From an uncultured Chthonomonas sp. (lineage in GTDB: Bacteria; Armatimonadota; Chthonomonadetes; Chthonomonadales; Chthonomonadaceae): a stretch of 56,378 nt of DNA. Within the stretch, counting starts at the first letter, position 1, and each line of letters begins with the position of its first letter. A model generated the notes under the pieces. That model had not been told where the DNA came from. It searched no databases and saw only the letters and a list, made by a program, of their open reading frames with translations. The position numbers and the translations under genes were made by a program. Below, piece after piece: positions 1 to 56,378 of the stretch. The DNA lies in the NCBI GenBank assembly GCA_903919615.1, contig CAIXIX010000425.1, positions 1 through 56,378 of the forward strand, in the 5' to 3' direction.

Positions 1-52
1 CTAGCGAGCCCAAGCGAGCGGCGAGGGAGAGGTTAGGTGAGGGTCCCGTTAC
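1..52. repeat. Partial C/G-rich dispersed element
   Basis: The window opens inside a member of the G-rich dispersed family. It carries GGCGAGGGAGAGGTTAGGTG, close to the segment GGGAGAGGTAAGGTGAGGGTC at 49389-49409 and, in reverse complement, to the segment at 42761-42780. No open frame with coding character crosses it. Confidence 0.55.
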
Positions 53-88
53 GCCGTTACCCTCCGATAGCTGAAAGGCAGCCTGCTT

Positions 89-304
89 TCAGCTTTGGTT
101 CTGGCTCTGCCAGGTTAGGTAGTGGGGTAATTTCTTGCAGGAAATGCGGAAAAGGGCATCATTCTCCGATACCACACAGAAGGCCGGAACCGGATTGGCC
201 AACAGCAACTGAAGTTCCTTCTTCAATCGCCTGCCAAACTCGTCGTCTCTCACGAGGTGTACAAACACACTGGTGTCCAATAAAACCGGAGTTACCCCGG
301 CCAC
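89..304 (-). pseudogene. Truncated PIN-domain (VapC-like) toxin remnant
   Basis: The product starts with GTG and reads VLLDTSVFVHLVRDDEFGRR, the classic first strand and acidic residue of a PIN-domain ribonuclease (VapC toxins cut RNA with a cluster of acidic residues). Similarity lasts about 45 residues, to FCVVSE. The remaining residues come from a dispersed repeat, so the frame ends at 71 residues where PIN toxins have about 130, and later catalytic acids are missing. A frameshift near base 175 is likely, because a neighbouring frame gives GIGE, a better fit to the conserved glutamate region. The GTG overlaps the stop of the upstream antitoxin remnant by one base (TAGTG), the usual coupling in such pairs. 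It is very probably inactive. Confidence 0.6.
90..130. repeat. GGTTCTGGCT/GGTAATTT dispersed repeat, copy 1
   Basis: TTTGGTTCTGGCTCTGCCAG followed by GTTAGGTAGTGGGGTAATTT closely matches 33325-33356, where the same words read TTTGGTTCTGGCTTTGCCAG and GTTGGGTAATTT. The repeat forms the false C-terminus of the adjacent toxin remnant, so it probably arrived by insertion or recombination that truncated that gene. Confidence 0.6.
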
Positions 305-414
305 TACGACAGTTCTCCAAGGGCATTGTCGATCTGGTCATCAGTCTCGTCACCGGGCCATTTGGCAGAAACTACATTAGCGAGTGTTTTACCAGCGGGT
401 ACTGTATTACCGAA
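304..414 (-). pseudogene. Antitoxin remnant upstream of the VapC-like fragment
   Basis: A 36-codon open stretch with no usable start codon ends in WPGDETDDQIDNALGELS and a TAG that shares its G with the GTG of the toxin fragment. A short C-terminal tail with WPGDE(T/S)D and an acidic helix is typical of small antitoxins encoded just before PIN toxins, but I assign this from pattern and position only. The N-terminal DNA-binding part is gone: a TAA at 417-415 closes the frame and the glycosidase gene begins a few bases further on. Confidence 0.4.
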
Positions 415-422
415 TTACCTAT

Positions 423-2087
423 TTACCTTCTAACCTCGACGTTCCCAGCCCTGGTTAACACGACGGTAACTGGATACTGACTTGCGGTGAGATTCAGTTT
501 TGAACCTGCTGGAAGCTGAGACCGATTGCCCATAGGATCGATGAGCGCTGCTCGGCTCCAGTTGCCCTGTAGCGTTAACGGTACGGTCTTATCGGGACTG
601 CTGAGCGAGATCAGGGTTTCACCGCCTCTTTTGAACCGATAAACGGTAACGTCTGCATCGCGCTTCAAGATGCTTTCGAATTGTGCGCCTGTGTAGGTGT
701 CGATGAAGGCACAGAGCGCCGCATAGGCAAACCGAGGGCAGAAAGTGTAATCGAGATAACCCCAGTCTGGATCTTTGCGCATACGCGGTCCGCCGATCTC
801 CCGGGATGCGTAGAGAAACGCCGCTCGGTGGCCTTCTGCCCAGCATTCGAGGAGTTTCTGCATGCCAGTCGCTGCCTGCATCCTCTCCATGTCCAACCGC
901 CAGGCGGCCCAGCCCATCTCTGTGTTTACCACGTTCTGCTTCTCAGCGTCTGCAGCCTTCAGAATGGTCCTCAGGTTTGTTAACATCTTCCGTAAGGCAT
1001 TGACGTCGCCATGAGAGTGGTACGCGAACCAATCGGTCATCTTGCCGATTGGCCCTGCCATAATGGGGGTCCACTCCGGCTTCATCATGCAGTACCCACC
1101 TGGCGCGATCGGAATGGTCGGATCTACCTTTCGGATCTCCTCCATCGCCCAGCGATGCTGTGTGATGAACTCCTCCGGAGTGCCTCGCCAGAAATCCAGA
1201 TTGTCTGGCTCATTCCACACTTCGATAAACCGCGCGTGCTTGCCGTACCGCGAAACCAGCGTGTGAACGTAGCGCCTGTATGGCGCCTCGGCACGCGGAT
1301 AGCGCCAGGCGGGATCCGTCACTTTGGCATACTTCTCAAGAATGGGCGGAGGCGCGCCGATCTGCAGATCCAGTTTGATGCCGTTTCGAGCGCATTCTGC
1401 AGTGTATGCGTCAAGGAGATCCGTATCGATCCAGGCCGTCGGGCCCTCATCGCCGCGCGTTGGGATATCTGGCCGCACAAGCTGAACCCCGGTTCGTGCG
1501 GTCAATTCAGCATCGAGCCGCCACGACTGCTCAGCGGTAAGGCCAGGCGGTGCAGCGGTTCCGTAGGCGTTCGTCCACGACTGTCTCCCCGGAAAGGTGC
1601 ACAGGCCGATCTGAAAATGCGATTTTGCCCATTGCGCCTGCTTGCCTATATTGGAGACACAAGCTGCAATACTTCGCATACGTCGCCACTTGATATCCTT
1701 ACCAGAAAGCCCATCGAGTGTGAGCAGGTAGCCGCCGGCCCCTTCGATCCTGATATGCAGTGCGGCCGTCTCCTTCGCCTCAAATGGGCTCTGGTACACC
1801 GGACGGTTGTCCCAATCCCAGATTGTAAGCAGCGCCCGGTCACAAGTGTCACCGGGCTTTACCGTTACATCGATTGCGGCATCGGGACCCGGCGCTGTAA
1901 TCCAGGAGTAGGGCTTGCTGCTCTCGATCTGACCTGCACCTGGCGTAGTATCAGCATCGGTAGGCGTTTCGTTAAGCAGCGGCGCGCCATTCAGTGCCAC
2001 TGTTGCCATCGCGGGGCGAAGAGTGATTGTTGCCGTGTTTACGCGAAAAGGAGCCAAGAATGCCAACAAACTGAGGAAAGGGAACAT
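423..2087 (-). CDS. Exported clan GH-A glycoside hydrolase (GH39-like)
   Basis: A 554-residue enzyme predicted to cleave glycosidic bonds outside the cytoplasm. After a hydrophobic N-terminal segment comes a beta-rich region (about residues 20-150), then a TIM-barrel. The barrel contains RFIEVWNEPDNLDFW with the general acid/base at about E293, and VVNTEMGWAAW with the nucleophile at about E390. The Asn-Glu pair and the second Glu about 100 residues later are hallmarks of clan GH-A. Sequence style is closest to GH39 and related families; the substrate is not deducible. A short beta domain ends the protein. A longer frame reaches 2321, but its first 78 residues come from repeat DNA (a 9-base tandem array and a GCGAGG-rich element), so I start at the ATG before MFPFLSLLAFL. 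The ribosome site there is weak. Confidence 0.75.
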   Translation of the reverse strand: MFPFLSLLAFLAPFRVNTATITLRPAMATVALNGAPLLNETPTDADTTPGAGQIESSKPYSWITAPGPDAAIDVTVKPGDTCDRALLTIWDWDNRPVYQSPFEAKETAALHIRIEGAGGYLLTLDGLSGKDIKWRRMRSIAACVSNIGKQAQWAKSHFQIGLCTFPGRQSWTNAYGTAAPPGLTAEQSWRLDAELTARTGVQLVRPDIPTRGDEGPTAWIDTDLLDAYTAECARNGIKLDLQIGAPPPILEKYAKVTDPAWRYPRAEAPYRRYVHTLVSRYGKHARFIEVWNEPDNLDFWRGTPEEFITQHRWAMEEIRKVDPTIPIAPGGYCMMKPEWTPIMAGPIGKMTDWFAYHSHGDVNALRKMLTNLRTILKAADAEKQNVVNTEMGWAAWRLDMERMQAATGMQKLLECWAEGHRAAFLYASREIGGPRMRKDPDWGYLDYTFCPRFAYAALCAFIDTYTGAQFESILKRDADVTVYRFKRGGETLISLSSPDKTVPLTLQGNWSRAALIDPMGNRSQLPAGSKLNLTASQYPVTVVLTRAGNVEVRR

Positions 2088-2153
2088 GTGTGTACCGTTC
2101 AGTGGTTTGAAGCCATTGTAACAAACGGCTGAAAAGGAGTCAATTCGGGTAGA

Positions 2154-2225
2154 TAGGATTAGGTCTTTGAAGCCTATGACGTCTTTGAAGTCTGTGAGGT
2201 TGGAGAGGTCAATAAGGGAAGCGGG
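2154..2225. repeat. Degenerate 9-base tandem array
   Basis: From base 2163 the sequence can be cut into consecutive nine-base units: GTCTTTGAA, GCCTATGAC, GTCTTTGAA, GTCTGTGAG, GTTGGAGAG, GTCAATAAG. One or two weaker units lie on each side. The consensus is about GTCTTTGAR. In the minus frame it reads as a three-residue repeat (DFK-DVI-GFK-DLI), but I regard it as non-coding because it lies upstream of the likely start of the glycosidase. Confidence 0.6.
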
Positions 2226-2318
2226 CAGAATGGATCGGTCGCCGCTTCGCCTCTTGATCCGCCACCGAACGGCGGCGAGGCGAGCGAACCGAGCAGCGAC
2301 CCTACCGCGTGGACTAAA

Positions 2319-2530
2319 CATGAATCATATCTCTGGAGGCCATTTGTAGGTACAAAGCGGTGCGGACTGAATGCATCCCCCTCCCCGACCCTAACAATGT
2401 ATCATATCTCGGCGGGACTAAATGTCGCTCCGCGATGCACGCATTTTGTCCCCTCCCCGCGAGCTTGCGAGCAAATGTGGGAGGGGTTGGGGAGGGGGCA
2501 GGGTAGCGCGCCTCCGGAAGATGGCCGAAG
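2319..2530. repeat. C/G-rich dispersed inverted element, tandem pair
   Basis: Two related blocks follow one another. Each opens with an ATCATATCTC word (2325 and 2401) and then reaches a CCCCTCCCC tract (2373 and 2451). The second block continues GCGAGCTTGCGAGCAAATG and GGGAGGGGTTGGGGAGGGGG, so the C-tract and G-tract can pair into a long hairpin. It ends with GCCTCCGGAAGATGGCC, a tail also seen at 4431, 42856, 53343 and 55100. No coding signal is visible. Confidence 0.65.
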
Positions 2531-2588
2531 ACATGATACATGTGTAGCCGTTTGGCAGGTTGACCATTCGATGAAACTAAATCGCCAG

Positions 2589-2704
2589 ATATGGCGTATT
2601 AGTAGCCTCTAAATAAGACTTATACGCCATATATGACGTATAATTTGGCATATCGACTTTTATGGCGAATTAACTTCATATTGTGCGCTTAATACGCCAT
2701 AATA
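2589..2704. promoter_or_regulatory. Operator cluster upstream of hipBA
   Basis: Copies of a TAATACGCCATA-type word in alternating orientation crowd the AT-rich region before hipB: ATATGGCGTATTAG at 2589-2602, TATACGCCAT at 2621-2630, ATATGACGTATA at 2631-2642, TTATGGCGAATTAA at 2660-2672 and TTAATACGCCATAATA at 2689-2704. The second and third copies face each other and form a 22-base near-palindrome with one mismatch per half. HipB-type proteins are known to bind several such sites and repress their own promoter, so I infer an autoregulatory array. A possible promoter is TTGGCA at 2645 with AATTAA at 2668, 17 bases apart, which would lie between operators. Confidence 0.7.
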
Positions 2705-2712
2705 GTGTTATT

Positions 2713-3060
2713 ATGATACTTACATCGGATCTGCCGGATGAGGTTCTGTTGCGAGAGTTGGGCGAGCGCATGGAGGCGCAGAGGTTGTCGCGCAATCTTA
2801 CACAGGCGCAGCTTGCGAAAGAGGCGGGCGTATCTCGCCGCACTATCGAACGAATGGAGGCCGGCGCGGTTGGTACGCAGTTATCCGTGTTTCTGCGAGT
2901 GTGCCGTGCCCTGGATATCATCCCAAGATTCGAGCTTCTCCTCCCTGCTCCTGAGCCAAGCCCCATCGACATGCTGCGCTACAAACAGACGCGGCGTAGA
3001 CGAGCGCGCGTGGTTAAGGAGAAGGCAAGAACCGAATGGACATGGGGTGATGAGGCATGA
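2713..3060 (+). CDS. hipB: HipB-like XRE antitoxin and autorepressor
   Basis: A 115-residue protein with a lambda-repressor-type helix-turn-helix at about residues 24-51 (LTQAQLAKEAGVSRRTIERM). It should bind the operator cluster immediately upstream and neutralise the HipA kinase encoded next. I choose the ATG at 2713 rather than an in-frame GTG at 2683, because the GTG would lie before the last operator copy. The C-terminal tail is basic then acidic (RRRRARVVKEKARTEWTWGD), longer than in minimal HipB and plausibly the part that contacts HipA. Its stop codon overlaps the hipA start in ATGA, giving translational coupling. Confidence 0.85.
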   Translation: MILTSDLPDEVLLRELGERMEAQRLSRNLTQAQLAKEAGVSRRTIERMEAGAVGTQLSVFLRVCRALDIIPRFELLLPAPEPSPIDMLRYKQTRRRRARVVKEKARTEWTWGDEA

Positions 3061-4361
3061 TCGCTGAAGTTCGCCTCTGGGGTAGTACGATTGGCGCGGT
3101 GTCCCAGGATGTCGGAAACACCATCGCTCAGTTTGAGTATGGCGAAGAATTTTTAGAGAGCGGGATCGAGCTCTCACCGGTGATGATGCCACTGCGGGCC
3201 GGCGTGTACGCCTTTCCCGAACTCAGCCGTCAGGGTTTCGCAGGCCTGCCTGGGCTGCTCTCCGATTCTCTCCCCGATAAGTTTGGATCTGCAATCATCA
3301 ACGCGTGGTTGGCACGCGAGCGCCGGACACCGGACTCCTTCAATGCGGTCGACCGCCTCTGTTATATTGGCACGCGCGGGCTCGGCGCGCTGGAGTTTCA
3401 GCCATCCGAAGGTCCCGTTTTCAAGAAGGAGAGCGCGCTCGAAGTAGCCGAACTGGTTCGCATCGCATCGGAAGTCCTTTCCAACCGATACGCGATCTCT
3501 GCAAACTTCGGTAAGAAGAAAAAGCAAGATGCGCTCCTCGATATCATGCGCGTTGGAACCTCCGCCGGCGGGGCGAGAGCGAAGGCGGTGATCGCATGGA
3601 ACCGCGACACCAATGAGGTTCGTTCCGGACAGGTAAATACTGGCCCCGGGTTCGAACACTGGCTCTTAAAGTTCGACGGGGTATCCAACAATCGAGATCA
3701 CGAGCTCGCCGATCCAAAAGGCTTCGGAGCGATCGAGTATGCCTACAGCCTCATGGCAAAGCGGGCAGGCATCGAGATGACGGAATGCCGATTGCTGGAA
3801 GAGTGTGGGCGGCGCCACTTTATGACGCGCCGCTTTGATCGTCCTACGGCCAGCACCAAGCTGCATATGCAGTCTCTCGGTGCGCTCGGACATTACGACT
3901 TCAACATGCCGGGCGCCTACTCTTACGAAATGGCGCTTACGATGATCTCGCGGCTGGAGCTTCCGCGTAAAGCGCAGTTGGAGCAGGTAAGGCGGATGCT
4001 GTTCAATGTCGTGGCGAGAAATCAAGACGACCACGTAAAGAACATCGCGTTCTTGATGGGGAGAGATGGAATCTGGCGCTTATCGCCCGCCTACGATATT
4101 ATGTACAGCTTTAATCCAGACGGCGACTGGACCTCACGCCATCAGATGACGATCAATAGCAAACAGGATGAGTTCACCATTGCAGACTTCGTAAAGTGCG
4201 CATCGGTCGTCCGCATCGCTCCATCGACAGTGACCGATATTCTGGAAGAGGTAATCGAAGCTGTCAGCGGTTGGCCGGACATTGCAAGCGAGGTTGGCAT
4301 TCCGGAGATTGTAATTCGGGAGATAGGCAGCAATCATAGGCTGAGGTTTAAGGTGAGGTAG
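3057..4361 (+). CDS. hipA: HipA-like serine/threonine kinase toxin
   Basis: A 434-residue HipA-family kinase, normal length. HipA in E. coli phosphorylates glutamyl-tRNA synthetase and causes growth arrest; the target here is unknown. Visible features: N-terminal HipA-associated domain (1-110), Ser-containing phosphate-binding loop GTSAGGARAK (167-176), the ATP-site lysine in HWLLKF (205), MTRRFDR (256-262), the catalytic loop RNQDDHVKN (321-329) and the metal-binding SPAYDI (343-348). All kinase elements look intact, so the toxin should be active unless held by HipB. It is coupled to hipB by an ATGA overlap. A C/G-rich repeat follows directly. Confidence 0.88.
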   Translation: MIAEVRLWGSTIGAVSQDVGNTIAQFEYGEEFLESGIELSPVMMPLRAGVYAFPELSRQGFAGLPGLLSDSLPDKFGSAIINAWLARERRTPDSFNAVDRLCYIGTRGLGALEFQPSEGPVFKKESALEVAELVRIASEVLSNRYAISANFGKKKKQDALLDIMRVGTSAGGARAKAVIAWNRDTNEVRSGQVNTGPGFEHWLLKFDGVSNNRDHELADPKGFGAIEYAYSLMAKRAGIEMTECRLLEECGRRHFMTRRFDRPTASTKLHMQSLGALGHYDFNMPGAYSYEMALTMISRLELPRKAQLEQVRRMLFNVVARNQDDHVKNIAFLMGRDGIWRLSPAYDIMYSFNPDGDWTSRHQMTINSKQDEFTIADFVKCASVVRIAPSTVTDILEEVIEAVSGWPDIASEVGIPEIVIREIGSNHRLRFKVR

Positions 4362-4376
4362 GTGGCGTGGAAGAAT

Positions 4377-4445
4377 GGGTCCCCTCCCACATTAGCTCGC
4401 AAGCTCGTGGAGAGGGGACAGGGTTCTGCCTCCGGACGGTGGCTG
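4377..4445. repeat. C/G-rich dispersed inverted element
   Basis: GTCCCCTCCCACATTAGCTC, then GCAAGCTCGTGGAGAGGGGA and a GCCTCCGGACGGTGGC tail. This is an inverted-orientation copy of the core seen at 2450-2530 (AGCTCGCAAGCTCG against GCGAGCTTGCGAGC). It fills the convergent gap between hipA and the DUF1552 gene and could act as a bidirectional terminator, though no T-run is present. Confidence 0.6.
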
Positions 4446-4459
4446 ACTAAGATTCAGGG

Positions 4460-5800
4460 CTAGATCTCGGCGAGGCGAGTTGCCGCGTCGCCGAAGTGAT
4501 CGAGTTTAACGCCCATGCGATCCATAATCGAAAGGTACAGGCTGCAGATCTTTCGGTTCTCGTCGCCCTTGTCGCGGAAGTTGAGAATGCGTCCCGTCTT
4601 CAGAGATCCGCCCAGCCCACCAACCGTGAGCACCGGCAACTTGGAGTTATCATGCTCAGAGCCGGAGTACATGCTGGAAAGCCATAGCAGGCAACTGTTA
4701 TCGAGCACTGTGCCCTGACCCTCTTTCATCGCGTCCAGCTTGCCAGCGAGATAGGCTAGCTGCGTGATGTAGTGGCGGGTGATACGCTCGTAACCATCCG
4801 ATGTGTCGTGATGCGACGCCAGATGGTGGGCATCTCGAACGTCCAAGAATGGGTAAAAGAGGCCAGAGAGATCTCTGCACATCAGCATAGTGGCAATACG
4901 GGTCTTATCGGTCTGGATCGCTAGTGCGACGATATCGCACATCAGGCGCATGTGCTCCCGAATGTCCTCAGGCAGACCGTTCTCCGGTCGCTTCATCGCG
5001 ATAAGCTGCTTTCCCTTGTCCTTTGCCCTGTCTGCTGCCTTGCCGAGATCCCCGCGCATCTTCTGGGCACGCTGCTCCACTTCCCGGACGCTGGTTAGGT
5101 ACTCGTCTAGGCGGCCACGATCGTCCCGACTTACCGATTTGCGCAAGCCCACGGCCTCTTCACTCACGCGATCCAGGATGCTCTCCATGCGGCGGCTTCC
5201 ACTGTTCTCGAACAGGCTGTCGAAAGCCAGAGAAGGGTACACCTCAGCCGGGACCGGCGAGTCGGGACTCTGCCAGGAGATATGCGAGCTGTAGGCCATG
5301 GAGAAGTTGGACTCATGGAAACCTGTGAGCGGCTGCTCACATGCAAGAATGAGGCTAGGCTGAATTGTCTCCTGGCCGAGGTGCGCGGCCAGAACTTGAT
5401 CGATGCTCGTGCCGCCGTGCAGAACGGTGCCGCGTGTGAGCGGCATCCCGGAGAGGATATTTCCCGTCATTCCCGGGTGGATGCCGACATTGGTGGCGGG
5501 CTTGTTGAAGAGCCCGTTGATCATGTTCAGTTTGGCTTTGTACGGGTCGAGCGGCTGAAGGCTTTTGCTGAGCTCCATAGAAGCCCCTTCACCCTTGGCC
5601 CACCAATGGGTTGGATTAATTCCCGTGCCCATGAACTGAACCACAAACCGCTTTGGAAGAGCGCTTGCCGTACCGCCCGGTGATGCCGAGCCCCATACGG
5701 GCAATGACTCCATCCACGGCAGCGCCATCATCACACCTGCGCCACGTAAAAACTTTCTGCGTGAAACCTGAGGAGAGTTAGGATTGCTCTCATTGGACAT
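4460..5800 (-). CDS. Tat-exported DUF1552 protein
   Basis: A 446-residue DUF1552 family protein. It has a twin-arginine signal at its N-terminus (SRRKFLRGAGVMMALP), and the remainder (MGTGINPTHWW near the start, DAHHLASHHDT and LWLSSMYSGSEHDNS further on) is typical of this family, whose function is unknown. DUF1552 proteins are almost always encoded beside DUF1592-type cytochromes, as here: the upstream gene ends 16 bases before this start, so the two form an operon. I start at the ATG at 5800 with AGGAAT about eight bases before it. A longer frame to 5953 would lie inside the neighbouring gene. Conserved His and Asp residues in the second half suggest metal binding or hydrolase chemistry, but that is inference. 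Confidence 0.85.
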   Translation of the reverse strand: MSNESNPNSPQVSRRKFLRGAGVMMALPWMESLPVWGSASPGGTASALPKRFVVQFMGTGINPTHWWAKGEGASMELSKSLQPLDPYKAKLNMINGLFNKPATNVGIHPGMTGNILSGMPLTRGTVLHGGTSIDQVLAAHLGQETIQPSLILACEQPLTGFHESNFSMAYSSHISWQSPDSPVPAEVYPSLAFDSLFENSGSRRMESILDRVSEEAVGLRKSVSRDDRGRLDEYLTSVREVEQRAQKMRGDLGKAADRAKDKGKQLIAMKRPENGLPEDIREHMRLMCDIVALAIQTDKTRIATMLMCRDLSGLFYPFLDVRDAHHLASHHDTSDGYERITRHYITQLAYLAGKLDAMKEGQGTVLDNSCLLWLSSMYSGSEHDNSKLPVLTVGGLGGSLKTGRILNFRDKGDENRKICSLYLSIMDRMGVKLDHFGDAATRLAEI

Positions 5801-5816
5801 CGGTGTAATTCCTATT

Positions 5817-8800
5817 CTAACCGGAAATACCGGCAGGTTTTGACGGGTGGTTGGAGAGCGCCGTTCGCTTGGACGGTTCGCCTGGAACGTTAAGACTGCT
5901 AGTGGCGACACGTGCCGACACCCTGTGATTGAGAAATTGTGGGCTCGTGACAATCGTTCGGATCATCGAGTTAAAGCGATAGCCGCCAGAAGCTAATCCC
6001 CGCTGCATCTGATCCATAATCGCATCATCGGAAGGCATGAGGGATCTCCCAAGCGCGTAGGATAACAGTTTTCTTGTATAGGTCTGTACAAACTGCTGCT
6101 GGCGGTGCTGGCGAATAAATGCCTGTAATCCCGCCACACCTGTACACTCCACGCCTCCCGGGAAGGGAGCGCTTGCGTCAACAGGTCGGCCACCCAGGTC
6201 TTTTATCCGCTGCTCACCAATCGGCCCATAGCCTTCGAAGACCAGACCATAGGAGTCGAACCGTGCATGGCAGCCCGAGCACGCAGGGTTCTTTCGGTGC
6301 TCTTCTAGCGCCTGCCGCAGGGTAAGTTTACCCATCTTGCTCTCATCGGCAGGCAGCAGCGGCACATTGGGAGGCGGCGCTGGGATTACCTCTCCAAGCA
6401 CTTTTCGCACCACCCAGTAACCCCGCTTAACGGGGCTGGTTCTTAGACCGGGTGCGTTCTTCGTGAGGAAGAGAGCCATCGGCAGCAGACCGCCTCTGCC
6501 ATAGGTTTCTGCGTTATCTACCTTTACCCATTGTCCGGAAGCAGGGCGAATATCGGTCATGCCGTAATGCTTCGCCAACAGGCTATTTACAAAGGTGTGA
6601 TGGCCATAGAGGATATCAAGTATTGGCCGATCGTTCTGGAACTGATCCATCAGGAAGTGGACCGGTTCTTCGAACATGGAGGACCGAAGGTCATCCGTAA
6701 AGACCGGAAACCGATTGCGATCGACCGCATTGTGCTCCTCAAAGCGTCGGTAGTCGAGCCAGTTTCCGCCGAACTCCACTGCGAGTGCACGGATACGTGG
6801 ATCTTTGAGCATTCGCGAGGCCTGTGCTGACAACACCTCCGGCCGGTGCAGATCGCCTGTGGCGGCATGTGCCATCAACTCTTTATCGGGCATGCTGGCC
6901 CACAAGAAGTAGCTCAACCTGTTTGCGAGAGCATAATCTGTGAGCGGCTCTACCGGATTGCCGCCTGGCCTGTGTGTCTGCAGCGCTGCCTGGGAAACGT
7001 GACTTGTGGTTACGGGCAGATCCGCTACTGGGCCAAGATCGATCCTGAACAGGAACTTGGGCGACATCAGGATGCTGACGATAGCGTCGCGCATCGCATC
7101 CTCATGTGAAAGCCCGTCACGTTTGCGCAGGGATTGGTAGAAGGCAACTACTTCTGACTTTTCAGCCTCGGTCAACGGCCGTCTGAACGCGCGACCCGCG
7201 AAATCTACAAGTCCTTTAACCTGGACCGGCTCCGAGGTTATTCTCCCACGCTCTGTCGCCCGAATTGTCGTTGAGACCCACTTAAAATGATCGACAATCG
7301 CCTGAATTGCCGCTGGTTCGCCGCCGTTTCGGCGCGCCTTGGCAAGATAGACTTCAGCAAAGCGCTTGATTTTGGCATCCGATGTCGCATCCGGGTCTTC
7401 TGAGCGCACAAAGTTGAACTCCGGTGTTGTGATCGTTGCCGATTCTGCACGCTCGTAGTGGAAGAACTCGAGATGCATTCTCTCCGGTACAAACGCAATC
7501 TGATTAAAGTCGAGCCACATGTGATCCAGGCGGCTGCGGCCGGCATCATCCAGGATGAGCTCCATTAGCGGTGTATCGTCGCGGAAGTAGCCCATAGAGT
7601 TGTGCAGCCCAGCGGTCAGCAGCCTTCCCTTATCGTCAGAATCATCAAACATGCGTCCGCGTTCTGAGATGTAGAACGCATCCGGGATCACATTGCAGAA
7701 CTCGCCGAACGATGCCAGGAAAGGCGCACGAGATGCTTCATCTTGAGGGACAAAGAGATCCGGGTCGGCGGCATCGGTGACAGTTTTCTTCTGATTGGTC
7801 GGGTTGCCAGGGCGATGCGGTTCGATGACATGTGTATGACCTACGCCCCCAACCTGCAGGGCATCCGTGTAGAGCATCCGCCGATGGCTGGCGTACTCGC
7901 GGTCCTTCCATAGAACAAAACACTGTCCGCCAACAGAAAAGCCCGCGGGAACGTTCAGGTTGGGAAACTTCCAGGCGACTTTTTTTCGAGTGCTCAACGC
8001 CCAATCACGGATTTGGGCGCATTGATCTCTAACTGCGGCGCTGCCCTGCCCCGTATTTTGAGGTATCGGAAGCTGATTCCAGCTCGCCTGCAACCGCGCG
8101 ATCGGGCCGACCTTATAGCCAGGCTCATTAAGCATGTGCCAGATCGTCTCAAGATAACGCGCACTGACTCCATTGGCATGTGCAATAGTTTCTAGCGATG
8201 TATCTGACCGATTAAGTGCCGTGCGATTCTTGTATTGCCATGCCGCAAAGAGATAAGAGGCGATATCTGTTGGCTGTTTCTTGTAGAAATCGACGATTCG
8301 TAGAATGCAGAACTTGTCCCTATCCGTATCCGCGAGTACGGGATGAGAGGCGAACTCGATCCCAGTTGAGGTAAGCGCCAGATGATCTGCAATATCGCGC
8401 GCGGCCTGCATGTACTTCTTTAAGAGCGCTGGCGAAAGGGTAAGCGATTCGCAGGAGTTATCAAAGCCCTCCTGATTGGCTGGGTCGACGGGAAACTCCT
8501 TTGTCGGCCTCAAGTCCTGACCCGTTAGATCGCGGATCGTATAATCATATTCAGCGTTGCTTAGCCTTCTCGCCGTAACTGGCCCGGGATCGCCTGCATT
8601 TCGTTCCGAATCGTAAGCTCTAACGGCGCGTACCCATGCTGTTACGGTTTGCACGGTGCGAGCGTCTGGCTTGCGGCTTCCGGAAGGCGGCATCTGACCA
8701 GCGTTGAGCTTATCCAGCACAAGCGCCCAGTGGCCGGAATCGCGCATGACAGTGTTGAGATCGGTAAAGGAGGCGAGATTGAGCTGCGCCTGCGGCTTCT

Positions 8801-9029
8801 GCGCTCCATGGCAATCGACGCAGTAGCTCTGTAGGAAGGGCTTGATGGTGGTGCTGAACTGCCTCTCGAGCCCATTACCGGACGGTGAAGGCGGCTTCGA
8901 TCCTGGAGTTGCATTCGTGGACACTGCAGCCCACGCCAAAAGACCGAGAAAACCAGCAAATGCCAAGATGCTTAAGGGTAGCCGTGTCTGTTCGCGAATA
9001 ACCAATGCGTAGAACTCCTGCTGCCGCAC
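5817..9029 (-). CDS. DUF1587/DUF1595/DUF1592/DUF1588/DUF1585 cytochrome-type protein
   Basis: A 1,070-residue exported protein of the multi-domain group long noted in Planctomycetes and Verrucomicrobia. A membrane or signal helix (about residues 17-37) is followed by a cytochrome-like region with haem-binding CVDCH at 70-74. The DUF1587 region follows (RRLSNAEYDYTIRDL), then a long middle segment, DUF1592/DUF1588 blocks (FLMSPKF-like, RPILDILYG, MTDIRPASGQW), and a second haem motif CSGCH near residue 955 before DUF1585. The role is unproven; fusion of haem and these domains suggests periplasmic electron transfer, perhaps tied to degradation of an oxidised substrate by the DUF1552 partner. 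The start is GTG at 9029 with GGTGCGG nearby; a TTG about eight codons later is an alternative. Confidence 0.82.
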   Translation of the reverse strand: MRQQEFYALVIREQTRLPLSILAFAGFLGLLAWAAVSTNATPGSKPPSPSGNGLERQFSTTIKPFLQSYCVDCHGAQKPQAQLNLASFTDLNTVMRDSGHWALVLDKLNAGQMPPSGSRKPDARTVQTVTAWVRAVRAYDSERNAGDPGPVTARRLSNAEYDYTIRDLTGQDLRPTKEFPVDPANQEGFDNSCESLTLSPALLKKYMQAARDIADHLALTSTGIEFASHPVLADTDRDKFCILRIVDFYKKQPTDIASYLFAAWQYKNRTALNRSDTSLETIAHANGVSARYLETIWHMLNEPGYKVGPIARLQASWNQLPIPQNTGQGSAAVRDQCAQIRDWALSTRKKVAWKFPNLNVPAGFSVGGQCFVLWKDREYASHRRMLYTDALQVGGVGHTHVIEPHRPGNPTNQKKTVTDAADPDLFVPQDEASRAPFLASFGEFCNVIPDAFYISERGRMFDDSDDKGRLLTAGLHNSMGYFRDDTPLMELILDDAGRSRLDHMWLDFNQIAFVPERMHLEFFHYERAESATITTPEFNFVRSEDPDATSDAKIKRFAEVYLAKARRNGGEPAAIQAIVDHFKWVSTTIRATERGRITSEPVQVKGLVDFAGRAFRRPLTEAEKSEVVAFYQSLRKRDGLSHEDAMRDAIVSILMSPKFLFRIDLGPVADLPVTTSHVSQAALQTHRPGGNPVEPLTDYALANRLSYFLWASMPDKELMAHAATGDLHRPEVLSAQASRMLKDPRIRALAVEFGGNWLDYRRFEEHNAVDRNRFPVFTDDLRSSMFEEPVHFLMDQFQNDRPILDILYGHHTFVNSLLAKHYGMTDIRPASGQWVKVDNAETYGRGGLLPMALFLTKNAPGLRTSPVKRGYWVVRKVLGEVIPAPPPNVPLLPADESKMGKLTLRQALEEHRKNPACSGCHARFDSYGLVFEGYGPIGEQRIKDLGGRPVDASAPFPGGVECTGVAGLQAFIRQHRQQQFVQTYTRKLLSYALGRSLMPSDDAIMDQMQRGLASGGYRFNSMIRTIVTSPQFLNHRVSARVATSSLNVPGEPSKRTALSNHPSKPAGISG

Positions 9030-9192
9030 CTGAACCCAGAACGGCTTGCCGGACCAGTAGAATTGAGTGAGCTAATTACGGGGCTGAACGAGCCAACGAT
9101 GATCGAAACAGACCACGCCCGTTATAAACAGTAGGACTGATAATATCACATATCGTTACATTGAATACAGATTATGCTGAACAAAATGCGCA

Positions 9193-9247
9193 TAGGCAGG
9201 CTTAACTTCGCTATGGACCGCAAATCCTTAGCGCAGCAGCCTGCCTA
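9193..9247. terminator. Long two-part stem-loop
   Basis: TAGGCAGGCT at 9193-9202 is perfectly complementary to AGCCTGCCTA at 9238-9247. Inside lies a second perfect stem, CGCTA at 9209-9213 with TAGCG at 9229-9233. It lies downstream of the minus-strand lipoprotein gene and upstream of the DUF1592 operon, so it may end the former's transcript. There is only a weak T-rich tail (GCGCATTTTG), so a processing or regulatory role is equally possible. Confidence 0.45.
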
Positions 9248-9307
9248 GACCAGCGTATTGTTAGTTGTAAAACGGTAACTTAAGCCGTAATTGACCCCTT
9301 ATCGCAA

Positions 9308-9766
9308 CTACTTTTTCGCTACGGTCAGCTTGAAACTGATAAGTGCATCGGCGCCTTTTTCTGGATGCCCGGTAACATCAACAGTGAAATCGCCCAGAGA
9401 AGCGTCGCTGCGAGCTATAATTGCGACCTTCACATCTTCATCACCATGTTTGATCGTAGGTGATGACGGTTCAATCCTGATACCTGTTGGAAGCTCACCG
9501 AACTTCACTTTAATGTCCGAATCGAAACTCTTGCCTCGCTTAACGCCAATGGATGACTCTATGCGTTCACCCTGTTTGATCGACGTTGGCAGCATCGGAG
9601 TGCTCAAATTAAACGTATCATCCGCTTGGATTACCTGAGATTTAGTCAACGACGAGTCGATCTTTCCGGCGCCGCCGGGAATGCCCTGATTGCAGCCAGC
9701 AATGATTACAACCGTTACGGCTGATAGCGCGGTGATGAGGGATATATTGCGTAATAACTTCTTCAC
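9308..9766 (-). CDS. Small lipoprotein of the Planctomycete-type Ig-like group
   Basis: A 152-residue lipoprotein: basic start (MKKLLRN), hydrophobic stretch, lipobox ending IAGC at about residue 25. The mature part resembles a bacterial Ig-like or cohesion-type beta domain (IKVKFGELPTGIRIEPSSPT, then LGDFTVDVTGHPEKGA). I have seen similar short lipoproteins annotated as hypothetical in Planctomycetes and relatives; no function is known. It starts with GTG, with AAAGG about nine bases before. It appears monocistronic. Confidence 0.72.
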   Translation of the reverse strand: MKKLLRNISLITALSAVTVVIIAGCNQGIPGGAGKIDSSLTKSQVIQADDTFNLSTPMLPTSIKQGERIESSIGVKRGKSFDSDIKVKFGELPTGIRIEPSSPTIKHGDEDVKVAIIARSDASLGDFTVDVTGHPEKGADALISFKLTVAKK

Positions 9767-9900
9767 GATTGGGTACCTTTGTGACCCATGAGGCAGCCCG
9801 AATGAACTGCCACACGGTCTTTTCTAACTATTAATGAGTGTCCGGCGAAAACCAACTGTGATTTCGGCGCGCGGTTTTTAGTGGCATTGCTGCTATGCCA

Positions 9901-10089
9901 TTACGGGTGCTTTTTCAGGATTTCTCTTACTTTGTCTTTGGCTTCGCCAACGAGCACCTGAGCCTTGCCTTCGACCTGCATCAGCTTGCCTTTGATATCA
10001 TCCGCGGGGCTCGTTGTCAGATCGCCTTTTGCGTCCACGAGCTTGCCTTCGGCCTGCTTCACTTTTCCTTTTATCACGTTGCTATCCAT
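9901..10089 (-). CDS. CsbD-family stress protein
   Basis: A 62-residue, highly charged protein of the CsbD family (small general-stress proteins of unknown mechanism). It shows two imperfect repeats of the family pattern: NVIKGKVKQAEGKLVDAKGD and DDIKGKLMQVEGKAQVLVGE. I place the start at the ATG at 10089 because GGAGGT lies six bases before it; an in-frame ATG five codons upstream contains that ribosome site. The next genes downstream and upstream are also small envelope or stress proteins. Confidence 0.85.
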   Translation of the reverse strand: MDSNVIKGKVKQAEGKLVDAKGDLTTSPADDIKGKLMQVEGKAQVLVGEAKDKVREILKKHP

Positions 10090-10289
10090 ATCGATAACCT
10101 CCATAAGCGTGTATGCTCAGTCGCATAACGTAACCAGGGCTCGATCTGTTCCTGGAATTTAGCCACAAGATTAAGGACCGGAGGACGAGATTAACAGCTG
10201 GAACATTTTGTGTTGGGCCAAGCTCATACGTTTGCGGGCTTGCCTGAGCATTAATTGAGTCGAAGTCCGCACGAATCGAGGGATCAAGC

Positions 10290-10562
10290 ATGCACCATTT
10301 ACTGTTTTGGATAATTGTTGGCATTATCGCAGGCCTTCTTGCGAAGTCCATAGTGCCAAGTGAGGGCGCCGGAGGAATCCTGGGCGACCTCGTTGTGGGG
10401 ATTATTGGCGCCTTTATCGGCGGATCGTTATTTACTGCTTTCTTGGGTTACTCTTATGGCGGGTGGGTTGGAAGCACCGGCGTCGCATTTGTTGGAGCGG
10501 TAGTTTTTCTTGCGATCCTCAGATCTGTCTCGTTTGGGCGGCAATCGAAATACGCAGATTGA
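10290..10562 (+). CDS. GlsB/YeaQ/YmgE-family membrane protein
   Basis: A 90-residue integral membrane protein with three predicted helices and Gly-rich spacing: IIVGIIAGLLAKSIVPSEGA, GGILGDLVVGIIGAFIGG, and VGSTGVAFVGAVVFLAIL. It belongs to the transglycosylase-associated protein family, induced by stress in several bacteria; its biochemical role is unknown. GAGGG lies six bases before the ATG. It is divergent from csbD across about 200 bases that should hold both promoters. Confidence 0.85.
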   Translation: MHHLLFWIIVGIIAGLLAKSIVPSEGAGGILGDLVVGIIGAFIGGSLFTAFLGYSYGGWVGSTGVAFVGAVVFLAILRSVSFGRQSKYAD

Positions 10563-10667
10563 CAGTGTGCATGCGCATTACAAACGAGATGAACACATGC
10601 AGCGCTCACGGCGTCGTTCAGGTGTGCAGCGGCTACTCGGCCGCGCAGTTTAGTGGAGGAAGTCCCA

Positions 10668-10814
10668 ATGCTGAAACGATATCTCGTACTCATACTCGCA
10701 TGTGGAGTGCTTGGCAGCCTGGTAATGCCGGCGTCGGCCCAATATCATCGCCGCTATCACCGTCGACATCACCGTCGACACCATCCAATCGTACGAATAG
10801 GGGTCAGGATATAA
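10668..10814 (+). CDS. Tiny secreted His/Arg-rich peptide
   Basis: A 48-residue reading frame. GGAGGA lies seven bases before the ATG, an excellent ribosome site. The N-terminus is a clean signal peptide (MLKRYLVLILACGVLGSLVM, cleavage after ASA) and the mature part is about 24 residues made mostly of repeated His-Arg-Arg units (YHRRYHRRHHRRHH) ending IVRIGVRI. Histidine clusters like this bind divalent metals and the arginines would bind polyanions; both roles are inference. It sits in the stress cluster, after the GlsB-like gene. Confidence 0.65.
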   Translation: MLKRYLVLILACGVLGSLVMPASAQYHRRYHRRHHRRHHPIVRIGVRI

Positions 10815-10829
10815 GCCCAGATATAGGAC

Positions 10830-10853
10830 CGAAGCGCTCGCGACGGCGCTTCG
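10830..10853. terminator. Hairpin between convergent genes
   Basis: CGAAGCGC at 10830-10837 pairs perfectly with GCGCTTCG at 10846-10853 around an eight-base loop. It lies 16 bases after the stop of the small secreted peptide and 38 bases beyond the stop of the convergent transporter gene. No T-tract follows, so termination is possible but not certain. Confidence 0.4.
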
Positions 10854-10891
10854 ATTTGCAGACCAAGACATTAGTGAAGTGGAAACAGTGA

Positions 10892-12142
10892 TTAAGCCAA
10901 GTTCAAAACATGATACAGCCAGAGAATACATGACCCTGCAAGTGTAGTTAGGACGGTTGTAGGGATACCGACCTTGAGAAACGCCGAAAATGAGAGCGGG
11001 CATTCTTTCTGTGAACCCTGAGCAACGATAAGGTTAGCCACACTTCCCAGCATGGTTAGGTTGCCAGCAAAGGTGGAAGCCATTGCAAGGATGAGCCAGA
11101 GCAGCGGAGCGTGAGGAAGTGAAGTGATGAAGCTCCGCAGCAGCATCACAAAGGGCACATTGCTAAACACATTGCTGCCCACCATGGATCCAAACGAGAA
11201 ATAGCTTACCTGCTGGAAACTGCCTGGGCGCTGTGTGAATATAGGCATCAATTGCATCAGTCGGTGCCCCTGTGTCTTTGTAATGCCTTCCACAATAACA
11301 AAAAGTCCCGCAAAAAACAGTAGAAGCTGCCAGTCGACCGCAGCAAGCGTCTCTTCCGTAGACCTATTCGCCCAGACTAACAAAATGCCTGCTGCAATCA
11401 GAGCAGAAAGGTCGAGTGGCGCGCCGCACACAAAGGCGGCCAACAATCCCACCAGGACCACTATTGATTTTACTGCGAGGCGTTTTTGCAGCGCGACGTG
11501 CGGTACTTCGCTTTCAGCGCCATGTTGAAACGGCAGCGCTGATAGCGATTTGCGATACAGATACGCGATTATGGCGGTGTTTATTGCAAGGCAGATAAGA
11601 CCAAGAGGCGCCATTCGAAGCGCAAAGCCCATCCAGGACCAGCCCGAGGACTGCCCAATGAGAATGTTCTGCGGGTTGCCCGTGATTGTCATGACCGAAC
11701 CGACATTGCTGCTTGTCGCCAGACCCAGCAGATAGGGTTCAGCGTTCAGCTTTGCTCGCCGCGTCGCGGTGAGGAGCAGTTGCGTCATCAGCAAGCAGAT
11801 CGTATCGTTGATGAAGAGCGCCGAAAGAACGCCAGAGGCAATGCACACGATAACAAGCAGCTGACGGGGGCTGTTGCTGCGCTGGACAAGCCGTTCGGCG
11901 AGAGTATTTAGGAGATCAGACGAGGTCGCATAGTGGATGACGATCATCATCCCCAATAGGAGTGCGATTGTGGAAAAGTCGATAGCCTGCAGCGCCTCCT
12001 TTCTGCGGAGCACGCCAAATGCCACCATGGCCACACCGCCAAGCAATCCTGCCGCCGGGCGATCTAGTTTTCTGGGAGAGTGCTCCCCTGCAATGATCAC
12101 CAGATAGCACAGCGCAAAGATGATGATAGCTATAATGCTCAC
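10892..12142 (-). CDS. ArsB/NhaD/CitM-superfamily ion transporter
   Basis: About 416 residues with 10-12 hydrophobic helices, an ion-transporter-superfamily permease. The family signature between two halves is visible as SNVGSVMTITGNPQNILIGQ (polar Asn, Thr and Gly residues of the substrate site) and again as SNVFSNVPFVMLL. Relatives move arsenite, sodium, citrate or sulfate; nothing here decides among them. I prefer the GTG at 12142, where AGGTG lies six bases upstream, over a GTG at 12151. It follows the exporter operon by 63 bases on the same strand and may be its last gene. Confidence 0.75.
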   Translation of the reverse strand: MSIIAIIIFALCYLVIIAGEHSPRKLDRPAAGLLGGVAMVAFGVLRRKEALQAIDFSTIALLLGMMIVIHYATSSDLLNTLAERLVQRSNSPRQLLVIVCIASGVLSALFINDTICLLMTQLLLTATRRAKLNAEPYLLGLATSSNVGSVMTITGNPQNILIGQSSGWSWMGFALRMAPLGLICLAINTAIIAYLYRKSLSALPFQHGAESEVPHVALQKRLAVKSIVVLVGLLAAFVCGAPLDLSALIAAGILLVWANRSTEETLAAVDWQLLLFFAGLFVIVEGITKTQGHRLMQLMPIFTQRPGSFQQVSYFSFGSMVGSNVFSNVPFVMLLRSFITSLPHAPLLWLILAMASTFAGNLTMLGSVANLIVAQGSQKECPLSFSAFLKVGIPTTVLTTLAGSCILWLYHVLNLA

Positions 12143-12205
12143 CCTGGTCACCTTCTGGCCAATGAATCATGTGGTATTACCTCTTTACCCTATTCCCTAT
12201 CGGCG

Positions 12206-13450
12206 TCATTCGTATCGCAGCGCTTCTATCGGGTTCATGGCGGCAGCTTTTTGGGCAGGGTGAATCCCGAAAAAGATGCCGACGCTGGCGGAAGCAGCTA
12301 CTGCAAGCACAAGCGCCATGGGATTTATAATGGTGTTCCAACCGCCGAACGATGCGAGAAGAACCGCGCTGACAACTCCAAGGATGACGCCTTCGATGCC
12401 GCCGAGCACGGAGATGATACTGGCTTCGATGAGAAACTGCATTAAGATATCCCGCGATCTCGCCCCTATCGCTTTACGGATACCGATTTCTCGTGTTCTC
12501 TCCTTCACGGACATCAGCATCACGTTCATGATGCCTATCCCACCAACCACGAGTGAGATAACGGCCACAGCTGTAAGCAGCATCGTCATGGTTTTCGTGA
12601 CATTTTGAGAGCGTGCTAGCAGATCTGTCTGATTGTTGACAACGAAGTCATCATTTTGCGGGAACGGAGGCATCAGGTGATGCCTCTGTCGCAGGAGCGC
12701 GGTTACCTGCTGTTGAGCCATTACCATCATTGTTGGAGATATGCAGCTAATTGAGAAGTCGGATATGTATTTTGCGCCGAGGACACGCTGCATTGCCGTC
12801 GTGACCGGCATCATGACCATGTCATCCGGATCTGGACCACCGGTACCGGTGCCCTTGGGCGTTAGCATGCCGATAATCAAGTAATCGTCTCTATTTACGG
12901 ATATGGTCTGACCTGTTAGGTCGGCATTGGGGTTTCCCGTCAGATTGCCGGCAGTAGTATTTCCGATTACGCAAACCTTGAGGTTGCCCTGAGCCTCCAG
13001 CATGGTAAAGAATCTGCCGGAGCGCATCGTAACGTTGTTTACAATCATGTATTGCGGAGTGGTTCCAAGTACAGTGGATTGTGCATTGGAAGCATTCAGG
13101 CGAACCTGGATGTTGCCACGAACCTGCGGGGCTACAGCCGCGATGGTATCTGGAAACATCGTTGCTGCCATCTGCGCGTCGTCAAGCGTGAGCGTGCTTT
13201 GAGTTTGTGTTGGCGCATTTCTCGTCGCAGCGGTCAGCTTCATCTGTCTTGGACCCTGGTGAACGGTGAGGAGGTTGGTTCCGAGACCATTCACCTGGTC
13301 GGCTACGCTCTTGGTTGCACCTTCCCCAATGGCGACCACCAGAATGGTAACTGCGACTCCAATGCTGATTCCCAGCATTGTGAGCACCGTTCGCATCTTG
13401 TTGCTCTTAAGCGCGCGGACGGCAAGGCGAAAGTACTCGAGCAGTCCCAT
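12206..13450 (-). CDS. MacB-like ABC transporter permease
   Basis: A 414-residue permease: first membrane helix near residues 22-42 (RTVLTMLGISIGVAVTILVV), a large periplasmic domain, and three helices at the C-terminus around VGGIGIMNVMLMSVKERTRE and IGIRKAIGAR, the FtsX/MacB coupling segment. It should work with the ATPase encoded just before it. The ATG at 13450 has AGGAG six bases upstream and lies one base after the ATPase stop. In MacAB-TolC systems the permease transmits ATP-driven movement to push substrate through the outer-membrane channel. Confidence 0.88.
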   Translation of the reverse strand: MGLLEYFRLAVRALKSNKMRTVLTMLGISIGVAVTILVVAIGEGATKSVADQVNGLGTNLLTVHQGPRQMKLTAATRNAPTQTQSTLTLDDAQMAATMFPDTIAAVAPQVRGNIQVRLNASNAQSTVLGTTPQYMIVNNVTMRSGRFFTMLEAQGNLKVCVIGNTTAGNLTGNPNADLTGQTISVNRDDYLIIGMLTPKGTGTGGPDPDDMVMMPVTTAMQRVLGAKYISDFSISCISPTMMVMAQQQVTALLRQRHHLMPPFPQNDDFVVNNQTDLLARSQNVTKTMTMLLTAVAVISLVVGGIGIMNVMLMSVKERTREIGIRKAIGARSRDILMQFLIEASIISVLGGIEGVILGVVSAVLLASFGGWNTIINPMALVLAVAASASVGIFFGIHPAQKAAAMNPIEALRYE

Positions 13451-13451
13451 T

Positions 13452-14228
13452 TCAAACTCCTGCCGGAACTGCGGCCGGCTCTGCAACCAGAGGGCGCTTT
13501 AACTGCTCGATGACGTCGCCAGCCATAAGCCGATCCTTGACGGGTCCGTCGCCAACTACCTTGCCGTCGCGCATATCTACACGACGTTTGCAATGTCTCG
13601 CAATGTCCTCTTCGTGCGTAACCATTACAATAGTCACGCCGTCGTCATTGAGCTGCTGGAAGATCTGCATAATCTCTTCACTCTGCAGTGTTGAGATGTT
13701 TCCCGTTGGTTCGTCCGCAAGGATAAGTCTGGGTTTCGATACGATGGCCCTGGCGATTGCTACGCGCTGCTGTTGTCCACCAGATAGTTCACTCGATGTA
13801 TGATCTAATCGATCTCCAAGGCCCACGCGTACCAGTGCGGCCGTTGCAGCTGCTTTGCGGTCGCCCTGCTGACCATACATCAATGGCAGCTCCACGTTTT
13901 CAAGCGCACTGGTTCGGGCAATCAGATTGAATCCCTGAAAGACGAACCCTATTTTCCTGTTGCGAATCGCGGCAAGCGCATCGCCATCAAGCGTGGAAAC
14001 CTCTACACCATCAATCTTATAGGTACCGCTTGTCGGCACATCGAGACATCCAATCATGTTCATAAGCGTCGATTTACCTGACCCGGATGGGCCCATAATC
14101 GCGACGAATTCGCCAACGTTCACCTCGAGGCAAACGCCGTCGAGAGCGTGCACCTCCTGGCCGCCAATTGTGTAGATCTTGTAGATATCCCGCAAGCTCA
14201 GCAGGTTTACGTGATTATCAGCGTCCAC
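13452..14228 (-). CDS. MacB/LolD-like ABC transporter ATPase
   Basis: A 258-residue ATPase with Walker A GPSGSGKST, signature LSGGQQQR, and Walker B LILADEPTG. The D-loop reads GNIST where this family normally has GNLDS/T, so the conserved Asp is replaced; this might alter dimer coupling. The GTG start at 14228 overlaps the end of the upstream membrane-fusion gene by 11 bases and has GGGGAGG six bases before it. A longer frame to 14309 lies wholly within the neighbour. The order fusion protein, ATPase, permease is that of MacAB-type exporters with ATPase and permease on separate chains. Confidence 0.88.
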   Translation of the reverse strand: MDADNHVNLLSLRDIYKIYTIGGQEVHALDGVCLEVNVGEFVAIMGPSGSGKSTLMNMIGCLDVPTSGTYKIDGVEVSTLDGDALAAIRNRKIGFVFQGFNLIARTSALENVELPLMYGQQGDRKAAATAALVRVGLGDRLDHTSSELSGGQQQRVAIARAIVSKPRLILADEPTGNISTLQSEEIMQIFQQLNDDGVTIVMVTHEEDIARHCKRRVDMRDGKVVGDGPVKDRLMAGDVIEQLKRPLVAEPAAVPAGV

Positions 14229-15957
14229 CGCCGCCTCCCCCTCTGGAGCCGCCGAACGGAGACGATGCGGGCCTCGCGGTCGTTGTTGCAGTCGCGCCAG
14301 CAAGCACAACCGTGTCGCCTTCTTTGAGACCGGATGTGATCTCGATATTTATGCCGTCGGTGCCGCCTGTCTTAACTGGTGTTGCAACAACTGTCTGCTT
14401 GCCGTCGCTCATTTTAAGTACATTGACCGAAGATCCGGAAGTACCGAGCTGAACTGCAAACGCCTTTACTAGAATTACGTTCCGCAAATGACCTGTTTCG
14501 ATGATAACTTTGGATGTCATATCAGGCTTTAGCTTGTGTTTAGGGTCTTGAATAGCAACCGTCACGTCGTAAGTGACAACGGCAAGCTGTATGGTTGAGC
14601 CAGAGGCAATCTTGGTTACGGTTCCTGTGAATGTCTCACCCGGAAAGGCGCTGACAGTACACTGAGCGTGCTGCCCGAGGGCAACCTTTCCGATATCTGT
14701 TTCATCTACAAACGCGTCCACTTCCAGTCGTTTCAGGTCGGCGACAATGAGAAGTGTCTGCGTCGTTAGGCCTGCCGCGACGGTTTCGCCCTGCTGAGAT
14801 GACAGTTGGAGTACGGTGCCCGATATGGGCGACCTGATGACGGACTTGTCCATCTGGGCCTGGCTGTATGCCACCAGGGCCTTCGCCTGCTTCACAGCCT
14901 GCTGGGCCGTAAGAACGTCCTGCTGTTTGAGCGTGTTGTTCACACGGTTAGCGAGCGCTGCCGCAAGATTAGCGCGAGCCTGCTGAACAACTGCGGCGGC
15001 ATCCGCAACATCTGCAACTCGGGCAAGCACCGTTTGTGTCTCTGAGTTAGCAGCATCCAGAACCGATTTTGCAGAAGCCACCGAGTCACTCGCGGCTTGC
15101 AGGTCCGCCGTAACCTTCTGCTGCACAAGCGCAACGTTGTGTACTGATGACCTTACGAGAGACTGGCAAACGCCATCTGCTGCCCTTGCAGTATCAAGGT
15201 CAGTTTTGGCTGAGAAACCTTGATTGTACAGAGTCGTCGCAGACACAAGGTTAATCGCAGAATTCGTTGCGTTTGCTTTGGCCTGAACTTCCGCCTCCTG
15301 AGCAGTATTAATCTGCAAGGCTGCGCCAGCCTGCGTTTGCACCTGTACAGACTTCGAAGTAGAGAGAGCGGTAGAAGCTTTCTCGATATCGGTTGGTGTT
15401 TGCTGTTGTTGGAGCTTCGCGTTGGCTTCCGCAGCCATCAGCTTCTGCATCGCACTTGTAACGGCCTGCCTGGCCACGTCTGCAGACGATGCTGACTGTG
15501 TCACTACCATGTTGGTGCCGGAAACCTGTTGGGCATATTTGGTCTCTGCCTGCATTTGTGCTGCACGAGACTGGTTGAGCTGATCCTGAAGATCTGGCAA
15601 GTCAAGCTCAGCGATGAGCTGTCCAGCCTTTACATAACTGCCAACATCCGTTGCGAGGCGTTTTATTCTGCCTACAATTTGAGATCCTATATGCACTTCC
15701 GCACCGGTCTGAGCCGTAATAGAGCCGGTTGCAGTAACCGTCTCTATCAAGTCTCCACGAACAATCTTAGTGGTATTTAGGTTCGTGTTCGCCGGAGTGT
15801 GCATCTTTCCCCAAATCAGGTAACAGGCCAAGATAATAACCAACAAGATAATTAACCTGATGGCAACCTTCTTTATGCTGCCACTTGATGGCTTCGTTGC
15901 TGGTTCAGCCGCCACTGGTATCTGCGGCGGCGGGCTAGCGGGAACAGCGGTGGTCAT
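14218..15957 (-). CDS. HlyD/MacA-type membrane-fusion protein
   Basis: A 579-residue periplasmic adaptor: one transmembrane helix (about residues 30-50), the N-terminal lipoyl half (RGDLIETVTATGSITAQTGA) and a very long Ala/Gln-rich coiled coil (residues about 125-345). The second lipoyl half (SPISGTVLQLSSQQGETVAA) and a beta-barrel (VDAFVDETDIGKVALGQHA) follow, then a C-terminal domain ending in a Gly-Arg tail. The coiled coil is longer than in MacA (usually 370-400 residues in total), suggesting a wide periplasmic gap or an unusual TolC partner. AGTGAGGT precedes the ATG. It lies 49 bases after tolC-like and overlaps the ATPase gene. Confidence 0.85.
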   Translation of the reverse strand: MTTAVPASPPPQIPVAAEPATKPSSGSIKKVAIRLIILLVIILACYLIWGKMHTPANTNLNTTKIVRGDLIETVTATGSITAQTGAEVHIGSQIVGRIKRLATDVGSYVKAGQLIAELDLPDLQDQLNQSRAAQMQAETKYAQQVSGTNMVVTQSASSADVARQAVTSAMQKLMAAEANAKLQQQQTPTDIEKASTALSTSKSVQVQTQAGAALQINTAQEAEVQAKANATNSAINLVSATTLYNQGFSAKTDLDTARAADGVCQSLVRSSVHNVALVQQKVTADLQAASDSVASAKSVLDAANSETQTVLARVADVADAAAVVQQARANLAAALANRVNNTLKQQDVLTAQQAVKQAKALVAYSQAQMDKSVIRSPISGTVLQLSSQQGETVAAGLTTQTLLIVADLKRLEVDAFVDETDIGKVALGQHAQCTVSAFPGETFTGTVTKIASGSTIQLAVVTYDVTVAIQDPKHKLKPDMTSKVIIETGHLRNVILVKAFAVQLGTSGSSVNVLKMSDGKQTVVATPVKTGGTDGINIEITSGLKEGDTVVLAGATATTTARPASSPFGGSRGGGGGGR

Positions 15958-16006
15958 GGCCCGACCTCACTACACGACAATAATTCGGCATCGCAATTCT
16001 TGAATT

Positions 16007-17428
16007 TCATTTTGAATCTCCTGCTGCGTGCCGAAGTGCGGCCTGTGCGGTGTATACGGCCGTTGTGGCAGTAACGACCGCCTGTTGGGCGGTTACAAGC
16101 GAGGCTTCTGCATCCGTGACAGCGAGAAAAGGACCCGCCCCTGCCTTGAACCTGCCGGATGCGATACGCAGACTTTCCGCGGCATTTTTAACCTCGCTCT
16201 GAGTTATCGGCACACGCTGCCGGGCAAACTCCAACGCGGTCCATGCCGTTGCCACGTCCGACCCGATACTAAGCTGAAGCTGGGCCAGATTGGCATTTGC
16301 AATATCCAGATCGGCCTGAGCAGAAATGCGTCTGCCTCGAGAGTAGTAGCCGTCGAAGATGGCCCAGGTAAGCCCGATGCCAATCACTGCAGACTGGCTG
16401 GTGCTTGAGTCGCTGGAGGCGGCAGTGTTAAAGCTGCCAACAAGCCCAATGGAAGGGCTGTTGTTTGTTTGCGCAGCCTTAAGCTCATAACCTGCCGCAC
16501 GAAGCTGTTGAAGCGACTGCAGCAGGTCTGGACGAGCTGTATACGCCTTTGCATAGATCGCTGCAAAGTCTACTGGCGGATCGTTATCTAGTGAAGCGGT
16601 ACAGGCAATCGGCGTGCGGGCATCTATGCCCATCGTAAGCGCAAGGCTTATACGCGCAGCCAGTGCGGCATTTCTGGCAAGCACCAGCTGCTGTATCGCC
16701 TCGGCGAGGTTCGTTTGTGCCGCCAGCAGATCGGCTGGCTCACCAGGGCCGGCCTCCAGACGCGCTCGTGCGAGATCGAGCTGCGCCTGCCGATCTTTGA
16801 CGTTTGCTTCTTGAACCGTCACCAGACCGGTGTTCTGCGAGAACAGATAGTAGGCAGCGCTCGTTTGGTAAACGACATCCTGTTGCGCTCTGCTAAGACC
16901 ATGCGATGCGGCAGTTTCAAGAGCGGCAGCCTGCCTGACAAGGGCGACAGTATGACCAAAATCAAACAGCAATTGTGTAAGCGATAGGCTACCGCTCAAG
17001 CTGCCTAAAACTGACCCATTTGAGGACGATCTTGCGGAGTTTGTTGAACTATTTGACGTTGAACCGCTGCCACGGATCGGATCTGTCAGGAGAGCACTGG
17101 CGCTTAGGCCGATCGCTGGAAGCAGCCCGCTGTTGACTGCGATCGTATTGCCGTGCGCGCCAAGCAGCGAAGCACGAGCAAGCCTCAGTGCTGGGCTCTT
17201 CTGGAGCGCGATGCGTCCAGCTTCAGCTGCTGTGATGGCGATTGGTGTGATATCTGCGCCAATTTTTATGTCGGGAGGCGATGCCACTGGTGTTACATGC
17301 GGTTGAACTGTTCCTGCAGGAGGCACAGGTGGATCGACCGCTTGAGCAATGGCTTTGGTACTGCACACGACGAATAGGCTCGTGACTACAAATGCGCAAT
17401 GCGCCAAGCTAGATATCCGCGCGCTCAT
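16007..17428 (-). CDS. TolC-family outer-membrane efflux protein
   Basis: About 473 residues: signal peptide ending near AIAQA, then two halves of the outer-membrane efflux repeat. Each half has a beta-strand part (LSLTQLLFDFGHTVALVRQA and TWAIFDGYYSRGRRISAQAD) and helices of the periplasmic tunnel (EANVKDRQAQLDLARARLEA). It is the first gene of the exporter operon and supplies the outer-membrane channel. I start at the ATG at 17428 with GGAAG about eleven bases upstream; a GTG four codons earlier is too close to that site. Confidence 0.85.
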   Translation of the reverse strand: MSARISSLAHCAFVVTSLFVVCSTKAIAQAVDPPVPPAGTVQPHVTPVASPPDIKIGADITPIAITAAEAGRIALQKSPALRLARASLLGAHGNTIAVNSGLLPAIGLSASALLTDPIRGSGSTSNSSTNSARSSSNGSVLGSLSGSLSLTQLLFDFGHTVALVRQAAALETAASHGLSRAQQDVVYQTSAAYYLFSQNTGLVTVQEANVKDRQAQLDLARARLEAGPGEPADLLAAQTNLAEAIQQLVLARNAALAARISLALTMGIDARTPIACTASLDNDPPVDFAAIYAKAYTARPDLLQSLQQLRAAGYELKAAQTNNSPSIGLVGSFNTAASSDSSTSQSAVIGIGLTWAIFDGYYSRGRRISAQADLDIANANLAQLQLSIGSDVATAWTALEFARQRVPITQSEVKNAAESLRIASGRFKAGAGPFLAVTDAEASLVTAQQAVVTATTAVYTAQAALRHAAGDSK

Positions 17429-17544
17429 AAACAGAATCACTTCCAGCCAAACAATGGATTGGCTATCCTAACGGCAGTCACAAGATAGTTTAGGGCAGCC
17501 GCCTGTATTTCTTTTTGTGACGGCTGCGTGTGCTGCCTTCGAGA

Positions 17545-17689
17545 GCTGCAATCAGGGGACGGAGCAGGAGGGAGCAAGGTTCCCGACAGATCAGGGGATA
17601 ACCGACTGGCCGGAGGGAACTAGCTAAAGTAGGGAAGTACGCGCAAGCGCGAGGGAAGTACCGGCGGAGCCGGAGGGAACTAAGCGCAC
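17545..17689. repeat. GAGGGAAGT-linked mini-hairpin array
   Basis: Short hairpins are strung together by a GAGGGAAC/GAGGGAAGTA linker: CGCGCAAGCGCG near 17660 and CCGGCGGAGCCGG at 17671-17683, each followed by AGGGAA. Earlier units (GGCCGGAGGGAACTAG near 17610 and AGGAGGGAGCAAGG near 17562) are looser. The same design appears at 39225-39320. No coding sense is visible. Confidence 0.55.
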
Positions 17690-17715
17690 GGGAAGGCGAT
17701 GGGGATCGCCTTCCC
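17690..17715 (-). terminator. Strong hairpin directly after the GH51 stop
   Basis: GGGAAGGCGAT at 17690-17700 pairs perfectly with ATCGCCTTCCC at 17705-17715 around a GGGG (CCCC) loop. The hairpin begins at the base after the stop codon of the minus-strand GH51 gene. There is no U-run afterwards, so it may block read-through by stability alone or protect the 3' end of the message. Confidence 0.5.
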
Positions 17716-20226
17716 CTATTGGGCGCGCTGCAGCTTGATCACAGTGTAAGAATACGCTGGGAAGTTGTACTCAAAGTGTCTGGAAACCCCTGTAATTGAG
17801 CTCACAACTGGTCGGATGTGTTCAGGTTCCTGCGGTGAGTTGACCGCTGTAAGTTCACCAGCCAGCGTCCACGTGCGTGCCGTTGACTTTGGATCTTCGA
17901 ATTGATCCAGATTGATCATCGATCTATGCGCCGCACTACCGAGATTGACGACCTTTATAATGAGCGTTGTGCCTTCGGTGCTCACTGTTGCGGTTACATC
18001 CAGATCGCGACTCGGACTGATGACCTCGCTCTGAACACGAATGGGCTGATACGATGCGGCGGCCATCTGCTGCGCAAAGTAGGGTGGCATGCCCCAAACC
18101 TTATCTGGCGTGAAGAATAGCTGCCCCTGGTCCCACCCATTATCGTTCTGCAGCCAGGGCTGCAGGCAGTTTGCTGGGCAGTCGATAAGAACGAAGTCAC
18201 CGTGCCGCTCGGTAACATTTAGAATGTGTGCGTGGCCAAGCGCACGTTGTACATCGTGTCGTCCGCCGTTCTCTTCGAAAATGACCGCCTTCATTCTGGT
18301 TCCTGGCGCCCACTCCTGGAACTTCGCCTGCATCTCGGTCATCACATTGTCAACGTCTTCGCCATCGCGCAAGCCATCGCCGCCAACATGCACATCCCAA
18401 AGCGCAGCTTTGCCAGTAAATTTGTGGACGATCTCGCGGCAATGCGGATCGCCGGGCCTCCACCAGGCGGCGATTACAAGCTGCAGCCCGCGATCCTTCG
18501 CATGCAATGCCGGCTCGAGAACTTCAAATCGCTCTATGTAGTGCTGATACCAGGCGGCATTGCCATCTATCGCCTCTTCGTTGCCTATCTCAATGTAGCG
18601 CACGCCATACGGCTCGGGATGGCCGCTTTCTGCGCGGCGCTTACCGCCGGGCGTATCTGCAGCGCCGTTCAGGTACTCCACCATATCTGCGGCATCCTGA
18701 GCGGTCTCATCAATATTTATGGCAAAGGCCGGTTCGATGCGGGCGTCCCGGCAGAAGCGCACAAACTCTTCGATGCCGAAGCCATTCGTAGATTGCGGAT
18801 ACCAGGTGCCGACAGCCTGAGGTCGCTTATCCCGATCTCCCAACATGTACTTCCAGCGGTAGGTGGGAGCATTCACCATACTTCCAGCGTAACGCAGGAA
18901 CCGGACACCCTCTTTCTTGAGCCCGTTCGCGATATCTGCCCGGATTGGCTGACCGTGAAACAGGTCGCTGCCGGTTGGCCAAAGGGTTACCTGATCGAGC
19001 CAGATTTTGCCAGGCCGATCTATCCAGATCCCAAGGCGGCCATTGGCATCCTCAATAGGGCTTAAAAGCGAGAACTCCAGGCGTTTCCACTCTGTGCCCG
19101 GTGCATTTAGCTTCTGAACGGCGTAGGTTTTGCTGCCATCTGCGGTCTGCAGCGCAACAGTTATCTGCCCGTGGTAGTCTTTGGTGCGCACATAGAGGCT
19201 TCCCGCAAACTTCTGATTTTTCCGGAACGCGATCCCCCAGCGATTTAGGCCCCGGTTTGCAACACCAGCGGAACCGCTGGATGAGGCTGGAAGCTGAATA
19301 CTCTGGGAGTGCGCAGTGTTGAAGGGATTATCTGAGTCCCATTCATAAGTGGCATGCGCATCCGCCGATTCGATACGATCCCACATGCCGCTTATGCCAA
19401 AGGAGGCAAGATCGGATGCGCGAAGAGCGAGATCGCTTTCTTTGCCTGTGTTAACGCTCACATGTCTGAATGAGGCGTCCGATTCCCAGGTTCGAATGCC
19501 GATGCGCCCTGAGATCAGAGGGTCCTTATCATCTGTAAACTCGATTGCGGGCTGAGCGGCATCGTTGAGGTAGAGCGAAATCGTCTTACCTGACATCACC
19601 ACACGCATCCGAATATACCGCCCGGCTGGGATATTGGCTGGCGCAGTTTTGAGAAGATGCCAGTCGTTGTGATGGCGATGTATCGCCACATTCTGATCTC
19701 TCGCACTGATGGCTACCTCGTAGCCATTCCAGTTGTCTGCTCCGGTATGAGGATCTGAAACTCGAACGAGAATCGCGGCGTTTGTGCCCTGCTTATCCGA
19801 TAGCTTTACATCGCAGCTCACCGAGCCGTCTGCAATCTCCGTTCGATCGTTTATAAGTTTTGCGCCCTGATCTGCATTAACGTGGAGGGCATCCCCATCG
19901 AGCCGCCACTGCCCACCATAGGCAGTCCATCCTGCAACGGGGCTAACCGGCGTGGGAGGCTCTTCGAAACTCTCGCCAAAGATACGCTGCGCATAGAGTC
20001 CACCATAGATTTCATGGTTGACATCTTCGATGCAGGAGCCGACCATCCAGGGTGTGATATGGTTTTTCACAATTCCGGCATCGATGTGAATCGCAGAATC
20101 AGTCTGAGCGCCTGCGGCTCCAACGCTTAGCGCCAGTGTCGTTATCACAGCGCCGACATGGCCACATCTTGCCCGGGCACACTTGAGATTCCGCTTCCAA
20201 TTTGATCTGCTATTGCTGTACGCCAT
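17716..20226 (-). CDS. Exported GH51 alpha-L-arabinofuranosidase
   Basis: An 836-residue enzyme expected to release arabinose from arabinan or arabinoxylan outside the cell. A signal peptide ends near AGAQ. A beta-sandwich resembling the DUF1080/LamG fold occupies about residues 95-260, and a CBM4/9-like region about 295-420. The catalytic barrel follows, with general acid/base E550 in RYIEIGNEE and probable nucleophile E651 in VIFEENGGRHD. Both motifs and the VGSCIEDVNHEIYGGLYAQR start are typical of GH51. A C-terminal beta domain closes it (HFEYNFPAYSYTVIKL). GGAGAG precedes the ATG. A gene of unknown function lies 52 bases upstream on the same strand. Confidence 0.88.
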   Translation of the reverse strand: MAYSNSRSNWKRNLKCARARCGHVGAVITTLALSVGAAGAQTDSAIHIDAGIVKNHITPWMVGSCIEDVNHEIYGGLYAQRIFGESFEEPPTPVSPVAGWTAYGGQWRLDGDALHVNADQGAKLINDRTEIADGSVSCDVKLSDKQGTNAAILVRVSDPHTGADNWNGYEVAISARDQNVAIHRHHNDWHLLKTAPANIPAGRYIRMRVVMSGKTISLYLNDAAQPAIEFTDDKDPLISGRIGIRTWESDASFRHVSVNTGKESDLALRASDLASFGISGMWDRIESADAHATYEWDSDNPFNTAHSQSIQLPASSSGSAGVANRGLNRWGIAFRKNQKFAGSLYVRTKDYHGQITVALQTADGSKTYAVQKLNAPGTEWKRLEFSLLSPIEDANGRLGIWIDRPGKIWLDQVTLWPTGSDLFHGQPIRADIANGLKKEGVRFLRYAGSMVNAPTYRWKYMLGDRDKRPQAVGTWYPQSTNGFGIEEFVRFCRDARIEPAFAINIDETAQDAADMVEYLNGAADTPGGKRRAESGHPEPYGVRYIEIGNEEAIDGNAAWYQHYIERFEVLEPALHAKDRGLQLVIAAWWRPGDPHCREIVHKFTGKAALWDVHVGGDGLRDGEDVDNVMTEMQAKFQEWAPGTRMKAVIFEENGGRHDVQRALGHAHILNVTERHGDFVLIDCPANCLQPWLQNDNGWDQGQLFFTPDKVWGMPPYFAQQMAAASYQPIRVQSEVISPSRDLDVTATVSTEGTTLIIKVVNLGSAAHRSMINLDQFEDPKSTARTWTLAGELTAVNSPQEPEHIRPVVSSITGVSRHFEYNFPAYSYTVIKLQRAQ

Positions 20227-20278
20227 GCGCCATTACTCTCCTCAGGCAACGCTGAACCTGATCCACATACCTCATTAA

Positions 20279-21628
20279 CTAATTACGAGCATCGGTCGCC
20301 AGAATGATCGCGCTTACACCCGTTTTGTTAAATCCTTTGAAGCCTTCTCGACGCTGCAGGATCTCAAGGTGACTTCCTGCTGCCCCGCAGCGACTGAATC
20401 TATCGGCCTGTTCACTACTAATGTCGCCGCGAAACTCAAGTAGTTTCAGATGGTCTGCTGCTACGGACCACACCTCTGCGTTCGTGAACGCCTGTTTCAG
20501 AACGGGCAGATCAGTGAATGGCGGCATCACGCCAATGTCGACGGCTGCCAGCGATTCGCTTACGGCATCAAAGTCGTACTCACATTCCAGATGATGCATG
20601 CCCGCACAGCCGATACTATCTCCATGCAGTGCGCACCACAACCCGATTGTGCCGAGATTCATATCGGATCGCCCTGCCAACGGCTCGGATGAGAAGTCGA
20701 TATTTAGCTCATCGGGCGCGAGATCTACATCCGAGAATATAACGACGCGACTGACCGGATGCTCTACAATCTGGGCACCCCATCCCGCTTCGGCGCCAGC
20801 ATAGTATCGTTCGCGCATTGTGAAGCCAAGGATTTCCCATAGCCCCATCAGGCTTATGAATGCTTCGCGAGAGCTTCGATAAGTATGATGGTCCTGATTT
20901 GCCCAGCCAATGCCAAGCTCGCACTGAAGATTACACTGAAGTGCTGCTGCGCGATTTCTGGATGTATAGTACTCTCGCTCTGCGGCAAAAAACTCATCGG
21001 CCGCGCGCTCGGCGCCGATCTCTTCTACGACTCCTTTCAGTAACTCTGCAGCCGTATTGATCGCTCCAATAGCATCATCTGGGGTTCCACGATCCCGGCC
21101 GCGAAGCCTTAACCGGATTTGATGAATGGCGCGTTGATAGGTAGCGCTTAAGTCTCCCGGTCGAAATCCGCCATATCCTATCCGAACGACGGCGGCAAGC
21201 TCGCCAGCGGTGAGGTTCCAGTGCGCCTCTTCGTATCCAGAATCTACATCGCCGTGCCTGCCGGCAGAAGGCAAATTCCAGGCATCCTCAAACGCTGTGA
21301 TATCTTCAACTGCAAGCGCCATTCGAACCGTATTAATATCACCTGATAGTCGCACGCGTGCCAGCCTTGCATTGGGGCACAGCCAAACTGGATCCGCATC
21401 CCCCGTAAGGCGATGCTCAAAACCAGCATCGAACAGAGTCTGTCGAATTTCTGGGCTATCTGGCAGCGTCCAATGATCTACCAGGTCCTTAATGGCTACG
21501 CCAGCTTTCCGCAGCATCGTGTCGGACATCGATTGTACTCGCGGATTTGCCGCCAGAAATCGGTCGCAGGTATTCTCTAGGAAGTTCGCGGCCTGCGGAC
21601 AGCAGGGCCAGGCCGAATTAATACTCAT
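20279..21628 (-). CDS. Protein of unknown function, upstream of GH51
   Basis: A 449-residue soluble protein without signal peptide or membrane helix. I do not recognise it. It is rich in Asp, Glu and Ala, with alternating beta and alpha stretches. Segments such as VWLCPNARLARVRLSGDINT, ISLMGLWEILGFTMRERYYA and IVEHPVSRVVIFSDVDLAPD have a hint of vicinal-oxygen-chelate (glyoxalase-like) repeats; this is only a guess. It seems co-transcribed with the arabinofuranosidase, because the gap is 52 bases. An unusual number of Cys residues lies in the middle (LQCNLQCELGI). Confidence 0.6.
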   Translation of the reverse strand: MSINSAWPCCPQAANFLENTCDRFLAANPRVQSMSDTMLRKAGVAIKDLVDHWTLPDSPEIRQTLFDAGFEHRLTGDADPVWLCPNARLARVRLSGDINTVRMALAVEDITAFEDAWNLPSAGRHGDVDSGYEEAHWNLTAGELAAVVRIGYGGFRPGDLSATYQRAIHQIRLRLRGRDRGTPDDAIGAINTAAELLKGVVEEIGAERAADEFFAAEREYYTSRNRAAALQCNLQCELGIGWANQDHHTYRSSREAFISLMGLWEILGFTMRERYYAGAEAGWGAQIVEHPVSRVVIFSDVDLAPDELNIDFSSEPLAGRSDMNLGTIGLWCALHGDSIGCAGMHHLECEYDFDAVSESLAAVDIGVMPPFTDLPVLKQAFTNAEVWSVAADHLKLLEFRGDISSEQADRFSRCGAAGSHLEILQRREGFKGFNKTGVSAIILATDARN

Positions 21629-21697
21629 CTGTTCTCTATCCTGTCGCCGGGCACCCAGGTAAACCCTGCGTCAGTTCAAGTTGAAAGGCGGGGCTCT

Positions 21698-23668
21698 GTG
21701 AATCTTCGGATGCATTCCGAATTCGTTTTCTTACGTTACAACTCCTCCAGATTTATGAAGGTTATACTGCTCGCGGTACTCCTGATTTCGATAGGAACCT
21801 GTTTAAACGCGTTCCCCAGTGCGGGAAAGCCTGCCCGACAGGCCGAAAAGACAGATCCGCCCGCAGAAGTCACCGCACTCGTGAGCAAAGCATTCAGCTT
21901 TGTAAATCGACACGAGCCAGAAGCGCTCGCCGAGATCTCAACGCCTGAAGCCGGCAAAACGGAAGAGTGGGTGCGATCTACCTCAACTGCAAAGTGGGAG
22001 GTTGGTGCGATCACCCCTTCACCACGAGAGGGATCACCCGATCCGGGCTGGCTCATCGTCTTCCATGCGTGGCACTCCTGCGAAACCGATTTTGATCATA
22101 TCTATCACCTCGCAAAGACCGATCGCGGTTGGATGATTGGTGATGAGCAGCGAGAGGACGATCCGGCCGGATACCGCATTCGTGATAATGAGATCAGCGT
22201 TCATGCCGACATCGAGAGGAAGTCGCTGTCCTTAGCCGACCGTGTACGGGTAGAGCATGTCGGCGACCATGATCCGGGTTTCGCTATCATGCATATCTCC
22301 CCGGACTTCAAAGTAACTGATATTCGCGCCTCGGTGAACGGCGGCGAAGAGAAGCTTGCGCCGTTCCAGCAGATAGGCGGCGTTATCACGGTCCAGACAC
22401 CCGAGGCGAAAACGTTCAACCTTACGCTCAAGTACTCAGGAATTCTGTCACATTCGGACGGTGATTTTGTACACAGCGACGAGGTTTCATTAGCCTCCTA
22501 CTGGTACCCAACGATCGCGCGTCTGCCTGCAACTTCGACGGTCATCGTCGAGACACCAAAGGGTTGGAGCGCTGTTGGCCAGGGAGAGCTTCAATCGACC
22601 GACAACCTGCCCGATGGAGCCCACAGATACACCTTCCATAACCAGGTTCCGGTCAGCTTCTTCAGCCTCGATATGGGCAAGTACACGGTTACTTCCAGGG
22701 AGGTGGATGGGCACAGGCTGTACGTGTATTTGCTGGATCCGGACTCAAATCTTGCGAACCGCTGCATCGATGTCGTTGCGAAGTCGATGCGGTTTTACGA
22801 GAGCCACTTTGGAGCCTTTCCGTACACGCGTTACAGCGTAGTACAATCTCACTGGGCCACTGAGATGGCTCTAGAGGCCTACAGCTTTGCGACATTTGGG
22901 CCAAGATCGCTTCCCGACCTTATCCCGCATGAGCTGTCTCACACCTGGTGGGGTGGCGCAGTCGATAACAGCTATCTCCATTCGATGTGGAATGAAGCGA
23001 TGGCCGACTATTCGGACAATCTCTTCCATCGGATGACTGGAGATGGCGAGGGTCGCCCGACACAGGATGCCCTGTTCCGTGAATACCGACAGTCCGGCCA
23101 CAGTTACGATGCCGCGCCAGTAGCAAAGTCGTTCGATACACTGGAGAGAACGTCGTCAGCGATCGGCTACGATAAGGGCAGCAAGGTATTGCGCGTGCTG
23201 GAAGACGAGATCGGCCAGGAACAGATGCTGCGCTCCGTGGCAGCATTCTATTCGGGCCATCCAACAGGCGAGGCGGTGGAGTGGGCAGACTTTATCTCCG
23301 CTGTTAACAAGACCACCGGGAAAGACTACAACTGGTTTTTTGATCAATGGCTCGAAAGGAAAGGTCTGCCGCAGATCCGGCTCGATGGCGTTAACTTGAA
23401 TCGAACCGATGGTGGCGGGGTAGTTGCGTTCGATGTGGTGCAGTTTGGGAGACCCTATCGTTTATCGGTCGAGATCAGTGTTCGACTTGCAAGCGGGGAA
23501 AAGCTGGTAACCATGCAGGTTTCGGGTCCGAAAACGCATATCGAGATTCCAGTTGACGCTGTGCCGGTTAGCCTCACACTCAACCCACGCGGCATCATTC
23601 CGCTCTGCCCGGTCTCGGATGGAGATTCGGAGATCGATTTTACAACCTATCGGTTTAATCGAAACTAG
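21698..23668 (+). CDS. M1-like (gluzincin) metallopeptidase
   Basis: About 656 residues; a hydrophobic signal segment (residues 20-38, MKVILLAVLLISIGTCL) implies export. The zinc site is clear: HELSH at 411-415 and the third ligand E433 in SMWNEAMADYSDN, the HExxH-(18)-E spacing of M1 aminopeptidases. The usual GAMEN substrate-binding motif is not seen: the matching place reads MALEAYSFATFG. A beta domain of M1 type lies at about 160-340 and an N-terminal extra region at 55-160 resembles an NTF2-like fold. Start GTG at 21698 has AAAGGCGGGG seven bases upstream; the ATG at 21755 lacks a site but would give a cleaner signal peptide. Confidence 0.75.
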   Translation: MNLRMHSEFVFLRYNSSRFMKVILLAVLLISIGTCLNAFPSAGKPARQAEKTDPPAEVTALVSKAFSFVNRHEPEALAEISTPEAGKTEEWVRSTSTAKWEVGAITPSPREGSPDPGWLIVFHAWHSCETDFDHIYHLAKTDRGWMIGDEQREDDPAGYRIRDNEISVHADIERKSLSLADRVRVEHVGDHDPGFAIMHISPDFKVTDIRASVNGGEEKLAPFQQIGGVITVQTPEAKTFNLTLKYSGILSHSDGDFVHSDEVSLASYWYPTIARLPATSTVIVETPKGWSAVGQGELQSTDNLPDGAHRYTFHNQVPVSFFSLDMGKYTVTSREVDGHRLYVYLLDPDSNLANRCIDVVAKSMRFYESHFGAFPYTRYSVVQSHWATEMALEAYSFATFGPRSLPDLIPHELSHTWWGGAVDNSYLHSMWNEAMADYSDNLFHRMTGDGEGRPTQDALFREYRQSGHSYDAAPVAKSFDTLERTSSAIGYDKGSKVLRVLEDEIGQEQMLRSVAAFYSGHPTGEAVEWADFISAVNKTTGKDYNWFFDQWLERKGLPQIRLDGVNLNRTDGGGVVAFDVVQFGRPYRLSVEISVRLASGEKLVTMQVSGPKTHIEIPVDAVPVSLTLNPRGIIPLCPVSDGDSEIDFTTYRFNRN

Positions 23669-23685
23669 GAGGGTTTGTGATGTAG

Positions 23686-23844
23686 ATTATTTGTGATGTC
23701 AATCGTCAGTTGCGTAACGCTCTGGAGGAAGCGTTTCGGGCGCGAACTCTGTTTAAAGGGGCCAGCCCATCACCGCGGCATGATTTGGCCCTGACACGGC
23801 GAATGGATGCGGTTTCCGAGAAGTTGATCCGGGCGATTGGCTAG
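23686..23844 (+). CDS. Possible small ORF or gene scrap with helical peptide
   Basis: An open stretch of 52 codons encodes a helical, amphipathic sequence (RQLRNALEEAFRARTLFKGA, then LALTRRMDAVSEKLIRAIG) that looks like real protein, reminiscent of small Spo0E-like helical hairpins. It has no ATG, GTG or TTG near its start. An AGGAGG sits 13 bases before an ATT codon, and a TAG immediately precedes that codon. It is either a scrap of a lost gene or uses a rare start. I rate it low. Confidence 0.25.
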   Translation: MICDVNRQLRNALEEAFRARTLFKGASPSPRHDLALTRRMDAVSEKLIRAIG

Positions 23845-24167
23845 TTTGCAAGGTCAATGTCGTTGATTAAGAATGCCAACTTCGTTAGAAATGCCATCGA
23901 TGTGTGCATATGCGGTTGGCGTCCTTCGGTGAATTTTGCGTCCTTCGACGACCGCCTGGGGACAGGCGGGCTCCAGATGTTGCGTTCGATGGCGGCGGGC
24001 GACGGAACCCAGCAGCGCAACTACCAAGGCAAGAGGGATCAGGGATGAGTGAAATACCAAGGTTGGTGCCCAACTCTGGCAGGAATAGCGTTGGCGTATA
24101 AGTAATCCGATTTTGTGATTTTGATATTGGTTTTGGCCTGCTCATGGCAGGGCAAAGGGAGACAAAG
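23845..24167. other. Intergenic stretch before GH116
   Basis: About 320 bases with no convincing gene on either strand. Near 23958 there is a small hairpin (CGCCTG and CAGGCG around GGGGA). The last 60 bases are AT-rich (TTGTGATTTTGATATTGG) and probably contain the promoter of the GH116 gene. Confidence 0.4.
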
Positions 24168-27100
24168 ATGCCGAGTGGAGATACCAACGGTTGTGGCGAT
24201 AATTGTGGTTGTGCTACGCGACAGAACCCGATTGCACGCAGGGATTTCTTAAAGGCTGCCAGCATCGCCCCGATCGCTCTGATGTCTGCGTCGCGCACGG
24301 TGATGGCCGGGCCATTTGAGTCGCCTTCTGCGCCGCGCCAAGATGATAAAAGGCTGGATCCAGCGTGGGTTAAATCGTTAACCGATACCGGTAAACCAAC
24401 CATCTACAAAGGCGCCGATCTCGAGAAGATCGGTATGCCTGTGGGTGGTATCGGAGCCGGGCAGCTCTATCTGGGAGGAGATGGAAAGCTCTGGCACTGG
24501 GATATCTTCAATATTCCACATGGCACAGGGGATGGCGGATATGCGCGTCCTCCCCTGCCCGAGTCTCCTATTGAGCAGGGCTTCGCCATACAGGCGACCG
24601 TGAATGGAACGAACCTGACGCGAACTCTGGATAAGCAGGGTTTCAAGAACATCACGTTTATGGGGCAGTATCCGATAGGCACGGTTACCTATCACGACGC
24701 AGATTTTCCTGTGAAGGTAACACTGGAAGCCTTTTCGCCGTTCATCCCGTTAAATGCGGACGACTCCAGCCTCCCCGCCACAATCCTCCGGTTCACTGTC
24801 GCGAACACTGCCGCTGCAAGTGCAAAGATCACACTCCTTGGATGGCTGCAGAATGCGGTTGGCGCATTCTCCAACGCTGCCTCTGGCCGACGAGTAAATG
24901 AGATTAGCTTCCACGATCAAGGCCACACAATACTCGAGTGCTCGGCCAAGTGGGATGCTGGGCCGGGTTCACCACTGCGTGCAGAAATCTTGTTCGAAGA
25001 CTGGAACCGGGAGACCTACGGTCCGTGGACCACAACGGGTAACGCTTTCGGAACCGGCCCGGTCCTTCGCAGCAGGATCCCTGCCTATCAGGGAAATGTT
25101 GGCGGGGACACGGATCGTGTCGTGAACAGCCATGCCACCGCGCCCGGCAATAATGTAGAGGAAAAGGACCGTGCCAAAGGAACGCTGACCTCTGCCCCCT
25201 TCCAGATCGAGCGCAACTACCTGAAGTTCTGGATTGGCGGCGGATCGCATCGTGGAAGAACCTGCCTCAACCTGCTGGTAGATGGCAAGGTCGTGCGGTC
25301 GGCAACGGGTAGCGACAACAATGCGATGCATCTCGATTCGTTCGATATTCGGAATTTCTTTGGCAAGCAGGCACAGATCCAGATTGTCGATAATGAAACC
25401 AATGCCTGGGGAAATATCGGTGTGGGCCGAATCGTGCAGTCCGATGGTCCGGTAAACTCGACTCGGCTCGAGGACCTCCCAGACTTTGGCACCCTCGCAC
25501 TTAGCCTCATTGGAGTTACTGCAGAACACGCCAGCGCGAAATCTGAAAAGGGCGGTTTCTCTTCTCCGAATGTTCTCTTCTCGGAGTGCGGCATCGGAGA
25601 GAATCTTATTGGTTCGATTGGTCACACAATGGAGCTTAAGCCCGGCACTTCAAAGTCGGTGGATTTCGCGATTGCGTGGAATTTCCCGAACCTGAGCATC
25701 GATGGGCTTGGCAAAGTCGGCCGATACTACGCCGCCAAATTCAAGACCGCGAAAGTGGTGGCCGAGTACATCATGGCGAACCACAGCCGCCTCACTGGCG
25801 ATACCCTTAAGTGGCGCGACACCTGGTATGCGTCGACCCTGCCCTACTATTTCATCGATCGCACGCTGCTGAATATCTGCAACATCGCAACGAGCGCATG
25901 TTACCGATTTGCGAATGGCCGATTTTATGCGTGGGAGGGCGTGGGATGCTGCGCTGGTACCTGTACCCACGTTTGGCACTACGCCCAGGCGATGGCGAGG
26001 CTGTTTCCGGAATTGGAGCGGGATATCCGCGAGCGGATCGACTTCGGGCTCGCTTATCACCCAGATTCGGGAGTGATCGGATTCCGAGCAGAATTCGATA
26101 CCTCCCTGGCTGTCGATGGCCAAACTGGCACGCTGCTTCGAGCCTATCGCGAGCATCAGATGTCGCCAAACAGCGAGTTTCTGACAAAGAACTGGAAGGC
26201 AATCAAGGGCGCGTACGATCCTCTGTTCAAGCTCGATACCGGAAATAACGGCGTGCTCCAGGGCCCACAGATGAACACGCTCGATCAGCCCTGGTTCGGC
26301 AAGGTCTCCTGGCTGTCGTCGCTCTATATCGCCTCACTTCGTGCGGGCGCGGCAATGGCGATAGAGATGAACGACACAGACTTCGCGCACAAGTGCACTC
26401 AGCTTGCCGATAGTGGTTCGAAGATAATCGACGATGAACTTTTTAATGGCGAATACTATGTTCAGACTGCCGACCCGGCAAACCGCCGTTCGGTAGGCTC
26501 GTACGATGGATGCGAAGTTGATCAGGTCTTCGGCGCCGGCTGGGCGGGCCAGGTGGGGCTGGATGGTGTGCTGCCAAGGGAACATGTGCGCACAGCGCTG
26601 CGATCTCTCTGGAAGTACAGCTTCCTGATGGACGTTGGCCCGTATCGGGAATCGCACAAGCCGGGCAGATGGTATGCGATGGCCGGTGAAGCGGGACTGT
26701 TGATGTGCTCCTGGCCAAAGGGCGACGCTAACCGATCTTCGGGAGGCTTTGACTTCTATCTGAACGAGTGTATGACCGGTTTTGAGCATCAGGCAGCAGG
26801 CCATATGCTTCGTGAAGGACTGATTACGGAGGGCCTATCGGTCGTCCGCGCGATTCACGATCGGTATCACGCCTCTCGCCGCAATCCGTGGAATGAGGTT
26901 GAGTGCGGAGACCACTATAACCGCGCGATGGCAAGCTTTGGGGTCTATCTTTCGGCGCTTGGTTATGAGTATCACGGACCAAAGAAGAGCCTGGCTTTCG
27001 GTCCCCGTTTTGGGGCGGATAACTTCAAGGCTGCGTTCACAGCATCCGAAGGTTGGGGCAGCTATACGCAAACGAAATCGGGCGCTGGAGCGCTGCATGC

Positions 27101-27329
27101 GGCAATCGAAGTAAAGCACGGGGTTGTGCAGCTTAACACATTGAAACTGGCGCTTAATAGTGCAGCAACCGGCAAGCGTGTGCGCGTAACACTAAATGGT
27201 AAGGCGGTGGCAGTTAGCCACACCGTGGCAGCCACTCCGGGTGACGCTGGCGGAGCGCGAGCCATCCATATTACGCTACCGAATGTTGCGGTTTCGGCGG
27301 GAAGCAAACTTCAGATCGAAATCGCGTGA
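24168..27329 (+). CDS. Tat-exported GH116-family glycosidase
   Basis: A 1,053-residue enzyme of the GH116 (GBA2-like beta-glucosidase/xylosidase) family. After a short Cys-rich leader (NGCGDNCGC) there is a twin-arginine signal (ARRDFLKAASIAPIALMS). The N-terminal beta domain begins with the family motif MPVGGIGAGQLYLGGDGKLW; about 150 residues within it (about residues 270-430) look like an inserted jelly-roll domain. The (alpha/alpha)6 barrel carries WEGVGCCAGTCTHVWHYAQA, GEYYVQTAD and VGSYDGCEVDQVFGAGWAGQ. I choose the ATG at 24168 because GGGAG lies seven bases upstream. Exact catalytic Glu and Asp need an alignment. It stands alone between a metallopeptidase and a repeat. Confidence 0.83.
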   Translation: MPSGDTNGCGDNCGCATRQNPIARRDFLKAASIAPIALMSASRTVMAGPFESPSAPRQDDKRLDPAWVKSLTDTGKPTIYKGADLEKIGMPVGGIGAGQLYLGGDGKLWHWDIFNIPHGTGDGGYARPPLPESPIEQGFAIQATVNGTNLTRTLDKQGFKNITFMGQYPIGTVTYHDADFPVKVTLEAFSPFIPLNADDSSLPATILRFTVANTAAASAKITLLGWLQNAVGAFSNAASGRRVNEISFHDQGHTILECSAKWDAGPGSPLRAEILFEDWNRETYGPWTTTGNAFGTGPVLRSRIPAYQGNVGGDTDRVVNSHATAPGNNVEEKDRAKGTLTSAPFQIERNYLKFWIGGGSHRGRTCLNLLVDGKVVRSATGSDNNAMHLDSFDIRNFFGKQAQIQIVDNETNAWGNIGVGRIVQSDGPVNSTRLEDLPDFGTLALSLIGVTAEHASAKSEKGGFSSPNVLFSECGIGENLIGSIGHTMELKPGTSKSVDFAIAWNFPNLSIDGLGKVGRYYAAKFKTAKVVAEYIMANHSRLTGDTLKWRDTWYASTLPYYFIDRTLLNICNIATSACYRFANGRFYAWEGVGCCAGTCTHVWHYAQAMARLFPELERDIRERIDFGLAYHPDSGVIGFRAEFDTSLAVDGQTGTLLRAYREHQMSPNSEFLTKNWKAIKGAYDPLFKLDTGNNGVLQGPQMNTLDQPWFGKVSWLSSLYIASLRAGAAMAIEMNDTDFAHKCTQLADSGSKIIDDELFNGEYYVQTADPANRRSVGSYDGCEVDQVFGAGWAGQVGLDGVLPREHVRTALRSLWKYSFLMDVGPYRESHKPGRWYAMAGEAGLLMCSWPKGDANRSSGGFDFYLNECMTGFEHQAAGHMLREGLITEGLSVVRAIHDRYHASRRNPWNEVECGDHYNRAMASFGVYLSALGYEYHGPKKSLAFGPRFGADNFKAAFTASEGWGSYTQTKSGAGALHAAIEVKHGVVQLNTLKLALNSAATGKRVRVTLNGKAVAVSHTVAATPGDAGGARAIHITLPNVAVSAGSKLQIEIA

Positions 27330-27342
27330 TTACTGCACACAC

Positions 27343-27440
27343 TTTTTCTCCCTCTCCCCGCTTGCGTGGGAGACTGGGGGGTTGCCTGCTGCGCCCGAGC
27401 TTGCTCGGGACCCAAGCAGTAGGAGGGTGAGGGGCAATCC
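27343..27440. repeat. C/G-rich dispersed inverted element
   Basis: CTCCCTCTCCCCGCTTGCGT opens the element and GGAGGGTGAGGGGCAATCC closes it. An inner hairpin CCCGAGCTTGCTCGGG (27397-27412) is nearly perfect, and TGCCTGCTGCG with CAAGCAGTAGGA can pair outside it. It occupies the whole gap between the GH116 and nitroreductase genes. Confidence 0.6.
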
Positions 27441-27451
27441 GAAAGGCAGAT

Positions 27452-28042
27452 ATGACGAACGAAAATAATGCGGTCTCACTGGAGACTCTCTTTACAGAAG
27501 CAAGAACTCAGAATGGCTTTCTGCCAGAACCTGTGTCTGAGGAGCAGTTGAAGGCGCTGTATGATCTCTTCAAATGGGGACCGACAAGCGCGAATTGCAG
27601 TCCGGCGAGAGTAGTTTTCGTGACTTCCGCAGAGGCCAAGGCGCGATTGATTCCTCTGCTAGCCGTAGGAAATCAGGCAAAATCGCAGGACGCTCCAGTC
27701 AACGCAATTATCGCGTACGACCTTGAGTTCTACGAGAAGCTTCCTTTCCTTTTCCCACACGCCGATGCACGCTCCTGGTTTGTTGGAAACCCGGCATTCG
27801 CGGAGGAAGCGGCATTTCGCAATAGCTCACTGCAGGGGGCTTATCTGATCCTGGCGGCGCGCTCTCTGGGGCTTGATTGTGGCCCAATGTCCGGCTTCAA
27901 CGCGGAAGGCGTCAACAAAGAGTTCTTCCCAGACGGCAAGGTTAAAGCCAACTTTATCTGCAACATTGGGCATGGCGACCCCACGAAAGTCCATCCTCGC
28001 CTACCGAGACTGCCCTTCGAAGAGGCTTGCGAGGTTCTTTAA
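27452..28042 (+). CDS. Nitroreductase-family oxidoreductase (RutE/HadB-like)
   Basis: A 196-residue cytoplasmic flavoprotein of the nitroreductase superfamily, closest to malonic-semialdehyde reductase RutE by overall pattern. Recognisable parts are [17 protein letters not shown] (FMN-phosphate region), the central helix [39 protein letters not shown], and the C-terminal [10 protein letters not shown]. These are in the family order and the length is normal. Genes for pyrimidine degradation are not nearby, so the actual substrate is open. AAAGG precedes the ATG by about seven bases. Confidence 0.8.
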
Positions 28043-28046
28043 TCAC

Positions 28047-28146
28047 CTTTTCCCCTCCCCGCGAGCCTGCGAGCAAATGTGGCCCTACTCGCTTCTCCCC
28101 TCATTCCTCGGGCGCGAGCAGTGTACCTGGGGTCGGGGAGGGGGAT
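28047..28146. repeat. C/G-rich dispersed inverted element
   Basis: TTTTCCCCTCCCCGCGAGCC, then TGCGAGCAAATGTGG, repeats the core of the copy at 2450-2480. Its right part, TCATTCCTCGGGCGCGAGCA followed by GTGTACCTGGGGTCGGGGAG, recurs at 39447-39475 (TCATCCTTCGCGCGGGCGCA, GTGTACCTGGG) and in part at 42812. This shared module shows a composite structure. Confidence 0.65.
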
Positions 28147-28194
28147 CGAATCTTTCCGCTTCGGCCAATTTGGAGCGTATTAGTTAAACATGAG

Positions 28195-28229
28195 AAAGCC
28201 CGTCGTTCATCTGAACGACGGGCTTTTTT
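28195..28229 (+). terminator. Rho-independent terminator
   Basis: AGCCCGTCGTTCA at 28197-28209 pairs with TGAACGACGGGCT at 28212-28224, followed by six T's. This is a textbook intrinsic terminator for plus-strand transcription, 155 bases after the nitroreductase stop with the repeat in between. On the other strand the tail CTTTCTC is only moderately T-rich. Confidence 0.85.
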
Positions 28230-28297
28230 GATTCTTGATGAATTGGAGCAAGCGGTGCCACTACCATCTCGTTGGCATGTGTGAAGCGCGGAAATGC

Positions 28298-28376
28298 AGG
28301 CCTCACCCTCGGTCCCTCTCCGCGGGAAAACAGTTGAATTCACCGATGCTTAGCTTTCGGCGTGGAGAGGGAAGCG
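28298..28376. repeat. C/G-rich dispersed inverted element, variant
   Basis: GGCCTCACCCTCGGTCCCTC and TCCGCGGGAAAACAG at left, CGGCGTGGAGAGGGAAGCG at right. The outer CCCTCTCC and GGAGAGGG tracts are complementary, making a hairpin of about 50 bases. It lies downstream of the minus-strand thioredoxin-like gene. Confidence 0.5.
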
Positions 28377-28418
28377 ACGCAACCGCACGTACACATGTTT
28401 GGCCCGTGCGACTGCAAC

Positions 28419-28967
28419 CTACTTCAGCAGCTGATCCACGGCCTTGGACAGGTCGCCGGCTGTGGCGCCGGTTGCGGTGTCGAAGTTGACGAAGTTGCCT
28501 TTGACGGTCGAATCTTTCCACAGAAGGACGGTGTTGTTTGCCTTCGGATTGATGTCATAAGCGGCGATATCCTCTTCCTTGGTGCCCTTCGGAAGGAAGA
28601 CGAGCGGGATGGTGGTCTTATTGGCTGCTGCGATCTTCTGAATGGCGTCCTTCTGCTCCGGACCGCCCATGAAGACGACAAAGCTTTTTACAGCCTTGTG
28701 AGCGTCGACGATCTTCTGGAGATCGGCGACCACTTTGGTTGCCTTGGACGCATCGCCGTTGACGAATGCTGCAACCACAGGCGCTGCGCCGTAGCGGCAG
28801 CGGTAGCAAAGCTGGTGTCCCTTGAAGGGTCCGGTGACATCCACGACCTGGAATGGGCCGGGTGCGGAGCCAGGCTTCAAACCGGATTCAACAACGGCCG
28901 CATAGGCGCTGGTTGCGACTACGCCTACCGCTGCAATGGCGGTGAGGATGTTCGCTCGAAACTTCAT
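28419..28967 (-). CDS. Exported thioredoxin-fold protein with CYRC motif
   Basis: A 182-residue protein with a signal peptide (MKFRANILTAIAAVGVVATS, cleavage near AYA). The mature part follows the peroxiredoxin/thioredoxin-like order: VVDVTGPFKGHQLCYRCRYG with a CxxC at residues 54-57, then PVVAAFVNGDAS, VKSFVVFMGG, and IPLVFLP. The two cysteines at the place of the thioredoxin active site suggest periplasmic redox chemistry. I have met very similar sequences among Planctomycete and Armatimonad secreted proteins, but no function is established. GGAG lies about 12 bases before the ATG. The next gene upstream on the same strand encodes a c-type cytochrome, so they may share an electron-transfer role. 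Confidence 0.78.
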   Translation of the reverse strand: MKFRANILTAIAAVGVVATSAYAAVVESGLKPGSAPGPFQVVDVTGPFKGHQLCYRCRYGAAPVVAAFVNGDASKATKVVADLQKIVDAHKAVKSFVVFMGGPEQKDAIQKIAAANKTTIPLVFLPKGTKEEDIAAYDINPKANNTVLLWKDSTVKGNFVNFDTATGATAGDLSKAVDQLLK

Positions 28968-29082
28968 CGTGTAGTGTTCTCCTTTGCGCTGCCATGTTGC
29001 AGCATCCTAATGGTGATGGTACGACTTTTGTCGCGCCGCCAATCAGCGGCAGATATGACATGAGGTTGTGCGGGTCGGTACC

Positions 29083-30843
29083 CTACAACTCTTTTACGTA
29101 TTGCAGCAGGTCGGAAATCTCACCTTTATTAAGTAGATTCGCCTTTCCATGCAATTTTTGTTGGTTGTGCTCCGAGAACACAGATTCAAGAGTAGGAGCC
29201 GAACCATCGTGAAGATACGGATAGGTGTCGAACACCCCATCAAGCCGGGGCGCTTTGAGCAGAACGCCCTTCGGAGTCGTGCCAATCCAGACGGCAGTCG
29301 ATCTGCGCAGTTCTTTGGGTGATGTGGTATGGCAAGCGATGCAGCCTCCCTTGACCTCGAACAGAGCTTTCCCACGCTGCGCTGACAGGGTAAGCGTACC
29401 TCCTGGTGCGCGGTTCGGGTTGCGGGTCTGCGGAAGCGAGCCCACATAGGTGGCAATAGCATTCACCTGTTCGACGTTTATTGGCGGTGAATGCAGCAGC
29501 CCCACAGCCTCCTGCTTGATAAAGGCTGCAAGAGTTGCTTCGCGTCCGCTCCAGCGGTAGGGCGGAGATTCGGCAATCTCACCTCGAAGTCCTTTAACAT
29601 TGCGCTCCAATTTGTTGCCAAGCGCATCCTGAACATGGGTGAACTTCCAGGAGATCCCATCGGATCCGCCATCCGGATGGCAAGAGTTACAGCTGAACTG
29701 GGCACCATTTACGATGGTTGCAGAACCAAATAGATACCGCCCAAGGAGATTGGAATCGTGACGTGAAGTCGGGCCAAGATTGATGCGCTTGATCAGTTTG
29801 AGATTGCTGGTATCGATCACGGCGATATCATTGCTCAGCAGATTGGCGACCCACAGCTGTTTGCGATCTGAAGTAATAGCCATTCCGCGCGGCTGTGCCC
29901 CGACATTGCGAATGGCGATAGTGTCGCCATCGTTGTTAATAGGCACTACATTTACGCTGTCGCCGCCGCTGCAGGAAACGAATGCTCGCCTGTGCGGATT
30001 GTCCAGCACAACGGAATCGGGATCGGCGACATCCTGCCCCATCAGATCCAGCCAGAGATTCTGCAGCCCGTTTCTTGGGCCCTCGGGAACCTGAACAAAG
30101 GCCTGATTCGACCAGATTCCTACTGCCGACTCGGTGGGCCGCTCATTCTGCGCTCTCTGCCCGACCGCGAAAACCGTTCGATTGTCCGGGTAAAGCGCGA
30201 CGCCGCGAAGATTGACCGCCGGAGTCAATCCCCGATTGCGCTCTGTCATCGCTGCAGTATCGAGATAGCTCACCGAACCAGCTGTTAGATTGGCAGAGAC
30301 CAGTGTTCCGCCATCGGGCGAAATTGCAAGCGCACGAGGTCTGCGGTCGGTGCTAATATTGCCGAGACGGCTGCCAGTCGCAATGTCGAACACTGCCACT
30401 TGATCTAGCTGACTTATGGAGACATAGGCCTTCTTGTCGTCCGGAGAGAGAGCGACTCCCCACGGCGCCCCAGGCGTATCCACAATCTTTTCTTTGCCAG
30501 AGGCGAGATCGACAAAGGCAACCGATCCACTAAAGCTATTCGCCACGATGGCGGTTCGGCCATCACGCGTAACTCCCACACCTGTTGGCTGTGATCCACC
30601 GGAGGAGATATGGCGAAGCACACGTTCCGAAGCGATATCGATAATGGCGATGGCGCCCTCATCGAACTCGGTCACAACGGCTCGCGTGCCATCGGAGGTA
30701 AATGCAATTGCGAAGGGTCCACGATTGCCACCAAGTGCAGGCTTTACTCGATCCGGATTCTGAGCGCTGCCGTTCGGAAGAACCAACACAATAGCGATAA
30801 CAAACGCGATCGTGGTTGGGATAAGCCACCGCATTTTACGCAT
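29083..30843 (-). CDS. Exported beta-propeller with c-type cytochrome domain
   Basis: About 586 residues. A basic start and hydrophobic helix (MRKMRWLIPTTIAFVIAIVL) export it. Residues about 40-350 are a YVTN/YncE-type beta-propeller with blade repeats such as GAIAIIDIASERVLRHIS, AFVDLASGKEKIVDTPG and VAVFDIATGSRLGNIS. The C-terminal third is a cytochrome c peroxidase-like region with two haem motifs, CNSCH (about residue 384) and CIACH (about 499), plus a methionine-poor tail. Such fusions occur in secreted electron-transfer or surface proteins. I prefer the ATG at 30843; a GTG ten codons earlier has no ribosome site either. Confidence 0.78.
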   Translation of the reverse strand: MRKMRWLIPTTIAFVIAIVLVLPNGSAQNPDRVKPALGGNRGPFAIAFTSDGTRAVVTEFDEGAIAIIDIASERVLRHISSGGSQPTGVGVTRDGRTAIVANSFSGSVAFVDLASGKEKIVDTPGAPWGVALSPDDKKAYVSISQLDQVAVFDIATGSRLGNISTDRRPRALAISPDGGTLVSANLTAGSVSYLDTAAMTERNRGLTPAVNLRGVALYPDNRTVFAVGQRAQNERPTESAVGIWSNQAFVQVPEGPRNGLQNLWLDLMGQDVADPDSVVLDNPHRRAFVSCSGGDSVNVVPINNDGDTIAIRNVGAQPRGMAITSDRKQLWVANLLSNDIAVIDTSNLKLIKRINLGPTSRHDSNLLGRYLFGSATIVNGAQFSCNSCHPDGGSDGISWKFTHVQDALGNKLERNVKGLRGEIAESPPYRWSGREATLAAFIKQEAVGLLHSPPINVEQVNAIATYVGSLPQTRNPNRAPGGTLTLSAQRGKALFEVKGGCIACHTTSPKELRRSTAVWIGTTPKGVLLKAPRLDGVFDTYPYLHDGSAPTLESVFSEHNQQKLHGKANLLNKGEISDLLQYVKEL

Positions 30844-30933
30844 GAAGGGAGTGTTAATCGTTCGAAAATTCACAGATTTTATGATGACACATCCAGATTA
30901 ATTCGCGAATCGATCCGTACCACTAGACAGTTT

Positions 30934-30955
30934 TATAGTACATATGTATACTATA
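30934..30955 (+). promoter_or_regulatory. Dyad upstream of recQ
   Basis: TATAGTA at 30934-30940 and TACTATA at 30949-30955 are perfect inverted arms around CATATGTA. The inner AGTACATATGTATA is one base from the cyanobacterial LexA-box pattern (RGTACNNNDGTWCB), and the site lies about 45 bases before the recQ start, where a promoter operator would be. It could also just be the -10 region (TATACTAT). Control by a LexA-like repressor is inference. Confidence 0.4.
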
Positions 30956-30999
30956 TTCCGTGTACTCAAACGGATCTTATCAGGAGGAGATCGATTACT

Positions 31000-32952
31000 A
31001 TGGTGGCCGCGCCCGCATCAAAACCAACCTACCGACGCTTGCTGCGAGACGTGTTTGGCTTCGACGAATATCGTCCCGGACAGGAACAGGTGCTTAAAGC
31101 TCTGCATCAGCACGGCGCTGCACTTGCCGTTTTTCCGACTGGCGGCGGTAAATCGCTCTGCTACCAACTTCCTGGTCTTCTGTACGATGGCGTTACCGTA
31201 GTCGTTTCTCCTCTGATAGCGCTAATGAAGGATCAGATCGATTTTCTGCGCTCGCGAGGCGTCGCTGCTGCCCGGCTAGACTCCTCTCTCACGCTCGAAG
31301 AGCAGCAGTCCGTTACCGCTTCTCTGAGCGACGGCACTCTGAAGCTACTCTATGTTGCACCCGAACGATTTAACAACGAGAGATTCCGTGCACTCATGAG
31401 CAGAACGCATGTGTCGCTGTTCGCCGTGGACGAGGCGCACTGCATCTCGGAGTGGGGGCACAATTTTCGGCCAGACTATCTGAAGCTAACGGAGTATTTT
31501 CGGGAAATCAAAGCTGAGCGGGTTCTGGCGTTAACTGCGACAGCAACTCCACCCGTCGTGAAAGACATCTGCGCTGCATTTGGCATTGCTGAAGAGTGCG
31601 CCATCGTAACTGGCTTCTATCGCGCGAATCTACAGATGCTTATGACGCCTACGGCACGTCGTGAGAAAGAGAAAAAGCTGCTGGAGAGACTGCGAGCTCG
31701 TCCGTTAGGCTCAACCATCGTCTATGTGACGCTTCAAAAGACGGCCGAAGTGGTGGCGGATCAACTCTGCTCGGCTGGCTTCAAAGCGATGGCCTATCAT
31801 GCCGGCATGGAGGATGATCAACGCGCAGCCGTGCAAGAGTGGTGGATGGCTTCCAGTACCGGCATCGTCGTGGCCACCATTGCATTTGGTATGGGTATCG
31901 ATAAGTCGGATGTGCGCTACATCTATCACTACAACCTGCCCTCCGGGCTGGAGGCATACAGCCAGGAGATTGGGCGCGCCGGACGGGATGGCAAGGACTC
32001 AATTGTAGAGCTGTTTGCATGCAGTGCCGACCTGCCAACGGTGGAGAACTTCGCCTATGGCGACACGCCAACTGAGGCAGCCATTCGCGGAGTACTGTCT
32101 GAACTTCCGCCGCCCGGATCTGAGTACATTGTTAGCCAATACGACCTCTCTGCCCGGCACGATATTCGTCCTCTCGTGTTGAAGACACTGCTGACGTACC
32201 TCGAGCTTCTCGGCGTTTTGAAGCAAGGCACCCCATTTTATGCGACCTACGCAGTGAAACTGCTTCGGCCCGAAGCGGAGATCCTGCAGCAGTTTAGTGG
32301 CGCTCCGGCAGAACTGCTGCGAAGTATCTTCGCGAAGAGCAAGAAGGGAACGTCGAAAGGCGCCGTTAAGTACAGTGTAACTCCAGATGACGTTGCTGCA
32401 AGTTTGAAAGAGGAGCGAAAGCGCATTGTGCGTGCGCTCGAGGTGCTGGAGGAGCGCGGATTTGTTGAGATCTCCGCCTCAGAGGTGCGGCAGAAGTTCC
32501 AGATCCTCCAACAGTCTGCCTCAACCGAAGAGCTCACGAAAGAGCTATTTGAGCGGTTCCATAAGCGCGAAACGCAGGCAATCACCGGCGTTGGCCGCGT
32601 TCTTAAACTGGCAGCCCATGCGGGATGCCAGACAAATGCACTTGCGAAATACTTTGGAGAAGTGCGCCATGCACCCTGCGGTCACTGCAGCTTCTGTATA
32701 AACGGAGCAGCAGCGGTTCTTCCTTCTGAGCCTCAGCCCGGCCCTGTCGAAAACGAGTTTAGCGCGGATGACCTTGACGACCTGCGCAAATCGAATCCGG
32801 AGGCCCTTGGCTCTGCCCGTCAGACGGCACGCTTCCTGTGCGGGCTCAGCAGCCCCGCCGCAACGAAGGCACGACTGGGGAGAAACAGGCTTTCTGGCAC
32901 CTGCGCAAACAGACGCTTTCATGATGTGCTGATGTGGGTGCAAGAAAGGTAA
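31000..32952 (+). CDS. recQ: RecQ-family ATP-dependent DNA helicase
   Basis: A 650-residue 3'-to-5' DNA helicase. Motifs in order: the Q-motif region VFGFDEYRPGQEQV, Walker A FPTGGGKSLCYQLP (about residues 45-58), SPLIALMKDQ, DEAH in FAVDEAHCISEWGHNFRPDY, TATATP, and AFGMGIDKSDVRYIYHYNLP with GRAGRDG. A zinc-binding block follows with cysteines in CQTN, CGHCSFC. The C-terminal tail (ARQTARFLCGLSSPAATKAR, LGRNRLSGT, FHDVLMWVQ) is a region found in one RecQ subgroup in place of HRDC. The start at 31000 has AGGAGG about 12 bases upstream; an open frame runs upstream to 30610 but is antisense to the cytochrome gene. Confidence 0.88.
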   Translation: MVAAPASKPTYRRLLRDVFGFDEYRPGQEQVLKALHQHGAALAVFPTGGGKSLCYQLPGLLYDGVTVVVSPLIALMKDQIDFLRSRGVAAARLDSSLTLEEQQSVTASLSDGTLKLLYVAPERFNNERFRALMSRTHVSLFAVDEAHCISEWGHNFRPDYLKLTEYFREIKAERVLALTATATPPVVKDICAAFGIAEECAIVTGFYRANLQMLMTPTARREKEKKLLERLRARPLGSTIVYVTLQKTAEVVADQLCSAGFKAMAYHAGMEDDQRAAVQEWWMASSTGIVVATIAFGMGIDKSDVRYIYHYNLPSGLEAYSQEIGRAGRDGKDSIVELFACSADLPTVENFAYGDTPTEAAIRGVLSELPPPGSEYIVSQYDLSARHDIRPLVLKTLLTYLELLGVLKQGTPFYATYAVKLLRPEAEILQQFSGAPAELLRSIFAKSKKGTSKGAVKYSVTPDDVAASLKEERKRIVRALEVLEERGFVEISASEVRQKFQILQQSASTEELTKELFERFHKRETQAITGVGRVLKLAAHAGCQTNALAKYFGEVRHAPCGHCSFCINGAAAVLPSEPQPGPVENEFSADDLDDLRKSNPEALGSARQTARFLCGLSSPAATKARLGRNRLSGTCANRRFHDVLMWVQER

Positions 32953-32953
32953 A

Positions 32954-32968
32954 TGGGTAATTTGGTAG
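32954..32968. repeat. TGGGTAATTTGGT direct repeat, left copy
   Basis: TGGGTAATTTGGTAG at the left of the decayed intron nearly equals TGGGTAATTTGGTGG at 33347-33361 on its right. They may be a direct repeat created around the inserted remnant, or two members of the dispersed GGTAATTT family also present at 115-130. Confidence 0.5.
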
Positions 32969-32984
32969 TTGGTATCCTACCAGA

Positions 32985-33137
32985 GGCATCATATCGCCCG
33001 TCCTGGCAAACATGGCACTGGACGGTATCGAAAAGCTGCTTACGAAAATACAAGCCGCTGTAAATCCATATCACCCTAAATGGAAGGAATGCCTCCAGAA
33101 AAGGCACGATAAAGAGCAGCGACTCAAATGCGCATGA
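32985..33137 (+). pseudogene. Group II intron reverse-transcriptase fragment
   Basis: Fifty codons in one frame read GIISPVLANMALDGIEKLL, the highly conserved segment that follows PQGG in intron-encoded reverse transcriptases (the stretch just before the YxDD catalytic block). The next residues, KIQAAVNPYHPKWKECLQKR, are plausible but less conserved, and a TGA ends the frame. The YADD active site, the thumb/maturase domain and the endonuclease are all absent. Confidence 0.72.
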
Positions 33138-33202
33138 TGCCTGTTGAACATCACAAAGCGAACTGCTGCACCGCGTTCCTCACGGGAGCGTTAGAGAGGC
33201 TT

Positions 33203-33234
33203 GAGCCGTGTGTGGAAACGCGCAAGCACGGTTC
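33203..33234 (+). ncRNA. Group II intron domain V hairpin
   Basis: GAGCCGTG at 33203-33210 pairs with CACGGTTC at 33227-33234, including the G-U pair expected in the AGC catalytic triad region. The upper stem is TGTG with CGCA and the loop is GAAACG. A two-base bulge (AG) separates the stems, as in active domain V. GAGCCGTRTG...CACGGTTC is the signature of bacterial group II introns. The upper stem is shorter than usual, consistent with decay. Confidence 0.72.
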
Positions 33235-33322
33235 ATAGAGGAGGAGAGAGCAGTAATGCTCTCTGCTTGCTCGGCGGTTCGGCACGCACGCCCCAACCAT
33301 CCGGCAGGTGAGGGGCAGTACG

Positions 33323-33365
33323 AGTTTGGTTCTGGCTTTGCCAGGTTGGGTAATTTGGTGGCGGG
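33323..33365. repeat. GGTTCTGGCT/GGTAATTT dispersed repeat, copy 2
   Basis: GTTTGGTTCTGGCTTTGCCA, then GGTTGGGTAATTTGGTGGCG. It matches the copy at 95-130 near-perfectly and lies just beyond the stop of the large helicase gene and next to the intron remnant. Confidence 0.6.
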
Positions 33366-33375
33366 AGCGGGCGCC

Positions 33376-36300
33376 TTACACAAGCTCTAGCGCCAGAATT
33401 TGACCTCCACGAACCTCAACGCGGGAATCTAGCTCCAGCAGAGCGATCGCATCATTGATGTGATCACGCATGTTGGCGCTTGTGCTGCGATAGCCGAATA
33501 ACCGCGCGAGCTCAACGACAAGCTCATCGTGCCGCATCCCGTAGCTCGCGCGCAGAAGCAGAATTGCGACCTCGCCGATCTCCTCGAGGCAGATCTGGTC
33601 AATCGGCCGAGTCGGCGCTCCAGGTTTGGCGATTCGTGCCGGATAGTGTTCAATACCAGTCGGATACAGGAATCCAAGTCTCGGTTCAAGCTTACCTTGA
33701 TTGATAAGACCATCTATCGTTTCCTCAACGATGTCCCGCACTCGGGGTCCGACCCGGCTTATCCCAACTGCTTCGGGAATGCGCTTCACGACCTCTTCGT
33801 AGAGCAGTGGCCCCTCAATATTTAGTAACTGTAACAAGAGGTCCGCCCGGCTCCTTTCGGCCGCAATCGACGTATCGTAGAACCTATCGCGGTCCCACAT
33901 TACCGTGGGAGTGGAGCGTTCGTAATACGCCATCCCTGGAAGCAGTTGAGTGGCTTCCAGTGTGACAGGGGTAACAGGAATCGGTTTGACCGTTGGTTCA
34001 CGTTGGTTCCCGACTATTGGCACAACGGCGCTCTCGGAGTGCCCTACTTCCTGGATGGATTCGGGCAATGTCTCGTGTATAGCCTGCTCTGTGGTCTCTA
34101 CATGACGGACCTGTGAGGCTCTGATAGCATCTTCAACTCGTGAGAGTTCACGCGCCGGATTTCGGATCCAATCCGAAGACCAGACCCGATGCAGTCGCCA
34201 ACCCAGGTCGTTTAGCACTTCGTCTCGCAATCGGTCCCGAGCGCGAACGGTCTCTCCCGAGACATAGAGTGGGCCATCCGTCTCGATGCCCAGCATATAT
34301 TCATCCGGCACGTCTGGACGCACCACCCCGAGGCCAACGACGTGACCAAACCGCCCGACATTTGATTTGATGGTATATCCGCACCTGCGCAGCGTTACTT
34401 CGATCGCTTGCTCGAAATCTGATTGAGCGCGTTGTTCACCAGGAAGGGAGAGCCCTCCGGATTGCGCGTACTCCAGGTATTCGCGCAGCCTGGTCGGCCC
34501 AACCTTGTTCGTCTTCGCCGGATCGATATCGGTCGCCGACATTGAGGTCACGACCGTCATGCGAATGCGTGCGCGGGTAATCGCTACATTGAGCCTTCTT
34601 TCGCCGCCGTCGTTGTTCAGCGGACCGAAGTTCATTGAAACCGTTCCGGCCGGGGTACGCGCATAGCAGACGCTGAGGAAGATCGCATCTCTCTCATCCC
34701 CCTGCACATTTTCAATGTTCTTTACAAAGAACCCCTCGGAACCCTCTTCGTTGAGCAGGCGGGCAAGCTCCGGGTCCTGTCTCCTCTGCCCTTCAAACAG
34801 GTCCTCAATTACCGCTTTTTGGGCCTCATTAAACGTGATTACGCCAACAGAGTGAAGCGGGTTAGCCCGCATGTAGTCAATAACCTGTGCAACAACCACC
34901 TCGGCTTCTCTCGGATTATTGCGTTTGCCTTTGCCCGGATAGTAGATGCCATCCGGAACCTGGACTAATGTAACGGCTGACGCGGCCGTTGGCGCCGGGA
35001 ACGGGATGATTCTTTCGTAGAAATGGACCTTGGAAAACGCGATTAGCGATTCATGCCTGCTTCGATAGTGCCAGGTGAGCTCGTGCTCCGCGAATCGCGT
35101 TTCCGCCAGACTGGAGCCGGACGAGATGGCGGAACTGCCGTCGCACTGGGCCAGCAGTCCTGCCGCCTGAAGGATGCTCTCATAGCTGGCTACGGCCTCC
35201 TCGTCGCTATCTTCATCCTCGTCTGGATCTTCCGCCAGGGACTTGAAGAACGGGGTTGGCGGTAGCTGCCTCGTATCTCCGGCGATAATCACCTGATTGG
35301 CCCTGACCAGCGCGCATAGCGCATCCTCGATAAACACCTGGGACGCTTCATCAAATATTACGGTGTCAAACTGGAATGCTCCAGATTCTAAGTAGAGGCT
35401 TACGGATAACGGGCTCATCAATAGGCATGGTTTGTACTGAAACAAAACATCAGGAATATCGGCCAGGAGTCTACGGATTGATCGCAACCGTTTACTGACA
35501 AGCAGTTTCTTGAAAGCGCCCATCTGCCCGACAGCCAGCGAGTGCCCTGAAGCTCTGCTCTGGACCGCAGCTCTAACACGTTCGGGCGCCGTATCGATGG
35601 CCCCCCGGTCCATAGCACGAAACTGGGCGATCAACTGCGCATGCTGTTCACCTCGAAACTGCCGAAGTTCTGGGACTGTATCGCAGACTTGATCGTACCA
35701 GAGCTGAAAGAACCTTTTGCGAAACGCGGGCACCACTTGCTGCGCGTCTGGTTGGCGATGTACGGTTGTTTCATAAAATGAGAGCAGACCGGAACGTTCA
35801 CACTCAACGCGAAGGTTCTGGTAATCGATCCATTGTTCCAGCTCGGAAAGCCGATCTAACCGCTTTTGCACCCATTCCGATACCGCTTTGAAACTTGCAT
35901 CGGCAAGCGGTGTTTCTTCGACGAAGAGTTGCGAAGCAGGCAGAAACCGTTCCATACCTGAAGTGCACCGATCAAGATTGCTGATACTGCTTTCCAACCG
36001 CACCCTGGACTTCGCAACGTCATCAAGAAGCCCGACACGGCCCGACACAGCAACTTGAACCAGACGATCGGGTATGGAACTGCCGTCAAACGAAGCTCGC
36101 AGACGTTGACACCAGTCCAAACCGGATAGCACTGCTTGCCAGTCGGTTTCCAGTCCGTGAAAAAAGCCTGTGTACCGCTGCCGTAACCTCTCCGACTCGC
36201 TCTCGATCTCGGATTCAAGAGCGTTAATCGCCGCCGCGTTGCTCAACGCATCCAGCATGGACAATACTGAGAAAGAGGCAACAGGTGTCGATGAGGACGA

Positions 36301-39042
36301 TTGCCCCCTACTGCGGCATGCGACAACCGTGGCATATGCTGCATGATAGTCATCCAGGGCAGCCAGGACAGTCAGCAGCCAATCGCGGAATTGAGCTAGA
36401 GATACTTGAGTCAACGGCAAATCAGTAAACGGAAGCTCTGCGAGAGACAAATAGTTCTTGAGGTCCAGCAATGCAACATCGAACCGTTCATACATCGCGT
36501 TTGTCTGGAAGTAGATCTCAGCGAGAGCCTCAATGGCTCTGCCAGACGCGATCATTGTTTCCGCCAATGGTGCTGGCACAGCCTGACCAGGCAGCGTGGA
36601 AATAAGCTCGTACTGCAAGTCAACACGTCTGGATACATCAGCCCAATTCGTAGCCTGTCCACGGAAGTGTGTACCCAACGTCTCCTGCAACGCTGCGCTT
36701 TGCTGCTCGATCCATCCAGCATCGTTCACGACTTGCTTTGCGAGACCGATATCCTCGTGCAGCGAGCGACCTGAGCCGGCTCCGCCTGGCCTTGCGCATC
36801 TGAGGACCGCGGATCGATCACGATAAAAGGCAGATTGGAACCATCGTGAGATGCCGGAGTATTGGGTTGAGAATCGTGTGTGAAGCGTGGAGAGATCGAG
36901 GCTAAAGAGTTCCTCCGAATATGTTTTGAACAAACTCTCGCGATTGGCAGCATACCGCTGATATATGGATGTCGCCTCGGCAACCTCCGCCTTTATCTTT
37001 GTGAGGCTTGCCGCCTGGAACCAGTTTGTCTGAGGTCGTATGTCAGAAGAGACGATTTCAGATACCTTGCACAGAAACCGGCAGTTACTGATGGTAGGCT
37101 CCGCCTCGAGGTGACACATGCTGGCCAGGGTATTGACCGACCGGGCCAGAGACTGAGCGAGTTCGGCGGTGCTCTCGATTGCACTGCGAATGTGCTGGTA
37201 GTCGGAGGAGGCTGTTTCCTGCCACGCAGTTCCCAGGATGCGGCGCAATACGCCTTCATTGCTTGAGGACAGCCGTGCTGAGAGCTGCTCATGAGGCAGA
37301 TCAAAGATTGGGGTCGACCAGGTCTCCAAAATGGCCGTGCGCTGCGCGAAGTAGGACAGGTACCTGGTTTGACAAGCTGATGCAAGCGTGCGCAGTTCGG
37401 TCATGTCCCCGCCGATTAGCCATGCCTCGGGCGGATGCGGCGTGCTTGCGAGTAGCCCCGCGACGACGCTGGCATGTCTGGCCTGTCCCAGGTTTTCCGG
37501 CGGTTCGAGTCCGCAAAGCTGTGCCGTCTCCCGTCCAATAACGCCGCATGCCACGATTGCAGCGATGAGATCATTGAGCACTGTTCGAACATTTGTCTGG
37601 AGTTCAAGAGTAAAGTGGTCGGCAAGGATTCCGCGCCAGGGATGCGTCCATGTCTGCGAAAACAGATGGTGATGGCTCGCAAGCCGCTCCACGAGCCGTT
37701 CCAACAGTAGAAAACCGCCCTCATCGACAGCATCCGGTCCGACAAATGTAAACGGCAGGTCGATAACATTTTCCGCGGCCGCGATCTTGCCGCAGACCTC
37801 GTACAGAGATAATTGTAAGGGAGACCGTCTGGAATGCAGATCCGCTGCAACATCACTGAGTTGCTGCTTGATCCAATCGAACTTAACCCGTTCATCGGGC
37901 GCGGTCTGTACAATCTGCTTCTGCGCCTCGTAAGCTCTGCGTAACTGCTCAACAAATTGCCGTTTGTCGGTCTTATGACTGTGAGCCTCAAGGCAGAGGG
38001 CATGCAGGCGCTTATCACGAAGCCGCTTGAACACCGCGTCAAGAGCTGCCATCTTCTGGGAAACGAAGAGTACACGCTTACCATCGGCGATGCCTTCCGC
38101 AATGATATTGGCGATCGTCTGCGTTTTGCCGGTGCCGGGCGGCCCTTGCAGAACGAAGCTCTGTCCACGTTTGGCGGCGAGAATGGCGCGCTGCTGGCTC
38201 GGGTCCGCATCGAGAACGCTGTAGAGCGTCATCCCCCTCGTTTCGGTATCGATTTCCGTAAGACTCGGAACCGATATGGTAAGCAACTGCATGAGTGCCG
38301 TCGTATCGCCGGCCAACGCTTGAATCACGGGATGGCTACAGGCCCGTTCAAACTGGCGTTCGAGATCCCGGTACATTGCCATCTTAAGAAACGAAAAGCG
38401 ACCCAGGGTAATGGTGTCGGATACGGTCCACAATGGCTGCCCGGTTAGCGTCTCACGAACGGTCTGAAGGTAGTTAGCCGGCAGGAAATCCTCTTCCTCC
38501 GGCATTGGCGGCAGCTGGATATTGATGTCTGGTAGACCGAATCGATAGACCAGGGTGGGGTTTAACTCAACCTCTCCATCGATCCGCGACATCTGCAGCG
38601 CATCGACGCCAGGAATACGTACCAACGATACAGGCAGTAACGCAATCGGCGTAATCAGTGTCTCGCCGTTGTTCGGATCGGTCCATTGCAGCGTACCAAA
38701 CGCTAGAAACAGGATATTGATTCCCTGCTCGCGAATCGCGGATGTGCCCCTTTCACGCAATGAGTTCAACAACTTAAATTCGTCCGGACTAACTTCAATC
38801 TGGCTGATCGGCCGCCTGGGGTCTGGCTCGCGATCTAGCGGGCTCTCTTCTCTTAGTGTAGTGAAGATGTAGTGCTTCCTGGCAGAGCGTAGAAACGTGA
38901 AAGTATCATCCGCAGATTGGTGATCCATGGAGATCAAGCCCCGGTTGTTCCGCGGGTAACAGTACAGGGGATTGCGTCTGTTGAGCTCAATTAATCTTGA
39001 TTGCCACAACAATATTTGTTGTTTAACCCGATCTGTCGCCAT
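33376..39042 (-). CDS. DUF4011/SF1 helicase/Vsr-like nuclease/DUF3320 giant protein
   Basis: A 1,888-residue single-chain protein with four parts: an N-terminal DUF4011 domain (about 1-240: LLWQSRLIELNRRNPLYCYP), an SF1 helicase (Walker A GPPGTGKT at about 300-307; DEAS in VIFDEASQVFIEDALCALV about residue 1232; RLNVAITRARIRMTVV about 1484), a Vsr/MTES_1575-type endonuclease (about 1545-1640, with VVRPDVPDEYMLGIETDGP and DLGWRLHRVWSSDW), and a C-terminal DUF3320-like winged region. Between the ATPase halves lies a long coiled-coil-rich insert of about 850 residues. Proteins of this architecture are reported as anti-phage defence effectors; I infer the same here. ATG at 39042 has GGAAGAG just before it. 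It is not in an operon and has dispersed repeats on both sides. Confidence 0.85.
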   Translation of the reverse strand: MATDRVKQQILLWQSRLIELNRRNPLYCYPRNNRGLISMDHQSADDTFTFLRSARKHYIFTTLREESPLDREPDPRRPISQIEVSPDEFKLLNSLRERGTSAIREQGINILFLAFGTLQWTDPNNGETLITPIALLPVSLVRIPGVDALQMSRIDGEVELNPTLVYRFGLPDINIQLPPMPEEEDFLPANYLQTVRETLTGQPLWTVSDTITLGRFSFLKMAMYRDLERQFERACSHPVIQALAGDTTALMQLLTISVPSLTEIDTETRGMTLYSVLDADPSQQRAILAAKRGQSFVLQGPPGTGKTQTIANIIAEGIADGKRVLFVSQKMAALDAVFKRLRDKRLHALCLEAHSHKTDKRQFVEQLRRAYEAQKQIVQTAPDERVKFDWIKQQLSDVAADLHSRRSPLQLSLYEVCGKIAAAENVIDLPFTFVGPDAVDEGGFLLLERLVERLASHHHLFSQTWTHPWRGILADHFTLELQTNVRTVLNDLIAAIVACGVIGRETAQLCGLEPPENLGQARHASVVAGLLASTPHPPEAWLIGGDMTELRTLASACQTRYLSYFAQRTAILETWSTPIFDLPHEQLSARLSSSNEGVLRRILGTAWQETASSDYQHIRSAIESTAELAQSLARSVNTLASMCHLEAEPTISNCRFLCKVSEIVSSDIRPQTNWFQAASLTKIKAEVAEATSIYQRYAANRESLFKTYSEELFSLDLSTLHTRFSTQYSGISRWFQSAFYRDRSAVLRCARPGGAGSGRSLHEDIGLAKQVVNDAGWIEQQSAALQETLGTHFRGQATNWADVSRRVDLQYELISTLPGQAVPAPLAETMIASGRAIEALAEIYFQTNAMYERFDVALLDLKNYLSLAELPFTDLPLTQVSLAQFRDWLLTVLAALDDYHAAYATVVACRSRGQSSSSTPVASFSVLSMLDALSNAAAINALESEIESESERLRQRYTGFFHGLETDWQAVLSGLDWCQRLRASFDGSSIPDRLVQVAVSGRVGLLDDVAKSRVRLESSISNLDRCTSGMERFLPASQLFVEETPLADASFKAVSEWVQKRLDRLSELEQWIDYQNLRVECERSGLLSFYETTVHRQPDAQQVVPAFRKRFFQLWYDQVCDTVPELRQFRGEQHAQLIAQFRAMDRGAIDTAPERVRAAVQSRASGHSLAVGQMGAFKKLLVSKRLRSIRRLLADIPDVLFQYKPCLLMSPLSVSLYLESGAFQFDTVIFDEASQVFIEDALCALVRANQVIIAGDTRQLPPTPFFKSLAEDPDEDEDSDEEAVASYESILQAAGLLAQCDGSSAISSGSSLAETRFAEHELTWHYRSRHESLIAFSKVHFYERIIPFPAPTAASAVTLVQVPDGIYYPGKGKRNNPREAEVVVAQVIDYMRANPLHSVGVITFNEAQKAVIEDLFEGQRRQDPELARLLNEEGSEGFFVKNIENVQGDERDAIFLSVCYARTPAGTVSMNFGPLNNDGGERRLNVAITRARIRMTVVTSMSATDIDPAKTNKVGPTRLREYLEYAQSGGLSLPGEQRAQSDFEQAIEVTLRRCGYTIKSNVGRFGHVVGLGVVRPDVPDEYMLGIETDGPLYVSGETVRARDRLRDEVLNDLGWRLHRVWSSDWIRNPARELSRVEDAIRASQVRHVETTEQAIHETLPESIQEVGHSESAVVPIVGNQREPTVKPIPVTPVTLEATQLLPGMAYYERSTPTVMWDRDRFYDTSIAAERSRADLLLQLLNIEGPLLYEEVVKRIPEAVGISRVGPRVRDIVEETIDGLINQGKLEPRLGFLYPTGIEHYPARIAKPGAPTRPIDQICLEEIGEVAILLLRASYGMRHDELVVELARLFGYRSTSANMRDHINDAIALLELDSRVEVRGGQILALELV

Positions 39043-39224
39043 AGCTCTTCCAATCGCGCGAGAGCGCACATCCTATAACTTAACCGTAATCCTATTTGAT
39101 CTTCGCTAATTACCCAGGGTCACAAACTCACAATCGATTCCCATCGGCTAATCGATGACTGATGATATCAGATCAGCACAAAAAGCTCAATGTCATACGG
39201 CGGCATGGCCGCATGATACAGGGA

Positions 39225-39320
39225 AGTGCCTGCTGTGCAGGCGGGAAGTGTTAGCTGCGCAAACGGGAAGTACGCCGCAAGCGGCGAGGGACCTACGCCC
39301 TGCGGGCGAGGGAAGTGCGC
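39225..39320. repeat. GAGGGAAGT-linked mini-hairpin array
   Basis: GGGAAGTGTTAGCTGCGC, GGGAAGTACGCCGCAAGCGG, GAGGGACCTACGCCCTGCGG, GAGGGAAGTGCGCTTCGCGC: at least four units, each a small hairpin (CGCCGCAAGCGGCG, CGCCCTGCGGGCG, GCGCTTCGCGC) joined by a GGGAAGT linker. The arrangement equals that at 17545-17689. Confidence 0.6.
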
Positions 39321-39394
39321 TTCGCGCGGAAAGATTCTCACGCCAAGCATCCCCACGGGCGGGCCCGACACCAGTGATCAATGAACGTTCGCGA

Positions 39395-39530
39395 CCCAGC
39401 TCGATTCTCACAGGCCATCCAGACGGCCCTACGCTCTTCATCGCTCATCCTTCGCGCGGGCGCAGTGTACCTGGGTCGCTGCTGGGTTCCCTCCGCGCCG
39501 AGAGAATCGAGGGGGCAGCGGGAGGGGCGA
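39395..39530. repeat. C/G-rich dispersed composite element
   Basis: CAGCTCGATTCTCACAGGCC at left and GAGAGAATCGAGGGGGCAGC at right contain the inverted words CTCGATTCTC and GAGAATCGAG, so the element can fold on itself. Inside is the module TCATCCTTCGCGCGGGCGCA, GTGTACCTGGG, shared with 28107-28135. CCCTCCGCG and GCGGGAGGGG at the edges add further pairing. Confidence 0.55.
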
Positions 39531-39579
39531 CCGTGGCACGCACAGGCCAATCATGTGTACGTATTGCGGTGTGTTCGTT

Positions 39580-39645
39580 ACGAGCCGCAAAGACGCAAAA
39601 AAATGCATCTTTAGCCACTACATACGCAAAAGGACGCAAAACAAT
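39580..39645. repeat. CCGCAAAG-family repeat
   Basis: GAGCCGCAAAGACGCAAAAA, then AATGCATCTTTAGCCACTAC and ACGCAAAAGGACGCAAAAC. This is the CCGCAAAGA/CGCAAA family that also brackets aroA (50050-50240, 51590-51748). It lies just before the TetR operator. Confidence 0.6.
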
Positions 39646-39711
39646 CGTTGGTCGGGCACCACCTACTAATAACTTGCGAATATGTCCAACTCATGTCATT
39701 ATTATTGTACA

Positions 39712-39729
39712 TTGTCTAAACTTAGACAA
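39712..39729. promoter_or_regulatory. Perfect palindromic TetR-type operator
   Basis: TTGTCTAAACTTAGACAA is an 18-base palindrome with perfect eight-base arms and a two-base centre, 20 bases before the start of the TetR-family gene. The surroundings (TATTATTGTACATTGTC, AATCTAATTC) look like an AT-rich promoter. TetR regulators bind such sites and repress their own promoter, so autoregulation of the 39.7-41.7 kb gene set is likely. Confidence 0.75.
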
Positions 39730-39749
39730 AATCTAATTCATGGTTAAGT

Positions 39750-40385
39750 ATGCAACTTTCTGGTGATGATAACCGCCCTTTGGGTCGCAGGGAACGGAAA
39801 CGCATTGCCACCGAAGATATGCTTGCCGAAATCGCCTTTGGTCTTTTCGAACTACATGGCTACGAATCAGTGACTATGGACCAGATTGCGTCAGCGGCAG
39901 ACGTGGCTCGAGGGACGCTCTACAACCATTTCCCAGTTAAGGAAGCGCTACTGGATCACTATTTCAAAATGGAATACCGCACGGGTGTTGAGGAACTGCT
40001 CGGCGCCGTAATCACAGCCCAAGGTCTGAGGGCTCAGCTTGCGGCCCTATTCGATGCCTTTTCGGTATGGGCCAGCGCCAGGCGAAAGTATCTCCCCTAC
40101 GCTCTTGAGTACGGGATTAAGGTTAAGGCATCGGTCGATGGCGCCATGCCACGAAGCGATCTTCAGAATCTGTTCTCGTCACTATTCACAAGCGCGCAAA
40201 CGTCCGGAGAACTGCCAATTACCGCCGAACCTGACTATCTCGCGAGCAATCTTGAGTTGATGTATTTCGGCGCGATCGTGCGATGGCTAGCCAGCGCGGA
40301 AGAAAGTCCTCGAGATGAATGCCGAAGAACTCTGGCTCTATTCCTGGAAGGCGCGTTTTCAACGTCTGCCGGAGAACAAAAATGA
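39750..40385 (+). CDS. TetR-family transcriptional regulator
   Basis: A 211-residue repressor. The N-terminal helix-turn-helix spans about residues 20-65 (LFELHGYESVTMDQIASAAD, VARGTLYNHFPVKEALLDHY), as usual for TetR. The rest is an all-helical ligand domain without clues to the ligand. The ribosome site is weak (GGTTAAGT). The stop overlaps the ATG of the glycosyltransferase remnant in ATGA, and the next genes follow without gaps, so it heads and probably controls this set by binding the palindrome upstream. Confidence 0.85.
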   Translation: MQLSGDDNRPLGRRERKRIATEDMLAEIAFGLFELHGYESVTMDQIASAADVARGTLYNHFPVKEALLDHYFKMEYRTGVEELLGAVITAQGLRAQLAALFDAFSVWASARRKYLPYALEYGIKVKASVDGAMPRSDLQNLFSSLFTSAQTSGELPITAEPDYLASNLELMYFGAIVRWLASAEESPRDECRRTLALFLEGAFSTSAGEQK

Positions 40386-41250
40386 AGATTGGCCTGCAAA
40401 CGTGGGGCAGCGAGGGAGATATCAGGCCGTTTACAGCCTTAGCTGCGGGACTGGTTAAGGCTGGCCACGAGATTACACTCGTCGTCACGGATAATATCGG
40501 CCGAGACTATTCTGCGGTGGCAAAGAAGTACGGGTTCAAGCTGATACCCGTCGGCAATCCCGAGATGCAAGACCCAAAACAGGTGAGCAAGGTTTGGCGG
40601 GAACTGATCGATGCCGGCAATCCGCTCAAACAGGCTCAGATGATCTGGACAACCGATTGGAGGCACTGCCAGATGGACTGGATGCCTTCCTGTCCTCAGG
40701 GACACCGCCTGTCTACATTACATTCGGCAGCATGATGATCGATGATCTCACCTACGTGAAAGAGACGTCATCCATCTGGATTGATGCGGTCAAACGGGTT
40801 GGATGTCGCGCAATCATCCAACTTCCGGTCGCTGATCTCTCGTTTCTCGACGCAGGTGACCAGATTTTCAAAGTCAGCCGAGCCCCATACAAAACAGTGT
40901 TTCCTCGCTGTGCAATGGTCGTACACCATGGTGGAGCGGGCACAACTCAATCAAGCCTGATCGCCGGGCGTCCCACAGTCGTAGTTGCTCATATGGCGGA
41001 TCAGTTCTTCTGGGGATCGGAACTTCAACGGCTTGGGGTGAGTGGAAAGACTTTGATGCGCAAGGGCTTAACTTCGGGACGATTAGCAGAAGCAATCCAG
41101 AATGTGTTGGCCGACACAAACATGGTAGACAAAGCCGAGGCATTGGGTCATCAATTGGAGACCGAAGACGGCGTGACTGTGGCTATAGCGTTAATCGAAC
41201 AGGCGATTGGTGCACGGCTTACGTCGAGAGAGTGCAAAACTAATGACTGA
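40382..41250 (+). pseudogene. GT1-type glycosyltransferase broken by deletion and frameshift
   Basis: The first 85-90 residues are a typical N-terminus of UGT-like glycosyltransferases (MKIGLQTWGSEGDIRPFTAL, GHEITLVVTDN). The C-terminal half is equally clear but in another frame: PPVYITFGSMM, then MVVHHGGAGTTQSSLIAGRP, and VVAHMADQFFWGSELQRLGV, the nucleotide-sugar donor site. The junction lies near bases 40640-40660. An intact enzyme has about 230 residues before the GFGSM-like motif against about 91 here, so some 130-140 residues are lost along with the frame. Relatives glycosylate lipids, sterols or natural products. The gene overlaps the TetR stop. Confidence 0.75.
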
Positions 41251-41662
41251 CTCGCAATGGAGCTTCGTTACCCGCTCGCGCCCCGTTTACCTGATGCTCG
41301 CGCTAATTACAGTCGGGTTAGGCCTCACATCTCGCAAGTTTGCGAACCATTTACCTGCCATCCTGCACAAGAATGCTGGCGATATCCTCTGGGCAACGAT
41401 GGTTTTCTTTCTTGTGGCTTTGTTACTCCCAACCCTGTCCACGCTCAGGGTCGCAGTCATTACAGGCGCGTTCTCGCTTGCTATAGAGTGCCTCAAGCTG
41501 GCCAAAATCGGCTGGCTAGTTGCGTTTCGCAATCACCCGATAGGTCACCTTATCTTCGGTTCCGTGTTCTCCTACACCAACCTCCTCTGCTATGCCGTTG
41601 GCATCCTGCTTGGCGCGGCCACGGAGTGGCGGATCCTGTCCGGCAAGCCCATTAAACGGTAA
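41243..41662 (+). CDS. DUF2809 membrane protein
   Basis: A 139-residue protein with four predicted helices (PVYLMLALITVGLGL, GDILWATMVFFLVALLLPTL, VAVITGAFSLAIECLKLA, YTNLLCYAVGILLGAA). The pattern LTSRKFANHLPAILHKNAGD is the DUF2809 signature; function unknown. The start overlaps the end of the glycosyltransferase remnant by eight bases, so it is in the TetR-controlled set. It ends 11 bases inside the convergent phosphotransferase gene. Confidence 0.8.
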   Translation: MTDSQWSFVTRSRPVYLMLALITVGLGLTSRKFANHLPAILHKNAGDILWATMVFFLVALLLPTLSTLRVAVITGAFSLAIECLKLAKIGWLVAFRNHPIGHLIFGSVFSYTNLLCYAVGILLGAATEWRILSGKPIKR

Positions 41663-42602
41663 GCTGCTTCTGATAATCCCGCCACACGTCCCGTGCACTC
41701 TTAACGTAGCTATCCAGCTCCTCCGGTCGTCGGTCCAGGCTCCATCGCACCAGGTCAAATGCCTGCAGCAGCCTGTAGCTGCGGATCGTCGGCAGCAGGG
41801 TCTCAAATTCAGCGCGTGACATGCCGTAACCATCCAGAAACGATTGGAATTGCGGATCATCGGGTGCGATGGATTGAAGAACGCCGGCGAATTCGTGATG
41901 TGGCACGATGCCAACGCTTGCGCAGCCCCAATCCAGCAAAACCACGGTAACGTCACCACAAACAAGAGTGTTCGCCAGTGAAAGGTCTCCGTGACACAGG
42001 CCGAAGCGAAAGCTCTCCAATCTTAGCGAATCGAAAACATCTCTAATTGAAGACTGGTGGTCCGGCCGATACACACCGAGTTCGATAAGCCTGTCACCAG
42101 CGGTCAGGCTCTCTATGCCGTAGTTCAAATATCTCGCCCACACTTGCTCGGCCCGCTGATGCTCTGTTCTGCCCTGTGAGTCATCAGTGAAATCGGGAAA
42201 TCCCTCCATACCGATTTGATGGATGATCCTGGCATACGTACCTAACTCATGCCGCACACTTTCAGCGCATACCTCGTTTGCGTCTCCACGCTCCCCGTGT
42301 ACAAACTCCTGAACCATATAGGATGCGTTACTACATTGACCCAGCGCAAGGACTCGCGGCCCTGGGATACCGGCATCAAGTGCGCGCTCAATGCACCAAG
42401 ACTCCTTGGCGTGCTCGGCGCCACGACGCAGAATATCTGTTAGTCTGACGATTACCTCATCGGCAGCGATCGTCATGGAGTAAACGAGGTTGCAGGAACC
42501 GCGCCCGACAAATCGCGTGCTACGGATCTCTGAGCCTGAAAAGTGACGATCGGCGATGATCTCAAGGCAGCGATTAATGTCGATATGGGAAAGGTCGTCG
42601 AT
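41652..42602 (-). CDS. Aminoglycoside/choline-kinase-fold phosphotransferase, start abnormal
   Basis: A kinase-fold protein of about 316 residues. The C-terminal lobe is typical: catalytic FGLCHGDLSLANTLV and metal-binding VVLLDWGCAS. The first ATG (42476) would delete the nucleotide-binding loop. The frame stays open 95 codons upstream of it and clearly encodes that loop (RFVGRGSCNLVY), but contains no ATG, GTG or TTG. GGAGA followed seven bases later by ATC at 42602 is where a start belongs, giving IDDLSHIDINRCLEIIADRH. Either the start codon mutated (ATG to ATC) or ATC is used. The substrate (antibiotic, sugar or choline) is unknown. It converges with and overlaps the DUF2809 gene. Confidence 0.65.
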   Translation of the reverse strand: MDDLSHIDINRCLEIIADRHFSGSEIRSTRFVGRGSCNLVYSMTIAADEVIVRLTDILRRGAEHAKESWCIERALDAGIPGPRVLALGQCSNASYMVQEFVHGERGDANEVCAESVRHELGTYARIIHQIGMEGFPDFTDDSQGRTEHQRAEQVWARYLNYGIESLTAGDRLIELGVYRPDHQSSIRDVFDSLRLESFRFGLCHGDLSLANTLVCGDVTVVLLDWGCASVGIVPHHEFAGVLQSIAPDDPQFQSFLDGYGMSRAEFETLLPTIRSYRLLQAFDLVRWSLDRRPEELDSYVKSARDVWRDYQKQLTV

Positions 42603-42756
42603 GTTGGGTTCTCCGCAGGAGTTTTGCGAGCAATGCGTGCTCGTTCCGCTTAAGTACTTCGTAGGGCAATTTGTGATACGTTGCAGGATGGCAGCAGGGA
42701 ATAGTCGTAACTTCGTCTTCGGATGCGAGACTATTGTGTGTGCAAGCCTTTGGACC

Positions 42757-42868
42757 CTCAGCTAACCTCTCCCTCGCCGCTAGCCGGGGCTCGCCTCTTT
42801 CGCTCGGCCCCTCATTCTTCGGGCGCAGTAGAGAACACGGGAGAGGGACCACTTGACGCCTCCGAACA
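42757..42868. repeat. C/G-rich dispersed inverted element
   Basis: AACCTCTCCCTCGCCGCTAG opens it, GGGAGAGGGACC closes it, with CTCATTCTTCGGGCGCAGTA in the middle (shared with 28107 and 39447). The tail GACGCCTCCGAACATCTG resembles the GCCTCCGGA tail of other copies. An ATGATACATGATACGCC word lies at 42891. Confidence 0.6.
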
Positions 42869-43022
42869 TCTGTGAGTTCATACCCTGACTAATGATACAT
42901 GATACGCCTCTCTGCGCGTTAGCAAGGTCAAACAAGGAACTGCCGCGCCACCTCACGAATTAGGCAGGTATCCGCGAGCGCAATTCGCTCGTATGCATTA
43001 CAACAAAAGGTTCTCATAATCG

Positions 43023-45872
43023 ATGCTGCATAAACTCTCCGTGACCGCCTTAACGGCGGCGCTGCTTCTTACCTCAGGCACAGTTATTACACAAGCCAAC
43101 ACGGCAGATGGCCGTCAGCGGATCCGTTTCGACGACAACTGGAAGTTTGCTCCTAATCCGTCGGAAACACGACAGGGCGATGCCATCACCGCCTGGAAGG
43201 CGTTGAGGACGACCGCAGTTACCGCTCTCGGTACTGATGCCGTGCTGCCGGATGTCATCAGCAGTTCTGAATGGAAACCTGTTCGCATCGGCGATGAGGT
43301 GTTCGGGTACCGCAATGGCTTTGCCTGGTTCAAAACCGAGATCACCGACAACGAACAACAGGTCTACAATAATAATGGTGTAGGCTCGGCAGGGTCGCGA
43401 AAACTGCATTTCGAAAGCGTTGATGATAACTGCATCGTCTTCGTGAACGGCAAAAGGCTCATCAAGCATGAGGGCTGGGATGATGAGTTTTATGTCGACG
43501 CGACCAAAGCCTGGAACTATCCGGGCGTCAATCAGCTCGTTCTTCTGGTTGAAAACACGGGTGGCGGCGGCGGTATCATGAAGCCAGTGACCCTCGAAAA
43601 GGGCAGCCATCCTGCTGCAAGCCTGGGCCCCGCCGGCGCTGCGTTTAACGATTCCGGCTGGCGCACGGTACACCTGCCACATGACTACGTTGTCGAAGGA
43701 GTCTTCAGCCCGAAAGAGGATGCCTCCCATGGCTCACTGGCGGCAGGCGCAGCCTGGTATCGCAAGAGTTTTGAACTTCCTGCAGACTGCAAAGGCCGCA
43801 GCATCTGGCTCGATTTCGACGGAATATACCGAGACGCCGTGGTCTACCTGAACGGCAATGAACTGGCAAGACAGCCAAGCGGATACATGGGCTTCCGGGT
43901 AGACATCTCTAAATCGGCGCTTGTCTCCCAGAAAAACGTACTTGCCGTGCATGTCAACGCACACAAGCAGGAGGGCTGGTGGTACGAGGGCGGCGGAATC
44001 TATCGGCATGTTTGGCTAAACATAGCGAATCCGATCCACACGGCGCCATGGGGAGTCTACGTGCAGCCGGAGGTGATCGGAGCAGCGACCGAAAGCTCGC
44101 CGTCCGCGAAGATCAAAATAGAGACACGGCTCGTTAACGAATCTGGCATCAAAGGCGATGTGCAGGTAGTTTCAACCATCATCAGCCCAACCGGAGCCAG
44201 AGTGGCATCCATCTCGGCCGGGATAACGGTTGGCGCCAACAAGTCGGAGCTATTTACCCCCACGATCGTTATCCCTTCGGTAACACTCTGGTCCATTGAA
44301 AGTCCGAAGCTCTACACACTGCACACGGAGATTAAGCGCGGTGTCAAGGCGATCGACACAACCGACACCGTCTTTGGCATTCGATCGATCCGGTTTGACG
44401 CAGCAAAAGGCTTTTTTCTAAATGGCAAGCCCGTGAAGCTGAAGGGAACCTGCAACCACCAGGACTTCGCGGGAGTGGGTATAGCAATGCCAGATAGCCT
44501 TCTCTACTGGCGCATCAAAAAGCTGAAGGAGATGGGCTCTAACGCCTACCGATGCTCGCACAACCCGCCTGCAGCGGAGCTACTGGATGCATGCGATCGG
44601 CTAGGTATGGTGGTGATGGAAGAGACGCGCCACCTGGGTGACACCTACTCTCCCAAGACCTCTAAAGGCACGCCTGCATCCGATCTTTCAGATCTGAAGG
44701 CGATGCTTGTACGAGATCGCAACCATCCAAGCATCATCATGTGGTCGCTGTGCAACGAAGAGGGCCTGCAGGGTGACGTAGATGGCGCGCGCATCTTCAA
44801 GGCGATGAAGGACGTTGTGCATCAGTACGATCTGTCGCGACCCGTGTCCTGCGCAATGAACGGCGGCTGGGGGCATGGCATTACCTTCGTGGAGGATCTT
44901 CAGGGCATCAACTATAGCCCGGGCTCGTACGACGACTTCCACAAGAGCTTCCCAGATATGCCGCTCTATGGCAGCGAAACCGCCAGCACGGTTAGCACAC
45001 GCGGAATCTACGCCAACGATGCAAAAGCGGGATATGTGAGCGCCTACGATGTGAACTTCCCAGGCTGGGCAGATACCGCTGAAGATGCCTGGCGCCCCAT
45101 TGCTGAGCGCGACTATGTCGCAGGCGGCTTCGTCTGGACCGGCTTCGACTACAAAGGTGAACCCACTCCCTACGCCTGGCCGTGCATCAACTCCCACTTT
45201 GGGATTATGGATGAGTGCGGTTTCCCCAAGGATAACTGGTACTACTACAAAGCCTGGTGGGGCGACAAACCTATCGTACACATTCTGCCGCACTGGAACT
45301 GGGCAGGCTCTTCTTTCGCCGAGAAGCCTGTCTCGGTCTGGTGTCACAGCAACTGCGAGCGGGTCGAACTATTCCTGAATGGCACGAGCCTTGGATCTAA
45401 GGACGTACCGAAATACGGACACGTCGAATGGCAGGTCCCTTATACAGTGGGCAAGCTGGAGGCGATCGGTTATAACGGCGACAAGCGTGCCTCCACCGAC
45501 GTGGTCGAGACCGCAGGCGCCCCAGTCTCTTTGAGAATTAGCAGTGATAAGAAGATCTTGAGCGCAGACGGCGAAGACGTGATTCTTGCGGAGATCTCTG
45601 TTGTAGATTCTCACGGTCGCGTTGTGCCGACGGCCGACAATCTAGTGACATTCAAGGTAGTGGGCGGTGCTGCACGCGTCGCGGGTGTTGGCAATGGCGA
45701 CGCCAGCAGTCATGAGCCGGACCGCGCCACCAAGAGAAGTGCGTTCAATGGTTATTGCCTTGCTGTAGTGCAGGCAACAAATACTGCTGGCCGAATCACG
45801 CTCACTGCGGCTTCACCTGGCCTGGCATCCGCAACGGTGACGCTTGAGGCGAAGCCATCTAACCTGAAGTAA
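43023..45872 (+). CDS. Exported GH2 beta-galactosidase-like enzyme
   Basis: A 949-residue secreted GH2 enzyme: signal peptide ending near ITQA, a sugar-binding jelly roll, an immunoglobulin-like domain, the TIM barrel, and a C-terminal DUF4982/Ig-like part (VELFLNGTSLGSKDVPKYGH, VILAEISVVDSHGRVVPTAD). The general acid/base is in MWSLCNEEGLQGD (about E578) and the nucleophile in MPLYGSETASTV (about E652). An extra region of about 130 residues (40-170) lies before the usual N-domain. AAAGG is about 12 bases before the ATG. The gene ends six bases before the GH116-PA14 gene, so both form an operon. Confidence 0.87.
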   Translation: MLHKLSVTALTAALLLTSGTVITQANTADGRQRIRFDDNWKFAPNPSETRQGDAITAWKALRTTAVTALGTDAVLPDVISSSEWKPVRIGDEVFGYRNGFAWFKTEITDNEQQVYNNNGVGSAGSRKLHFESVDDNCIVFVNGKRLIKHEGWDDEFYVDATKAWNYPGVNQLVLLVENTGGGGGIMKPVTLEKGSHPAASLGPAGAAFNDSGWRTVHLPHDYVVEGVFSPKEDASHGSLAAGAAWYRKSFELPADCKGRSIWLDFDGIYRDAVVYLNGNELARQPSGYMGFRVDISKSALVSQKNVLAVHVNAHKQEGWWYEGGGIYRHVWLNIANPIHTAPWGVYVQPEVIGAATESSPSAKIKIETRLVNESGIKGDVQVVSTIISPTGARVASISAGITVGANKSELFTPTIVIPSVTLWSIESPKLYTLHTEIKRGVKAIDTTDTVFGIRSIRFDAAKGFFLNGKPVKLKGTCNHQDFAGVGIAMPDSLLYWRIKKLKEMGSNAYRCSHNPPAAELLDACDRLGMVVMEETRHLGDTYSPKTSKGTPASDLSDLKAMLVRDRNHPSIIMWSLCNEEGLQGDVDGARIFKAMKDVVHQYDLSRPVSCAMNGGWGHGITFVEDLQGINYSPGSYDDFHKSFPDMPLYGSETASTVSTRGIYANDAKAGYVSAYDVNFPGWADTAEDAWRPIAERDYVAGGFVWTGFDYKGEPTPYAWPCINSHFGIMDECGFPKDNWYYYKAWWGDKPIVHILPHWNWAGSSFAEKPVSVWCHSNCERVELFLNGTSLGSKDVPKYGHVEWQVPYTVGKLEAIGYNGDKRASTDVVETAGAPVSLRISSDKKILSADGEDVILAEISVVDSHGRVVPTADNLVTFKVVGGAARVAGVGNGDASSHEPDRATKRSAFNGYCLAVVQATNTAGRITLTAASPGLASATVTLEAKPSNLK

Positions 45873-45878
45873 CAGTAA

Positions 45879-48800
45879 ATGAAGTTCAATATCCTTGCCA
45901 CTGTTGTGGCCGCGCTCTTCGCGGCCAGCGCGGAGGTGTCCGATGCCCAGAAGAAGATAGATTACGGCGCAGACAAAGTCAATCAACTTGGCACAACGGC
46001 CGGTACCATCCTCGGTGGGCGGGATGACTACGATTATCTTGCGCTCAAGGATCACATCGGTCCGAGTGGCGTGCCGTTGGGAGGCATCGGGGTAGGATAT
46101 TTTGACTATGCTCCGAATGGTCGGTTTACGCGGCTGCAGATAAACAACTGGCACGGCTCCGAGCAGTCTCCTGTTATCCACGATGCTCTGGGAACGTTTC
46201 TCGCCCTCTGGCAGAACGGCAAAGCGCGTCTGCTGCAGCGGCAGTCTTCCTACTATGCGGGGATGTCGCCATCACAGCACACGGTCTACCGCGGTCTCTT
46301 TCCCATAGCAGAGTGCCGCATTGACAGCAGCGTTAAAGTGCGCGCTTACTCCGGCCTCGTTCCGCACAACGTGCGCGATTCCAGCCTGCCAACGGCGTGG
46401 ATTGAGGTGAGCGTTACCAACCCCGGCGGCCAATCTGCAGAAACGGCAGTCGCCTTCTCCTGGCAGGATCTGCTAGCCAGAGGCATCCTTGACGTTCCCG
46501 ATCGCGAACTTCTATCCCGGTTTGGCAATACGGCCTGGGATCGAGGCGAGGCCGAACAAGCCGCCGCGAAGGAGGGCAAAAGGTTCTGGGTAGATGTGCC
46601 GCGTGTTCCAACGAATGCATCGGCTGTGAGAGTGGGCAATCTCGCGGGCATCTGCCAGCAATGTGAGCCGCTCCATCCGGTGCTCAGAACCTATCAGAAC
46701 CTGAATAACCGCATCGCGATACTGGCCGAGCAGCAACCGGGGGCAGAGGTCAGCTATCTTCCGGCATACAGCGTAACCTCGCCGGATGACGCATGGGCTT
46801 CGTTCCGCAAGAACGGGAGATTCGGACCTGCAGTCGGCACAACGACAATTCTTCACTCTCCAAGCGATGCCACAGAGAGAGCCAGCGCCATCGCGCTTCG
46901 CGCCTCGCTAAAACCTGGCGAAACGCGGACCTTCCGGTTTCTGGTCGCCTGGTATGCGCCGGAGGCAGAAGGCCCGGGCCTTGAGGATCAGATCCATTTC
47001 GGAACGGCCGACTACTCACGGTACTACCATCGGTCGTTTCACGATCTGGAGTCGCTCGTTGGCTATGCAGCGCAAAACCGCCAGCGGATCTATAACGAAA
47101 CCGTGGCATGGCAAGCTCCAATCCTCAACAGCACCTATCCAGACTGGCTGAAGTTCAAGCTCATCAACAGCGCCTACACGCTCTACACCAATACCATCTT
47201 GAATGAGGCTGGTGACTTTACGGTGATGGAGGGAGGAATGGGTGGGCTTGCCGGAACGATGGATCAGCGGATCTCCGCGCATCCGCTGTACCAGAAACTC
47301 TTCCCTGAGCTGGATAGATCGGAGTTAGAGCTTTTTGGCCACACGCCCGGGGCGCAGGGCCAGATCATGCATTTTGATGGCCACTACTACTGGGGGATGG
47401 CGGCACGCACCGGCGTTTCCTCCACTCCTGATAACTGGATGGTGGATAACACGGGCGGATGGCTGCTGCAGCTTGCGCGATACTGGCAACAGACGGGCGA
47501 TACCGCGTGGATTAAGCAGTTTCAAAAGCAGATCGAGGGTGCGTCAACCTTCCTTGAGAGCCAGATACGAAGCTCGAAATACCATATCGTTACTGGCCCA
47601 ACTACGTACGACGACTTCTGGCATCCGGATCTCTATGCCTACAATGCCACCACCTATCCGTCCTTTCTGCAGGCGGCAGGCATGTTGTTTGAGGCGCTTG
47701 GCAACCCTCATCGAGCAGGAGATTGTCGGGAAGACGCACAACTCGCAGCGAACGATGCAATCCGTGCTCTGTGGAATGGCAGGTACTTTGCCTACGGCGC
47801 CGATCTAAATGGCGCCAATCGCCGCGACGACATTATGTTTAGCGGACAGCTGGCGGGGCAGTTCCTGAGTAGGGTGAGCGGCTGGCGTGGCCCATTCTCA
47901 CAGGAGATGGTGAGCGCATCCATCGTGGCGCAGCTGAAGACAAACGTCACAGCGAGCACGGATCTGTACGCTCCAAAAGTGTGGAATATCAAAGAAGGGC
48001 GGGCGATGCTCGATCCGCGCCGCCCCGGCGAGCAGAACACCGATTCCACATGTTGGCCCTACTATCTGGAGAGCTACACCGCGATGGCCGCGATCCAGGC
48101 TGGTTATGTTGACGACGGGCTGGAAATTATGCGGCATATCCAGCTTGTTCATCTGCGGAATGGCTGGACCTGGACGCAAAGCCTCTGGCGACCCGGCGAG
48201 CTCACCTACATGACGGCGCCTGTCACGTGGTTTATAACGGATGTGCTTGCTGGCAGCAGCCTCAACGCGTCGACGGGAACGCTGTCGCTATCGCCAATAG
48301 TGCGTGCCCATGAGAACCGGGTTGACCTGCCGATCTACAGCTCTCAGTTCTGGGCAACATTGACAGTAGAACGGAAAGCCAGAACCGTAAAACTGCGTAT
48401 TCTCCGCACCTTCGGCAGTAAACTTCCAGTGATAAAGCTAATCGAGGTGCGGCCAGTCGGCACAAACATCGATTTCCACTTTGATATACCGCCCTTCTTG
48501 GTCCGCGAAGGATCTACGCTTGACCTATCTGAACACTTCAACACGCTTACTGCCGGCAGCATCAATGCGTCGGTGCTGGCAAACATAAAAGCATCAACCT
48601 TTCTTGAATTTCATCCGCATATCATCACCCCTCCGGTAATCTCCCCGGTAGATACCTCTTTCGTCGACAAAACAACCGTAGGGCTGCAGACTGAAAACCC
48701 TGCAGAGCAAATCCGTTACACTTTAGATGGAAGCAGCCCACTGCGCTTTGGCAAACTGTACAATGGTCCGATCACTATTTCAGCGTCCACTACCGTGAAG

Positions 48801-49304
48801 GCGATAACGGGAAACCCTGGCAAGACCTGGAGCGCAATCAGCCGCCGGCAGTTCTCCGAGGTCCCTTACCGCAAGCCCGACCTGCCAGATGCCGCGCCCA
48901 CTGGAAAATGGCGCTGGCGGTACTACGAAGGCAACTGGGACAAGCTGCCCGATTTTGCGCAGCTTATGCCTGCAGCGACGGGTGAGAGCGACACGCTCAA
49001 CCTTGACATGCGCAAACGCGACCTCTACTTTGGGCTTATTTTTGAGGGCGCCATCCGCATCGAGCGCAAGGGCATCTACACTTTCCGCCTGAATTCTGAT
49101 GACGGTTCGAGGCTGATCGTAGGCGGAGAGGATGTATTAGATGCCGATGGCGTGCACGATCCGTTACGGGAGTACACGCTCACGAAGCCACTGCTTCCTG
49201 GTGTCTACAGCCTCAAACTGCTTTACTTCCAGAAAGAGGGCGGTTCGGAACTCAAGCTGCGCGTGACCGAACAGGTGCCCGGACTGCTGAGGTCCGCACA
49301 TTAA
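45879..49304 (+). CDS. Exported GH116-family enzyme with CHB_HEX_C-like and PA14 domains
   Basis: A 1,141-residue enzyme: signal peptide (MKFNILATVVAALFAASAEV), GH116 N-domain starting SGVPLGGIGVGYFDYAPNGR, and the (alpha/alpha)6 barrel with YDDFWHPDLYAYNATTYPSF, LWNGRYFAYGADLNGANRRD and IQAGYVDDGLEIMRHIQLVH. The C-terminal third adds a chitobiase/hexosaminidase-type beta domain (PVISPVDTSFVDKTTVGLQT, IRYTLDGSSPLRFG) and a PA14 carbohydrate-binding domain (GLIFEGAIRIERKGIYTFRL, NSDDGSRLIVGGEDVLDADG). The fused domains suggest binding to a polysaccharide surface. It follows the GH2 gene by six bases. The assignment of the catalytic acids needs an alignment with other GH116 members. Confidence 0.82.
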   Translation: MKFNILATVVAALFAASAEVSDAQKKIDYGADKVNQLGTTAGTILGGRDDYDYLALKDHIGPSGVPLGGIGVGYFDYAPNGRFTRLQINNWHGSEQSPVIHDALGTFLALWQNGKARLLQRQSSYYAGMSPSQHTVYRGLFPIAECRIDSSVKVRAYSGLVPHNVRDSSLPTAWIEVSVTNPGGQSAETAVAFSWQDLLARGILDVPDRELLSRFGNTAWDRGEAEQAAAKEGKRFWVDVPRVPTNASAVRVGNLAGICQQCEPLHPVLRTYQNLNNRIAILAEQQPGAEVSYLPAYSVTSPDDAWASFRKNGRFGPAVGTTTILHSPSDATERASAIALRASLKPGETRTFRFLVAWYAPEAEGPGLEDQIHFGTADYSRYYHRSFHDLESLVGYAAQNRQRIYNETVAWQAPILNSTYPDWLKFKLINSAYTLYTNTILNEAGDFTVMEGGMGGLAGTMDQRISAHPLYQKLFPELDRSELELFGHTPGAQGQIMHFDGHYYWGMAARTGVSSTPDNWMVDNTGGWLLQLARYWQQTGDTAWIKQFQKQIEGASTFLESQIRSSKYHIVTGPTTYDDFWHPDLYAYNATTYPSFLQAAGMLFEALGNPHRAGDCREDAQLAANDAIRALWNGRYFAYGADLNGANRRDDIMFSGQLAGQFLSRVSGWRGPFSQEMVSASIVAQLKTNVTASTDLYAPKVWNIKEGRAMLDPRRPGEQNTDSTCWPYYLESYTAMAAIQAGYVDDGLEIMRHIQLVHLRNGWTWTQSLWRPGELTYMTAPVTWFITDVLAGSSLNASTGTLSLSPIVRAHENRVDLPIYSSQFWATLTVERKARTVKLRILRTFGSKLPVIKLIEVRPVGTNIDFHFDIPPFLVREGSTLDLSEHFNTLTAGSINASVLANIKASTFLEFHPHIITPPVISPVDTSFVDKTTVGLQTENPAEQIRYTLDGSSPLRFGKLYNGPITISASTTVKAITGNPGKTWSAISRRQFSEVPYRKPDLPDAAPTGKWRWRYYEGNWDKLPDFAQLMPAATGESDTLNLDMRKRDLYFGLIFEGAIRIERKGIYTFRLNSDDGSRLIVGGEDVLDADGVHDPLREYTLTKPLLPGVYSLKLLYFQKEGGSELKLRVTEQVPGLLRSAH

Positions 49305-49354
49305 AACCCACTCGTGTCGTTGCCAATTGAAGTATCATTATGTATGAAATCTCA

Positions 49355-49409
49355 TTTTGTCCCTCTCCCTGCGAGGAACGAGCGGATAAGGGAGAGGTAA
49401 GGTGAGGGT
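49355..49409. repeat. C/G-rich dispersed inverted element abutting mobA
   Basis: TTTTGTCCCTCTCCCTGCGA and GGATAAGGGAGAGGTAAGGT. The CCCTCTCCC and GGGAGAGG arms form a hairpin. The right edge, GGTGAGGGTC, lies four bases before the TTG start of mobA and provides its only purine-rich ribosome site. Confidence 0.6.
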
Positions 49410-49412
49410 CTA

Positions 49413-50045
49413 TTGCCGCATGCTGACGCCGACGTAACTACATTTCCACGCGGCAATTCCACCGGCGCGATCATTCTGGCAGGCGGGCGCAGCCGGCGTA
49501 TGGGGAGAGACAAAGCGCTCGTTAGCGTCGCGGGCAAAACGCTGATCGAACACGTCGTCGCTGCGGTTAGCGCAGTTTCGAGCCGCACCATTATCGTTGC
49601 GCCGACTTCCGACAGCTATCGCATCGATGGCGCCGTGACAGTCCCCGATCTCTATCCGGACGAGGGTCCGGTAGGCGGCATCTGCACAGGGCTTACCGCA
49701 TTCGGGGCGGGGCTGCATATCGTTATCGCCTGCGACATGCCGGGCGTTCAACCGGGAGTATTGCGCTTGATGTTAAACTCGGCGCAGCCGGGTGATGATG
49801 CAGTAGTGGTCGGCAGCCCGGACGATCACGAGACCGAGCCGCTCTGTGCGGTCTATCGGCACAGCGCGCTAGCACCGTTGACAGAATTCATGAGGTCTGG
49901 CCGCCTCTCCGCACGCGCCGCACTTGGCTGCCTGAATGTGCGCTGGTTTGATCGAGACTCTATCCGCGACGTTGATCCTGCGGGGCTTAGCTTTCTGAAC
50001 ATCAACTCTGAGGAGGACCTGGCAGAGCTTGAGGCAAGGCTGTGA
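49413..50045 (+). CDS. mobA: Molybdenum cofactor guanylyltransferase (MobA-like)
   Basis: A 210-residue cytoplasmic nucleotidyltransferase that attaches GMP to molybdopterin. The family motif GAIILAGGRSRRMGRDKALV lies at about residues 18-37 and binds GTP; DLYPDEGPVGGICTGLTA and HIVIACDMPGVQPGVLRLML follow as expected, the latter holding the metal-binding Asp. The start is TTG at 49413; no ATG or GTG exists before the motif. GGTGAGGG four bases upstream belongs to a dispersed repeat. No other molybdenum genes are near. Confidence 0.8.
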   Translation: MPHADADVTTFPRGNSTGAIILAGGRSRRMGRDKALVSVAGKTLIEHVVAAVSAVSSRTIIVAPTSDSYRIDGAVTVPDLYPDEGPVGGICTGLTAFGAGLHIVIACDMPGVQPGVLRLMLNSAQPGDDAVVVGSPDDHETEPLCAVYRHSALAPLTEFMRSGRLSARAALGCLNVRWFDRDSIRDVDPAGLSFLNINSEEDLAELEARL

Positions 50046-50049
50046 TGCA

Positions 50050-50240
50050 GAATCTCGCGCAACGCCGCAAAGAAATGCACACGAGGGTCCGCGCAAGCAG
50101 AATGCAAATCTCAGGAACGAGCAGCGACACCTTACAAAGGGCCTTATGTCACGGGCAGTTGTCCGGAATTTCTTTGCGGCTATGCGCCTTTGCGTGATAA
50201 TCTTCTGTGTTTTTGTGTCTTTTCGCGGCTAAACTGCATC
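50050..50240. repeat. CCGCAAAG-family repeats, inverted pair
   Basis: CGCCGCAAAGAAATGCACAC near 50064 and, in the other orientation, GAATTTCTTTGCGGCTATGC, GCCTTTGCGTGATAATCTTC, TGTGTCTTTTCGCGGCTAAA from 50165 to 50234. The reverse complement of the latter reads TTTAGCCGCGAAAAGACACA, a text common in several environmental phyla. Pairing of the two arms would enclose about 100 bases between mobA and aroA. Confidence 0.65.
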
Positions 50241-50259
50241 TCCCTGAAAGTGCCCACAT

Positions 50260-51582
50260 ATGATTAACTATCCGTCTAGCCTCATCGTTGAGCCTTTGAA
50301 ATCCGTGCCGGACTGCACGATTGCGGTCCCAGGCTCGAAGAGCATCACCAACCGTGCGATGGTACTCGCCGCTCTTGCGGAGGGCGAGTCCACCCTCGTC
50401 GGCGCGCTCGATTCTGAGGACACCCGCGTGATGGCAGACTGCCTTTCGAAACTCGGTTTCGACGTAGCGGCCAATCCCGTGGCAGAGACCATTCGTATTG
50501 TCGGTCGAGGCGGCGCAATCAGCGCTTCGCAAGCGGATCTCTTTCTGGGCAATTCGGGCACCTCGATTCGTTTCTTGACAGCGCTCACTGCGCTCGGAAA
50601 TGGAACGTTCACCCTCGATGGTGTGGAGCGGATGCGGATGCGTCCGCAGCAGGAGCTTATCACAGCGCTCTGCGAACTTGGCGTGGATATCCGCTCCAGC
50701 AACAACGAGCATCCCGGTTGCCCTCCACTGCTGGTGAAAGCTAAGGGCAACCTAAAGGGCGGGACGGTGAAGCTCAACGCGACCGCATCCAGCCAGTTCC
50801 TCACGGCGCTGCTGATGGCCGCGCCTTATGCCCAGACGGACCTCACGATTGAGATCGTGGGCGATCTTCGCCCCTTCTATGTGGAGATCACGACAAAGAT
50901 GATGCGGGCCTGGGGGGTGGAGACTAGCACCCTAGCAGCGCCGATGCGTTTCCACACTCGCTGCGGACAGAAGTATACTGCGCAGGCGTCGTATCAGATC
51001 GAGCCGGATGCATCCAGCGCCTCCTATATGTTCGGAGCAGCCGCGGTTACTGGCGGCAGTATCACAGTATCGGGGCTTGGAGCCAACGCTCTACAGGGCG
51101 ATGTGCGCTTTGCGACCGATGTTCTCGTAGAGATGGGCTGCAAGGTAAACTGCAGCGATGCAGGCATTACGGTCAGCGGTCCAGCAGACGGCAGACTGAA
51201 AGGCGTCGACCGCGACATGAGTGCAATCTCGGACACCAGCCTAACACTCGCCGCCATCGCGCCCTTTGCCGATTCGCCGACCACCATACGGAACATCGCG
51301 CACGCTCGCAAGCAGGAGTGCGATCGCATCTCTGCCGCCTGTACCGAGCTTGCAAAGCTTGGCGTCACCGTGGAGGAGCGCGAGGATGGCCTGAAAATCT
51401 GGCCGCTAAATGGCAAAGGCATCCTGCCCACCGCTATCGAAACCTACAAGGACCATCGCGTCGCGATGAGCATGGCGCTCATCGGTCTTAAGTCGCCGGG
51501 CGTCGAGATCCTCGATCCTGGCTGTGTTGTTAAAACCTTTCCGGACTACTGGCAGCGGCTGGATCTCCTGCGCATGGGCTGA
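50260..51582 (+). CDS. aroA: 3-phosphoshikimate 1-carboxyvinyltransferase (EPSP synthase)
   Basis: A 440-residue enzyme of the shikimate pathway; joins shikimate-3-phosphate and phosphoenolpyruvate. The usual motifs are present: GSKSITNR (25-32), DSEDT (51-55), LFLGNSGTSIRFLTAL (95-110), RPFYVEIT, EPDASSASYM, ARKQECDRISA and ETYKDHRVAMS with the catalytic Lys and Arg. At the glyphosate-sensitive position equivalent to Pro101 of E. coli the residue is Phe105, and Ala is Ser at 99 (LGNSG for LGNAG); such variants occur in several phyla. The gene stands alone, with CCGCAAAG repeats on both sides. No clear ribosome site: CCCACATATG precedes the start. Confidence 0.93.
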   Translation: MINYPSSLIVEPLKSVPDCTIAVPGSKSITNRAMVLAALAEGESTLVGALDSEDTRVMADCLSKLGFDVAANPVAETIRIVGRGGAISASQADLFLGNSGTSIRFLTALTALGNGTFTLDGVERMRMRPQQELITALCELGVDIRSSNNEHPGCPPLLVKAKGNLKGGTVKLNATASSQFLTALLMAAPYAQTDLTIEIVGDLRPFYVEITTKMMRAWGVETSTLAAPMRFHTRCGQKYTAQASYQIEPDASSASYMFGAAAVTGGSITVSGLGANALQGDVRFATDVLVEMGCKVNCSDAGITVSGPADGRLKGVDRDMSAISDTSLTLAAIAPFADSPTTIRNIAHARKQECDRISAACTELAKLGVTVEEREDGLKIWPLNGKGILPTAIETYKDHRVAMSMALIGLKSPGVEILDPGCVVKTFPDYWQRLDLLRMG

Positions 51583-51589
51583 GAATGCA

Positions 51590-51748
51590 GGTTCAGCCGC
51601 AAAGAAATGCGTTTTAGCCGCAAAAGAGCACAAAAGGCTCAAAATTTAGCGTGGATGCCTGCCGGATTACAGCGGTGTGCAAACTGACAGCGTGTAAGAA
51701 GAGACACACGCAAAAAACGTAAAGCCGCAAAGAAATGCATTTAACCCG
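51590..51748. repeat. CCGCAAAG-family repeats, direct pair
   Basis: TTCAGCCGCAAAGAAATGCG, TTTTAGCCGCAAAAGAGCAC near 51594 and CGTAAAGCCGCAAAGAAATG at 51719. The unit AGCCGCAAAGAAATGC occurs twice in the same orientation about 130 bases apart, flanking a stretch without similarity. With the copies at 50050-50240 they bracket aroA. Confidence 0.65.
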
Positions 51749-51771
51749 CTTCAAGCTCAGAGGATTATAAG

Positions 51772-53121
51772 ATGAAACATATCTGGCTCTATCTTAACAA
51801 GAGCGATATCGAGACCGAACGCAGACAGTGTGAAGAAGAGGGACGCGACCTCTCGAGCGTGCAGGACCGGTTTGAAGAGGTTCTTTCCCTAGATCTCGAG
51901 GATCTCGCGAACCAACCGGCGGCAGAGGCGCTGCTGGATGAGACCATCGGGCTCCCAACGCTGCCGGATTTTAAGTACAGCGAACCGTCCGATCTAGAAT
52001 CGATCCGTGCCGCGCGTCCGACGGATCGACAGATTCTGCCCGCGCTCGGCCTCGATAGCGCAGCGCTGGAGGACAAGGTCTATGGCGCATGGGCAGCGCG
52101 ATGCGTTGGCTGCCTGCTGGGCAAGCCGGTAGAGGGCTGGCACCGCGACCGCATGTGGGGCTATCTCAAGGACCTCGATCGCTGGCCGTTAAACGATTAC
52201 TTCCGCTATGATGCGGCGGGACCGGCCGAAATCGAAAAGTATAATCTGAACCCGGACCGCTGTTTTGCCGACCTCGTCGACGCGATGCCGGAGGACGATG
52301 ATACCAATTACACCACCACCGGCCTCGCCATCTTGAAGAAGCATGGCCCGGATTTCACACCATCCGACGTTGCTAACTTCTGGATGAACGAGATCCCGAT
52401 TCTGCACACGTGCACCGCTGAGCGCGTTGCCTATCGCAACCTCGTACGGCTCATTGCTCCGCCGCAATCTGCATCCTTCCGCAACCCCTACCGCGAGTGG
52501 ATCGGCGCACAGATAAGAGCAGACTTCTTTGGCTATGCCGCACCCGGCAACCCGGAGCTTGCCGCTGAGTTTGCCTGGCGCGACGCCAGTATCTCGCATG
52601 TGAAGAACGGGATTTATGGCGAAATGTGGGCTGCCGCGATGATCTCAGCCGCGTTTGTGAGCAACGACATTCGCACGATAATTCGTGCCGGTCTTGATCA
52701 GATCCCAGCCAAGTGCCGCCTCAGCGCTGCCGTGGAGGATGTGCTGGAGTGGTTTGATGTTGAGGTGGATTACGACACGACGATCTACCGCATCCATGAG
52801 CTATGGAACGAGAAGCGCGCGCACGACTGGTGCCACACCATCTCCAACGCGATGATTGTAACGGCAGGGCTTCTTTATGGCGAAGGTGATTTTGGGAAGA
52901 CAATCTGCAGGGCGGTCCAGCCATGTTTCGATACCGACTGCAACGGCGCCACCACCGGCAGCATCCTCGGCATCCTTCACGGCCGCAAAGCCCTTCCCGC
53001 TGCCTGGCTCGATGTTATTAACGATACGCTGCATACCGGGGTTGCGGGCTACAACACTGTGAAGCTGGCAGATATTACGGCAGATAGTTTGAAGGTGATT
53101 GAGAGGGTGTTGGGGAGGTAA
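51772..53121 (+). CDS. ADP-ribosylglycohydrolase-family protein
   Basis: A 449-residue protein of the DraG/ARH family, which removes ADP-ribose from proteins with two metal ions. The metal-binding motifs are clear: MPEDDDTNYTTT (about 172-183) and CFDTDCNGATTGSILGILHG (about 388-407). About 95 residues precede the domain (which begins ALEDKVYGAWAARCVGCLLG), a charged extension not usual in DraG. No ADP-ribosyltransferase gene is nearby, so the target is unknown; some family members hydrolyse small nucleosides. AGAGGA lies nine bases before the ATG. Confidence 0.82.
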   Translation: MKHIWLYLNKSDIETERRQCEEEGRDLSSVQDRFEEVLSLDLEDLANQPAAEALLDETIGLPTLPDFKYSEPSDLESIRAARPTDRQILPALGLDSAALEDKVYGAWAARCVGCLLGKPVEGWHRDRMWGYLKDLDRWPLNDYFRYDAAGPAEIEKYNLNPDRCFADLVDAMPEDDDTNYTTTGLAILKKHGPDFTPSDVANFWMNEIPILHTCTAERVAYRNLVRLIAPPQSASFRNPYREWIGAQIRADFFGYAAPGNPELAAEFAWRDASISHVKNGIYGEMWAAAMISAAFVSNDIRTIIRAGLDQIPAKCRLSAAVEDVLEWFDVEVDYDTTIYRIHELWNEKRAHDWCHTISNAMIVTAGLLYGEGDFGKTICRAVQPCFDTDCNGATTGSILGILHGRKALPAAWLDVINDTLHTGVAGYNTVKLADITADSLKVIERVLGR

Positions 53122-53269
53122 GGGGAACTTTTGCACCCGAAGGTGGGGTGCAGTGAATGGCCGAGCGTTTGGTTTAACCATACGCCCTCGGTGGCTCATC
53201 ATTCGGGCAGGGAACTACTATCTCAAGTATTCAGAGAAACCATTCCAGCCAATCCGAGACCTGGGCCTC

Positions 53270-53350
53270 ACTCTAAATCCCTCTCCATGCGCACCACGCC
53301 TAACTCACTTACAGGCTAAGTCGCGCATGTAGAGGGACTTCGCTTCCGGA
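53270..53350. repeat. C/G-rich dispersed inverted element, short variant
   Basis: CTCTAAATCCCTCTCCATGC at left and GCGCATGTAGAGGGACTTCG at right; CCCTCTCCATGCGC and GCGCATGTAGAGGG are imperfectly complementary. A GCTTCCGGATGTTCACC tail matches the GCCTCCGGA tail of others. It lies between convergent genes. Confidence 0.5.
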
Positions 53351-53353
53351 TGT

Positions 53354-54205
53354 TCACCCACGCAGTTTGTGGTACGCTGCAAGGCACTTTTCGGCGGTTT
53401 CAAATTGAGGGTAGCGGCTGCCTTCCTGTTCGATCAGGAAGTACTCGGCTCCGCCAACCGACGCGGCGACATCGAGAAGCTCTTTCCAGGGAGCGTCGCC
53501 TTCACCAAATAGCACGCTGAAGCCTCTGTCGGCCCCTTTACCCCAATCCTTTAGATGCAAAGATCGAATTCTGCCCGGGTTCTGCTGCACCCAGGAGATC
53601 GGATTGTAACCCATCTCTACGCATGTGCCAACATCGAATTGCAGAGTTACATCGTGAGGAGTGTTCGCGGCAAGAAACGGCATAGGAATGAACCCATCCT
53701 TGCTCGTGAACTCTGACTGGTGATTGTGATATCCGGTCCTCATTTTCAAAGGCTTTAGAAGTTGAGCCGTCTGAGTAAGCAGATCGGCAACACCTTTCCA
53801 GTCGTCCTTAGTCTCAGTCCTGCCAGCGCTGGACATCACCATCGTCTTCGATCCGACGATCTGGTTCAACTCGAGAACGTGCTTGAGTCTATCTCCCTCA
53901 AAGTCGCTTCTATTTGTATGCAGCGAAAGGCATCTTATGTTCTGATCGTCAAGCAGTTTTCGCACGTCTTGTGCATAGGATGCCGTCCAGGCGGCATATG
54001 GCGCATAAAATTCGACTACCTGGTAGCCCATCTGCGCCACTTTCGTAACCGTGCCAAACAGGTCCTTCGCCAACTCATCGCGCACGGAGTATAGTTCAAG
54101 GCCGATGGGCAGCTTCTTTGGTCTCAACGTCAATGGCTCTGCGGATGCTGCAACGGCGCAGCAGCTAGCTGCGATCATCTCTCGGCGTGTTAACTTTGTC
54201 TGCAT
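53354..54205 (-). CDS. Tat-exported sugar phosphate isomerase/epimerase-like protein
   Basis: About 283 residues. The start is marked by a Tat-like signal (LTRREMIAASCCAVAASAEP). The rest is an AP-endonuclease-family-2 (xylose-isomerase-like) TIM barrel: PIGLELYSVRDELAKDLFGT, VVEFYAPY, TGYHNHQSEF (metal-binding His), VTLQFDVGTCVEMGYNP, IRSLHLKDW, and FLIEQEGS with the final Glu. All metal-binding positions of this family appear. Such exported members are frequent beside glycosidases and probably act on sugars or cyclitols. I start at 54205; a longer frame to 54298 has no extra function. No operon partner lies within 300 bases. Confidence 0.8.
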   Translation of the reverse strand: MQTKLTRREMIAASCCAVAASAEPLTLRPKKLPIGLELYSVRDELAKDLFGTVTKVAQMGYQVVEFYAPYAAWTASYAQDVRKLLDDQNIRCLSLHTNRSDFEGDRLKHVLELNQIVGSKTMVMSSAGRTETKDDWKGVADLLTQTAQLLKPLKMRTGYHNHQSEFTSKDGFIPMPFLAANTPHDVTLQFDVGTCVEMGYNPISWVQQNPGRIRSLHLKDWGKGADRGFSVLFGEGDAPWKELLDVAASVGGAEYFLIEQEGSRYPQFETAEKCLAAYHKLRG

Positions 54206-54517
54206 TGGTTTACTCGAATTCGAAATTTGTGGAGGCACGGCGCTCAATGCCATTATAGACCAGTGGAGCTCCTTGCACAAGGGGGCAGATCTGAGCAAAG
54301 CCCCATTGCATGGGTAGAGTATCCTACGATTTGACTATTCAAAATTCAAAAACAACGGCGATAGAAACAATCTTCCGACACCGATACAAAGCATCTGGCA
54401 TAATAGAGTAACAATGAACGATATAAAGGATTCACAAACCTTTAACCGAATGTACTGAGTAGAAAGATTAGAACAGCTAAGTTTGGTTGCAAACATTCTT
54501 AGCGAGGGAGAGAATAC
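54206..54517. other. Divergent intergenic region, no gene seen
   Basis: About 310 bases between divergent genes. The middle is AT-rich (TATTCAAAATTCAAAAAC at 54335-54352, then TGGCATAATAGAG at 54392), probably promoters in both directions. I see no repeat family member, RNA gene or coding frame here. Confidence 0.4.
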
Positions 54518-55069
54518 TTGACACTTGTTGCGTTGACGGAGACCAGGGCTATCGCTCAGGCGTACGCGAAGTTTTGCCAGCATTTTGATGCAGATTGCGA
54601 TGTTCTGGAAAGAACAATCAGCATCCAGGGTGGCAGTGAGCCTGCGACGGTGCGCTGGTTCCCGGCACTCAACTTCTGGGTCCGATTGAGTCCGCGAAAC
54701 CAGGCCACCGGCTACTTTTGTGGCTTTGGTACTGAGGACCCGAACCAGGCAGAGAATCTCACATTTACCTGTGAGATCAATCCGCCGATTACTGGCATCG
54801 ATAAGCATCGGGCCGGACTGTTTGTCCGAAGCGACAATGGAACCATCTACCTTGCGCACAGCGGCAGCATCGCCGGCGGCAGGCCCGGCGTTGGCAGAAC
54901 ACGGTTCCTGAAGTTCTACGGCAACGACACCATCGATGAGGTCTACTGGCCGGACAAGACAGTTACCGAGTACATCATCATCGGAGCGCTGGATGATCCG
55001 GAGCTGAAAGAGCATGTGGCGGCTTTTGTGTACAAAATCGCTGAGTTTAAACAGCTCTCTGCAAAGTAA
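54518..55069 (+). CDS. Conserved protein of unknown function
   Basis: A 183-residue soluble protein; TTG start with GAGGGAGAG about ten bases upstream. I do not know its function. The segment FTCEINPPITGIDKHRAGLF, VRSDNGTIYLAHSGSIAGGR, PGVGRTRFLKFY has the look of a conserved beta domain (INPP, HSG.IAGGRPGVG) that I recall as a hypothetical protein in Proteobacteria, sometimes next to restriction-type nucleases. No such partner is near. No membrane segment, no signal. Confidence 0.6.
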   Translation: MTLVALTETRAIAQAYAKFCQHFDADCDVLERTISIQGGSEPATVRWFPALNFWVRLSPRNQATGYFCGFGTEDPNQAENLTFTCEINPPITGIDKHRAGLFVRSDNGTIYLAHSGSIAGGRPGVGRTRFLKFYGNDTIDEVYWPDKTVTEYIIIGALDDPELKEHVAAFVYKIAEFKQLSAK

Positions 55070-55105
55070 ATCCTAGCGGGGAGGGGAGCAATTGCGAGCC
55101 TCCGG
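55070..55105. repeat. Fragment of C/G-rich dispersed element
   Basis: TAGCGGGGAGGGGAGCAATT, then GCGAGCCTCCGGACG: the right end of the family (GGGGAGGGG, GCCTCCGGA) without the left C-rich arm. Confidence 0.5.
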
Positions 55106-55252
55106 ACGCTTTCGCCTTTTGACCATCAGGTGCACATCTGATGATGTGTTCATTACGAGGCGCCAGCTGGTCGACAACGCAAGAGGTCAGCAGTACAGCC
55201 ATTTGGTGTTACGCGTTCGGTTAGGCTGTAGTGCTTGGCGAGTGGCTTTGTT

Positions 55253-55280
55253 CCCCCTTCCCACTGCAATGAAAAGGGGG
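55253..55280 (-). terminator. Hairpin after the cysteine-rich operon
   Basis: CCCCCTT at 55253-55259 pairs with AAGGGGG at 55274-55280, loop 14 bases. It lies 26 bases beyond the stop of the minus-strand operon (last stop at 55306). No T-tract on that strand, so termination is uncertain. Confidence 0.4.
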
Positions 55281-55305
55281 TGTTTAGTTATCTGTAGCGA
55301 TGAGA

Positions 55306-55743
55306 CTAACGTGCCGCTGTAGCCTCGTGGAACACCGGCAGTCCGGATACCTCCTGCATGTCTGGAGAGATGTCGAAACTCACCGTAGTAAGCTCCGGGC
55401 ACCTCTGACATGCTTTCGGGCCCTCTTGCGAGTACCACCTGCATTCCTTCCGAATCGTACATCTAGGCAACGACTCGACTGCTGCCGGCAGCAGGGTCAC
55501 CACACGCTTCGCCAGTTGACAATCGCTTCCATCGAAGTGAGGACACTTATGTTCGGCACAGGTCGCCGATAAGCGAAACACCTCTGTTGGCGCAACTGGC
55601 GCCGCCATCGCTAGGAGTTCAGGAGTTGCTGCGACGCGTTCATTTAGGTATGCCAGCTTGACAGCGCTTCCTTCAGGCTGGACAAGACCGATGATTGTAC
55701 AGTTATCCATACCAGGCTGAGCGCTGGGACAGAGCTTGGACAT
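55306..55743 (-). CDS. Cysteine-rich protein of unknown function
   Basis: A 145-residue cytoplasmic protein. The second half has a striking array of conserved-looking cysteines: CAEHKC, CPHFDGSDC, LPRCTIRKEC, CRWYSQEG, then CQRC, giving spacings C-x4-C-x7-C and C-x5-C, CxxC. This would suit an iron-sulfur cluster or zinc site. The first part has MSKLCPSAQPGM. I recall similar short proteins with this cysteine pattern in cyanobacteria, but no function. GGAGGTGAT ahead of the ATG is an ideal ribosome site. It follows the upstream gene by 24 bases, so they form an operon. Confidence 0.65.
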   Translation of the reverse strand: MSKLCPSAQPGMDNCTIIGLVQPEGSAVKLAYLNERVAATPELLAMAAPVAPTEVFRLSATCAEHKCPHFDGSDCQLAKRVVTLLPAAVESLPRCTIRKECRWYSQEGPKACQRCPELTTVSFDISPDMQEVSGLPVFHEATAAR

Positions 55744-55767
55744 GTCATCACCTCCAGGGTGCAGTAA

Positions 55768-56124
55768 CTATTCGACCCTCGTTACCGGCGGTATTCCGCA
55801 AACAACGTGGTGTCCCATCACCTGCACGATTCCGCCTGAATTCGGCTTTGCCACTAGAACTTCCGCTCTAAGGCCGCCCGCAACTTCGGATCCGCCTGCT
55901 ACATGTTCGGCGATATTGTCTGCGAGACCCTGTAATTCAGCAAGGGTCTGCTTTTCCGCAATCTCCCAGTCTATCCAGATGCCGTTAATCAGTTTCGAGA
56001 TAACGATTCGGTTATCGCCTTCAGTGTCAACTGCAAAACTTGGGTTCCGCTTGACTGCGGCAGCGACCGCTTCGTTGATCTTCGAAGTGAATTCACTCAA
56101 TGAGATGCTAGGTGCTCCTGTCAT
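55768..56124 (-). CDS. Unknown small protein, partner of the cysteine-rich protein
   Basis: A 118-residue protein without signal or membrane helix. The first 60 residues are helical and charged (LSEFTSKINEAVAAAVKRNP, LINGIWIDWEIAEKQTLAEL); the last 30 contain Gly, Val and Pro (GGIVQVMGHHVVCGIPPVTR). The start is ATG at 56124, chosen because GGGAGGG lies eight bases upstream; a longer frame to 56280 has no site. I recognise no domain. Its tight link to the cysteine-rich protein implies a common role. Confidence 0.55.
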   Translation of the reverse strand: MTGAPSISLSEFTSKINEAVAAAVKRNPSFAVDTEGDNRIVISKLINGIWIDWEIAEKQTLAELQGLADNIAEHVAGGSEVAGGLRAEVLVAKPNSGGIVQVMGHHVVCGIPPVTRVE

Positions 56125-56378
56125 TGGATTGTCCCTCCCAGGACGGTAAACGACTTCATTGACGCACTGATTGACCACACAGTTAGCATGATAGTCGGAA
56201 TGGAATGCTCGTTCTCGCGAGATACAGCCTGCAATTCGGTATCTCCTCAATAACTCGGGGTAGGTTTCTGTTTTGTGCAACCCATCACCGTTTCATCGCA
56301 TTCTCTCGTTGCCTTTGTTTTGCTCACGGGAATCTTTGATTCCGCGCCTCCGTAACAGTAGGTATATGGTCGGCCGGC
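56125..56378. other. Window end, no gene seen
   Basis: The last 250 bases show no convincing coding frame on either strand. The promoter of the cysteine-rich operon should lie here, upstream of 56124. Confidence 0.3.

What the first reader, a model, noticed from the sequence alone, without database searches (positions are those of the whole stretch)
32985..33265. Remnant of a group II intron (RT scrap plus domain V)
A reverse-transcriptase segment (GIISPVLANMALDGIEKLL) and a canonical domain V hairpin stand 65 bases apart on the same strand, with a plausible domain VI behind. Everything else is missing. This looks like a deletion derivative kept as junk or as a structured RNA. Neither part is found by simple gene calling.
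Basis: seen in the sequence. Interest (0 to 1): 0.6.

Follow-up and report, generated by a model that had tools for sequence, protein, structure and literature searches.

The report
Dead fragment of group II intron
This is the broken 3' end of a selfish RNA element (a group II intron), left behind between two bacterial genes with its catalytic core damaged; such fossils are common in bacteria and this one is ordinary.

Summary
Window 32976-33277 (+) is the 3' end of a CL-type (TeI4h-like) IIB group II intron in an Armatimonadota genome (family Chthonomonadaceae), lying between recQ and a convergent DUF4011-type gene. It keeps about 300 nt of a roughly 2.2-kb element. The reading frame joins two separate parts of the intron protein: the RT GIISPVLAN block, then, after an in-frame loss of about 209 codons, the protein's extreme C-terminus (VNPYHPKWKECLQKRH). 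After that come the end of domain IV, domain V and domain VI. Domain V scores 33.9 bits with Rfam RF00029 (genome-wide E 1.8e-4), below the gathering cut-off of 40.

It is not canonical. Domain V is 32 nt, against 34 nt in all 76 relatives aligned, and the branch-point A is G (75 of 75 relatives have A). Domains I-III and the 5' splice site are absent from the window. It cannot splice or move by known mechanisms and looks like genomic debris. No promoter, terminator, second copy or conserved position supports a kept RNA function. A nearly identical kind of fragment (TeI3g, ~340 nt) is published. Interest is low. A side observation, an in-frame TGA at a conserved Trp codon in two related introns, is more curious.

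The parts
32976..33047 (+). RT-domain scrap (motif GIISPVLANMALDGIEKLL, 32985-33041), residues ~148-171 of the homologous intact protein
   Evidence: tblastn-type match to intact intron protein L029, 67% identity; own profile 33.1 bits; TIGR04416 E 0.0014
33040..33048 (+). Junction of the in-frame internal deletion (about 209 codons of the intron protein missing)
   Evidence: Protein positions 148-171 and 381-406 of L029 abut in the same frame; profile positions 267-289 and 494-519 likewise
33045..33134 (+). C-terminal end of the intron protein (VNPYHPKWKECLQKRHDKEQRLKCA), stop TGA 33135-33137; no HNH endonuclease part
   Evidence: 58% identity to L029 C-terminus over 33045-33122
33168..33202 (+). 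3' end of domain IV and linker to domain V
   Evidence: Continuous DNA match with intact intron L029 over 33168-33245, 84%
33203..33234 (+). Domain V hairpin, 32 nt (2 nt missing from the distal helix)
   Evidence: RF00029 match; 34 nt in all 76 aligned relatives; folds with z -3.3
33235..33277 (+). [quoted passage not shown]
   Evidence: RF00029 match to 33275; shared end CTCGGCGG with C262
33269..33269 (+). Branch-point position: G instead of the bulged A
   Evidence: 75 of 75 relatives with sequence at this column carry A
32954..32966 (+). 13-nt direct repeat, left copy (TGGGTAATTTGGT)
   Evidence: related to a dispersed 8-nt-period repeat of this genome, so not good evidence of a target-site duplication
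33347..33359 (+). 13-nt direct repeat, right copy

Best explanation
A mobile CL-type (TeI4h-like) group IIB intron, encoding an RT-maturase without an HNH endonuclease, once inserted behind recQ. Later deletions removed its 5' half (domains I-III and the N-terminal part of its protein) and about 630 nt inside its protein gene. What remains is the 3' end, with point damage to domain V and the branch site. It can no longer be translated into an RT, splice, reverse-splice or move, and is decaying in the gap between two convergent genes. The identity of the pieces and the damage are shown. That it was inserted whole and then deleted, rather than inserted already truncated at the 5' end, is inferred, and so is the lack of function.
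For: RT and C-terminal segments are collinear with intact relatives and in one frame. The domain IV end, domain V and domain VI are collinear with intact introns. RF00029 match E 1.8e-4 genome-wide. The closest solved relative of the intact protein is the maturase RT 6me0 (E 4e-138; TeI4h by my own knowledge of that entry). Relatives in the same order carry RF02012 domains I-IV plus RVT_1, GIIM and RF00029. No trace of the 5' domains was found beside the remnant. Domain V is 2 nt short and the branch A is G, each unique among the aligned relatives. No promoter- or terminator-like site. recQ keeps its normal C-terminus. Published: most bacterial copies are truncated or inactivated (PMC4424553), and a very similar fragment, TeI3g, is described (PMC2882425).
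Against: The internal deletion is in frame and the hairpins still fold well (z -3.3 to -3.5), which would also be seen if the RNA were kept. One in three random deletions is in frame, and young debris still folds. Only one copy exists, so conservation cannot be measured.
Confidence: 0.95

Rival explanations
1. The remnant is kept as a structured RNA, for example a 3'-end stabiliser or convergent terminator for recQ built from the domain V and VI hairpins.
For: It sits directly behind the recQ stop codon (32952) and before the convergent DUF4011-type gene (33376); both hairpins fold better than shuffles.
Against: No terminator-like site. The hairpins are inherited from the intron. No such element was matched behind recQ in G001 or G006. 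No second copy of this form.
Confidence: 0.03
2. It is the 3' half of a split, trans-splicing or trans-complemented intron whose other half lies elsewhere in the genome.
For: The same genome has a full-length ORF-less relative with domains I-VI on C262.
Against: That relative has its own domains V-VI. The remnant has lost the branch A and 2 nt of domain V, and there is no exon gene split around it (recQ is complete).
Confidence: 0.01
3. A variant of the best explanation: the insertion was already 5'-truncated (incomplete reverse transcription) and then lost an internal piece, rather than a full intron that was later deleted.
For: The 3' end is complete and the 5' part is missing, as incomplete target-primed reverse transcription would give.
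Against: The internal deletion needs a second event anyway, and repeats flanking the remnant offer a deletion route. The empty site is not available.
Confidence: 0.25
4. Chance resemblance.
For: The default Rfam threshold is missed.
Against: Independent protein and RNA evidence on one strand in the right order, E 2e-11 and 1.8e-4, plus an 86% DNA match.
Confidence: 0.001

Closest known systems
TeI3g, group II intron fragment of Thermosynechococcus elongatus (PMC2882425)
   Same: About 300-340 nt from the 3' end of a TeI4h-type intron, beginning inside the protein gene
   Different: The window remnant starts further upstream (RT block), has a second, internal deletion, comes from a lineage whose protein lacks a detectable HNH endonuclease, and has lost the branch A
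CL-type introns in the same order: G028:C491 (L029), G002:C67 (L030)
   Same: Same order of parts; 84% DNA identity around domain V; RT piece 68-76% and C-terminal piece 44-58% identical
   Different: They are full length (~2.2 kb) with domains I-VI and a nearly whole protein gene
ORF-less intron on G000:C262 (own genome)
   Same: 86% identical over the last 90 nt; same unusual 3' end CTCGGCGG
   Different: Full-length RNA (~0.93 kb, domains I-IV and V-VI found) without the protein gene; its 5' base is C instead of G

Membership tests
Group II intron, CL/IIB lineage (as a fragment) | Domain V hairpin with AGC triad and two-base bulge | tested here: met
   RF00029 33.9 bits, E 1.8e-4 genome-wide; triad and bulge present, distal helix 2 nt short
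Group II intron, CL/IIB lineage (as a fragment) | Intron-encoded RT-maturase of the same lineage | tested here: met
   Two collinear pieces of it; the lineage's nearest solved structure is 6me0
Functional group II intron | Domains I-III and 5' GUGYG end | tested here: not met
   No match of intact introns' 5' parts near the remnant; no RF02012 match in the window
Functional group II intron | Bulged branch-point A in domain VI | tested here: not met
   G at 33269; A in 75 of 75 relatives
Functional group II intron | Open RT with YADD and maturase (X) domain | tested here: not met
   The deletion removes protein residues ~172-380, covering YADD and GIIM
ORF-less group II intron mobilised in trans | Complete ribozyme without the protein gene | tested here: not met
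   Ribozyme core absent from the window

The most novel reading that the evidence does not exclude
The domain V/VI remnant has been kept as a structured 3' element of the recQ transcript, an exapted piece of a catalytic intron in bacteria.
Probability: 0.03. Interest if true: 0.45.

Novelty: new member of a known kind. Interest (0 to 1): 0.12.

Why it matters
As a fossil it shows that a CL-type intron with a protein gene was once present in a genome where the searches now find only an ORF-less full-length relative and an RT of another group II type. It matters mainly as a reminder that default Rfam thresholds and gene callers miss such remnants. It does not change what is known about group II introns.

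Tried and rejected
Target-site duplication: the 13-nt direct repeats at 32954 and 33347 are related to an 8-nt-period repeat that is over-represented in this genome (33 sites against 8 for the reversed control) and the right copy abuts a dispersed hairpin repeat, so they are not taken as a duplication of the intron's target. tRNA remnant next to the right repeat: ARAGORN finds no tRNA in the window. Insertion that truncated recQ: relatives' RecQ ends at the same place. Empty-site comparison: the same-genus genome G001 has recQ but no match to the neighbouring DUF4011-type protein, so there is no orthologous site to compare. bxd_4 Rfam match (E 1.6) is chance.

Full report
What was checked. The window lies on contig C425 of a 7.42-Mb, 614-contig genome. 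The finding lies between the stop codon of a RecQ-type helicase gene (30610-32952, DEAD, Helicase_C and RecQ_Zn_bind) and the end of a convergent large gene (33376-39069, DUF4011, AAA_11, AAA_12, MTES_1575).

RNA part. The default Rfam search finds nothing in the window. With a lower threshold RF00029 matches 33201-33275 with 33.9 bits over the whole model. Over the complete genome the same match has E 1.8e-4 and ranks sixth after five stronger domain V sites. DNA comparison is stronger still: 33188-33277 is 86% identical to a site on C262 of the same genome (E 2.6e-21), and 33168-33245 is 84% identical to an intact intron in another family of the order.

Protein part. A profile of 73 intron proteins, searched against all frames of the window, gives one significant hit, the frame 32961-33134, with two domains in order: profile 267-289 (RT block, GIISPVLAN) and 494-519 (extreme C-terminus). 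A search of the own genome with the L029 protein finds the same two pieces independently at 32976-33047 and 33045-33122, covering residues 148-171 and 381-406. The frame therefore runs from the RT block straight into the C-terminus, with about 209 codons missing, including YADD and the maturase domain.

Which intron. The intact relatives have RVT_1 and GIIM domains, RF02012 domains I-IV and RF00029 domains V-VI, and begin with GTGCGAC or a close variant. Their nearest solved structure is the maturase RT 6me0 (E 4e-138), which I know as TeI4h, a CL-type IIB intron. L029 and L030 show no HNH match, and the short C-terminus in the window fits that architecture.

Damage. In an alignment of 77 domain V-VI sequences the window is the only one with a 32-nt domain V (76 others have 34) and the only one with G at the branch position (75 others A, one without sequence). 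The 5' part of intact introns, a little over half of their length, finds no counterpart beside the remnant. By established knowledge (domain VI bulged A as branch site, domain I for exon recognition; PMC4424553) such an element cannot splice by branching or be mobile.

Context. RecQ ends at the same place in two relatives, so the intron did not cut the gene. The same-genus genome shows no match to the remnant or to the neighbouring DUF4011-type protein. The 13-nt direct repeats that flank the remnant belong to a repeat type scattered in the genome, and the right one abuts a dispersed hairpin repeat. They may have helped deletions but are no clean target duplication.

Known or new. Bacterial group II introns are mostly truncated or inactivated (PMC4424553; PMC4028801). 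A fragment of the same kind, about 340 nt from the 3' end starting in the protein gene, is described as TeI3g (PMC2882425). The window element is one more case, with an added internal deletion.

Verdict. Nothing tested supports a kept RNA function.

Noticed in passing
L029 (G028:C491) and L030 (G002:C67), start of the intron protein: Both introns carry an in-frame TGA at the same conserved Trp codon (GVDG.T[TGA].TP), where 68 other matches examined have TGG. The proteins are about 61% identical, and the frame before the TGA is about as constrained as after it (pN/pS 0.38 and 0.31). Either UGA is read through or recoded here, or a shared nonsense codon splits the protein. Only two cases are known.
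   Followed up: partly
L036 (G000:C262), about 146-1090, minus strand: A full-length ORF-less group II intron (RF02012 and RF00029 matches, about 0.93 kb), apparently an orphan: no intact protein of its own lineage was found in this assembly. Its first base is C, not G.
   Followed up: partly
L032 (G036:C77), about 2198-3044: Another ORF-less intron of the same lineage (about 0.85 kb) in a more distant genome of the phylum, where no full-score group II RT was found.
   Followed up: partly
L009 (G000:C517:45-1127), with domain V sites on C308, C496 and C262:3603-3695: A second group II intron family in the same genome, with an RT of another type and several domain V copies near contig ends.
   Followed up: no
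window 33325-33347 and 94-116: Dispersed short hairpin repeat TTTGGTTCTGGCNNNGCCAGGTT: 17 copies in this genome, 40 in G006, 7 in G025, one in G020 and none in the other relatives searched; often at contig ends. Possibly a REP- or MITE-like element.
   Followed up: partly
G000:C496:1168-1212, C481, C117 and others: Short tandem repeats of period 8 (TTGGTAAT)n scattered in the genome.
   Followed up: no

Follow-up and report, generated by a model that had tools for sequence, protein, structure and literature searches.

At its right end the window (the whole stretch of DNA that was analyzed, 56,378 bases long and ending where its contig ends) carries, on the minus strand, two neighbouring genes that are also found next to each other in other bacteria. 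The upstream gene encodes a small protein, here called the partner, and the downstream gene a cysteine-rich protein. The pair is read, tentatively and at somewhat less than even confidence, as a minimal two-gene module consisting of a precursor-like peptide and a protein with eight cysteines (Fe-S or Zn) dedicated to maturing or carrying it. The first-pass annotation had described two genes with excellent ribosome sites and a 24-base gap, all of which the sequence bears out (ribosome sites GGAGGTGA and GGGAGGG):

55306..55743, minus strand: cysteine-protein gene, 145 aa, ATG start (open reading frame; alignment of 40 proteins)
55744..55767, minus strand: 24-base gap TTACTGCACCCTGGAGGTGATGAC between the partner and cysteine genes (sequence reading)
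55744..55767, minus strand: ribosome site GGAGGTGA before the cysteine-gene ATG, inside the 24-base gap
55768..56124, minus strand: partner gene, 118 aa, ATG start (open reading frame, composition, ribosome site, alignment of 10, family of 23)
56125..56150, minus strand: ribosome site GGGAGGG before the partner-gene ATG (sequence reading)

On the minus strand the partner gene (56124-55768) comes first and the cysteine gene (55743-55306) second, the partner gene has 254 bases of contig upstream of it, and each protein is present in one copy in the source genome. The partner had been called small and charged; it is small (118 aa), and charged in part (9 K+R and 14 D+E of 118 residues). Adjoining the pair, at 54335-55069, lie two overlapping ORFs on opposite strands; Pfam gave nothing for the plus-strand ORF (54518-55069, 183 aa), which leaves that gene unassigned as well.

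A scan of genome contigs gave 35 stretches that fit a pattern, nine of which encode a relative; these come from Acidobacteria MAGs, a MAG labelled Proteobacteria and two Methylocystis. Both genes are adjacent and on the same strand in all nine of these loci, and so in 10/10 when the window is counted (window and L004-L012); in ten-row alignments the identity to the window is 64-67% for the cysteine protein and 31-37% for the partner. Among the matches listed, the neighbours of the nine close loci include no other real shared gene beyond small kin sets. Linkage was scanned more widely with an iterated partner profile run against all six-frame ORFs of at least 40 aa at 39 loci (5191 ORFs), leaving out L037, L038 and L047, which are second copies in Methylocystis and relatives; the rows for plasmid matches H3 and H4 (A. 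vitis, tied in score with H2) and for the weak fragments L068 (E 5e-4), L085 (1.4e-4) and L086 (5.4e-4) were dropped. When the iteration was ended after five rounds, at which stage each round still brought in two more ORFs, the profile had 23 matches, all of which immediately precede a cysteine gene in the same orientation. The profile had been trained on ten of these and 13 are new, with no off-target match among the 5191 ORFs; an apparent overlap of the two genes at L020 and L075 arises only because the cysteine ORF is drawn from an early start codon. The homologues are thus linked rather than occurring separately, as expected of the uncharacterized pair that had been proposed, and 23/39 cysteine-gene loci have a recognizable partner homologue directly upstream.

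This side-by-side recurrence in other bacteria, together with a dN/dS well below 1 for both genes in four close pairs (cysteine gene 0.06-0.11, partner 0.09-0.21), argues that the pair is not due to chance. The protein distances of the two members correlate across 11 loci (r 0.87, a value reached by 0/10000 permutations). In 54/55 pairs the cysteine protein is better conserved than the partner (mean identity 74% versus 52%), as for an enzyme compared with its substrate, by analogy. The partner profile A2 matched 1/396 genomes in the phylum of G292, namely one of the six that carry the cysteine gene; the other five have partners that are either beyond the reach of A2 or of a different kind.

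The cysteine protein has cysteines at residues 5, 15, 62, 67, 75, 95, 101, 112 and 115, and the spacing reported earlier (C-x4-C-x7-C at 62-67-75, C-x5-C at 95-101, C-x2-C at 112-115) is exact. All of these except C15 are invariant in the ten-row alignment (C5, C62, C67, C75, C95, C101, C112 and C115). Among 40 cysteine proteins from 39 loci in at least five phyla, C62, C67, C95, C101, C112 and C115 are present in 40/40, C75 in 39/40 and C5 in 37/40, the other three being gaps, two of which (L016 and L056) are ascribed to trimming because the reading frame shows an N-terminal cysteine; C15 is unconserved. Residue 69 is H in 32/40 and otherwise N or Q, R98 is present in 40/40, W103 in 39/40, and Q106, beside the cysteines, is also near-invariant. 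Because the eight conserved cysteines keep their order across proteins that in the wider set share only about 30% mutual identity, their arrangement suggests two four-cysteine metal sites, and the protein probably holds metal. That the metal is Fe-S rather than Zn is a guess, made because R98, W103 and Q106 near the cysteines are near-invariant too. The metal site envisaged in the first-pass annotation is therefore plausible from the invariance of the cysteines, but known Fe-S or Zn families give no match.

The absence of a recognizable domain, also noted earlier, comports with the database searches, in which Pfam, NCBIfam and PADLOC returned a meaningful match to neither protein. The best PHROGs match, of the partner to phrog_12097, is weak (E 0.0049) and is annotated as of unknown function. 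For the cysteine protein, a weak Pfam match to Zn_ribbon_RRN7 (residues 93-115, E 0.14, 12.3 bits where the cut-off is 27.1) would favor a zinc-finger-like regulator or adaptor that binds nucleic acid or protein with the help of a small co-factor. This reading is improbable, however: the match is far under the cut-off and occurs in 1/12 members only, and four conserved cysteines lie outside it. A zinc ribbon has two CxxC/CxxH knuckles, and the window protein has a single CxxC. AlphaFold models built from the ten-row alignments were unusable (mean pLDDT 38 for the cysteine protein and 58 for the partner), and Foldseek with the low-confidence partner model found no match at E <= 0.001. Structure-sequence search found no solved relative of either protein. 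A match of the cysteine profile to 8vd6 (E 0.016) was gone with a wider profile, and matches of the partner to designed helical proteins (best E 2.5e-05) and to a Clp-N protein (E 0.065) are taken to reflect helix composition. A search of openly licensed papers gave no account of the pair, nor any under five accession or locus names; no scanned library model covers either protein, and the pair looks undescribed.

The window partner has an N-terminal helix motif SISLSEFTSKINEAVAAAV, a middle strand motif INGIWID, a variable stretch and a C-terminal HHVVCGIPP. Across its family of 23 the N-terminal helix is conserved (approximately S-I-S-x-x-x-L-x-x-A-V), a G-hydrophobic motif lies in a strand, the rest varies, and length ranges from 62 to 118 aa (leaving out L012, L049 and L069, whose lengths were discounted because these rows were badly trimmed). 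Within the partner's own group the C-terminus is kept and is not hypervariable (ten-row alignment). No leader family in NCBIfam or Pfam matches the window partner, nor does the NHLP leader TIGR03793 at E up to 1. A hydrophobic-G-hydrophobic motif common to all partner types was considered; this pattern was picked after the sequences were seen, and it is clear solely in the homologous family, whose rows are non-independent. Among the 12 non-homologous small ORFs it occurs in seven, versus a shuffle mean of 4.2 (reached in 136/2000 shuffles), and it was dropped as an argument because these ORFs are not above shuffles.

In the main rival reading the pair makes a stable metalloprotein complex with a structural or redox role, and the small protein is an unmodified subunit or chaperone. 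This is the less probable explanation, at about the upper end of what may be called unlikely. Purifying selection on the partner in the close group, retention of its C-terminal motif, its predicted helix-strand fold (of low confidence) and the absence of RiPP genes next to most loci are what a complex would lead one to expect; the range of partner lengths in the family and the replacement of the partner by unrelated small ORFs, RiPP-type precursors included, in 11/39 loci are not.

These 11 loci, where the partner profile does not match the upstream small ORF, comprise one type shared by L055 and L077; the single small ORFs of L072 and of L078, which are candidate genes, unproven; three types before the four Streptomyces genes (L016, L017, L048 and L080); SGG leaders at Spirosoma and L073; and a double NHLP leader at Nostoc. 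The Nostoc ORF (L014) is an NHLP RiPP precursor (TIGR03793, E 3.6e-32), and the leaders of Spirosoma (L018) and L073 have a double-glycine-type signal, with TIGR01847 just under its cut-off. A further five of the 39 loci (L019, L056, L076, L081 and L082) lack an upstream partner, and therefore some cysteine proteins work without one; at L019 a small ORF, followed by a radical-SAM gene, lies downstream of the cysteine gene.

Some relatives stand beside the genes of known peptide systems. In Nostoc sp. C057 the NHLP precursor is directly upstream of the cysteine gene, and an NHLP exporter, a secretion protein, a SagB dehydrogenase and a TOMM protein are encoded within 9 kb; in Spirosoma, NHLP exporter genes and the SGG-leader peptide precede the cysteine gene. 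The likeness to proteusin/NHLP systems thus consists in cysteine genes that follow an NHLP precursor or NHLP exporter genes, with SagB/TOMM genes also nearby in Nostoc. The window pair differs in that its partner has no NHLP leader and that neither a peptide maturase nor an exporter of its own can be made out next to it, the contig ending 254 bases upstream. Likewise, among the best 25 of 65 families listed for the 31 window ORFs there is no known peptide-modification enzyme beside the pair.

The Polymorphobacter cysteine gene is near a small peptide ORF and a cyclophane-type (YhhB/FxsB) radical-SAM maturase, which among NCBIfam families matches YhhB best (E 1.1e-84, short of the family cut-off). 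Cyclophane radical-SAM/SPASM systems and the window pair have in common a cysteine-rich protein and a small peptide. Radical-SAM enzymes are recognized by a CX3CX2C cluster motif, with a SPASM domain as companion criterion. Unlike them, the window cysteine protein has no CX3CX2C in its cysteine spacing, and a Pfam and NCBIfam scan of 12 members gave no radical-SAM or SPASM match. At L050, L055, L069, L072, L073, L076, L077 and L078 the neighbours are housekeeping or unrelated genes, by eye. As to the metal or redox system proposed in the first-pass annotation, the uncharacterized pair is supported, and the surroundings of distant relatives favor a peptide with a processing partner over a metabolic redox pair.

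Three of the Streptomyces loci (L016, L048 and L080, but not L017) have another arrangement, in which an HTH-TPR regulator gene is followed by a gene for a small peptide (45 or 77 aa), which overlaps it by 4 bases, and then by the cysteine gene; the HTH-TPR domain scan covered one of the three regulators (P0013). These sets are possibly peptide-signalling sets. According to PMC10075063, RRNPP systems in their simplest form are a receptor and a propeptide. The Streptomyces order of HTH-TPR regulator and small peptide gene is of this kind, with the difference that a cysteine protein is added here and that the window pair has no adjoining TPR regulator. Were the window pair itself a signalling module, the small protein would be a signal propeptide and the cysteine protein a processing or sensing factor. 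There is little likelihood of this, as no TPR receptor or HTH-TPR regulator gene is seen beside the window pair (best 25 of 65 families listed, 31 ORFs) or, for the regulator, at the other loci read, and the partner profile does not match the Streptomyces peptides. The plasmid coordinates of the three sets are 7416-9444 (L016), 5877-7662 (L048) and 4569-6345 (L080), and their peptides end in cysteine (PAC, SAC and SAC, respectively).

The family is thinly distributed. A plasmid tblastn matched 8/72,556 records (Nostoc, three A. vitis with equal score, two Streptomyces, Spirosoma and Polymorphobacter), and a third Streptomyces came from two more queries. In searches with the 12-row profile A3, relatives were found in 3/291 genomes of the window's phylum, two of them weak fragments (1/291 with a narrower profile), in 9/199 genomes of the Methylocystis family, in 6/396 of the phylum of the acidobacterium of L005, and in 8/398, one of them weak, of the phylum of the Methylocystis of L008; a profile search of a same-genus genome found the cysteine gene absent. 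The genome count of the window's phylum in this set (291, fewer than in either of the other two phyla) indicates that it is neither of them. Because similarity between phyla is close while presence is sparse, these sequence comparisons point to horizontal spread of the pair within a sparse and patchy family.

Such patchy spread between phyla, two small adjacent genes, and relatives that are sometimes on plasmids or beside bacteriocin exporters could also be accounted for by a small toxin or bacteriocin with a cysteine-rich immunity or sequestering protein. This explanation is very improbable: PADLOC gave no match, the supposed immunity protein is the conserved member, and some cysteine proteins have no partner upstream. 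A phage origin was considered and rejected. Among 50,697 phage records one matched, MT836289 (L020, MT836289.1, filed as 'Bacteriophage sp.'), which is an unannotated faecal contig with ORFs like those of an actinobacterial chromosome, by eye, including a peptidase, regulators and two-component genes. In IMG/VR the narrower profile found no relatives and the wider profile found two contigs with distant relatives.

The simplest account of the above is that the window carries the minimal form of a cysteine protein that serves precursor-like peptides. In the proposed mechanism the upstream gene would give a small precursor-like peptide, of which the conserved N-terminal helix would be the recognition part and the remainder would change faster. 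The eight conserved cysteines of the downstream protein would bind metal, most likely in two four-cysteine sites, and this protein would bind the peptide encoded next to it and then modify, protect or hand on that peptide. The module would be these two genes at its minimum, passed on horizontally, and only certain hosts would have brought in further RiPP enzymes and exporters. Weighing against this account are the missing leader match and the conserved C-terminus of the window partner, the lack of an evident maturase or exporter next to the pair, the housekeeping surroundings of most relatives, and the five loci with nothing partner-like upstream. A stronger version, that a stand-alone protein of ~130-150 residues with eight cysteines, two Fe-S sites and no radical-SAM fold modifies the co-encoded peptide alone, is doubtful. 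If true, it would be a new class of peptide maturation and the smallest such system, one spread horizontally and serving as an add-on to NHLP, radical-SAM and TPR-regulated peptide systems. The eight-cysteine family occurs in at least five phyla and is tied to small peptide genes, and in these scans no Pfam or NCBIfam model covered it. If the cysteine protein acts on peptides, the family would offer a handle on new peptide chemistry, and genome mining with it could find precursors that leader models miss.

Several individual loci have further features. On the A. vitis plasmid pAvCG78b (L015, 3621-7641) a CHAT-TPR gene related to TPR proteins of the FxSxx-COOH system is near the pair, and the cysteine gene itself is without annotation in the (incomplete) gene table. 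The two IMG/VR contigs (L081, 5761-7701, and L082, about 5733-7565) have no upstream peptide gene before the distant relative, which is followed by an MFS-type transporter gene (assigned from a domain scan on L081). L073, from a 10 Mb genome, has two tandem cysteine genes at 7423-8689 with an SGG-leader peptide ORF between them (core ESCTGCGGGCEQDCSGTGGG...). The ORF upstream of L073 7423 shares a stretch, AKQRA(I/L)EAR, with the N-terminal extension of the Nostoc cysteine protein (L014, 8707-9000), which is perhaps a further shared element of these two cysteine-protein loci.
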